Shown: piece after piece, positions 1 to 34,452 of the stretch
Layout of the letters: the number at the start of each line of letters is the position of its first letter
How positions within the stretch are numbered: the stretch's first letter is position 1
IMG/VR virus record: IMGVR_UViG_3300020456_000003
Span: 1 to 34,452 of that record
DNA length: 34,452 bases
From: a virus
Reading direction: 5' to 3' (one strand)
Notes under the pieces: generated by a model
Databases searched by the model: none
Seen by the model: only the letters and a program-made list of their open reading frames with translations
What the model was told of the DNA's origin: nothing
Translations under genes and position numbers: made by a program

Positions 1-77
1 AGGTTGTCTGAATCTGCTCGGTCTGAATACGTCCAGCTAGAGGCAAGTAAAGATATCCTAGACCGAGCTGGATTCAA
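1..77. repeat. Left copy of 77-bp terminal overlap
   Basis: Bases 1-77 are identical to bases 34376-34452 at the other end, and the reading frame of the small terminase gene continues exactly through both. An exact overlap of 77 is a usual k-mer length for short-read assemblers, so I read this as proof that the contig closes into a circle and not as the packaged terminal repeat of the virion. Unit length is then 34,375 bp. Confidence 0.93.
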
Positions 78-141
78 AGCACCTGACAAGCATCAGCATC
101 TACACGCTGGGCAAATCTCCGTAGCCATAGACCTCTCCTAG
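1..141 (+). CDS. Terminase small subunit, 3' part
   Basis: This is the C-terminal portion of the small terminase that begins at 34127. The frame opens at base 1 with the same residues found at the right end and stops with TAG at 139-141. It adds about 20 residues beyond the overlap (KAPDKHQHLHAGQISVAIDL), a short basic and histidine-rich tail; C-terminal tails of small terminases usually touch the large subunit. The pieces join in frame without a gap, which supports the circular reading. It is not a broken gene. Confidence 0.82.
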   Translation, partial: RLSESARSEYVQLEASKDILDRAGFKAPDKHQHLHAGQISVAIDLS

Positions 142-160
142 TGACGGAGGGGTTCAAAAA

Positions 161-232
161 ATGCGTCGGTGCAAGGCAAGGGGTGGACGATACGAGCGAT
201 TGTTCGGTAAAGTCTGTTTTAAAGAACGTTGA
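161..232 (+). CDS. Tiny basic protein, 23 residues
   Basis: This short frame reads MRRCKARGGRYERLFGKVCF then KER. It is strongly basic with two cysteines (positions 4 and 19). An ACGGAGG ribosome site sits upstream, about ten bases from the ATG, which is rather long spacing. It fills the gap between the small terminase stop and the next gene and its stop just precedes that gene. Composition and fit look real, but the length gives little statistical support. The function is unknown. Confidence 0.4.
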   Translation: MRRCKARGGRYERLFGKVCFKER

Positions 233-258
233 AAAATTTTTTTTATGGAGAAGTCCGT

Positions 259-597
259 ATGTGTATTCCTAGTGGTTCATCATCTGCACCACCACCACCA
301 CCATTACCGAGATGGTTACAAGATACTAGTCAAGAAGAAATAGTTAGTAAGTATGAGCTATCAGAAGATAATAAACGTAGAAATGCACAGAGGCGTTTAG
401 CTAGAAGAAAACTATTAGAGCAGAGTGTGCAACCTTCCTATCAAGATAATAATGATGAAGACCCACCTAGAAAAGGAACTCCTTTTCCTTCTAAGACTGT
501 TCAAAAAACTCAAGAAGAATCTGGATTAAAGGCTCTTGCTAGTAATGAAACGAACAAGGGTGGTTTAGACAGCTATCAATCAGTAACACTAGGTTAA
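259..597 (+). CDS. MC-P motif small virion protein (T7 gp6.7-like), copy 1
   Basis: This protein has 112 residues and begins MCIPSGSSSAPPPPPLPRW. I chose ATG 259 because GGAG lies eight bases upstream; an in-frame TTG at 229 would add ten residues. The start MC-x-P followed by prolines recalls T7 gp6.7, a minor virion protein ejected with the DNA, as I remember its MCFSP start. A second protein of the same design begins at 3204; both end in a similar pattern (LASNETNKGG here, LLSKTSKGG there). The middle is charged and probably disordered. The gp6.7 link is from memory of the motif and position only. Confidence 0.65.
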   Translation: MCIPSGSSSAPPPPPLPRWLQDTSQEEIVSKYELSEDNKRRNAQRRLARRKLLEQSVQPSYQDNNDEDPPRKGTPFPSKTVQKTQEESGLKALASNETNKGGLDSYQSVTLG

Positions 598-607
598 AGG
601 AGGTAAT

Positions 608-805
608 ATGAAAGTAGACCCAAAGATTTCAAAGCTAATGGCTCAGGTTACTAGGCGTTTGAGGAAACAAGCTGACCAACAAGCAAAGAAACGAGCTAAA
701 AAGAAACGTCAAGAAATTAAGGCGGCGAGGAACTATAGTAAAGCAGTAGCTATTCGTTATGCGAAAAAGGCTGATAAACCTAAATCAATGATGTATCAAA
801 CATAG
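608..805 (+). CDS. Small highly basic protein, 65 residues
   Basis: The sequence is dominated by lysine and arginine (KQADQQAKKRAKKKRQEIKA) and is predicted to be helical. The ribosome site AAGGAGG is perfect and six bases or so before the ATG. It is the first of several tiny basic proteins packed between the terminase subunits. Nucleic-acid binding or DNA neutralisation in the head is possible but purely inferred from charge. I do not recognise a named family. Confidence 0.8.
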   Translation: MKVDPKISKLMAQVTRRLRKQADQQAKKRAKKKRQEIKAARNYSKAVAIRYAKKADKPKSMMYQT

Positions 806-813
806 GAGATATG

Positions 814-1026
814 ATGACAAAATATACGTTTAGAGATGGAACACCTTACGAGGGCGATACCATTACAACTCCTGATGGCAGAGTGTTATCAGGTTCAAGT
901 TATACTAGAAACTCAAAAGTATTAGTTGCAGTAGTTGAAGATGTTGTTATTGAAGATACTCTACCTTCTGATGTAGAACCACCAGCACCTAAAAAGAAAT
1001 CTAAAGCTAAGAAGAAAAATGCCTAA
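814..1026 (+). CDS. Small protein with lysine-rich tail, 70 residues
   Basis: The N-terminal half looks like a small beta fold (TFRDGTPYEGDTITTPDGRV) and the C-terminus is a lysine tail (KKKSKAKKKNA). Two ATGs stand in tandem at 811 and 814; the ribosome site AGGAG, which overlaps the previous stop, is better spaced for 814. The end overlaps the next gene by eight bases. The family is unknown to me. Confidence 0.75.
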   Translation: MTKYTFRDGTPYEGDTITTPDGRVLSGSSYTRNSKVLVAVVEDVVIEDTLPSDVEPPAPKKKSKAKKKNA

Positions 1027-1321
1027 GACACCAGCGTGGACAAGAAAAGAAGGGAAGAATCCCAAAGGTGGTTTGAACGCTAAAGGTCGTGCATCTTATA
1101 AAAAAGGAACATTAAAAGCACCAGTAAAGTCTGGAGACAATCCTAGACGAGCTTCTTTTTTAGCTCGAATGGCTGGTAACAAAGGCCCTGATAGAGACTC
1201 CAAAGGCAAACCTACAAGAAAATTATTATCATTAAGAGCGTGGGGTGCATCTAGTTCTGCTGACGCTAGACGTAAAGCTCGTGCTATATCTAAAAGAAAT
1301 AAATCAAAAAAGAAAGGTTAG
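1019..1321 (+). CDS. DUF6321-like basic protein
   Basis: This 100-residue basic protein carries the runs EGKNPKGGLNAKGRASYKKG, PVKSGDNPRRASFLARM and KPTRKLLSLRAWGAS. I recognise this pattern from a small conserved family in marine podoviruses and cyanophages (DUF6321 as I recall). No function is established for it. The start overlaps the preceding gene by eight bases and lacks a strong ribosome site, so translational coupling is likely. The conserved, charged character and the position beside the terminase genes suggest a virion or packaging role, which is inference. Confidence 0.82.
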   Translation: MPKTPAWTRKEGKNPKGGLNAKGRASYKKGTLKAPVKSGDNPRRASFLARMAGNKGPDRDSKGKPTRKLLSLRAWGASSSADARRKARAISKRNKSKKKG

Positions 1322-1323
1322 TT

Positions 1324-1455
1324 ATGAGTTTATATAAAAACATTAACGCCCGAAAGAAAGCTGGAACTAGTCGCTCAAAAAAGAATTCGACTATAACTAA
1401 GAAGTCATATGCGAATATGAAAGCTGGATTTCCAAAATCTAAAAAGAAAAAGTAA
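1324..1455 (+). CDS. Small basic protein, 43 residues
   Basis: The frame begins MSLYKNINARKKAGTSRSKK and ends KSYANMKAGFPKSKKKK; nearly a third of the residues are lysine or arginine. It starts two bases after the DUF6321-like stop, and its own stop shares TAATG with the next ATG. A very similar short protein is, to my recollection, common beside the terminase in marine podoviruses. The function is unknown; the charge suggests DNA or RNA contact. Confidence 0.72.
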   Translation: MSLYKNINARKKAGTSRSKKNSTITKKSYANMKAGFPKSKKKK

Positions 1456-1631
1456 TGACTTACGAAGAGAGGCGACTACTACGCAAAGTTGTTTTAAATG
1501 TTCATATGCAATACTTTCCCAAGCATATGTTAAACAATCGTGAGGCAGACAAACTTATTGATTCTTTAATACCCGAAACTGTAGAAGAGTTAATCAAGGT
1601 AGCAAAGGACAAAAAGGTTGACCAAATTTAA
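1455..1631 (+). CDS. Small helical protein before TerL, 58 residues
   Basis: It begins MTYEERRLLRKVVLNVHMQY and is rich in charged helix formers. It overlaps the previous gene through TAATG and the large terminase start by 14 bases, so it belongs to the same translational chain. There is no separate ribosome site. I do not recognise a family. Confidence 0.68.
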   Translation: MTYEERRLLRKVVLNVHMQYFPKHMLNNREADKLIDSLIPETVEELIKVAKDKKVDQI

Positions 1632-3138
1632 CTACAAGCCTGATGGTGAAACGCTCAAAACATTTATGAAAGACAACTCTTTCTTTCGTGGAATACGAGG
1701 GCCAGTCGGTAGTGGTAAATCTGTTGCGTGTTGCGTAGAAGTTTTTAGACGAGCATTACAACAACAAAAAAGTAAAGACGGAATAAGAAAAAGTCGCTGG
1801 GCAATTATCCGTAATACTAATCCACAGTTAAGAACTACAACAATTAAAACATGGCTTGATTGGTTTCCTGAAGATACTTGGGGAAAGTTTATGTGGAGTG
1901 TTCCTTATACTCATTGGATTAAACAAGACGACTTAGAGTTAGAAGTCATCTTCCTAGCTTTAGATAGACCCGAAGATGTTAAGAAACTTTTATCCCTTGA
2001 GTTAACTGGCATATGGGTAAATGAAGCTAGGGAGATTCCGAAATCTATTATAGATGCGTGCACAATGAGAGTAGGTAGATATCCTTCAATGCGTGATGGT
2101 GGAGCAACATGGTCAGGAATGATATGCGATACTAATGCTCCTGAAGAAGACCATTGGTGGCCTATCATGTCAGGTGAAGTTCCAGTTCCAGACCATATCC
2201 ACCACGAACAAGCACGAATGTTAGTCAAACCTGATAACTGGAATTTTTATATTCAGCCGTCTGGTATGGAAGAAGTCTATGATGAAAAGGGTGTTGTTAA
2301 AGATTATTTGGTAAATAATAACGCAGAGAACAAAGCAAATTTATTAAAATCATATTATACAAACCTAGTGCGAGGTAAAACAAAAAGCTGGATTGATGTT
2401 TATGTTATGAACAGACTTGGCATGATACAAGAAGGTAAGCCAGTATATGCTGAGTTTAATGCAGAAACACACATAGCTAAAGAAGAAATACCGATAGCTG
2501 ATGGCGTTCCTTTGTTTATAGGAATTGATTTTGGTTTAACTCCAGCCGCAGTATTTGGACAGAAGGTTCGAGGTCGTTGGCTTATACAATCTGAGATAGT
2601 TGCTATTGATATGGGCATTGTAAGGTTTGCAGAGTTGTTACGTCAGGAGATTGCTACTCGATTTGGTAACTTAGAGATATCTATATTTGGTGACCCAGCA
2701 GGAGATTTTAGGGCACAGACTGATGAATCTACTCCGTTTCAGATACTAAGGGGTGCTGGATTAAGAGCGACACCAGCACCTAGTAATTCAATAGACTTAC
2801 GTTTAGAAGCCGTTAGAGGAAGTCTAAACAAAATGGCTGATGGAAAACCAGCGTTTATGATTGATAGGCGTTGTCCTACATTAATTAAAGGTTTTGAAAG
2901 TGGTTATGCTTATAGGCGACTACAAGTAAGTGGAGAACGATTTGATGAGAAGCCTGACAAGAATATGTATTCTCATATCCATGATGCGTTGCAGTATTTA
3001 ATGCTGGGTGCTGGAGAAGGAAGGTCATTAATGTCAGGTCATAAACAAGTAAAGGCGTTTAATGCTAGGTCAGATTATGATGTTTTTCGCAGAAAACCGA
3101 AAACACGGGTCAAACAAAGGTTGTGGTCTAGGTTTTAG
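1618..3138 (+). CDS. Terminase large subunit (packaging ATPase-nuclease)
   Basis: This 506-residue motor protein pumps DNA into the prohead and cuts the concatemer. The N-terminal ATPase shows the Walker A motif GPVGSGKS at residues 28-35 and a Walker B-type GIWVNE at 131-136. The C-terminal RNase H-fold nuclease shows IGIDFG (Asp304), FGDPAG (Asp359) and HIHDALQYLMLG (Asp456), the three expected acidic residues. The length matches the family. The start is TTG at 1618, overlapping the upstream gene by 14 bases; the next ATG would leave the region before Walker A too short. All key catalytic residues are present. Confidence 0.95.
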   Translation: MTKFNYKPDGETLKTFMKDNSFFRGIRGPVGSGKSVACCVEVFRRALQQQKSKDGIRKSRWAIIRNTNPQLRTTTIKTWLDWFPEDTWGKFMWSVPYTHWIKQDDLELEVIFLALDRPEDVKKLLSLELTGIWVNEAREIPKSIIDACTMRVGRYPSMRDGGATWSGMICDTNAPEEDHWWPIMSGEVPVPDHIHHEQARMLVKPDNWNFYIQPSGMEEVYDEKGVVKDYLVNNNAENKANLLKSYYTNLVRGKTKSWIDVYVMNRLGMIQEGKPVYAEFNAETHIAKEEIPIADGVPLFIGIDFGLTPAAVFGQKVRGRWLIQSEIVAIDMGIVRFAELLRQEIATRFGNLEISIFGDPAGDFRAQTDESTPFQILRGAGLRATPAPSNSIDLRLEAVRGSLNKMADGKPAFMIDRRCPTLIKGFESGYAYRRLQVSGERFDEKPDKNMYSHIHDALQYLMLGAGEGRSLMSGHKQVKAFNARSDYDVFRRKPKTRVKQRLWSRF

Positions 3139-3140
3139 CT

Positions 3141-3152
3141 TTTTGTGCGTTG
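3141..3152 (+). promoter_or_regulatory. Conserved late box, copy 2 (TTTTGTGCGTTG)
   Basis: TTTTGTGCGTTG follows the TerL stop and lies about 50 bases before the second MC-P gene and the portal gene. The core TTTGTGCGTTG recurs at 6558, 19083 and 34068, always on the + strand before a late module. If TTGTGC plays the -35, a -10-like TATGGT follows after 19 bases. I infer a late promoter; no transcript data are available. Confidence 0.6.
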
Positions 3153-3203
3153 CAATTTTAGTAATTGTATGGTTTGTATTTAAATTATTTATAGGAGAAT
3201 AAT

Positions 3204-3428
3204 ATGTGTTTACCATCACGACCCTCTGCTCCACCACCTCCAGCACCAGACCCAATGGCTATGGAAGCACAAAGGCAACAACGAGCCGAGAACCAAGCAG
3301 TTCGCTCTGAAAGAAAAGCTGACGTTTTAGAAAAAGGTATCCGTCGAGCCAGAGGTGGAAGTGGAAGAAGGTCATTGCTTTCTAAGACTTCTAAAGGTGG
3401 AATGGGTTATTACAACGAATTTTTATAG
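3204..3428 (+). CDS. MC-P motif small virion protein (T7 gp6.7-like), copy 2
   Basis: This 74-residue protein begins MCLPSRPSAPPPPAPDPMAM, continues with a charged helix and ends in a Gly/Arg/Ser stretch (RRARGGSGRRSLLSKTSKGG) and an aromatic tail. It has the same start and the same terminal TxKGG pattern as the protein at 259, so the two look like diverged paralogs. A ribosome site AGGAG sits before the ATG. T7 gp6.7 is the best match I can offer from memory. It sits directly before the portal gene, which fits a minor particle protein. Confidence 0.72.
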   Translation: MCLPSRPSAPPPPAPDPMAMEAQRQQRAENQAVRSERKADVLEKGIRRARGGSGRRSLLSKTSKGGMGYYNEFL

Positions 3429-3435
3429 ACATTAG

Positions 3436-5082
3436 ATGTTAACTTATGATGATAAACTTCCCGTTCCGTTGTTTGCGACTAATACAAAACAAGTCGCTGA
3501 ACAGTATATCCGTCGTTATGAGAGGGCTAAAAACCATCGTGAAAACTTTGTTCCGTTATTTGAAGAATGTTATGAATATGCTTTACCAATGCGTGAGAGC
3601 TTTTATCACGAAAGTATTGGTAAGCGTAGAGATGACAAAATCTTTGATGAAACGGCTGTTGTCGGTGTTCAAGAGTTCGCCTCAAGATTACAAAGTGGAC
3701 TTGTCCCGAACTTCGCAAGGTGGGCAGACTTCACGGCTGGGTCGGAAGTCCCGAAAGAAGAAAAAGACGAAATAAATAATACGCTTGACGAGGTTACTGA
3801 TTATGTATTTGAAGTAATACAGAATAGTAACTTTGCTCAAGAAGTGCATGAATCCTTTATGGACTTGGCAGTAGGGACTGGAATACTTGCCGTTAATGAA
3901 GGTGATGCAGTTCACCCTATTCAGTTTAATGCGATTCCTTTACCTCATGTTGTATTAGATATTGGGCATGATGATAACATAGACCATGTGTTTAGAGTTC
4001 GTCATGCAAGATGTGACCAGCTAATGCTAATGTATCCAAAGGCTCAGTTATCTGAAACATTAAAAAAGAAATGTCAAAAAGAACCTGATGCTAAAATTGA
4101 AATACTTGAAGTGGTCTGTAAAGATTATACTGTCAAGAATGATGATGGTTCTGCTTTATATGCAATCGTCATGGAATCAAAAGAGGTTATCTTTCAAGAG
4201 CAATACAAAGGTGTGGGCAGTAATCCATATGTATGTTTTCGTTGGGCAAAGTGTGCTGGTGAAGTTTACGGACGAGGGCCACTTGTTAATGCTTTAAGTG
4301 CAATTAAAACTACCAACCTTACTATTGAGTTGGTGCTTGAAAATGCACAGATGGCGATATCTGGAATCTATCAGATGGACGACGACGGAGTAATTAATCC
4401 TGATACAATTAATCTCGTGCCCGGAACTATCATTCCGAAAGCTCCTAACAGTTTAGGATTGCAACCCGTAGCATCTGCTGGTTCGTTTGATGTTGCTAGT
4501 CTTGTGTTAAATGATATGAGATTAAATATTAAACGAGCATTGTATAATGATATGCTTGGTGACCCGAACAAAACACCAGCTAGTGCAACAGAAGTTGCTG
4601 AAAGAATGGCTGACTTATCTAGGCGTATTGGTTCTGCTTTTGGTAGATTGCAAGTAGAGTTAGTTCAACCAGTTTTACAAAGAGTTGTTTACATTCTAAA
4701 AAAACAAGGCAGAATAGAAATACCTACTATTAATGGTAGGGAAGTTAAGGTGCGTAGCGTTTCGCCATTGGCTCAAGCACAACATAACCAAGATATAACT
4801 TCTGTTCATAGATTCTTGGAAATGGTGCAAAGAACATTTGGCCCTGAGATATTAAATATATTAATTAACTCAGAAGAGACTGCCGCTTATTTAGCCAAGA
4901 AGTTTGGTGTGCCTGATACTTTAATTAGAGATGCAGAAGAGAGGAGGCAGTTAGTTCAGATGGCACAACAGATGGCACAACAACAAGCTATGCAACAAGC
5001 TCAAGCACAAACACTTGGCGATAATCCTCAAGCTGATGCACAAGAAGGAATGGTAAGTGGAGAAGAACAACAACAAGCCTAA
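3436..5082 (+). CDS. Portal (head-tail connector) protein
   Basis: This 548-residue protein has the character of the T7 gp8/Head-tail_con family: an N-terminal helical region beginning after KQVAEQYIRRYERAKNHREN, a conserved RPSAR-equivalent region near ALPMRESF, and a glutamine-rich C-terminus (QMAQQMAQQQAMQQAQAQT) typical of podovirus connectors. Twelve copies would form the channel at one vertex through which DNA enters and leaves, and to which tail tube A binds. Length is normal for the family. The gene follows the MC-P gene closely, and its 3' end overlaps the next gene by 26 bases. Confidence 0.9.
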   Translation: MLTYDDKLPVPLFATNTKQVAEQYIRRYERAKNHRENFVPLFEECYEYALPMRESFYHESIGKRRDDKIFDETAVVGVQEFASRLQSGLVPNFARWADFTAGSEVPKEEKDEINNTLDEVTDYVFEVIQNSNFAQEVHESFMDLAVGTGILAVNEGDAVHPIQFNAIPLPHVVLDIGHDDNIDHVFRVRHARCDQLMLMYPKAQLSETLKKKCQKEPDAKIEILEVVCKDYTVKNDDGSALYAIVMESKEVIFQEQYKGVGSNPYVCFRWAKCAGEVYGRGPLVNALSAIKTTNLTIELVLENAQMAISGIYQMDDDGVINPDTINLVPGTIIPKAPNSLGLQPVASAGSFDVASLVLNDMRLNIKRALYNDMLGDPNKTPASATEVAERMADLSRRIGSAFGRLQVELVQPVLQRVVYILKKQGRIEIPTINGREVKVRSVSPLAQAQHNQDITSVHRFLEMVQRTFGPEILNILINSEETAAYLAKKFGVPDTLIRDAEERRQLVQMAQQMAQQQAMQQAQAQTLGDNPQADAQEGMVSGEEQQQA

Positions 5083-5323
5083 AATTTGTGTAGACGGAAT
5101 AACAAGAAGTCCACAACTTGATAGTGAAATCAGCCTTACTTTAGCACAATGCTTTTCTACTGAGTCGGGCAAAGAAGTGTTAAGGTATTTACGTTCCATA
5201 ACGATTGAGCTAGTTAATGGAGCAAATGTTTCAACAGATGAATTACGTCATATAGAAGGTCAACGCTATATCGTTGGTCTAATAGAAAATCGTATTCAAC
5301 ACGCACATAAGGTGAAAAAATGA
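5057..5323 (+). CDS. Bbp19-like small phage protein
   Basis: This 88-residue frame starts with GTG 5057 inside the portal gene, with AAGGAA upstream. The pattern LAQCFSTESGKEVLRYLRSI followed by LRHIEGQRYIVGLIENRI is like the Bbp19 family of small phage proteins found next to portal genes. The role is not established; scaffold or head-assembly help is plausible from position between portal and scaffold. It ends in an ATGA overlap with the scaffold gene. Confidence 0.72.
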   Translation: MEKNNNKPKICVDGITRSPQLDSEISLTLAQCFSTESGKEVLRYLRSITIELVNGANVSTDELRHIEGQRYIVGLIENRIQHAHKVKK

Positions 5324-6093
5324 ATGAAGAAAAAGAAGTAACGACTGAAGATGTAGCTGAAGCTACAGAAGAAGTTGTAGAGCAAGTAGCAGAACAAGCT
5401 AGTTCTTTACTGCAAAAAGAAGAAGAAACTCAATCAGGAGAAGTAGAAAGACCTGAATGGTTACCTGAAAAGTTTAAATCAGTTGAGGATTTTACTAAGT
5501 CATATTCTGAACTAGAGTCAATGATTGGTAAAAAAGAAGAGGATATACGCAAGAAAGTAGAAGAAGATATACTTTCTCAATCACTAGCAGACAGACCTGA
5601 GAATGTTGGTGACTATAAAATTCCTGATTACTTAGATGCTGAACAAGCTACTGATAATAAATTACTACAATGGTGGTCTAATCATTCTTATGAAAATGGA
5701 TTTAGCCAAGATGAATTTGAGCAAGGCATTAACATTTATGTAAATCAAATGCGACAAGGTGAACCAGTTTATCAAGATGAAATTAATAAACTTGGGGATA
5801 ACGCTGAAGCTAGAATAGAAGCCGTTAACTTATTTGCTAATAAACATTTTCAAGGTAGTAGTTGGGACGCAGTAGAACAACTATGCACAACTGCTGATGG
5901 TATAATGGCAATAGAAAGAATGATGGAAAATTCTAAAGCAGAGCCAGTAGCTAATAAAACAAATACTGTATCGGCTATGAATGAAGCTGATTTACAATCT
6001 ATGATGAAAGATGAACGATATCATAACCCAGCAAAACGAGATAACGCTTTTGTAAAACAAGTAGAAGATGGCTTTAAAAAGCTATATGGATAA
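5320..6093 (+). CDS. Capsid assembly scaffolding protein
   Basis: This 257-residue, very acidic and helical protein has an N-terminal Glu/Thr/Ala region, a central PEWLPEKFKSVEDFTKSYSE block, KIPDYLD, and a basic C-terminal segment (HNPAKRDNAFVKQVEDGFKK). That matches T7 gp9-type scaffolds, where the basic C-terminus binds the capsid protein inside the prohead. It starts in an ATGA overlap with the Bbp19-like gene and stops in a TAATG overlap with the next gene. Position just before the capsid module agrees. Confidence 0.85.
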   Translation: MNEEKEVTTEDVAEATEEVVEQVAEQASSLLQKEEETQSGEVERPEWLPEKFKSVEDFTKSYSELESMIGKKEEDIRKKVEEDILSQSLADRPENVGDYKIPDYLDAEQATDNKLLQWWSNHSYENGFSQDEFEQGINIYVNQMRQGEPVYQDEINKLGDNAEARIEAVNLFANKHFQGSSWDAVEQLCTTADGIMAIERMMENSKAEPVANKTNTVSAMNEADLQSMMKDERYHNPAKRDNAFVKQVEDGFKKLYG

Positions 6094-6623
6094 TGAATCG
6101 TTTAGAACTCAAGCGAGAAGGACGCTTGTGGTTAACATATGCTGAGTTAGATGACGCATTGAAAATCTCTAAGAGTCTAAGGCTTAACGACCAAAGAGAG
6201 TGTGCAATCCATGATGTTAGTCCTATTGAAGCCTTAACTGAGTCATTCGGTTTAAAAGGCTCTGTTACTTATTCTATATTTGTTGATGAAGAAGTCATAG
6301 CTATGCTTGGCACAGTTCCGTTTGATGAGGACAATACGAAAGCTAGTGTGTGGTTTCTTGGAACTTATGGTATTCAAAAACATTATCGACCATTCTTAAG
6401 AGGGTGTAAGGGTGTCATTGAAATACTGCAAGGTGAGTATGAAGAGATAAGTAACGTAGTTCCAGTTGAACATTCTGATACAATTATGTGGTTAATGTGG
6501 TGTGGTTTTACCTTTAGAAACGAGACATTTAATATTAATGGATTTGAGATGCTTCGTTTTGTGCGTTGCAGAAAGATAGAAAGTAATGTTATTAGGATAA
6601 AGCAACGGCCTGTGTTTCATTGA
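6093..6623 (+). CDS. Gp13-like protein with acetyltransferase (GNAT) fold
   Basis: This 176-residue protein includes a central beta region (SIFVDEEVIAMLGTVPFDED), the segment WFLGTYGIQKHYRPFLRG and a late VEHSDTIMWLMWCGFTF. The last has the layout of a GNAT C-terminal motif and of the T7 gp13-like family in podoviruses. In T7, gp13 is needed for assembly of internal virion proteins. Here the gene lies between scaffold and capsid, as I recall for other marine podoviruses. Whether it still acetylates anything cannot be said. The late box at 6557 lies inside its 3' end. Confidence 0.72.
   Translation: MNRLELKREGRLWLTYAELDDALKISKSLRLNDQRECAIHDVSPIEALTESFGLKGSVTYSIFVDEEVIAMLGTVPFDEDNTKASVWFLGTYGIQKHYRPFLRGCKGVIEILQGEYEEISNVVPVEHSDTIMWLMWCGFTFRNETFNINGFEMLRFVRCRKIESNVIRIKQRPVFH
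6557..6568 (+). promoter_or_regulatory. Conserved late box, copy 3 (TTTTGTGCGTTG)
   Basis: TTTTGTGCGTTG lies within the end of the Gp13-like gene, about 140 bases before the capsid start. A -10-like TAATGT follows 19 bases after TTGTGC. It would drive a capsid and decoration unit that ends at the terminator at 7808. The identical 12-mer occurs at 3141 and 19082. Confidence 0.6.
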
Positions 6624-6707
6624 ATGGCCTCGTAAGAGATAACCATGCTGATATGAGTAATCAGATAACCGATAGTTGAAATGTAAACTTTTATTAAGGA
6701 GGCTTAA

Positions 6708-7520
6708 TTGGCTAATACTATAGATACAGCTTTTATTAAGCAGTTCGAGAGCGAGGTTCACATGGCATATCAGCGAATGGGGTCTAAGTTAAGAAACACA
6801 GTTCGCATGGTAGCCAATGTTCAAGGCTCTACAGTTCGTTTCCAAAAGATTGGAACTGGGACTGCTTCAACGAAAGCTAGAAATGGTATGGTTAGTCCTA
6901 TGGAACTAACGCATACAAATGTAGAGGCAACTATGGCAGACTACTATGCCGCCGAATACATTGATAAACTTGATGAACTCAAGACAAACATTGACGAAAG
7001 ACAAGCAGTAGCGAAAAGTGCCGCCGCCGCTTTGGGTCGTAAGACTGACGAGATTCTTGTAACTGCTATGGACGCTGGTGCAAACTCAACTCAGATTAAC
7101 GATACAAGTGGTGCGTTGGTAAAAGCTGACTTGTTGGCTTTGTTTGAAACTATGGGTTCTGCTGACATTCCTGAAGATGGTGGACGCTTTTTAGCTATGC
7201 ACCCTAAAGGATATGCAGACTTGTTTAATATAACAGAGTTCGCTTCATCTGATTTTGTCGGTGACCAGAATCTTCCGTTCGCTGGTGGAATGAGTATGAA
7301 GGAATTTTTAGGGTTCAAAATCTTCTCTACATCTGCAATTACTGCTGGTAAGAATATCGCTTACCATACCAGTTCTGTAGGTCTTGGAGTAGGTGCTGAT
7401 GTATCAACCGAGTTAAACTACATTCCTGAGAAAGTAGCTCACCTCGCAACCTCTATGATGTCAATGGGTTCAGTTGTTATTGACGACAACGGAATCTATG
7501 AAGTCTTAGACAACAACTAG
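6708..7520 (+). CDS. Major capsid protein
   Basis: This 270-residue protein looks like the HK97-fold major head protein of podoviruses: N-terminal helix with FIKQFESEVHMAYQRMGSKL, a beta region around VRFQKIGTGTA, DERQAVAKSAAAALGRKTDE (spine helix), and a C-terminal P-domain block with FNITEFASSDFVGDQNLPFA. It is shorter than T7 gp10A. The start is TTG 6708, fixed by a perfect AAGGAGG five bases upstream, which predicts strong translation. The preceding 84-bp leader has a small CTGAT/ATCAG hairpin. Late box 6557 and terminator 7808 bracket this unit. Confidence 0.93.
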   Translation: MANTIDTAFIKQFESEVHMAYQRMGSKLRNTVRMVANVQGSTVRFQKIGTGTASTKARNGMVSPMELTHTNVEATMADYYAAEYIDKLDELKTNIDERQAVAKSAAAALGRKTDEILVTAMDAGANSTQINDTSGALVKADLLALFETMGSADIPEDGGRFLAMHPKGYADLFNITEFASSDFVGDQNLPFAGGMSMKEFLGFKIFSTSAITAGKNIAYHTSSVGLGVGADVSTELNYIPEKVAHLATSMMSMGSVVIDDNGIYEVLDNN

Positions 7521-7531
7521 GAGAATTAGAT

Positions 7532-7801
7532 ATGGCTTATGATAAAGCAAATTTGACTCGACTAGCTGGTGGTTCGGGTCTAACTCTGTGGCATTACACA
7601 ACAACCGATACTATTGCTACTGTGAATACTGCTGATTATTTTGCAAATAGTGCTAATATGTTTAACACTAATGATGTAATCATTGCAGTAACTTCTACTG
7701 GTGGAACACCAGTGGTTACACTCACATATGCAAATAGTGTAACGGCTTCGGCAGTTGATGTCGTGGACGGGTTAACTGTAACTGCAACAGATAGCGATTA
7801 A
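7532..7801 (+). CDS. Small capsid-associated (decoration-like) protein
   Basis: This 89-residue protein begins MAYDKANLTRLAGGSGLTLW and ends VVDGLTVTATDSD, predicted as all beta. I recall close relatives directly after the capsid gene in many marine phages. The place and the beta-rich, cysteine-free composition suggest a head decoration or stabilising protein; this is not proved. The ribosome site AGGAG is clear. The stop is followed at once by a strong terminator, so the gene is co-expressed with the capsid. Confidence 0.75.
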   Translation: MAYDKANLTRLAGGSGLTLWHYTTTDTIATVNTADYFANSANMFNTNDVIIAVTSTGGTPVVTLTYANSVTASAVDVVDGLTVTATDSD

Positions 7802-7807
7802 AAGGAG

Positions 7808-7832
7808 GGGAGGGTTAACTCCCTCCCTTTTT
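7808..7832 (+). terminator. Rho-independent terminator after the capsid unit
   Basis: GGGAGGG (7808-7814) and CCCTCCC (7821-7827) form a perfect seven-pair G-C stem with a six-base loop, followed by TTTTT. It would end most transcripts begun at the 6557 box, giving high capsid and decoration mRNA and less read-through into the tail genes. Confidence 0.88.
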
Positions 7833-7837
7833 ACTGA

Positions 7838-8431
7838 ATGTCCACAGTTAGCACAGTTGCACAATCTGGTATTGATATATGTTCAAGAGCATTAATCTTG
7901 ATAGGTGCGAGTCCTATTACCAGTTTTGCAGATGGCACGACTGAATCTCAAGTAGCAGTTAATGTGTATGAGGACATTGCACAAGCGTCATTAGTTAATA
8001 GTCGTTGGCGTTTTGCTACTAACCAAAGAGTTTTAAATCAATTAACAGATAAGCCTACTGGTAGATGGGCGATTGCTCACCAACTACCTACAGATATGAT
8101 TATGTTACACGCCTTAACTGTTAATGATAATATTATTGAGTATGGTGTATATGGCGATAAAGCGTTTAGTGATTCGTCAACAACTGATGAAGTGATTGCT
8201 GATTATACATTTAGAGCACAAGAAGCTGATTGGCCTAGTTACTTTACTTTAGCAGTCGAATATAGTTTAGGAATTGTTTTTGCAACAAGTATTGCAAGAG
8301 ATGCGTCACTTGCTACACTCATGCAGAATCAAGCAGAAAGAGCTATGGCTAAAGCAAGAACATTAGACTCACAACAACAAACTACACGAAAGCTAACAAC
8401 TTCTCGCTTTATAACAAATAGGAGAAGTTAA
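7838..8431 (+). CDS. Tail tubular protein A (T7 gp11-like adaptor)
   Basis: This 197-residue, mainly helical protein has the typical start with DICSRALILIGASPITSFAD and a central WRFATNQRVLNQL, as in podovirus tail tube A proteins. It forms the ring between portal and nozzle. The length equals T7 gp11 (about 196). Its ATG stands just after the terminator, so it depends on read-through or on an unseen promoter. The stop overlaps the next ATG by one base. Confidence 0.9.
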   Translation: MSTVSTVAQSGIDICSRALILIGASPITSFADGTTESQVAVNVYEDIAQASLVNSRWRFATNQRVLNQLTDKPTGRWAIAHQLPTDMIMLHALTVNDNIIEYGVYGDKAFSDSSTTDEVIADYTFRAQEADWPSYFTLAVEYSLGIVFATSIARDASLATLMQNQAERAMAKARTLDSQQQTTRKLTTSRFITNRRS

Positions 8432-10701
8432 TGCCTAGAATCAGAGTTCCTATCTCTAACTTCCAGTTTGGAGAGATAAGTCCGTCACTCGTAAGTAGAA
8501 CAGATACTAACGTATATATGAATTCGGGTTCTAAAGTAGAGAATTTTTTTTTAAAGAACGAAGGTGGTCTGCTTAAAAGATTTGGTATTAAAAAGATATA
8601 CGAGTTTGATACTACTCCTGACTTAGATAATAAAGTTCAACAACACAGACTAGTCCCTTTTATATTTTCTGATGATGAAAGATATGTAATTTCATTAGAG
8701 AATCAAAAGATAAGATGTTTTCAGATATCGCCTACAGATGGCTCAATCTCTCTTGTTGCTACTATTACTCAAGATGCAGATGGAAACGCATTACCTTTTA
8801 CAGATTCAATATTGCACCAACTGACTTATGCACAGTCTGGTGACACAATGTTTATATGTCATAATACTTTTGCTATCAGGCAATTAAACAGAACAAGTTT
8901 AACAGACTTTAATGTTTCATTATTTGCTTTTGAAACTAATACAGATGGCACTCGTATGTTCCAGCCATATCATTCTTTTCAAGGTGCTGGTGTTACATTA
9001 GACCCATCAGGAACTAGTGGTTCGGTAACGCTTACTACTAGTGCTTCTTACTGGGATATAAGAGGAACGGCAGTAGGTGGCAACTATCCTGAGTCACTTC
9101 ATATCGGCACTACTATTAGGTATGCTAAAAAAGAAATAGTAATAACAAGTGTTCAGAGTGAAACTCAAGCAACGGGAACAGTTCTTACTGGAACTACATT
9201 ATCAGTTGATTTAGATTCTGATGCTTTTCGGTCTGTTGATGGAACGGCTGACTTAGAGGTAACGCATATCTTTCACGGACTAAAGACTAATGATAGTATT
9301 ACAATATCTAAAGCTGGTGGCATTGCTGGAATTACTGCTAGTAATATTAACGGAACAAGAACAGTTCAAGAAGTTATAGATGAAAACCATTATGTAATAA
9401 CTGCTGGTGCTAATGCTAATGCTTCAGTAGACGGAGGTGGTGCTCCAAGAATAACATCACACGCACCAATAACTAATTGGGACGAACAATCATATAGTTC
9501 TTATCGTGGTTATCCAGCCGCCGTTACATTCCATGAGAATAGATTATGGTTTGGTGGAACGATTGGACAACCTGACGGCATATGGGCAAGTCGTTCAAAT
9601 GAGTATTTTAACTTTAATACTGCTGATGGTGAAGATTCAGACGCATTAAATTTGACTGCTAGTATTGGTGAGATAAACAGTATTAGACATATTGTATCAA
9701 ACAGAGATTTACAAATCTTTACATCTACATCAGAGTTTTATATTCCAGCGTTTAGTAGTGAACCTATAACACCTACTAATGCACAAATTAAAAGGCAAAC
9801 GCCATTTGGAGCAAGTTATGTTCGTCCACAATCTTATGATGGTGCTACTGTTTATATTCAGAAAACTGGTTCGGTATGTCGGGAATATTTATTCTCAGAC
9901 GCAGAGGCGGCGTATGTAAGTTCCTCCGTATCATCATTGTCGCCTCATTTAATATCAGACCCAATACAAATGACTGTCTTAAATGGTGCATTAAGTCGTC
10001 CCGAATCTTATTTGTTTGTTGTTAATCTTGATGGTTCAATGGCTTTGTTTACATCAAACCGAGCAGAGAAACGGGCTGGTTGGACAAAGATAACAACAAG
10101 TGGTTTGTTTCATAGCATTATTACAATAGACGATAGAGTGTTTATGACTGTTGTTTATAATACTGGTGCTGGTCAAAAGTTTATATTATGTGAGTTTAGT
10201 TCAACAGTTAACTTAGATTTTTCAAATACATTTAGTGGAACGGCTGGTGTTTTTAGTGTAGCTGGTCATTTTGTAAATGGTGCAGTTGTTGATGTGGTAT
10301 CAGGCACAGATTACTTGGGAACTTTTACAGTAGCTAGTAATCAGGTAGATGTGTCAGCAGTAGATGCTACTTTAACTTCTGTTGAAATAGGATTTAAATT
10401 TACTGTAACGGCAACAACAATGCCACTTGACGGAGCAATACAAGGAGGCCCTCTTACTGGGCAACCTAGAAGTGTAAGTAAAGTTATATTGGATATGCGT
10501 AATACTCAAAGTGTATCTGTTAATGGAACAGACTTAATACTTCGTCAGGTTACAGATGATTTAAGTTTAGGTAGGCAATCGGTAACTGGTAAAAAGGAAT
10601 TTAGATTTCTTGGATATAGTAAAGACCCTGATATAACTATATCACAATCAAGTCCGTTGCCATTAGATATTAATGGTTTAGTAGCGGAGGTAAGTTTTTA
10701 A
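8431..10701 (+). CDS. Tail tubular protein B (T7 gp12-like nozzle)
   Basis: This 756-residue beta-rich protein begins with ISNFQFGEISPSLVSRTDTN and NFFLKNEGGLLKRFGIKKIY, the standard start of podovirus tail nozzle proteins. The middle contains FHENRLWFGGTIGQPDGIWA, also diagnostic. Six copies would form the tail nozzle beneath the adaptor ring and hold the fibres. Length is close to T7 gp12 (about 794). It shares its stop-start base with both neighbours, so the tail genes are translated as one chain. Confidence 0.92.
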   Translation: MPRIRVPISNFQFGEISPSLVSRTDTNVYMNSGSKVENFFLKNEGGLLKRFGIKKIYEFDTTPDLDNKVQQHRLVPFIFSDDERYVISLENQKIRCFQISPTDGSISLVATITQDADGNALPFTDSILHQLTYAQSGDTMFICHNTFAIRQLNRTSLTDFNVSLFAFETNTDGTRMFQPYHSFQGAGVTLDPSGTSGSVTLTTSASYWDIRGTAVGGNYPESLHIGTTIRYAKKEIVITSVQSETQATGTVLTGTTLSVDLDSDAFRSVDGTADLEVTHIFHGLKTNDSITISKAGGIAGITASNINGTRTVQEVIDENHYVITAGANANASVDGGGAPRITSHAPITNWDEQSYSSYRGYPAAVTFHENRLWFGGTIGQPDGIWASRSNEYFNFNTADGEDSDALNLTASIGEINSIRHIVSNRDLQIFTSTSEFYIPAFSSEPITPTNAQIKRQTPFGASYVRPQSYDGATVYIQKTGSVCREYLFSDAEAAYVSSSVSSLSPHLISDPIQMTVLNGALSRPESYLFVVNLDGSMALFTSNRAEKRAGWTKITTSGLFHSIITIDDRVFMTVVYNTGAGQKFILCEFSSTVNLDFSNTFSGTAGVFSVAGHFVNGAVVDVVSGTDYLGTFTVASNQVDVSAVDATLTSVEIGFKFTVTATTMPLDGAIQGGPLTGQPRSVSKVILDMRNTQSVSVNGTDLILRQVTDDLSLGRQSVTGKKEFRFLGYSKDPDITISQSSPLPLDINGLVAEVSF

Positions 10702-11153
10702 TGAGTTGGTTAGTAGCATTACAAGCAGTAGGAACTGGCATATCAATTATGTCAGCCATGAATAAAGGTGAAGCAAGAAACACTAATGCACAGTTTGAAG
10801 CACAACAATACGCATTACAAACTGGTCAGAATAAAATTATAGCTGAACAAAACTCTATTGATAGGTTAGAAAAGTTTGACCAGTCAGCAAAGATTAATGA
10901 AGCTATGTTTGCATTTCTAGGAAGAGATGCAGATTTAGATAAATCAATAATAGCTTTTAATGAAAAGCAAAAAGAAATAGCAGAAAGAGATGTTACAAGA
11001 GCAGATACCGACGGCTGGATTAAATACGGACAAGGTAAGTTAGCAACTGAACAAGCGTTATATACTGGCAGAGTAGCTCTTGAAACTGCAAGGTATGAAT
11101 CAATGAGTGCAATAGCTAGTGGCTTATATAGTTATCATACTACAAAAACATAA
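10701..11153 (+). CDS. Internal virion protein, T7 gp14-like
   Basis: This 150-residue protein has a hydrophobic N-terminal helix (WLVALQAVGTGISIMSAM) followed by long amphipathic helices rich in Gln, Glu and Lys. That is the form of T7 gp14, the ejection protein that enters the outer membrane of the host. The slot between tail tube B and the two giant ejection proteins is the same as in T7. Sequence identity to known proteins cannot be judged here. The call rests on form and order. Confidence 0.72.
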   Translation: MSWLVALQAVGTGISIMSAMNKGEARNTNAQFEAQQYALQTGQNKIIAEQNSIDRLEKFDQSAKINEAMFAFLGRDADLDKSIIAFNEKQKEIAERDVTRADTDGWIKYGQGKLATEQALYTGRVALETARYESMSAIASGLYSYHTTKT

Positions 11154-11163
11154 GGTGGAATAA

Positions 11164-14100
11164 GTGGCACAAAGATTTGGCACAAGAGTAATCAGAGAAG
11201 GAACTAGCTTTCGTAATACAACTATAGGTGTTGTTAAACCTAGCACGGCTAATGTGGAAAGTTGGGAAAAGGCTGGTGAGTTTGGCGACAAGATACTGGG
11301 TATTGCTACAAAGCGTTTAAGTGAGATTGCTCAGAAGAAGGGTGAGTCAGCGGCTAGAAATATTGAGGCACATAATCTTAGAACTATTAATCCTGAAACT
11401 GGTAATCCTGAAGCATGGAACATGGCTCCGTCTTCTTTTGGGACTATTGCTCAAGACGCTTTTGAGAAGACTATTGAGAGTCGTTACAAGTTTAGTATTG
11501 AACAAGAGATAAAAGCACACTCTGCTAAAATAGCTTTTAAACATCAAAACAAAGATAATGGTAGTGCGTTATTTGCTAAAGATATGAAAGACTATCTAAA
11601 GCAAATGTCTAAAAATGCAAAGGGTATGTGGTCTGGTTATATAAACGAGATTGGCGATATCTATGTAGCTTCATCTAAATTAAATCTTCAACAAAAAGAA
11701 TTTGATAGAGAGTTAGTAAAAAGCAGAGTTGATGTAATTGAGAACCTAGAGTCATGGTCTAAAGACTTTATATCGTTACAACAAACTAATGCTACAGTAG
11801 ATGATTTAGAAAAAAGTATGAAGATTGCTAATGATATAATTAGCAATGCTAATAAATCTAATGTGTTTAGACCTGAAGATACAAGGTGGGCAACTAAGTT
11901 CTTACGTCAGTCTGTATTACAAGCAAAGATTACTAAACTAACAAGTGGTCTTCCAGTATCACCTTCATCTGTTAATGAGATTAATAAGTTACAAAGCGTG
12001 TTGTCATCAAATGGTATGGGTTTGAATTCGCTTGATGACAAGAAGATTGTTTATAAAAAATATTATTTTAATGCTGATGAAATGGTTACAGATACAGTAG
12101 AGCAAACTATGTTTCAGTTTGCTAGTGAATTACTCAGCAATGAAAATTATAACACAGAAGACGGAGAGTTTTTAAGTAAGCTATTACAAAGCATTGAATC
12201 AAATATGTCTGTATCTTCAACATATAATATCAATGCAGTTCAGCGACAGATAGTTCAAGACAGACCTCAGTTAATGAAAGAGTTAAATGCTAAACTTGCA
12301 ACTCAAGTTAAATCAGATATTTCTCTAATACCAAATCTTAAGAATCCCGAAGATGTTAAGAACTTTATTGTAAATACATTCTTTCCAAACAATAAAAAGT
12401 TAAATGATGAAAGATATAAACTAGCTAATGACAATGGTATTGAGGGTTCACAAGTAACTAAATTATTACCTTCACAACTTGAAACTGGATATCGTGAATC
12501 AATACTAGGTGCATTAGTTAGTAAATTTACTCAGACAGATTACTTAAAAGGTATGGTTTTAAATGAAACTGAAGCTAGTGTTTTGCAAACAGACATAGAA
12601 CAGTTCTTGTTTGATGGAGGAACAGTTGGTAGTAAATTAAAAGAGGTTAGCAAAAAGCACCCTGAACTATTAGAAAATTTAAAACTACTTCATAATGATG
12701 GTGGTGGTAAGTTTAAACCAGTTATTGAAATTGGTAACCCTCGACATAAAGAAATTATTTCTCAAACAATAAGAGGTGGTATTAGAGATACAAATTATGC
12801 TGGGCAACTTTCAAAAGAAAAATCTCAAATAAATGCTAATGCACAAATTGAAGCAGAAAATAAATATTTAAATGAGACATCTGCAAAACTTAAAAAGTTA
12901 TTAGCAGAAGATAATAATGATGGTCTTACGCAAACTACAAAAGACATTGTAAATAAATTAAAAGAATTTAAAAAGAAACGAAAAGAACTTAATAATACTT
13001 CAATTAAAAACGGACAAGAGCCGTTATTTACTGAAGAGTATAATCAAAAGACTGAAGAAAAGTATGAAAGTATAATTGTTGATTCTGCATTATCTTTAAT
13101 AACTAAAGAAAGCGTTGTGTTAAAGACTAATGATGGAGTTGATATAGTTAAAGATTCTGAGTTATATAACAAGATTGCTAACAATATTAATTCTGCAACA
13201 ATAGAAAAGTTATCTGAGTCAGTTCAAAAACAACTTAAGCCTTTAGTGTCTTTGCTAGATGGTGCACAGTTAAATAAAGTAGTAGAGAAATTTAGAAGTC
13301 ACGCAACTGGTTTACATAAATTAGAAGTTAAAAAAAGTAAGGTTGCATCTATGCAACTAGCTACTTCTGTTGTTACTACTGATAACAATAGCACTCTTAA
13401 TACTTCAGCAGAACTAAATAATGCGGCGACTAATAGTGTTTATACTCAACACAATGTAAGTGAAAATTATTTTGCTACATCTGCAAGTTTAGACCAGACA
13501 CCATCTAGTGAACAATTATATAACAATGCTAAGAATGGTAATACCATACCTAAAGCATTTAAGAATCAAATGACTGCATTAGCTAACGGAACATATACTG
13601 GTTCTGAAGCACAAACTTTGTATCAACATTATCGTAAAATGAAATACTACCAAAAAATAGAAGTAGATGGGACTGGAAACAGAACTGAGAATTTATTTAA
13701 TGGTTTAAAGTTAAATCCTCTAAGCACTAATACAACAGAAACATTAGCATTGATTGATGATATTGTTAAATTTAGAGGAGTAGATAATCTTGATGAAGTT
13801 ATTGCTGAAGTTGTAGCAACAAAAGATGTTGAAAAAGCTACAATGGAAGTAAGGAAAACATCTTTCTTTGAAGAGTTTAGTCAAAATAAAAAACCTACTA
13901 ACTATACTACGGCAGTAGTTAAGTTGTTAGATGAGGACGAAGTTGCAGATTTAGGTTTGAATGTTGTAAAGGAACTAAGTCAGGTATCTAAGTATCTTGT
14001 AGAGAATTTAGGACTAGACCATGAAACAGTAAAGGATAGATTGAATACATTATACAATGAGCATTATGTAGATACAGAAGGTTATGTATTAGACTTACAC

Positions 14101-14697
14101 GCTGGTTATAGAACTATGAAATCGGCCTCTGCATTAAATAAGATTTTTCCTAACTCAAGTCAGAAAGATAAATTCTTAGGCAATGTTCAAAAATTAATTG
14201 ACGAAAATCCTGATTATAAAGGTAAGTATATATTAGTTACTCCTAAAAAACCTTTTAAGGAAGCCTATGAGCAAATGATGAACAGTCCTTATGTGGGTGC
14301 TAATAGTGGGACTATGATGGCTCAACAATTTATGAACGCAGAAAAATTAAAAGAATCTTATTTAAAAGATGGAATGTATAAACCAAGAGGTAGGTCAAGT
14401 GACTTTACTGATTACTTGCCAGTTGACGGAACATACAAAGTATTTCTAGTTCCAACAAAACATAAATCATTTGTTACCAATACAACTACTGTAGCTGGTA
14501 GTGCTGAAACTACAACAGACCAATATCAACAATTTTATCTAATGACTTACCATGATGATAAACTGATACCTCTGCATAGGATTACAGATAATGGTAAAAT
14601 ACCTTTTATAGTTAAAGCACAACCTGAAGATGTATCGGTAAATGATTATATGACTATAGAAGAACAACAAGCAATTTTAAATCAGAGAACGCAATGA
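11164..14697 (+). CDS. Internal virion protein, T7 gp15-like
   Basis: This 1177-residue, largely helical protein lacks signal sequence and membrane segments. It starts at GTG 11164 with AAGGTGG upstream. The size and place, after the gp14-like gene and before the giant 1461-residue protein, match the middle ejection protein of T7-like phages (T7 gp15 is about 747 residues, so this one is long). In T7 this protein bridges the periplasm during DNA entry. Many Asn/Lys/Glu-rich helices and an ATGA overlap with the next gene are visible. No enzymatic motif was found. Confidence 0.75.
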   Translation: MAQRFGTRVIREGTSFRNTTIGVVKPSTANVESWEKAGEFGDKILGIATKRLSEIAQKKGESAARNIEAHNLRTINPETGNPEAWNMAPSSFGTIAQDAFEKTIESRYKFSIEQEIKAHSAKIAFKHQNKDNGSALFAKDMKDYLKQMSKNAKGMWSGYINEIGDIYVASSKLNLQQKEFDRELVKSRVDVIENLESWSKDFISLQQTNATVDDLEKSMKIANDIISNANKSNVFRPEDTRWATKFLRQSVLQAKITKLTSGLPVSPSSVNEINKLQSVLSSNGMGLNSLDDKKIVYKKYYFNADEMVTDTVEQTMFQFASELLSNENYNTEDGEFLSKLLQSIESNMSVSSTYNINAVQRQIVQDRPQLMKELNAKLATQVKSDISLIPNLKNPEDVKNFIVNTFFPNNKKLNDERYKLANDNGIEGSQVTKLLPSQLETGYRESILGALVSKFTQTDYLKGMVLNETEASVLQTDIEQFLFDGGTVGSKLKEVSKKHPELLENLKLLHNDGGGKFKPVIEIGNPRHKEIISQTIRGGIRDTNYAGQLSKEKSQINANAQIEAENKYLNETSAKLKKLLAEDNNDGLTQTTKDIVNKLKEFKKKRKELNNTSIKNGQEPLFTEEYNQKTEEKYESIIVDSALSLITKESVVLKTNDGVDIVKDSELYNKIANNINSATIEKLSESVQKQLKPLVSLLDGAQLNKVVEKFRSHATGLHKLEVKKSKVASMQLATSVVTTDNNSTLNTSAELNNAATNSVYTQHNVSENYFATSASLDQTPSSEQLYNNAKNGNTIPKAFKNQMTALANGTYTGSEAQTLYQHYRKMKYYQKIEVDGTGNRTENLFNGLKLNPLSTNTTETLALIDDIVKFRGVDNLDEVIAEVVATKDVEKATMEVRKTSFFEEFSQNKKPTNYTTAVVKLLDEDEVADLGLNVVKELSQVSKYLVENLGLDHETVKDRLNTLYNEHYVDTEGYVLDLHAGYRTMKSASALNKIFPNSSQKDKFLGNVQKLIDENPDYKGKYILVTPKKPFKEAYEQMMNSPYVGANSGTMMAQQFMNAEKLKESYLKDGMYKPRGRSSDFTDYLPVDGTYKVFLVPTKHKSFVTNTTTVAGSAETTTDQYQQFYLMTYHDDKLIPLHRITDNGKIPFIVKAQPEDVSVNDYMTIEEQQAILNQRTQ

Positions 14698-17600
14698 GTA
14701 TTATTATAGACCCATTTGCACCACTACCTACTGGTCAACGGAACTATGACTGGAGTCCGACTGCTACGGGTTATGAGTCTAAACCTGACAAGGGTTATGA
14801 CTTTGGTGATTTGTGGAAAGCTCACGCTACCTATACATACGAACCAATATGGGATTGGTTATCAAATACTTATGACCATTGGGACAGAATGGACGAAGAC
14901 TATAATCCGTTTAACGATATGGAAGGATATGAAAAGTATTATGATGATTTAGCTTATGCAAAAAACGCTGAACATATGGAAGATTTAAAACGTCAGATTG
15001 ATGATGGTTTAGAGCGTAGAGAAATAATGGGTGAGTTTGGCTTTATGGCAAATATGTTTGCTGGTCTTATAAGTGACCCAGCTAATTTATTACCATTGCC
15101 GTTTGCTCTTACTCGTGGTGTTGCTACTGGAATAGCCAGAGGTTCAATAAGAAGTGCAACGGGAGTGATGGCAAGAACTGGTAGAAATACTGCTCTTGGT
15201 GTAGCTGGTGTTACTGGAATACAAGAAGGTATGAGATATCCAACTGATATATTAGCAACACCTGAAGAAGTAGCTATGAATATGGGTAGTGCCGTTGTTG
15301 GTGGATTTCTATTAGGTGGCTTACTTGGAATTCCTATGGCTAGAAAATGGAAAGCATATGAGACAACAGTTAAAGATGCTGATGTAGAAGTTAAATTACA
15401 TAAAGGTAATATTGATAGAGCTAATGGTGTAGCACCTGATAAAAAAGAACATAGACCAATGGGTCATTTAACTGATGATGAGTTAGTTGCCGCCAATGAA
15501 TCTTTACCAAAGCAAATAGAAAAACTTAAAGAAATAGAAAGAACAGCACCTACTCTTAAAGAGAAAAAACAAATAATCAAAGATTTATTTAAGACAACTA
15601 TACGTTCTATTAATCGTTTAACTGATGCTGAGATAGTTAAAAAGTTTGGAAAAGAATTTAATGTTAAGGGCGTTATATCTGCACCAGCAAAAAAGATAGA
15701 AGCATTACAAGCACAAGGTAAATTACCAAAGAAAGTATTAGGCAGACATTTTTATGGAGATATTACTAATAAGTTACAAGGCATAGTATATGTAAATAGA
15801 GATGCAATAATGTTTGCTTTTAATAGATTGCAAGGTTGGGCAAATGACCCAACAATTTTAGCTAAAGCAATTAAAGATGGTGGAGCGAGTGCTCAATCTA
15901 AACTGCATTGGAAGTTTCAATTTAACAATAGGGACGCATTTAAAACTGTTGATGATTTAACAGACTTTGTTTTCTTTCACGAATTGTATCACGGCAAGGT
16001 AAAAAAGAAAAAAGGTGAATCAACTTTAGCATATGAAAATAGAATTAATGTTTTGGCATTAGACCGAGTAATGACAGAAAAGAAAAAGATTCGTGTAGCT
16101 AGTAAGAGTGCTAAAGAAATTGGAATGACAAGAGAGCAAATTGATGAAGCTATTATTCATAAAGAAGGTGAACTAGCACAAATACAAACTGAAGTTATTG
16201 ATAGGCGTAATGATATACAGTTAGCTAATATTGATGACCCATATAAAATAGCTGACAGTTGGTTTACTAATAGTGTTATTTACAAACTAATACCTACTCC
16301 TCTTAAATCTACATTGTTAAGTAAGAGAGTTCCTACTGCACATAAGAAACGTATGGTTATGTTAATTGGTGATAATGGAACTCTACTTAATTTACACAAA
16401 TCAGGATTTACTACTGGTGAATCTGTCTTTACTGGTGCGAAAAGATGGCAAGGCGAATACATGGAAGTATATGATTATGCTTTAAATCAATATGCACTAG
16501 GCACTAAAAAAGGAAACAATATGATAATGGACTGGTCGGGGATTAAGTCACCGATTGGTAAGGGGAGGCTAACGGATACACGCCCGTCTGGTTTTGAAGA
16601 GTTTTTTATTAATGCAAATTTGCGTAGGCTTGAAGGTAAGAAAGGTAACACTAATTACGAACGTAATGTAATTAAAAAGATGGACGACTTTTGGGAAACT
16701 TGGGGAACTAGGTTAGAAGAAGTTGGGTTGATAGGTAGTAAAAGATACTTTGAAAAAAGAAAAGTAGAGATTAATAGACGATTAACTATAGCTCAAAAAC
16801 AATTAGATGATATTGAAAAAGAGGTAGCTGATACTCTTGGTGAACTAACTAAAGCACCTAAAGATGCTCCATCATTTAAAGATGTATTAACTGGTGCAAC
16901 AATTAAACCAAAGTATGCGACTGAAGAATTAATTAATATTATGATTAAAAGAGATAGGTTACGTCAAATACTAGACGACCCTGAGACTAGTGGTTTAACA
17001 AAAGGTCAACATAAAGCACTAGCTAAACTTGATGCTATGATTAAAAGAATGTTAGCTAAAGACCCGTTACCACCTAGATTAAGGAACAAACTGGTCTTTA
17101 AAAAAGCATCTGTTGTTCGTATGAAAAACGAAATAAATAACTTAGATGACCAATTAAAAAATATAAAAGATAATCCTATTCTTCCAGCAAATGAAGAAAA
17201 GATGTTTGCTAGGTATTGGAATCACGATTATGTAACTGCGAATAGAGCAGAGTTAGAAGGCATATTATCTGATTGGTATAAAACAAATAATAAATTGTGG
17301 GTAAGGGAGCATGATGACTCTGGAAACAGTAAGTGGGTAGAGAAAGAATTAAAGACTGATGATGTATCTACACGAGAAAGAGCTAAAAATACTGTTGATA
17401 ACATTCTTGGTTTAGTTGATGAAACTACAGAAGTTAATTCATATTATGGAATGGGTAAGTCTAAACACTTTAAACATAGAACATTAGATATTCCTAATGT
17501 GCTTGTTAAAGACTTTATACAAACAGACCCAGTAGCAGTAATGAAAGCCTATACTGACAGAGTAGCACCTAGATATGAGTTTGCTAAAAAGTTTAGAGAC

Positions 17601-19079
17601 AAAAATCTTGAAGATGTTTTAGATGATATTGATGATGACATTATGATATATGGCAAAGGAACTAAAGCTGATGCTGATGAAGCTAGAAAGAATTTTATTA
17701 TAGGATACGATAGAGTTGTTGGCTCTGTATTGCGTGACTCAAATACATGGGACAATAGAACTGCACAAGTTCTTAGAGATATGACGCAAATGACTTATCT
17801 TGGTAGTGCTGGTTTTTCTACATTACCTGATGCGGCGAAAATAATATTTGAACATGAGATAGGCACAATATTTAAAACACTAAGTAGTGTATTAGATAGT
17901 AGAGTAAGAATGAACGCTTATGAAGGTAGGATAGCTGGTGAGATTTTAGATATAGTTAATAATTCATCTCATATGCGTTTAACTAATGAACTTAATAATA
18001 ATCCTTTTGCTAGAGGAACATATCAAAAAGTAACGGGTGAAGCTAAAAGTGCTTTCTATATGTTAAATCTTTTAGCACCAATGACTAGAACATTTAAACA
18101 AATTGATTCTATGTGCAGAGTTCACACCTTTGTTGATTTAGCAGTTAAACGAGCTACTACTGGTTTAAAGCAACAAGACATGGAAATACTAAGTAGATAC
18201 AACATAGGTGCTCAAGAAGCTAAACAGATAAAAGAATTAGTAGATATGAATATAATTCAGAAAACTGAAAAAGGATTATATTTATTAAACTCAAAGAAAT
18301 GGCCTAAAGAATATCATGGATTACGAAATACATTTAGAGGCAGTCTTAATTCAGGAATCCTGAATACAGTTTTAATGGGAACACCAGCAGATTTGCCAGT
18401 ATTAGTTGATGGCATATTTCATATACCAATGCGTATTGCTGGTAAATTTGGAATGTCAGAAGACCCAAAGGTTAGAGGTTACGCAAGAGTTGAGAGTGGT
18501 TTACTTGGTATGCCGTTCCAATTCATGTCGTATTCATTCGCCGCTATGAATAAAATAACTGCATCTATGGCACAAGGTCAGTTAAGAAATACTACTGTTG
18601 GTGTATTAGCTAGTCTTGGTCTTGGTTATCTATCATTAGAATTAAAAGCACAAACATCATTAATTGGTAGTGATAAAACTAAAGCGTGGTATTGGGAAAA
18701 TTTAAGTGCTGAAGATAAAATGCTTAGAGCATTTGACCAATCAGGATTGTTGGCTTTAATTTCTGATATTTATTATACGGCTATGGAAAATGGAGAAAGA
18801 TTTGGCGTAGATATGGGATTTGGTTTGTTTAATCCTAAAGTTAAATCACGAGAAGATGATACTAATTGGGATAAAACTATGGATACTTTTACTAGTATTG
18901 GTGGTGCTGGTATGTCTTGGGGTGATGCAGTAGCTAGAAAAGGGTTTGGTGAAATACTACAAGGTAATTATGGAGAAGGTAGTTCTCAGTTATTAAAAAA
19001 TGCTCCATTTTTAAAGCTATGGTTTTTGCGTGGGTTTATGGGAGACATGGGTTCAGAGTTAAGACGTAGTAGGTGGTGA
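14694..19079 (+). CDS. Internal virion protein, T7 gp16-like, with an HExxH motif
   Basis: This is the largest protein of the genome (1461 residues). The N-terminal part has WDWLSNTYDHWDRMD, and hydrophobic stretches occur near residues 115-140 and 197-215 (MGSAVVGGFLLGGLLGIPMA), as in ejection proteins that reach the inner membrane. T7 gp16 carries an N-terminal transglycosylase; I do not see one here. Instead residues 421-434 read DLTDFVFFHELYHG, a clean HExxH zincin motif (His429, Glu430, His433), preceded by a beta-rich block from about residue 340. A protease or wall-active zinc domain is therefore possible but unproved. The C-terminus is helical. Confidence 0.8.
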   Translation: MSIIIDPFAPLPTGQRNYDWSPTATGYESKPDKGYDFGDLWKAHATYTYEPIWDWLSNTYDHWDRMDEDYNPFNDMEGYEKYYDDLAYAKNAEHMEDLKRQIDDGLERREIMGEFGFMANMFAGLISDPANLLPLPFALTRGVATGIARGSIRSATGVMARTGRNTALGVAGVTGIQEGMRYPTDILATPEEVAMNMGSAVVGGFLLGGLLGIPMARKWKAYETTVKDADVEVKLHKGNIDRANGVAPDKKEHRPMGHLTDDELVAANESLPKQIEKLKEIERTAPTLKEKKQIIKDLFKTTIRSINRLTDAEIVKKFGKEFNVKGVISAPAKKIEALQAQGKLPKKVLGRHFYGDITNKLQGIVYVNRDAIMFAFNRLQGWANDPTILAKAIKDGGASAQSKLHWKFQFNNRDAFKTVDDLTDFVFFHELYHGKVKKKKGESTLAYENRINVLALDRVMTEKKKIRVASKSAKEIGMTREQIDEAIIHKEGELAQIQTEVIDRRNDIQLANIDDPYKIADSWFTNSVIYKLIPTPLKSTLLSKRVPTAHKKRMVMLIGDNGTLLNLHKSGFTTGESVFTGAKRWQGEYMEVYDYALNQYALGTKKGNNMIMDWSGIKSPIGKGRLTDTRPSGFEEFFINANLRRLEGKKGNTNYERNVIKKMDDFWETWGTRLEEVGLIGSKRYFEKRKVEINRRLTIAQKQLDDIEKEVADTLGELTKAPKDAPSFKDVLTGATIKPKYATEELINIMIKRDRLRQILDDPETSGLTKGQHKALAKLDAMIKRMLAKDPLPPRLRNKLVFKKASVVRMKNEINNLDDQLKNIKDNPILPANEEKMFARYWNHDYVTANRAELEGILSDWYKTNNKLWVREHDDSGNSKWVEKELKTDDVSTRERAKNTVDNILGLVDETTEVNSYYGMGKSKHFKHRTLDIPNVLVKDFIQTDPVAVMKAYTDRVAPRYEFAKKFRDKNLEDVLDDIDDDIMIYGKGTKADADEARKNFIIGYDRVVGSVLRDSNTWDNRTAQVLRDMTQMTYLGSAGFSTLPDAAKIIFEHEIGTIFKTLSSVLDSRVRMNAYEGRIAGEILDIVNNSSHMRLTNELNNNPFARGTYQKVTGEAKSAFYMLNLLAPMTRTFKQIDSMCRVHTFVDLAVKRATTGLKQQDMEILSRYNIGAQEAKQIKELVDMNIIQKTEKGLYLLNSKKWPKEYHGLRNTFRGSLNSGILNTVLMGTPADLPVLVDGIFHIPMRIAGKFGMSEDPKVRGYARVESGLLGMPFQFMSYSFAAMNKITASMAQGQLRNTTVGVLASLGLGYLSLELKAQTSLIGSDKTKAWYWENLSAEDKMLRAFDQSGLLALISDIYYTAMENGERFGVDMGFGLFNPKVKSREDDTNWDKTMDTFTSIGGAGMSWGDAVARKGFGEILQGNYGEGSSQLLKNAPFLKLWFLRGFMGDMGSELRRSRW

Positions 19080-19081
19080 TG

Positions 19082-19093
19082 TTTTGTGCGTTG
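19082..19093 (+). promoter_or_regulatory. Conserved late box, copy 4 (TTTTGTGCGTTG)
   Basis: The 12-mer begins three bases after the end of the gp16-like gene and ends 32 bases before the tail-fibre ATG. The -10 region is weak here (TAGAAG), unlike at 3141 and 6557, which argues that the conserved box itself is the key element. It would boost fibre, RCC1 and lysis genes. Confidence 0.58.
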
Positions 19094-19125
19094 AAATAAA
19101 ATGTATTTAGAAGTAGGGTTCGGCT

Positions 19126-20034
19126 ATGACGATAGAATTAATAAATAACAGTCCAAGAGACAGTTACACAGTAACGAATGGAAATACTCAAGCGTTATTT
19201 GACGTAACTTTTGAGTTCTTTGATTCTACTGATTTAAAGGTTTATACAGATGGAACATTACAAAGTAGTAGCACCTATTCTGTTGCTGGTGGTGATGGTG
19301 CTATTGGTTCAATTACATTCACTACGCCTATAGTCGGCACAACTGCTGGTGTTAAAGTAGTTATTACTCGTGAGATTCCTTTACAAAGAACGACTGACTT
19401 TCCAACATCAGGTGCGTTTAATATAGGAACTTTAAATACTGAGCTTGATAGATTTATAGCTATTGCCGCCGATTTAAACGATTCTATTAATAGAAGTCTT
19501 GTATTAAATACAACTGATTCAGATGCTACTCTTACATTACCTACATTAGATGACAGAAAAGGCAACACATTAGCTTTTGACGCAACAACTGGTAATGCAA
19601 TAGCTGGGCCTAGTATTACTCAAGTTAATAATGTTATTGCAAATGTTGCTCAAGCATCAACAGATGCTACAACGGCAACAACTCAAGCTGGAATAGCAAC
19701 AACAAAAGCTAGTGAAGCATTACAAAGTGCTACAGATGCCGCCGCATCTTTAGCTAGTGCGAATCTTCCTACTAGTTTTACTGGTAATTCTGGTAAAATT
19801 ATTCAAGTAAACTCAGGCGAAACTGCATATGAGTTTGCAACGTCTGCAACAAATAATGGTGTGTTTTATGGATTAAGAATTGATACTTCAACTGGTCATT
19901 TAGTAGTTGATAGTTCAACACTTGGGGGTAGCGAAGCGTTTACGTTAAGTAACTATGACAACTACTTCTTTAGTTCGCCAAATGTAACTTTCTCTTTAGA
20001 CACATCAGGCGATTTAATCTTAACGACACCATAG
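19126..20034 (+). CDS. Tail fibre protein with T7 gp17-type N-terminus
   Basis: This 302-residue protein has an N-terminal half (NNSPRDSYTVTNGNTQALFD, then DGAIGSITFTTP and LQRTTDFPTSGAFN) matching the T7 gp17 N-terminal domain that attaches fibres to the tail nozzle. Residues 165-210 form an Ala/Thr-rich heptad-like stretch (QASTDATTATTQAGIATTKA), a likely trimeric coil. The last 90 residues are a short beta tip. It is too short to be a complete receptor fibre, so the 661-residue protein encoded next probably supplies the distal part. Confidence 0.86.
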   Translation: MTIELINNSPRDSYTVTNGNTQALFDVTFEFFDSTDLKVYTDGTLQSSSTYSVAGGDGAIGSITFTTPIVGTTAGVKVVITREIPLQRTTDFPTSGAFNIGTLNTELDRFIAIAADLNDSINRSLVLNTTDSDATLTLPTLDDRKGNTLAFDATTGNAIAGPSITQVNNVIANVAQASTDATTATTQAGIATTKASEALQSATDAAASLASANLPTSFTGNSGKIIQVNSGETAYEFATSATNNGVFYGLRIDTSTGHLVVDSSTLGGSEAFTLSNYDNYFFSSPNVTFSLDTSGDLILTTP

Positions 20035-20043
20035 GAGGTCATA

Positions 20044-22029
20044 GTGGCAACAATTAATGTCGGAAAACTAAGAGTTAACTGGAAGGGTGCGTATAGTAGT
20101 AGCACGGCTTACGAAGTTAATGATGCAGTTTCGAGTGGAGGCAATTCTTATATATGTATCTTAGCCTCAACTGGTAACGCAGTAACTAATACAACTTACT
20201 GGAATGTGATGGCAGAGGGAACTACAGTTCTTACAACTGCTGGGGATATAATGACACATGACGGAAGTAATCAAATTAGATTAGCAAGAGGTAACTCTGG
20301 ACAAGTATTAAAAGCATCTTCATCTAGCGTAGCTTATCAAAATGAATCAGGTTACAAAGGCTGGAATGTTTTAGAAGCAAATTATGGTGACCCAATTTCT
20401 TGGAATGTAAGTCCAACTGCAACAAATACTTATGGTGCAGATGGAAAAAGAGCTTGGTTAGCTGATTATTCTAATAACTGGATTCCACAATATCCTTATG
20501 CTAATCCAGCAATGGGCCCAATAGCTAATGCTAAACAAGGCATGGAGTATAAACTATATAGACTGCATTATCATTTGAACACAGAGCATGAATTGTGTGT
20601 GCAAGGTTCAGATGGTCATAGTTATTCAATGAATAACATTAATGCTGGATATGGACATAGTGGCTATACCATGATGAGCATGAGTAATGACAATGGTGGC
20701 ATGAGAGATGGCGACTACTTTGTTAGATTTTGGGCGGCTACACATAGTTTATATGCTTTAACTAAAGATGGTGACTTATTTTGTCGTGGTTATAATGGCT
20801 ATGGTCAGCTTGGTTTAGGCGATACAACTAATAGATGGTCATGGAATAAGATTCCTACACTTGGCCCTGATGCTACACATTCAGGTGTATCGTGTCAGAT
20901 AGCTGGGTTTCATTTAAGTAATTCAATGTGCACTGGTGGTGCAAGTTACAATGGTTGTTATGCTATTGATACAAGTGGAAGACTTTTTGCTTGGGGATAT
21001 AATGGTTATGGTAAACTAGGTAATGGTAATACTACAAACCAAACACTTCCAGTTCATATATCAAGTTTAAGTAATGTTTCTATGGTAGATGCTGGATACA
21101 ACACTTGTTTTGTTGTTGATACCAGTGGCAATTTATTCTTTGCTGGATATAATCAAAATGGAATTGATGGTGGAGTAGGTAGTGTAACTACATTTACTGA
21201 CACCAGCCAAGATGACGTTTATCAAATTTTAAATGGTGAAGGATATTATTATACTTCGCTATATGCACACGCACATTACATTAAAACTGATGGAACGGCT
21301 TATGGCATTGGTGGTAATGCAGTAGGAACTGTTGGTAATGGTTCAACTTCTCAAGTAAATGCTTGGACTGCTATCGGTGGTTCTACCAAATATAGTGGAA
21401 TGGTCGGTGCTGGTAATTCTTATTATGCAACAAGAGCAGTATTAGGTGGAACACCAGCAAGTCCAAATAATAGTGTTTATGTTTGGGGGTATAATGGAAC
21501 TGGGATATGTGGGATAGGTTCTACTACTAACCAACAATCTCCAATAGCACCATCAACTACAACAGAATACACACATACAGTAGCTTCTACGACTTCTAAC
21601 TCTGCACCAACTAAAACTAATGTTGATTTCCCTACTACTTCAATAAGAAGAATATGGGCAAATAGAGGATTACAAGGTCAATCAACGGCTAACTTTTATT
21701 ATCAAGATGATAAGTATAGAATTTGGAAGGCTGGTTACACAAACTCTATGGATTATTTTCAAGCAAGTAGTGGTAATGCGAATATGCCAAATATCCAACT
21801 TGATTTAAACCCAGCTAATACACCAGCTACAATATCATCTAGTCATTGGGGTAGTTCAGTTGAAACTAAAATTTGCCACATGAATAGTGGTGGCAATGCC
21901 TATGGTAGTGAAGGTTTTGAAATGTTCTATACAGAAGATGGTAGAATATTTGTAAGAGGATATAATGGACAAGGACAATTAGAACCTGCGGCTACATATG
22001 TAGGACAATGGATACAACTAAGACCTTAA
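20044..22029 (+). CDS. RCC1-repeat beta-propeller protein, probable receptor-binding tail protein
   Basis: This 661-residue protein starts at GTG 20044, with AGGAGG upstream. Residues 12-56 resemble a small carbohydrate-binding module (VNWKGAYSSSTAYEVNDAV, then NSYICIL and TYWNV). From about residue 240 there are six or seven RCC1-type blades with a repeated GYNGYGQLGxGxTTN core, for example near 248, 317, 368, 422, 482 and 638. RCC1 propellers bind proteins, nucleosomes or lipids in cells. In phages this fold is seen in adhesin-like tail proteins. Location right after the fibre base suggests host recognition; this is inference. Confidence 0.83.
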   Translation: MATINVGKLRVNWKGAYSSSTAYEVNDAVSSGGNSYICILASTGNAVTNTTYWNVMAEGTTVLTTAGDIMTHDGSNQIRLARGNSGQVLKASSSSVAYQNESGYKGWNVLEANYGDPISWNVSPTATNTYGADGKRAWLADYSNNWIPQYPYANPAMGPIANAKQGMEYKLYRLHYHLNTEHELCVQGSDGHSYSMNNINAGYGHSGYTMMSMSNDNGGMRDGDYFVRFWAATHSLYALTKDGDLFCRGYNGYGQLGLGDTTNRWSWNKIPTLGPDATHSGVSCQIAGFHLSNSMCTGGASYNGCYAIDTSGRLFAWGYNGYGKLGNGNTTNQTLPVHISSLSNVSMVDAGYNTCFVVDTSGNLFFAGYNQNGIDGGVGSVTTFTDTSQDDVYQILNGEGYYYTSLYAHAHYIKTDGTAYGIGGNAVGTVGNGSTSQVNAWTAIGGSTKYSGMVGAGNSYYATRAVLGGTPASPNNSVYVWGYNGTGICGIGSTTNQQSPIAPSTTTEYTHTVASTTSNSAPTKTNVDFPTTSIRRIWANRGLQGQSTANFYYQDDKYRIWKAGYTNSMDYFQASSGNANMPNIQLDLNPANTPATISSSHWGSSVETKICHMNSGGNAYGSEGFEMFYTEDGRIFVRGYNGQGQLEPAATYVGQWIQLRP

Positions 22030-22038
22030 GGAGAAACT

Positions 22039-22428
22039 ATGGCACAAAAACTTTTTAAATGGACTGGAGATTTAATCGAACCTACTTCGTTTGATGGAGA
22101 TAAAGCTCCTCAATGGTATGGAACAGATGATGATGGTAACAGTTACGGCTTTCTTGAAGAAGCACATGGCAAAGCGTGTAAAAGTTCTAATGATGATTTT
22201 GCGGCAACTACTGCTTCGTCAGCTAAGACTTGGGTTACAACTAAATCTCAAGATGCTTTGGCGATTAACAGAGCTTGTGTTGAATCTATTAGAGCAAAGT
22301 ATACGCAAGATGAAGAGTTCAAAGCATTAAGAACTGCATCAACTGATACTGGTAAAGCCGTTCTTGCAGATATAGAAAAGATTGTAGGTGAACATACTAA
22401 ATTAAAGAACGCATTGGTAGGCGATTAA
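22039..22428 (+). CDS. Unknown protein following the RCC1 tail protein, 129 residues
   Basis: It starts MAQKLFKWTGDLIEPTSFDG with a strong AAGGAG site. The first half is polar and aromatic; the second half is helical with Asp, Glu and Lys (CVESIRAKYTQDEEFKALRT). There is no signal or membrane segment. Coupling to the receptor-binding gene suggests a fibre chaperone or tip protein, but nothing in the sequence proves this. Confidence 0.75.
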   Translation: MAQKLFKWTGDLIEPTSFDGDKAPQWYGTDDDGNSYGFLEEAHGKACKSSNDDFAATTASSAKTWVTTKSQDALAINRACVESIRAKYTQDEEFKALRTASTDTGKAVLADIEKIVGEHTKLKNALVGD

Positions 22429-22443
22429 TAGAGATGTTTTCCT

Positions 22444-22911
22444 ATGGTAATTGCAGAAACATTAGCTGGAATAGCATTAGTTAAGAGTGCCGTATCTGCG
22501 ATTAAAGAGGGTGTCGGAACTGCACGAGATATAAGCAGTCTAGCAAAAGACATTGATAATCTTTTTGAAGGTGAGAAACAAATACAAAAGTTTCGCTCTG
22601 ATGCTAATTCAAATCCATTTTCCGTTAAGAGCGTTGCTGAAGAAACTATTAATGCAAAGTTAGCACAAGAACAAATGGACGAAATGCGTCAGCTTATTGA
22701 CCATAGGTTCGGTCATGGGACTTGGGCAACTATAATTAATGAAAGAGCTAAACGTATTCAACAAGCTAAAGAAGTTGAAGCTGAAAAACGTAGAGCCAAA
22801 TTTCGTAAACATCAAGAGCTAATGAAGGACGTTACCACTTTTGGTATAGTGCTTGGCGTCATTGCAGTAATTTGTGTTGCACTTGGTTTGCTCTGGAAAT
22901 TCGGGAGATAG
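22444..22911 (+). CDS. Membrane-anchored helical phage protein, 155 residues
   Basis: It begins with a hydrophobic helix (VIAETLAGIALVKSAVSAIK), continues with a conserved-looking FGHGTWATIINERAKRIQQA helix and a charged coil, and ends in a clear transmembrane segment (TFGIVLGVIAVICVALGLLW) with a short basic tail. I recall similar proteins near the tail-fibre and lysis genes of marine phages, without known function. A structural or lysis-related membrane role is possible. Confidence 0.72.
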   Translation: MVIAETLAGIALVKSAVSAIKEGVGTARDISSLAKDIDNLFEGEKQIQKFRSDANSNPFSVKSVAEETINAKLAQEQMDEMRQLIDHRFGHGTWATIINERAKRIQQAKEVEAEKRRAKFRKHQELMKDVTTFGIVLGVIAVICVALGLLWKFGR

Positions 22912-22912
22912 T

Positions 22913-23227
22913 ATGACACCAAAGAAACTAGAACATGATAGCAAGTATGCAGAGTATGATGAAGATGGAGATGGAATAGTTAGTGATTCAGAGTTGAGTC
23001 ATGTAAAAGAAATAAAAGAGGCTGAATCTAAGTTAAGAAAGAATCTTGCACAACTTAGAATGGCTAGATACTCGTTGATAGGAATGGGAGTATTTACTGT
23101 TGCTATGTTTTTTGTTCCTCTCGAAAGGGTTGATGCTTTATCTGATATTAGTAATTTATTTTATATAACGGGAGGAGGTATAGTCGCAACATATATGGGA
23201 ACAACTGCTTGGACACAACGTAAATGA
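22913..23227 (+). CDS. Two-helix membrane protein with an EF-hand loop
   Basis: This protein has 104 residues. Residues 16-27 read DEDGDGIVSDSE, a full EF-hand loop with Asp16, Asp18, Asp20, Gly21, Ile22 and Glu27 in place. A basic helix follows, then two transmembrane segments (around residues 49-64 and 77-95). It sits in the lysis region. A calcium-responsive holin or holin regulator is conceivable; the EF-hand is seen, the role is not. The ATG 22913 start follows the preceding stop by one base, with GGGAG upstream. An earlier in-frame start would overlap the preceding gene. Confidence 0.75.
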   Translation: MTPKKLEHDSKYAEYDEDGDGIVSDSELSHVKEIKEAESKLRKNLAQLRMARYSLIGMGVFTVAMFFVPLERVDALSDISNLFYITGGGIVATYMGTTAWTQRK

Positions 23228-23436
23228 TACTTGTGTTCCAGTTACTTATCTTTATAGGTGATGTGCAACAAAGAGAAGAGATTTATTTTTATGATATTAA
23301 CAGATGTAAATACTTTGCTGAACGTATTATGAGTCAGCCTTCTTATCCAAAGGGTAAGGCAAAAGTAAATACAACTGCTTACTGCAAAGCAAAAAAAGTT
23401 AATTATACAAGAGCATTAAAAAATTTATATGAATAG
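23224..23436 (+). CDS. Small secreted or membrane-anchored protein, 70 residues
   Basis: It begins with a hydrophobic stretch (MILVFQLLIFIGDVQQ), which could be a signal sequence or anchor, followed by a basic domain with two cysteines (Cys28 and Cys54) that could pair in the periplasm. It starts in an ATGA overlap with the EF-hand gene. Position in the lysis block allows a spanin-like or holin-related role, but no lipobox or second spanin partner is evident. Confidence 0.68.
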   Translation: MILVFQLLIFIGDVQQREEIYFYDINRCKYFAERIMSQPSYPKGKAKVNTTAYCKAKKVNYTRALKNLYE

Positions 23437-23444
23437 GAGTTAAT

Positions 23445-23834
23445 ATGTTTCAAGCATTAATAGGGCCAATAGCTAGTATAGCTGGGTCATGGATTGAAGG
23501 AAGGGTTGCAAAGACTAAAGCTAACGCAAAGAAAGAAGTAGCTATGGCAGAAGCAGAAGCTACTGTCATGCAGAAGAAAGCTACTGGAGAAATTGATTGG
23601 GATTTAGAAATGGCTAAAGGTAGCCAAGCGTCTTGGAAGGACGAGTGGATTACTGTGCTATTTTCAATCCCACTAATCCTATCGTTCTGTGGTGATTGGG
23701 GAAGAACGATAGTGTTCGAGGGATTTCAGGCGTTAAAAGAAATGCCTGAATGGTATCAATATAGTTTGGGTTTAATTGTGGCGGCATCATTTGGAATGAG
23801 AGGTGCAACAAAATTCTTTGGGAGAAAAAAATGA
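23445..23834 (+). CDS. Predicted holin of the 3-TM family
   Basis: This 129-residue protein starts with an amphipathic helix (FQALIGPIASIAGSWIEGRV), followed by a Lys/Ala/Glu-rich helix and SWKDEWITVLFSIPLILSFC. A last hydrophobic helix (YQYSLGLIVAASFGMRGATK) has a basic tail. This layout is like the 3TM/GTA-type holins that open the inner membrane for the endolysin. The endolysin gene follows directly with a four-base ATGA overlap. The assignment is by topology and neighbourhood. Confidence 0.72.
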   Translation: MFQALIGPIASIAGSWIEGRVAKTKANAKKEVAMAEAEATVMQKKATGEIDWDLEMAKGSQASWKDEWITVLFSIPLILSFCGDWGRTIVFEGFQALKEMPEWYQYSLGLIVAASFGMRGATKFFGRKK

Positions 23835-24283
23835 AACTGTCAGGTAATTTTACTTTAGGTGAAATGATAAAAAGTCAAACGGCTTTAAGAAAAGGAATAG
23901 ATAATACACCCGAGCCTGAGCATATAGCTAATATGAAAGCTCTATGTATGAATATACTTGAACCAGTTAGAGAGCATTATGGTCTGCCAATTATTCCGTC
24001 ATCAGGTTATCGGAGCAAAGCCTTGTGTCGTGCAATAGGTAGTTCAGATGAAAGTCAACACGCTAAAGGTGAAGCAGTAGACTTTGAAGTAGCTGGTGTT
24101 GATAACTATGAACTAGCTAAGTGGATATCAGAGACTTTACCATTCGACCAATTAATACTTGAATATTATTCAGGTGGTAATTCAGGTTGGATTCATTGCA
24201 GTTATGTTCCTAATGGTAGAGGTGAGGTATTAACTATGTCTAAAAACAGAGGCTATCAAAGAGGTCTTGTTATAGAGGTGTGA
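23831..24283 (+). CDS. Endolysin, M15-type zinc peptidase
   Basis: This 150-residue enzyme cuts peptide bridges in peptidoglycan. Visible M15 signatures are SGYRSKALCRAIG (residues 58-70), SQHAKGEAVDFE with His77 and Asp84 as zinc ligands, and GWIHCSY with His122 as the third ligand. No signal sequence is present, so release needs the holin encoded just upstream. Length is usual for single-domain phage M15 endolysins. The start overlaps the holin stop in ATGA, and the stop overlaps the next ATG. Confidence 0.92.
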   Translation: MKLSGNFTLGEMIKSQTALRKGIDNTPEPEHIANMKALCMNILEPVREHYGLPIIPSSGYRSKALCRAIGSSDESQHAKGEAVDFEVAGVDNYELAKWISETLPFDQLILEYYSGGNSGWIHCSYVPNGRGEVLTMSKNRGYQRGLVIEV

Positions 24284-24534
24284 TGGAAATACTTGCTCAG
24301 TATTGGCATCAAGTATTATTTGTAATTGGTGCTTTGATAGTAGCTATTAGGTTAGAGAGTGAGGTTCGTTCACTTCGTAAAGACTTAGACCAAATAAAAA
24401 AAGATTTGGATAGGCGTGACACTTATGTTGAGACTGTTAAACTACGAGCAGAGGTAGATATGCAGTCAAAACAAATTAGTTCTTTATGGGAATTCACCAA
24501 CAAACTTCGTGATAAATTTAATGGAGGTAAATAA
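24283..24534 (+). CDS. Single-TM coiled-coil protein after the endolysin
   Basis: This 83-residue protein starts MEILAQYWHQVLFVIGALIV, which includes a transmembrane helix, followed by a long charged coiled coil (RSLRKDLDQIKKDLDRRDTY). An i-spanin (Rz-like) or antiholin is the natural suggestion from place and topology. I chose ATG 24283, which overlaps the endolysin stop; GTG 24280 would add one residue. GAGG lies upstream. Confidence 0.72.
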   Translation: MEILAQYWHQVLFVIGALIVAIRLESEVRSLRKDLDQIKKDLDRRDTYVETVKLRAEVDMQSKQISSLWEFTNKLRDKFNGGK

Positions 24535-24611
24535 TGACCAACGATTTAGTTAAGTTAATTGGTGGTGTAGTAGTTATTGTTATCTTTTGTATATTGGTTA
24601 TTTATTCCTAA
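24534..24611 (+). CDS. 25-residue membrane peptide
   Basis: MTNDLVKLIGGVVVIVIFCI followed by LVIYS is almost entirely one transmembrane helix. GGAGG stands at the right distance and the ATG shares TAATG with the preceding stop, which is good evidence for translation despite the length. It is the last gene of the rightward late block. A lysis accessory such as a pinholin-type or regulatory peptide is possible. Confidence 0.62.
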   Translation: MTNDLVKLIGGVVVIVIFCILVIYS

Positions 24612-24681
24612 GTAAAAAAAGAGGTGACTAGTAAGTAAGTGTTACCGAACTACTGCCACCCCTTTAGTTACTATAAGGATA

Positions 24682-24720
24682 GTAGGTAGGCAAAGGAGAA
24701 CCAATCCAAACCCTACCTAC
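24682..24720 (+). other. Hairpin between convergent gene blocks, with a ribosome-site-like loop
   Basis: GTAGGTAGG (24682-24690) pairs perfectly with CCTACCTAC (24712-24720). The 21-base loop holds AAAGGAGAACCAATCC, almost identical to the leader of the early gene at 31902. No T tract follows on either strand, so it is not a classic terminator, although it lies where the late (+) and early (-) blocks converge. A weaker imperfect stem (AAAGAGGTG with CACCCCTTT) lies just before it, at 24616-24665. Confidence 0.5.
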
Positions 24721-24730
24721 ATATTAGTAT

Positions 24731-25156
24731 TTAGAATGGTATCTCTTCTGCATCAGTTGTGTCAATAACATTCTGTTCTTCTTTAGGTGGTGGTGAGTCA
24801 GACGCTTGAGTCGGCGATTCCTCCCTATCTCTTGGAACAGTTACTTCCAATGACATATAGTTACCATTCGTATCGTGAACTTTCTTCCACGAAGCTAATC
24901 GTTTCTTTTCATTCTTATAGTCTAGTGTTCCCGTATAGTCTGGTTTGTTTTCGTTGTCACTCTTATCGTTGGGAAACAATGCACCAGTTTTTTGGTAGAC
25001 ATCAATACGTTTGCCACCATCACGACTGACTGCCGTAATATAAGCAAAGCGTTCTTCTGTGCCATCAATATCCATCTTACCTTGCAAGATAAACTTTTGG
25101 TCTTCAAATGGTTTGAAGCCTACACCAGTGTTAGTATTATCATATTCATCAGACAT
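24731..25156 (-). CDS. SSB-like protein with acidic IPF tail (DUF736-like)
   Basis: This 141-residue protein has a beta-rich core (GKMDIDGTEERFAYITAVS, NKPDYTGTLDYKNEK, LASWKKVHDTNGNYMSLEV). The run PDYTG-SWKK-G-YMSL is like small phage proteins related to DUF736. A disordered Pro/Gln/Ser linker then ends in TTDAEEIPF, the acidic IPF-type tail by which bacterial SSB recruits partners. Together with the two genes upstream it forms a recombination set. I infer single-strand DNA binding. The ribosome site AAAGGAGAAC is clear. Confidence 0.68.
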   Translation of the reverse strand: MSDEYDNTNTGVGFKPFEDQKFILQGKMDIDGTEERFAYITAVSRDGGKRIDVYQKTGALFPNDKSDNENKPDYTGTLDYKNEKKRLASWKKVHDTNGNYMSLEVTVPRDREESPTQASDSPPPKEEQNVIDTTDAEEIPF

Positions 25157-25168
25157 AAATGTTCTCCT

Positions 25169-25621
25169 TTAAAAGTCTGTGTTAGTATCAGCAGTATATT
25201 TATTGCCGTCCATCTTTCCTAAAAAGACATCAGCATTAAAACCAAGATGCGAGATGGCTTTAGTTAGTCCATCTGTTATTGCCATCTTTGGAGCGTCTTC
25301 ATTGGTTCTCTCTTTCTTTGCATTATAGAAAGTTCTACACCCAGTAAACGCTCCGTATCTATTGGCTTTATCTTTTGTCCAGATGTATACATGAGCTACT
25401 ACTGCACAATCACCATTAGAAATTTGTATAAATTCTGTGGTATTGTCCCAACCCCAGCCGTGTCCTATTACACCGAACTCTTTAGTTACTTCACGAACTT
25501 GGTATTGTGGGTCAATGGCTGTGAACTTTCGTGAACCAAATGACACGGGTTTAAGAAACTCCTTGTCACTTTTTGCTACACGATTCCACAACGCTAAATT
25601 AACATTTTGTTTTTCAGACAT
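25169..25621 (-). CDS. Single-strand annealing protein (Rad52/Sak3-like)
   Basis: This 150-residue protein has LWNRVAKSDKEFLKPVSFGS followed by FTAIDPQYQVREVTKEFG, GHGWGW, an IQISNGDCAVVAHVYIW strand region and the diagnostic EDAPKMAITDGLTKAISHLG with NADVFLGKMD. This is the pattern of phage single-strand annealing proteins of the Rad52-like group (Erf and Sak types share the DA-K-A-TD stretch). It anneals complementary strands made by the exonuclease encoded just upstream and so makes concatemers for packaging. The ribosome site AAAGGAGAAC is present. Confidence 0.8.
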   Translation of the reverse strand: MSEKQNVNLALWNRVAKSDKEFLKPVSFGSRKFTAIDPQYQVREVTKEFGVIGHGWGWDNTTEFIQISNGDCAVVAHVYIWTKDKANRYGAFTGCRTFYNAKKERTNEDAPKMAITDGLTKAISHLGFNADVFLGKMDGNKYTADTNTDF

Positions 25622-25622
25622 T

Positions 25623-26432
25623 TTAGTTCTCCTTTTTGTCTATGATTGTAAATCTTAATGAGCCACGCTTATCTCGTTTGATTGATAATCTATCGGTATA
25701 AACTTCTCGCTCATTATCCTTAACACTTTCTTTAATAGTTTTCTTAACACCCTCGAACTCTTTAGCAGAGCTTTCTAATTGAATGTAAGATTCTTCTAAG
25801 ACACGAAAGTGATTGTCTTTAGAAGCGTCACGCTTAACCATACCATCAAGAGGTATAGCATTAATTGAAGTATCTATTGCTAGTTCTTCAGCACTAGGTG
25901 GTATGTCTTCTTTAACTGATGCCCAAAAAGATATGCCTACCTTTTTAATGTTATCAATATAATCAAAGCTCTTCTTGATATACTGACATTCCCATCTGCG
26001 ATTACCAAATATTACAGACAAGTAACAACCATCAGCAGTAGATAGAAATAAATATAATTGTATTTGAGGCATATACCTTTCGGCTACTGCTTCCATAGTG
26101 TTTCTATCATAGGTATGTTTGAACTCTACTATCTCTAGGTTCTTGGTATCTTTAATCATACCATCTATATGACCAGAGAAAGGAACAGACTCCCAAGTAG
26201 TTTGGTATTGTTTCTGTTCATTGTATAACTCAACCATATACTCACGACTAAACCATTGTGCATTAAACGGCTCAGTATGAATACCCATTTGAACTGGAAG
26301 GTTAAAGGTTAAGTCTTCTATCTGTTCACGCCCAGTCTTTTCTTTCCATACGGCAAGTTCATCACCATTATAGATTCTTACTAGGTCGCTACCTGATAGA
26401 TAGTTCTTACGCTCTTCACTAGATAATTTCAT
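25623..26432 (-). CDS. PD-(D/E)XK recombination exonuclease (YqaJ/RecB-like)
   Basis: This 269-residue nuclease has its core motifs in order: GIHTEPFNAQWF with Glu54, FSGHIDGMI with Asp90, EIVEFKHT with Glu103 and Lys105, and RYMPQIQLYLF with the conserved Gln of motif IV. This is the lambda-exonuclease/YqaJ type that resects double-strand ends. It lies directly before the annealing protein, as redalpha stands next to redbeta. The C-terminal part is a charged helical tail of unknown use. The ribosome site AAAAGGAGAACC precedes the ATG. Confidence 0.85.
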   Translation of the reverse strand: MKLSSEERKNYLSGSDLVRIYNGDELAVWKEKTGREQIEDLTFNLPVQMGIHTEPFNAQWFSREYMVELYNEQKQYQTTWESVPFSGHIDGMIKDTKNLEIVEFKHTYDRNTMEAVAERYMPQIQLYLFLSTADGCYLSVIFGNRRWECQYIKKSFDYIDNIKKVGISFWASVKEDIPPSAEELAIDTSINAIPLDGMVKRDASKDNHFRVLEESYIQLESSAKEFEGVKKTIKESVKDNEREVYTDRLSIKRDKRGSLRFTIIDKKEN

Positions 26433-26459
26433 ATCGGTTCTCCTTTTGTTGATATGATT

Positions 26460-27107
26460 TTACTGCGTAATTGCAGTTAACTCAAGTCTTTTATTATAAA
26501 GACAAGTGTATAAATGTTGGCGAGTTTCCATACGCCAACTGATATGCTGATAAAACTCAGCAAAGCTAGGCCAAAACTTGTGTGTTTTCTTTACTTGTTC
26601 GATAGCATACACAACAAGGTCGGCTGGAAATTTTGATAACTCAGTAGCTAATGATTTAATTCTTATACCTACGTCTTGTGCTGATTCTTGTGATGGCTTG
26701 ATAAGAAGCGTAGCAAGGACAGTCAGACGTTGCTTGAGTTCGTCGGTAGGTAAGGCTACCAAACTCATAGACACTACCTCTATGGCTCTCTCTACCTCTT
26801 CTAGCGATACATTATTGTTACCTACTAGGTTGATTGACTGAAGATTGAATACTGGGTCTTTATCTATAGGGTATCGAACACGAACATCTTTGTTAACTTT
26901 TGATTTGGTCAACGACTCCACTGAAGAAACTAGGTTTGTGTCTATTGTGCGAGGATTGTTTACCTCCATTAATCTTGCTACTGCTTTTGCTTTCTGCGTT
27001 CCACTTAAGTCTGTTGTTACACCAGTATCTATATCCCCTACTGATATCTTTAAACCTTGTCCCTTTTGCAAGGTGGTAGTTAATGAACTGAGTTGTTTCA
27101 TTGTCAT
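26460..27107 (-). CDS. Putative helicase loader (lambda P-like role)
   Basis: This 215-residue protein has a polar N-terminal half with no clear domain. The C-terminal half (LSKFPADLVVYAIEQVKKTH, then KFWPSFAEFYQHISWRMETR) resembles phage proteins that lie after a winged-helix initiator and are taken to load the replicative helicase. The start ATG 27107 is supported by AAAAGGAGAAC. Its first 215 bases overlap the end of the initiator-like gene in another frame; both frames look real. The function is inferred from order and from the FPAD-FWPS-EF pattern. Confidence 0.6.
   Translation of the reverse strand: MTMKQLSSLTTTLQKGQGLKISVGDIDTGVTTDLSGTQKAKAVARLMEVNNPRTIDTNLVSSVESLTKSKVNKDVRVRYPIDKDPVFNLQSINLVGNNNVSLEEVERAIEVVSMSLVALPTDELKQRLTVLATLLIKPSQESAQDVGIRIKSLATELSKFPADLVVYAIEQVKKTHKFWPSFAEFYQHISWRMETRQHLYTCLYNKRLELTAITQ
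26462..26477 (-). promoter_or_regulatory. Palindromic early element ACTGC-N6-GCAGT, copy 1
   Basis: On the - strand this reads ACTGCAATTACGCAGT, a perfect 5-6-5 inverted repeat, about 30 bases before the exonuclease ATG. Fourteen bases of it recur at 31928-31941, again just upstream of an AAGGAGAACC ribosome site and directly after a -10 hexamer. Here the sequence before it is TTAACT, a weaker -10. I infer an operator or initial-transcript element. Confidence 0.4.
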
Positions 27108-27516
27108 GGTCTAGTTCTCCTTTTTCATTTATAGAATTTTTTAATGTATCATTAGGTAACCATTTGTCTAACGCAACATTATTATATAGTTTAGTTGATA
27201 GGTTAGGGTTGCTCTCTGCAACTACCTCGTTGCATTGTGCAACTAGTTTCTCTGAGTCATCAGGGAATATTGTATAGATTGTAGACTTCATACTGTTACC
27301 TCGTTTGCGTATCAAGTAACCATTTGATTCTAAGTAATTTAATTTCCTAGTTACTGTAACACGATTCATGCTACTGCGTTTAGCTAATCTTTCTAGTGAA
27401 GGCCAACATCTGTGTCGCTCTTCATCAGCGTGGTCAGCTAAACAAACGAGTAACCATTTAGCATAGCAGTCTTTGATATCTGCTTTCATGGCACGAGCCA
27501 TTAATATAAATGACAT
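26893..27516 (-). CDS. Winged-helix replication initiator-like protein (lambda O-like role)
   Basis: This 207-residue protein has a winged-helix DNA-binding domain at about residues 20-72 (CWPSLERLAKRSSMNRVTVT, then LNYLESNGYLIRKR). A disordered linker follows, then a C-terminal motif FINYHLAKGTRFKDISRGYR with YWCNNRLKW, which I recognise from phage replication initiators. Two 15-bp dyads 21 bp apart lie inside the gene at 27208-27243, as lambda iterons lie inside O. The start is ATG 27516, directly after the resolvase stop, with AAAGGAGAAC inside the upstream gene. Confidence 0.75.
   Translation of the reverse strand: MSFILMARAMKADIKDCYAKWLLVCLADHADEERHRCWPSLERLAKRSSMNRVTVTRKLNYLESNGYLIRKRGNSMKSTIYTIFPDDSEKLVAQCNEVVAESNPNLSTKLYNNVALDKWLPNDTLKNSINEKGELDHDNETTQFINYHLAKGTRFKDISRGYRYWCNNRLKWNAESKSSSKINGGKQSSHNRHKPSFFSGVVDQIKS
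27208..27243. repeat. Two 15-bp dyads in the initiator gene, candidate replication origin
   Basis: GTTGCA-TTG-TGCAAC (27229-27243) is a perfect inverted repeat with a 3-base centre. GTTGCT-CTC-TGCAAC (27208-27222) has the same form with one mismatch, and the centres are 21 bp apart, two helical turns. A third perfect copy is at 31953-31967. Binding by the initiator encoded here, or by one of the phage HTH proteins, is inferred. Confidence 0.55.
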
Positions 27517-27846
27517 TTAGTTCTCCTTTAATTTGGGTGCTATCACCTCATTAAATATTTCTTCGCTAAACATTATAACTTGTTTAGGGTCACCATCTCT
27601 GCGTCTAAATACTACAACATCTCTGTCTTCAAACGCATTGAATACATTAGGAAAGTTAGACTTGTGTCTATACTTTACCTCTACTACCAGTCGTCTTCCT
27701 CCGACTTTGATGTGGAGGTCGCCAGTAAATTCTCCTCCCAACGAGCCAGAGAGAGGGACTTTCTTCGTCTCCACGCCTTGTTCCTCAAGCCACGCCTTGA
27801 CTTTCTTTTCGTGGTAATTTCCTTTGTTGCGACTTTTACTTGCCAT
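27517..27846 (-). CDS. Hjc-like Holliday junction resolvase / PD-(D/E)XK nuclease
   Basis: This 109-residue protein begins MASKSRNKGNYHEKKVKAWL, then has SLGGEFTGDLHIKVGGRRLV and VVEVKYRHKS. Glu13, Asp43, Glu56 and Lys58 are the expected catalytic set of the Hjc-type fold. It would cut branched DNA produced by recombination before packaging. I chose ATG 27846 because GGAGG is four bases upstream; an ATG nine codons earlier lacks a site. A zinc-ribbon frame overlaps its 5' part. The stop TAA touches the initiator ATG. Confidence 0.8.
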   Translation of the reverse strand: MASKSRNKGNYHEKKVKAWLEEQGVETKKVPLSGSLGGEFTGDLHIKVGGRRLVVEVKYRHKSNFPNVFNAFEDRDVVVFRRRDGDPKQVIMFSEEIFNEVIAPKLKEN

Positions 27847-28019
27847 GATTCCTCCGTATAACAATCCAAACATATAGTATAATAGACTGCTGGTTTTTCA
27901 TGAGCGAGTAAAACTAGGTAGTCCCGTGTCTTGTTATGACACCCGTCACAAACGTATGACTTAGTGCCATCATTTGATAATCGTTTTCTTATGGACTTTG
28001 ACTTTAAGGCCAAGTGCAT
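27684..28019 (-). CDS. Zinc-ribbon protein overlapping the resolvase gene
   Basis: This 111-residue frame carries KSYVCDGCHNKTRDYLVLLA and TICLDCYTEESW, two CxxC pairs 28 residues apart, which is a convincing zinc ribbon. The N-terminal two thirds occupy sequence used by no other gene. The last 54 codons overlap the resolvase in another frame and are very Arg/Lys-rich, so the tail may be only tolerated. ATG 28019 has no good ribosome site and overlaps the HTH gene by 50 bases; the start is uncertain. The function is unknown. Confidence 0.52.
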   Translation of the reverse strand: MHLALKSKSIRKRLSNDGTKSYVCDGCHNKTRDYLVLLAHEKPAVYYTICLDCYTEESWQVKVATKEITTKRKSRRGLRNKAWRRRKSLSLARWEENLLATSTSKSEEDDW

Positions 28020-28188
28020 CTAACCAACACGCTAACAAGAAACCACTAGGCACTCGTTTGTATTGTTCCCATTTATGCACAAGAGATTTAGCACACCCTA
28101 TCTTATATGCTAACTCTTCTTGTGACAATTTTTGCTTGTGCCTAGCTACTACAAGCTGGGCGATTATGTCCTGATAGGTTTCAGTCAC
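27970..28188 (-). CDS. XRE-type helix-turn-helix protein
   Basis: This 72-residue protein carries a Cro/CI-like HTH (VVARHKQKLSQEELAYKIGC, then AKSLVHKWEQYKRVPSG). I chose GTG 28188, which overlaps the stop of the preceding HTH gene. ATGs at 28232 or 28272 would extend it through that gene in another frame, and the extension does not look conserved. It probably regulates phage transcription, perhaps at the 15-bp dyads. The HTH is clear; the start is not. Confidence 0.7.
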   Translation of the reverse strand: MTETYQDIIAQLVVARHKQKLSQEELAYKIGCAKSLVHKWEQYKRVPSGFLLACWLDALGLKVKVHKKTIIK

Positions 28189-28384
28189 TACAACTTTTCT
28201 TTTGTAATGCTGAAAAGTAATTGATGGCATCATAAACTTTTCGTGCCGTCGTGTATCTGATATCTTGTCCATGCTTCACACGATAATAAGTAGAAGAAGG
28301 CACACCAGCTAAGTCGAACCCAATCTTGAGTGAGACTTGTTTTTCTTTTGAGTATTCTTCTAAACATTCTAAGTAACTTTTCAT
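28181..28384 (-). CDS. Small helix-turn-helix protein, 67 residues
   Basis: The core KIGFDLAGVPSSTYYRVKHG followed by DIRYTTARKVYDAINYF fits a minimal XRE-like HTH (recognition helix SSTYYRVKHG). The protein is basic and contains no other domain. No strong ribosome site is seen before ATG 28384; the region just upstream holds ACTGCGTTTATGC, a loose relative of the palindromic early element. It lies in a cluster of tiny regulatory genes. Confidence 0.62.
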   Translation of the reverse strand: MKSYLECLEEYSKEKQVSLKIGFDLAGVPSSTYYRVKHGQDIRYTTARKVYDAINYFSALQKKSCSD

Positions 28385-28408
28385 TTATAATCAGTAGCAT
28401 AAACGCAG

Positions 28409-28564
28409 TTAACTTTCCACTTCTATTTTTTTATCTAGCGGCACGAATATTTTTATGTGTATAAATCCACCTGACATTGACGATATGCAATACTCGTAAG
28501 GACAAGTCTTTAGCCAACGCAAAGCTCCTTCTATATTCTCAACTTGAATACTAATCATCATCAT
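28409..28564 (-). CDS. Small unknown protein, 51 residues
   Basis: The frame begins with three tandem ATGs (28564, 28561, 28558), MMMISIQVENIEGALRWLKT, and continues CPYEYCISSMSGGFIHIKIF before a short charged end. It looks like a compact alpha-beta domain. It overlaps the end of the preceding 50-residue gene by 14 bases in another frame and lacks its own strong ribosome site, so coupling is likely. The family is unknown. Confidence 0.6.
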   Translation of the reverse strand: MMMISIQVENIEGALRWLKTCPYEYCISSMSGGFIHIKIFVPLDKKIEVES

Positions 28565-28703
28565 CACCATCAGGTTCTTTATATATAATGATAGTAGTAG
28601 CTACTGCTGTGTCATTTGATTCTACATACTGCCAGTTTGTATGCCCATGATAACGCTGACAATAAGAATCAATGTAGTCTGTTGAGTATTTAAAATCTTC
28701 CAT
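28551..28703 (-). CDS. Small acidic protein, 50 residues
   Basis: MEDFKYSTDYIDSYCQRYHG opens the frame and EPDGDDDD closes it. GGAG six bases before the ATG, within the end of the NrdR-like gene, supports translation. The middle (WQYVESNDTAVATTIIIYKE) suggests a small beta unit. The function is unknown. Confidence 0.62.
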   Translation of the reverse strand: MEDFKYSTDYIDSYCQRYHGHTNWQYVESNDTAVATTIIIYKEPDGDDDD

Positions 28704-28704
28704 A

Positions 28705-28992
28705 TTATTCTCCAATTAAATTTTCTAATTCTTCGTCTGTCATAGAGTCCACATCTTTATCAGTAAGTGTTTCTATTCTTGGACGAATAGGTTTTTGTTT
28801 AAGTTTACGTTTAACTCTTCGAGGTATTACAACTGTATCTCGTTGATGCACATGATGGTCGGTTATAATTATCTCACGAGTTCTTATAGTATTGGTGCAA
28901 ACAAGACAGACTCTACGCCTCCGAACAGAGTTATCGTGCTGAAGACGAGAGTCTTTAACGCTTGTTTCATTCTTACACTTAGGACATTTCAT
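28705..28992 (-). CDS. NrdR-like zinc-ribbon protein lacking the ATP-cone
   Basis: This 95-residue protein begins MKCPKCKNETSVKDSRLQHD, followed by VRRRRVCLVCTNTIRTRE. Cysteines 3, 6, 29 and 32 and the VKDSR and RRRR patterns are those of the N-terminal zinc ribbon of NrdR, the repressor of ribonucleotide reductase genes. Bacterial NrdR is about 150 residues with an ATP-cone that senses dATP; here a short basic, then acidic tail follows instead. It could bind NrdR boxes in the host without nucleotide control. The start overlaps the preceding gene. Confidence 0.78.
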   Translation of the reverse strand: MKCPKCKNETSVKDSRLQHDNSVRRRRVCLVCTNTIRTREIIITDHHVHQRDTVVIPRRVKRKLKQKPIRPRIETLTDKDVDSMTDEELENLIGE

Positions 28993-29365
28993 CTTGTTCT
29001 TCTTTAGTTAAACTGTCCCAGCTAGTGCGACACATCAAAACTCTCTGATGCTTACCACTTATAGCTTTACGTCTGATTCCAGTATCTACTACATGACCTT
29101 TGTTAATTAGTTTGACGTATCTTGGTGTTACACTTGAGCCTTTGACATCAAACACCTTCATCATTTCGTGTTCCACTTGGTCGGATATACAACCATGTGA
29201 ACCGAAGTTGGTAATGATGCGTAATACTTTTGCCTCAAGTTTGGTAGGGTCAAGAGAATAACCAGCTTCTTTACTTGTGGCTGGGTCTGTTCGTCTTGCA
29301 TGAGAGCGAGGGTTAACTCGTTCAAGTCGGGCAGATAATTCTGCTAATCTTTCTGCGTCATTCAT
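28979..29365 (-). CDS. Winged-helix phage regulatory protein
   Basis: This 128-residue protein has SHARRTDPATSKEAGYSLDP near the N-terminus, then a winged helix (LEAKVLRIITNFGSHGCISD, SVTPRYVKLINKGHVVDTGI) and a RRKAISGKHQRVLMC wing. I recognise this as a widespread phage family with a SHAR-DP-TS-EA signature and no fixed function. DNA binding is likely. The AAGGAGAACC ribosome site is well placed before ATG 29365. Confidence 0.75.
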   Translation of the reverse strand: MNDAERLAELSARLERVNPRSHARRTDPATSKEAGYSLDPTKLEAKVLRIITNFGSHGCISDQVEHEMMKVFDVKGSSVTPRYVKLINKGHVVDTGIRRKAISGKHQRVLMCRTSWDSLTKEEQDEMS

Positions 29366-29367
29366 AA

Positions 29368-29649
29368 CTAGGTTCTCCTTATAATAGTGAATGGATTAGG
29401 TTTAAGTTCTTTGTTCTTACACTTCAAAGCAAACGAGTCTCCGTCTTTGCCTATCATTGCGTAGAACATATCTTCCATTGGTGTAGTCAAAACTATCTTG
29501 TGCTTTGGGTTATACCAATAGTGATTGCAAAGCATTATGCCGTAGTTAATTGACTTGGAACGAGGAGTCACCATAAGCCAATCACTACGAGCATAACACT
29601 TGTATTCCCTCTCTGATTTCTGAGGTGCAATTAAATACAACTGCGTCAT
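29368..29649 (-). CDS. Unknown early protein, 93 residues
   Basis: It begins MTQLYLIAPQKSEREYKCYA and is rich in aromatic residues and lysine (NHYWYNPKHKIVLTTPMEDM). It starts in an ATGA overlap with the preceding gene and ends two bases before the next. There is no signal, membrane segment or recognised motif. Conserved operon packing is the main support. Confidence 0.68.
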   Translation of the reverse strand: MTQLYLIAPQKSEREYKCYARSDWLMVTPRSKSINYGIMLCNHYWYNPKHKIVLTTPMEDMFYAMIGKDGDSFALKCKNKELKPNPFTIIRRT

Positions 29650-29873
29650 CAGTAGGGAATCTCGTCATCAATCGGCGGCAAGTCTTTCTTATACTCTTCT
29701 TCCCAAGCAGAGATTGCTCGTTGCTCAAATTTTTTCCGATTGAAATTAGGATTATGTTTTGCAATTATCTCAGACATCTTAACAATTTGTGTAGGCCAAC
29801 TCATCAACGGAGCAATCTCATCAGCTAACACATTGAAACGTATCTGATTTTTGTAGTATCTATACTGTGCCAT
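29649..29873 (-). CDS. Small protein with SSB-tail-like C-terminus, 74 residues
   Basis: The basic helical body (QIRFNVLADEIAPLMSWPTQ, ISAWEEEYKKDL) ends in PPIDDEIPY. This resembles the DDDIPF tail of bacterial SSB, which host replication and repair proteins bind. It may be coincidence, but the phage SSB-like protein has a related end. The start overlaps the upstream gene by 14 bases. Confidence 0.65.
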   Translation of the reverse strand: MAQYRYYKNQIRFNVLADEIAPLMSWPTQIVKMSEIIAKHNPNFNRKKFEQRAISAWEEEYKKDLPPIDDEIPY

Positions 29874-30180
29874 TAGATATCTCTGGTAGTTTATTGTAAT
29901 CTCTCATACTCATATCTAACCATACGTCTACTAAGTTAGGTGTCTCATCATATGGTTCACCCTCATCATCAAAGTGAACTGACGTTGGTTCATATGGATT
30001 AGCTACTACAAATTTAATACGCATCTCCATGTCATTGTGTGGCATGGTAAATGTTATAGGCATACGCATATCTTCGGGTATCTCTTGGATAAAACTAGGC
30101 TGGATACTCCGATTGTATTTATATTTGATAGCCTTGTTATTTAATTTGCGTAACAAATCTTGTGTTAAATATTTAGTCAT
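29860..30180 (-). CDS. Unknown early protein, 106 residues
   Basis: It begins MTKYLTQDLLRKLNNKAIKY. I chose ATG 30180 because GGAGG lies seven bases before it; a longer frame to 30231 would run through the upstream gene. The middle has RMPITFTMPHNDMEMRIKFV and an acidic FDDEGEPYDETPN, probably a small alpha-beta fold. No family is recognised. Confidence 0.68.
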   Translation of the reverse strand: MTKYLTQDLLRKLNNKAIKYKYNRSIQPSFIQEIPEDMRMPITFTMPHNDMEMRIKFVVANPYEPTSVHFDDEGEPYDETPNLVDVWLDMSMRDYNKLPEISNGTV

Positions 30181-30400
30181 TCTTAACCTCCGTTGGTTTA
30201 GGTCTGTGGTTATAATCTTCCGTGTAATCACGATTTAAAACTTCGTTATATATATCTATAATATCGTTGATATAATTGTGTGCCGTATCAATCTTATATT
30301 TGAACTGTGAATTCTCTACGTCTGCTCTTTCTTTTAAGCGTGTTAAACTAGCTAACACCAACTCTACTTCCTTAACGAAAGCTATACTTTTTTTTGCCAT
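30173..30400 (-). CDS. Small coiled-coil early protein, 75 residues
   Basis: MAKKSIAFVKEVELVLASLT starts a helical, charged protein with likely coiled-coil character and a polar tail. AGGAG stands six bases before the ATG. It is the first gene after the terminator at 30436, so its transcription depends on read-through or on a promoter that I cannot identify in the short gap (30401-30435). Confidence 0.68.
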   Translation of the reverse strand: MAKKSIAFVKEVELVLASLTRLKERADVENSQFKYKIDTAHNYINDIIDIYNEVLNRDYTEDYNHRPKPTEVKND

Positions 30401-30435
30401 GCTAAACTCCTATTAGTAGCAATTAATATTGGAGG

Positions 30436-30474
30436 AAAAAAAACACCTCCCACATTTCAAGAGGTGTTTTCTTT
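30436..30474 (-). terminator. Strong leftward terminator, possibly bidirectional
   Basis: AAAACACCTC (30440-30449) pairs perfectly with GAGGTGTTTT (30461-30470) around an 11-base loop. On the - strand the stem runs into eight Ts; on the + strand GTGTTTTCTTTT follows. It closes the DUF932 unit and separates it from the regulator and replication genes. Confidence 0.88.
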
Positions 30475-30482
30475 TCCGAATG

Positions 30483-30671
30483 TTAAGTTTGATTAGTAGT
30501 AAATGTTTGTGTCCACTCAATAAAGATTTCTCTTGCTACGTTTTTAGGTAAGCCAAAGACATCTTGAATTACTTGTGGTGCACCAAACATATTGATAGTT
30601 CCTGATTCTCGTAACTCATGTAAGTAATTAAATATTTCGTCACGAGCATCATTGAGTTCACCTTTAGGCAT
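30483..30671 (-). CDS. Small early protein, 62 residues
   Basis: The frame reads MPKGELNDARDEIFNYLHEL, then INMFGAPQVIQDVFGLPKNV and AREIFIEWTQ. The NMFGA-x-x-x-QDVFGL pattern with a following AREIF helix is one I have seen in small marine-phage proteins of unknown function. It could be a minimal HTH. ATG 30671 is chosen by GGAGG six bases upstream. It overlaps the end of the DUF932 gene by eight bases and is followed by the terminator. Confidence 0.7.
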   Translation of the reverse strand: MPKGELNDARDEIFNYLHELRESGTINMFGAPQVIQDVFGLPKNVAREIFIEWTQTFTTNQT

Positions 30672-31560
30672 AAGCAACCTCCTTGTTATCTGTTAGGTGA
30701 TGACTGCCAGTTCCAATACTACTCCAATAGTCAGACTTCATAGCATCAGCTACTAGTTTCTCTCTATTCTTTTGGGTTACTCTTGGGACTGAAGAGTCAA
30801 CTGTGTGTGTAGACCAATGAGTCATTGCATTATACAATGCCCACTTAGTGTAGCCTAAGTTTTGAGATTCATCTGACATCTGCTTGAGTAATGATTCAGT
30901 CTGAACCTTGTTGTAGTTAGTGCTACCTTTACTACGTTGATATGATTTACATATAGTATTGCGTATAAACTTATCGACTTCTTCTTCATTAGTTACTGTG
31001 TCTATCCATGCTTTATAAACTTCTTTCTGGTTCATAAAGATATCAAGACCATTGACCATACGCTTACCAATACCATTGATGTTTAAGTGTGTGGTATGCT
31101 TGGCATTTATCTTGGCTATGGTTAATGGATTAGCACAACCATTCTTGCACCATAGTCTGAAGCCGTCACTACCTACGCAGAACGCCCAGCTTGTATCATA
31201 TGATGAATAGAATTTAACACGATACTTAATTATATCTCCGACTTCAGGTTCTATTACATGGTCATTGAATACAATCTCGCCATATAATTTTGCACCATTA
31301 TCATAGGTGGAAATATCTATGTCAGTATCTTGTGACAACCCACTATCCTCATAAGCATCAAGCACATTTTGCACGATATCTTTATGAGGTATTGGCTTAT
31401 AGTTTTTACCAACTGTTCCTAACGGAGTGTTGGTATCTGTTCTTACTATACATCTTTGCATAGCAAGAGGAACGGCAACGTCTCGATTATCTAAGACTGC
31501 GTTCATTGGCACGACTGCGATTGGAAAATCATAGTCGGGTGCGTGTCCATCTAACGGCAT
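30664..31560 (-). CDS. DUF932 phage/plasmid protein
   Basis: This 298-residue protein contains the features of DUF932: TPLGTVGKNYKPIPHKDIVQ near the start, AKLYGEIVFNDHV, WAFCVGSDGFRLWCKNGCAN in the middle and a long helical C-terminal half (TESLLKQMSDESQNLGYTKW). Such proteins occur in phages and plasmids without established function. ATG 31560 has AAAGGAGAACC six bases before it; 26 extra codons upstream have none. It shares a leftward unit with the 75-residue gene at 31902 and ends at the terminator at 30436. Confidence 0.82.
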   Translation of the reverse strand: MPLDGHAPDYDFPIAVVPMNAVLDNRDVAVPLAMQRCIVRTDTNTPLGTVGKNYKPIPHKDIVQNVLDAYEDSGLSQDTDIDISTYDNGAKLYGEIVFNDHVIEPEVGDIIKYRVKFYSSYDTSWAFCVGSDGFRLWCKNGCANPLTIAKINAKHTTHLNINGIGKRMVNGLDIFMNQKEVYKAWIDTVTNEEEVDKFIRNTICKSYQRSKGSTNYNKVQTESLLKQMSDESQNLGYTKWALYNAMTHWSTHTVDSSVPRVTQKNREKLVADAMKSDYWSSIGTGSHHLTDNKEVAYA

Positions 31561-31674
31561 TTGGTTCTCCTTTCCCGATAAGTTATGGAATGTCTGTGGG
31601 TCACGATTAAACCTAGCCACTTGAGAGTGAACCCACATTCTGTTGAGTAGTAGCGAGGTATTAAAAAGAAATGT

Positions 31675-31902
31675 CTATGCTTTCTTATCAGCATCAGTAT
31701 CCTCCTTTGTTACATCAGTTAATCCCATGCTTATTAATAGCATTTCTAATTGATGCTCTATTAATTGAGTGTGCTTTTTAATTTCGTAAATAGCATTGAC
31801 AAGTTTCAGCTTGTGTTGATGGTGTTCATCTAAAACTTTGCGATAAGATTCGTCTATTGAATCTATTATCATTTTGTTTTGGTCATCATTAAACTGTGAC
31901 AT
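31675..31902 (-). CDS. Small coiled-coil early protein, 75 residues
   Basis: MSQFNDDQNKMIIDSIDESY opens a helical protein with His-rich and Leu-rich stretches (HHQHKLKLVNAIYEIKKHTQ) and an acidic end. It is the first gene after the promoter at 31939 and has the full AAGGAGAACC site. The function is unknown. A 114-base gap to the DUF932 gene holds no convincing gene. Confidence 0.7.
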   Translation of the reverse strand: MSQFNDDQNKMIIDSIDESYRKVLDEHHQHKLKLVNAIYEIKKHTQLIEHQLEMLLISMGLTDVTKEDTDADKKA

Positions 31903-31927
31903 GATTGGTTCTCCTTATAAAAGTTAA

Positions 31928-31941
31928 TGCGTAATTGCAGT
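31928..31941 (-). promoter_or_regulatory. Early element ACTGCAATTACGCA, copy 2
   Basis: These fourteen bases are identical to the palindromic element at 26464-26477. Here it overlaps the end of the -10 hexamer and covers the likely transcription start of the DUF932 unit. The right half of the palindrome is imperfect in this copy. Confidence 0.42.
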
Positions 31942-31967
31942 ATATACTATTGGTTGCAGATTGCAAC
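31939..31967 (-). promoter_or_regulatory. Leftward sigma70-type promoter with overlapping operator dyad
   Basis: On the - strand TTGCAA (31966-31961) is followed after 16 bases by TATACT (31944-31939), a good sigma70 promoter. The -35 is buried in the perfect dyad GTTGCA-GAT-TGCAAC (31953-31967), the same 15-bp element found twice in the initiator gene. Right after the -10 comes the repeated GCAATTACGCA. Bound protein would be expected to block the promoter. Confidence 0.68.
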
Positions 31968-32246
31968 ACTATATATTGATTCTATCTCTAACTTTACTGC
32001 CATACACTAGGGAGTTAGTTAATAAGATTCGCATCAAACCATGAAAGTCTACTTACTTTTAGACAATAAGGTTTGGTATGACTGTCCCACTTAACAGATA
32101 GAATAAGTCTCAGGTATATGGCGACCATTGTAGCAACTTTCCCTGAGAAAACTGGCTAGGTTTTTGTTTGCCTTTACTACTGTGTAATGTAAAGGGATAT
32201 CAGATACCTAGAAACTGATGCGATAGACAGATAGGGAGGAAACTAT
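31968..32246. other. Gap without a supported gene
   Basis: Beyond the promoter there is no supported gene up to the stop at 32247. A 37-codon frame on the - strand (from about 32133) and an 18-codon frame on the + strand lack ribosome sites. Small hairpins exist (CTTTAC/GTAAAG near 32175). It probably holds the 3' end of the leftward unit above and promoter DNA. Confidence 0.5.
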
Positions 32247-32507
32247 CTATCGAATCTTATTATCATATGAAGATTTTGTTAGCCAACTATATTCATCATA
32301 GTCTGGTGCTTTATCCTCCGAATCTTTAAAGTAATTATTGTGAGTGCAGTTCATATCGTCTTCTGTTTTGAACTGAATTATTGGGTAGGGTCTGCCTACT
32401 GCACGACACTTGGCTAACAAATTGTTACGAATTGTTACAGCGTGTCTGAATGAGTAGGCTTCACCAATAAGTGTGCCGTCTACTGTCTGAACATAATACT
32501 TGCTCAT
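32247..32507 (-). CDS. Unknown early protein, 86 residues
   Basis: The frame starts MSKYYVQTVDGTLIGEAYSF at ATG 32507, which overlaps the previous stop as ATGA; an ATG four codons earlier is less likely. The N-terminal half is beta-alpha (AVTIRNNLLAKCRAVGRPYP) and the C-terminal half is acidic and aromatic (APDYDEYSWLTKSSYDN). No family is recognised. Confidence 0.66.
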   Translation of the reverse strand: MSKYYVQTVDGTLIGEAYSFRHAVTIRNNLLAKCRAVGRPYPIIQFKTEDDMNCTHNNYFKDSEDKAPDYDEYSWLTKSSYDNKIR

Positions 32508-32704
32508 TTGTGACACCATAACTGAACGCTAAACATTCCGAATAGTAATGATGATAGTAATAGTATTGAACCTACTGCCCAATGAATGTGGTCAATAGAT
32601 GTTGCGTATATTATTCTTGTCTCTGATATATCAATGATGTGAAAGCCTACTGCTATCATAGCGAAAGCAAATAAAGCTACACAAATACTAGCGAATCTAA
32701 TCAT
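32504..32704 (-). CDS. Small two-helix membrane protein
   Basis: This 66-residue protein has two transmembrane segments (SICVALFAFAMIAVGFHIID and WAVGSILLLSSLLFGMFSVQ) joined by a polar loop. GGGAG stands six bases before the ATG. An early membrane protein of this size might act in superinfection exclusion or in host takeover, but there is no specific evidence. Confidence 0.68.
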   Translation of the reverse strand: MIRFASICVALFAFAMIAVGFHIIDISETRIIYATSIDHIHWAVGSILLLSSLLFGMFSVQLWCHK

Positions 32705-32852
32705 TTTAATCTCCCGTTAGATTTGACTGTTGGTTAATAGGAATGTGTGCTCGGCATAAAACTGCTGGGCAACTCCCCCCTCCAGCACCTTTACTAGATG
32801 CAGAGAGAGGGAGAGAGGGTATCAATTAGTGCCCTACAAATTGTTACGGAGC

Positions 32853-32880
32853 AAAAAGAATGGGAGCCTGACGACTCCCA
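32853..32880 (-). terminator. Leftward terminator after the first early gene
   Basis: TGGGAG (32861-32866) pairs with CTCCCA (32875-32880) around an eight-base loop; on the - strand the stem is followed by TTCTTTTT. It stands 14 bases after the stop of the gene at 32894, so this gene forms its own short transcript, with read-through possible. Confidence 0.78.
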
Positions 32881-32893
32881 CTCAGTCTTAGTT

Positions 32894-33298
32894 TTACTCT
32901 GTTATAGAGCCAAGCAACTTGTCTAGTTCCTTGTTAATTTGCTGGGCGTTCTTAGGGTCTGCAACCTTAGAACTTCTTGGTGTCCAGTCTTTACCAGTAA
33001 TCTTCTTGAACACGGCTAAGTTTGCCTCGTGGTCTTCGGTGATTACTGAGTTCTCTTGAGCCATGCTCTGATAGATATTAAACTCTTTCTCGAGCTTGAC
33101 ATCTACTACTTCTGAACCTGATGCCTTTCGGAGTTCCAACATCTCGGCTTTCTTATCCGACATCTTGTTACCTGACCAGTCTAAGTCCTTCTTAGAAGTC
33201 CAGCACTCGTTACCAGCCATCTGTTCCCTACGATAAGCGTTCTCTTCACCCGAATAGTAGTTAATCACGGCTAATTTTAAATTTACTAATTTTGACAT
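32894..33298 (-). CDS. First early protein, 134 residues, unknown
   Basis: It starts MSKLVNLKLAVINYYSGEEN at ATG 33298, fixed by AAGGAGG five bases upstream. A longer frame reaches 33349 but passes through a hairpin and has no site. The protein is charged and helical (MAGNECWTSKKDLDWSGNKM, FKKITGKDWTPRSSKVADPK) with one Cys and no membrane segment. It is the first gene of the leftward half and is closed by its own terminator, which fits a highly expressed immediate-early product. No family is recognised. Confidence 0.72.
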   Translation of the reverse strand: MSKLVNLKLAVINYYSGEENAYRREQMAGNECWTSKKDLDWSGNKMSDKKAEMLELRKASGSEVVDVKLEKEFNIYQSMAQENSVITEDHEANLAVFKKITGKDWTPRSSKVADPKNAQQINKELDKLLGSITE

Positions 33299-33322
33299 CT
33301 CTGCCTCCTTATAGTTAGTTGC

Positions 33323-33344
33323 GATATCGGGGAATTCCGATATC
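33323..33344. other. Perfect hairpin before the first early gene
   Basis: GATATCGG (33323-33330) and CCGATATC (33337-33344) form an eight-pair stem around GGAATT. It lies 25 bases before the leftward ATG 33298, in the leader of the first early gene, and could affect translation, mRNA stability or serve as a protein site. No T tract follows, so it is not a terminator. Confidence 0.6.
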
Positions 33345-33434
33345 TCCACCCGACAATCATAACTAGAGTAACCTTCTTAGGTGGGTTCTCCTAATGGTTA
33401 GCCTCCAGCCTTACAGAATAAAACACTAGAACCC

Positions 33435-33532
33435 AGAGGGGAAGGGGAGGTTACTGGTTAGGGATTAGATTCACCCTCCAAATGTCTCCAGACATTTGGC
33501 TTGGGTGGACTAATTGGTAACCCTTCCCCTCT
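33435..33532 (+). ncRNA. 98-nt multi-tier fold, candidate structured RNA
   Basis: Four stems stack in one rod. 33435-33446 pairs with 33521-33532 (12 pairs). 33451-33461 pairs with 33510-33520 (11 pairs, three of them G-U in + RNA). 33470-33476 pairs with 33503-33509 (7 pairs, one U-G). 33478-33487 pairs with 33490-33499 (tip hairpin). All wobble pairs are valid only if the + strand is transcribed. No T tract follows. A regulatory or packaging RNA, or a DNA structure at an origin, are alternatives. Confidence 0.5.
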
Positions 33533-34067
33533 TACTGTAGTTGTGATTTCGATAGGTGGAGAATCGGAAGTCCCCCCTTAGATATCGTGACTGACTATAA
33601 GGAGACCCTTGCAGAGATAGGCGAAATTAGTAAATTTAATATTAGCCGTCCTGTGAGATTAACTGCTAGTCGTCTTAAAGGTGAAGAGATAAGTGTTCGT
33701 AGGCAACAGAGGGCTACTTAGGGAACGAGGGGTGGACTTCTTAGAAGACTCTGGTCGGGTGGCAAGATTCGGAGAAGAAAGTTGAGATGTTACTCGGAAC
33801 TCCCATCAGGTCGGAAGTCGTCGTGGCAAGTGAAGAGAAGGAGTATTAATATCATCAGGGCGTGGCACTAGAGAACGCATCACCGACGACTGCGAACTTG
33901 GCAAACTCGTGTTCGAGGGGATTGCTGGGGAAGGCTGGATACCTAGAAGTTATTTGCAGACACACGACCAGCCAATTATCACGGAACTAGCGATTGGCTC
34001 TGTAACAGAACTTGTAAAACTCTGAGTGGGACGAGGAAGGATTCCATTCTGCATGGCGGAGTATCAA
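33533..34067 (+). other. GC-richer divergent region with coding-like fragments
   Basis: No standard gene covers this stretch. Besides the frame at 33587 there are tiny frames at 33732 (17 residues, MDFLEDSGRVARFGEES) and 33787 (20 residues, MLLGTPIRSEVVVASEEKEY). A frame open from 33834 to 34025 without a normal start includes ITDDCELGKLVFEGIAGEGW and SYLQTHDQPIITELAIGSVT. They read like protein and follow each other in different frames, as a decayed or frameshifted gene would. The stretch also leads to the late box at 34068. Confidence 0.4.
33587..33721 (+). CDS. Possible small protein in the divergent region, 44 residues
   Basis: From GTG 33587 the frame reads MTDYKETLAEIGEISKFNIS and then RPVRLTASRLKGEEISVRRQ to a TAG. 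The frame is open back to 33521 with sensible composition but has no ATG. No good ribosome site precedes the GTG. Composition looks like protein and the region is less A+T-rich than elsewhere. It may be a real short gene or a remnant. Confidence 0.35.
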   Translation: MTDYKETLAEIGEISKFNISRPVRLTASRLKGEEISVRRQQRAT

Positions 34068-34078
34068 TTTGTGCGTTG
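34068..34078 (+). promoter_or_regulatory. Conserved late box, copy 1 (TTTGTGCGTTG)
   Basis: TTTGTGCGTTG overlaps a perfect TTGACA (34076-34081) and lies 48 bases before the small terminase ATG. A TAATTT at 34091 could serve as -10 for the TTGTGC frame. It is the entry point of the whole rightward late block. Confidence 0.62.
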
Positions 34079-34126
34079 ACAAATAGTCGTTAATTTGGCT
34101 TAAAGGGGGGAAAGAAAGGGGGGTTT

Positions 34127-34452
34127 ATGACTGCTCTTAAACCAATGAATGAACCAGCCAAATTGACGGCCAAACAAAAAGCACTAATTGATACGCTCGT
34201 AGCCACTGGTTGCAGTATTAAGGAAGCCTCGCAACAAGCTGGGTATGCTAAAGGTGAGGCTGGGAGAGTGAGTGCGAGTAAGGCTTTGAGGCTTCCGTAT
34301 GTGCAACAGTATATGATGGAAGAGGTTGCAAGGAATCTCGGTGTCAATGCTACGAAAGCTGTGAGTAGGCTGGTCAGGTTGTCTGAATCTGCTCGGTCTG
34401 AATACGTCCAGCTAGAGGCAAGTAAAGATATCCTAGACCGAGCTGGATTCAA
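34127..34452 (+). CDS. Terminase small subunit, 5' part (gene crosses contig ends)
   Basis: This is the 5' part of a 129-residue protein. Residues 1-83 come from 34127-34375 and the rest continues at base 1 to the stop at 139-141. An N-terminal helix-turn-helix is visible (LTAKQKALIDTLVATGCSIK, then EASQQAGY), followed by a helical region with KAVSRLVRLSES and SKDILDRAGF. This is the layout of phage small terminases, which recognise the packaging site and load DNA into the large subunit. The ATG follows a G-rich purine leader with GGGGGG tracts. The conserved late box at 34068 lies 48 bp upstream. Family assignment is from motif and position; the motor subunit follows at 1618. Confidence 0.82.
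   Translation, partial: MTALKPMNEPAKLTAKQKALIDTLVATGCSIKEASQQAGYAKGEAGRVSASKALRLPYVQQYMMEEVARNLGVNATKAVSRLVRLSESARSEYVQLEASKDILDRAGF
34376..34452. repeat. Right copy of 77-bp terminal overlap
   Basis: This is the second copy of the first 77 bases of the window. It lies within the small terminase gene and should be counted once when the genome is circularised. Confidence 0.93.

Follow-up and report, generated by a model that had tools for sequence, protein, structure and literature searches.

A candidate late-gene switch, a small XRE-type protein paired with a heptamer abutting the -35 element, in marine podoviruses without a recognised RNA polymerase

The window analysed here (the whole 34,452-nt stretch of IMG/VR record IMGVR_UViG_3300020456_000003) is a viral contig that assembled as a circle of 34,375 bp, with a 77-bp end repeat. 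It has the layout of a small podovirus, with late genes on the + strand and early genes on the - strand, and genes for head, packaging, tail, lysis and replication/recombination functions were recognised. Based on the large terminase and the capsid protein, the closest isolate is Pelagibacter phage EXVC031P Hodr (64% and 52%, respectively); no near DNA matches to the window were found among the annotated phages searched. No RNA polymerase was found among the scanned window proteins, large ORFs included, in agreement with an earlier note on this DNA that described a phage without a recognisable polymerase. An ORF of 1177 aa had no match of any kind, and family searches turned up no integrase or lysogeny gene. 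Four late modules on the + strand are relevant here: the terminase small subunit gene (terS, 34127..34452, running on across the circular join; PHROG 51/2538), a small gene followed by the portal gene (3204..5082, portal from 3436; PHROG 332), the major capsid protein gene (6708..7520; PHROG 3437) and the fibre and tail genes (19126..22029; PHROG 18179, 9851, 5073). The tail fibre gene itself (20044-22029) contains repeats that match ‘regulator of chromosome condensation’ PHROG families. A long imperfect inverted repeat with three paired stretches (78-96% complementary) occupies positions 33215-33328 and 33581-33715; the stretches are ~250-430 bp apart, and one arm lies within the start of ORF 32894-33349.

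An 11-mer, TTTGTGCGTTG, precedes each of the four late modules. The terS copy (34068..34078, +) lies 59 bp upstream of the terS start at 34127. The second copy (3142..3152, +) begins 4 bp past the stop of the terminase large subunit gene (terL), before the small gene at 3204 and then the portal at 3436. The capsid copy (6558..6568, +) is within the 3' end of ORF 6093-6623 (codons F-V-R-C), ~150 bp before the capsid gene at 6708, and the fibre copy (19083..19093, +) is just past the stop of an internal virion protein ORF (14694-19079) and 43 bp before ORF 19126. The earlier note had placed the box at these four positions, on the + strand only and before terS, portal, capsid and tail fibre, with three copies extending to a longer word; all four copies are exact, the - strand is empty, the gene contexts agree, and the 12-mer TTTTGTGCGTTG occurs three times. 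Allowing one mismatch on both strands of the whole window added no copies, and the expectation from shuffled sequences at ≤1 mismatch was 0.56±0.74 copies, with four reached in 1 of 100 shuffles. TTTGTGCGTTG is also the most over-represented 11-mer of the window (4 copies vs. 0.013 expected under a third-order Markov model), exceeding the top word of every one of 60 simulated genomes.

Relatives were gathered by portal, capsid and terminase, and their contigs are mostly fragments. In the first 80 relative loci, TTGTGCGTT ranked first among 9-mers by how often it occurred at least twice, and the opposite strand had no exact copy of the 11-mer; of all 9/10-mers in the relatives, the word is the one most frequently found in multiple copies, on one strand only. 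The first T of the 11-mer is not conserved in the relatives and position 5 tolerates A. The resulting family word, TTGTG[C/A]GTTG, is conserved in hundreds of related marine podovirus contigs. There, too, it stands upstream of terS, the portal operon, capsid and fibre, the four slots known from the window, with a strong bias to the late strand, almost always to the exclusion of the other. Counting distinct but related sequences in homologous slots, exact TTGTGCGTTG was found in 15/56 terS, 59/138 terL-end, 66/125 capsid and 8/10 fibre slots. The same slots gave no exact match to two control words, the reverse complement and the reversed word. For the window together with 50 long relatives, TTGTG[C/A]GTTG is present in 28 contigs at 1-4 copies each, the opposite strand having no copy. 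When IMG/VR was scanned with the terS version of the box, at least 120 stretches matched; opposite-strand copies among the matches listed were single ones in three contigs (G059, G062 and G069). A literature search for TTGTGCGTTG gave only unrelated papers among the matches listed.

Aligned sites of all classes show a second conserved block downstream of the box. When sigma70 -10 scores were measured from the final TTG of the box, the terS class peaked at spacer 18 (z 4.6), the portal class at spacer 18 (z 4.5) and the capsid class at spacer 19 (z 6.2), with a weak signal at spacer 17 for the fibre class (z 2.3); a further score at spacer 12 (z 5.4) makes the -10 assignment of the portal class ambiguous. 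In the sequence logos of the portal and capsid classes, the -10 is preceded by a TG at a distance of two bases. Three of the classes thus have the arrangement of a sigma70-type promoter (-35 TTG, -10 at 16-19 bp), and the fibre class has it weakly. On the window, the predicted terS promoter combines a -35 TTGACA (34076-34081, the final TTG of the box being 34076-34078) with a weak -10 TTAAAG (34100-34105, spacer 18). The portal promoter has TTGCAA (3150-3155) and either TTGTAT (3174-3179, spacer 18) or TATGGT (3168-3173, spacer 12), the capsid promoter TTGCAG (6566-6571) and TATTAG (6590-6595, spacer 18), and the fibre promoter TTGAAA (19091-19096) with a possible -10 TAGGGT (19114-19119, spacer 17), all on the + strand. 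This fibre -10 would leave almost no leader before the ATG at 19126; a box-to-ATG distance of ~42 at the fibre gene recurs in several genomes. A general scan of the window for the sigma70 consensus gave no more hits than in shuffled sequences. Twin G-runs (GGGGGG, ~7 nt, GGGGGG; window ~34105-34123) lie downstream of the terS promoter and before the start of terS, and are kept in the terS slots of many relatives, with and without the late box.

The terS slots separate the two parts of the box. TTGACA is present in all 26 boxed and all 30 box-less terS slots (~4% expected), so TTGTGCG is an added element that abuts the -35. Three genomes carry TTGTGCG-G-TTGACA in this slot, with one extra base between the parts; the heptamer and the -35 are therefore separable. 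As read from these comparisons, the box consists of two units, an invariant -35 TTG and, upstream of it, a separate heptamer, TTGTG[C/A]G. The ‘-35-like element’ of the earlier note holds in so far as the last TTG would serve as the -35 with a -10 at canonical spacing, but the heptamer goes beyond that label. The extra element abuts the -35, stands before all late units and is absent from the early ones, as in an activator-dependent late promoter. The capsid slot alone is weak evidence, because there the box overlaps the F-V-R-C coding sequence and CGTTG is fixed even without the box; of the relatives with F-x-R-C, all 107 encode the arginine by CGT, whether or not they have the box. GTG as the valine codon, by contrast, is specific to box-bearing sequences.

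One early gene accompanies the box. This gene (27970..28272, - strand) encodes an XRE-type helix-turn-helix (HTH) protein, identified from PHROGs transcription regulators, Pfam HTH_3, an AF2 model and its co-occurrence with the box, and is our candidate for the late activator. With the comparison limited to contigs that also hold other early genes, and with a homology cut-off of 80 bits chosen for this analysis, the HTH gene was found in every informative box genome (18/18) and in no box-less one (0/16; Fisher 5e-10, a statistic that ignores kinship). The portal tree shows four changes of the box, accompanied in 4/4 cases by a change of the HTH gene; a sign test on these independent changes gives p = 0.125, significance being out of reach with four events. 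The box-less G027 and Hodr have weak HTH homologues (~50 bits). When all ORF families of five box genomes were compared, only the HTH locus gave 20/20 against at most 2/16. In a second sample of 20 contigs, picked by the terS box alone among the IMG/VR matches listed, the HTH gene was found in 14, including all eight contigs longer than 30 kb; the six contigs without it end before the locus or miss the early region. HTH homologues were also found, independently of the box, in five bacterial/archaeal bin contigs, three of which carry the box. No box-bearing isolate turned up in the phage records searched, which for the protein gave only the weak Hodr homologue. Since box and HTH gene appear and disappear together across relatives, the HTH protein is likely the late-gene switch.

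Small HTH and zinc-ribbon proteins had both been proposed earlier as the activator. One HTH gene tracks the box and no other gene does, which favors the former; the zinc-ribbon candidates were dropped. The NrdR-like gene at 28708 (window 28705-28992, -, a 95-aa protein with an NrdR-type zinc-ribbon N-terminal domain) is present in only 1/20 relatives compared by tblastn. The cysteine-rich, ribbon-like ORF at 27684-28019 (-), which overlaps gene 27517-27873 in another frame, has counterparts at the same place in both box and box-less relatives. Two further HTH genes were rejected: the neighbor of the candidate at 28181-28384 is present with and without the box, and the second small XRE gene of box-less genomes (HTHb) also occurs in the box genome G005. 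Next to the homologue of 28184, a second small XRE gene was seen in G007 (18603-18836), G008 (5229-5462) and G005.

The HTH protein has ~86-100 aa, its true start being uncertain (perhaps 28230), and belongs to the XRE (HTH_3) type by both profile and fold: the Pfam HTH_3 match scores 24.9 bits (cut-off 23), and the AF2 model has a pLDDT of ~90 over residues 21-70, the HTH core. Its structural and sequence neighbors, including those from Foldseek, are HipB, SinR, restriction-modification (R-M) controller proteins and P22 C2, and there is a weak PHROG match to a ‘CII-like regulator’ (E 0.001). Box genomes keep the recognition segment SLxHKWEQxKRxPSGF almost unchanged, and it is lost in both weak homologues of box-less genomes; in G032 the segment is changed and the boxes are also altered. 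This is suggestive of co-variation between recognition segment and box. Inverted repeats are the usual targets of XRE dimers, whereas the box is non-palindromic, with TTGT-N6-ACAA in the terS copy only.

Slots in which the box is missing bear on the sign of its effect. The distance from the terL stop to the next gene has a median of 60 nt with the box and 10 nt without it (64 boxed, 63 others), and in terL-end slots without the box the whole promoter segment is absent. In box-less capsid slots the -10 at spacer 19 is nearer to TATAAT (p = 0.029 for all; p = 0.0036 for the TTT/AAT class). Both the lost portal segment and the stronger -10s fit the loss of an activator. The main rival is repression by the same HTH protein, with the box as an operator that covers the -35 and silences late genes early in infection. 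XRE proteins are often repressors, HipB, SinR and P22 C2 are among the best structural and sequence neighbors, and the box touches the -35 TTG. A repressor would not, however, account as well for capsid -10s that are stronger rather than weaker without the box, or for the loss of the portal promoter, and the conserved heptamer lies upstream of the core promoter and not over it; we therefore regard repression as unlikely, if still the most serious competitor to activation. A k-mer search of the box-less clades found no repeated replacement box. Box-less terS slots of L110, L165, L173 and L179 have another word, AGTGAAATTAA, 4-5 bp before the same TTGACA, which is possibly the site of another regulator, and in those of L038, L041, L106 and L205 the TTGACA is doubled, 13 bp apart, at the place of the box.

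Alternatively, a host regulator, or host sigma by itself, might recognize the box, with the HTH gene as a mere passenger. The -35 and -10 stand in the register of host sigma70, and the core -35 TTGACA exists without the box; but joint changes of box and HTH gene are seen at four points of the portal tree and also in the independent sample, and other early genes do not track the box, which leaves this reading improbable. We give very little weight to an RNA element, i.e., an antitermination or processing signal acting after transcription: all copies do share one orientation upstream of genes, with one inside a coding region, but the portal, capsid and fibre classes have no conserved fold, terS has only a 4-bp TTGT/ACAA pairing, the -10 stands at a fixed distance, and each box precedes the start predicted for its own transcript. 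Least credible are chance repeats combined with coding constraint, which the capsid copy and its fixed arginine codon could suggest, but which are refuted by the three intergenic slots, the 11-mer over-representation, the multi-copy rank in relatives, slot conservation relative to controls and one-strand placement.

Various known systems resemble the proposed pair in part. A dimer of C.Esp1396I on its distal site recruits the sigma subunit (PMC4041747), which by analogy offers a precedent for a small XRE dimer acting in this way. C proteins (C.Esp1396I, C.AhdI, C.BclI) are, like the HTH protein, small (~80 aa) XRE proteins and are among its Foldseek neighbors. They differ in having paired symmetric C boxes, in controlling their own genes and in lying beside restriction genes, whereas the box of the window is asymmetric, does not occur on the strand of the HTH gene and would drive phage late genes; no R-M gene was found in the family scans and no box on the early strand of the window, unlike what is expected of an R-M controller.

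Lambda CII, also an HTH activator from a phage, has its DNA element, TTGC-N6-TTGC, straddling the -35, and it acts in lysogeny; the logos here give TTG-N4-TTG(C/A), before late genes. P2 Ogr, Mu C and T4 MotA are phage proteins that direct host RNA polymerase to late or middle promoters, but they differ from the HTH protein in family and site position, and no gene scanned here had a PHROG or Pfam match to any of them. In T4 middle promoters the MotA box replaces the -35, ~13 bp from the -10, whereas here the -35 TTG is kept with the -10 at 17-19, and the scanned genes gave no MotA/AsiA family match. P2 Ogr-type late promoters use a zinc-finger activator with a site near -55, whereas the window element abuts the -35; Ogr/Delta matches were likewise absent from the scanned genes. 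A promoter for a T7-like, single-subunit phage polymerase was rejected, as no such polymerase is among the scanned proteins. CtrA is a host-encoded regulator whose site, TTAA-N7-TTAA, differs from the box word. Promoters under CtrA control have been described in alphaproteobacterial phages (PMC9437464).

We consider it probable that host RNA polymerase is recruited to the late promoters by the small XRE protein, acting as an activator at the heptamer. The HTH protein would be made from the leftward early operon and would bind TTGTG[C/A]G directly, at about -43 to -37; the final TTG of the box would begin the -35 hexamer, which region 4 of host sigma would recognize. Bound in this position, the protein may stabilize host RNA polymerase on weak core promoters, so that the four late modules are switched on together. 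The earlier reading of the box, host polymerase plus a phage activator, is thus supported by the -10 register, by a promoter segment that tracks the box and by HTH co-occurrence, and was revised with regard to the zinc-ribbon candidates and the plain ‘-35-like’ label.

The paper on Polarivirus skadi (PMC10504331) reports no phage RNA polymerase and just a few sigma70 promoters, located close to replication genes, and late control in pelagiphage-type podoviruses that lack RNA polymerase has so far been unexplained. For this group, known mostly from metagenomes, the analysis offers a four-site regulon, a named regulator gene and a testable pair of one protein and one 10-bp site. We lean towards the broader view that in this widespread marine podovirus family, which lacks RNA polymerase, the whole late switch may consist of one XRE protein (~85 residues) and a single heptamer site, and that the pair was lost as a unit at least two times, the late core promoters being rebuilt each time (stronger -10s, no portal promoter, other terS upstream elements). 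Such joint loss of a regulator and its sites, with rebuilding of the core promoters, would be a natural experiment in which activator-promoter coevolution can be read from sequence.
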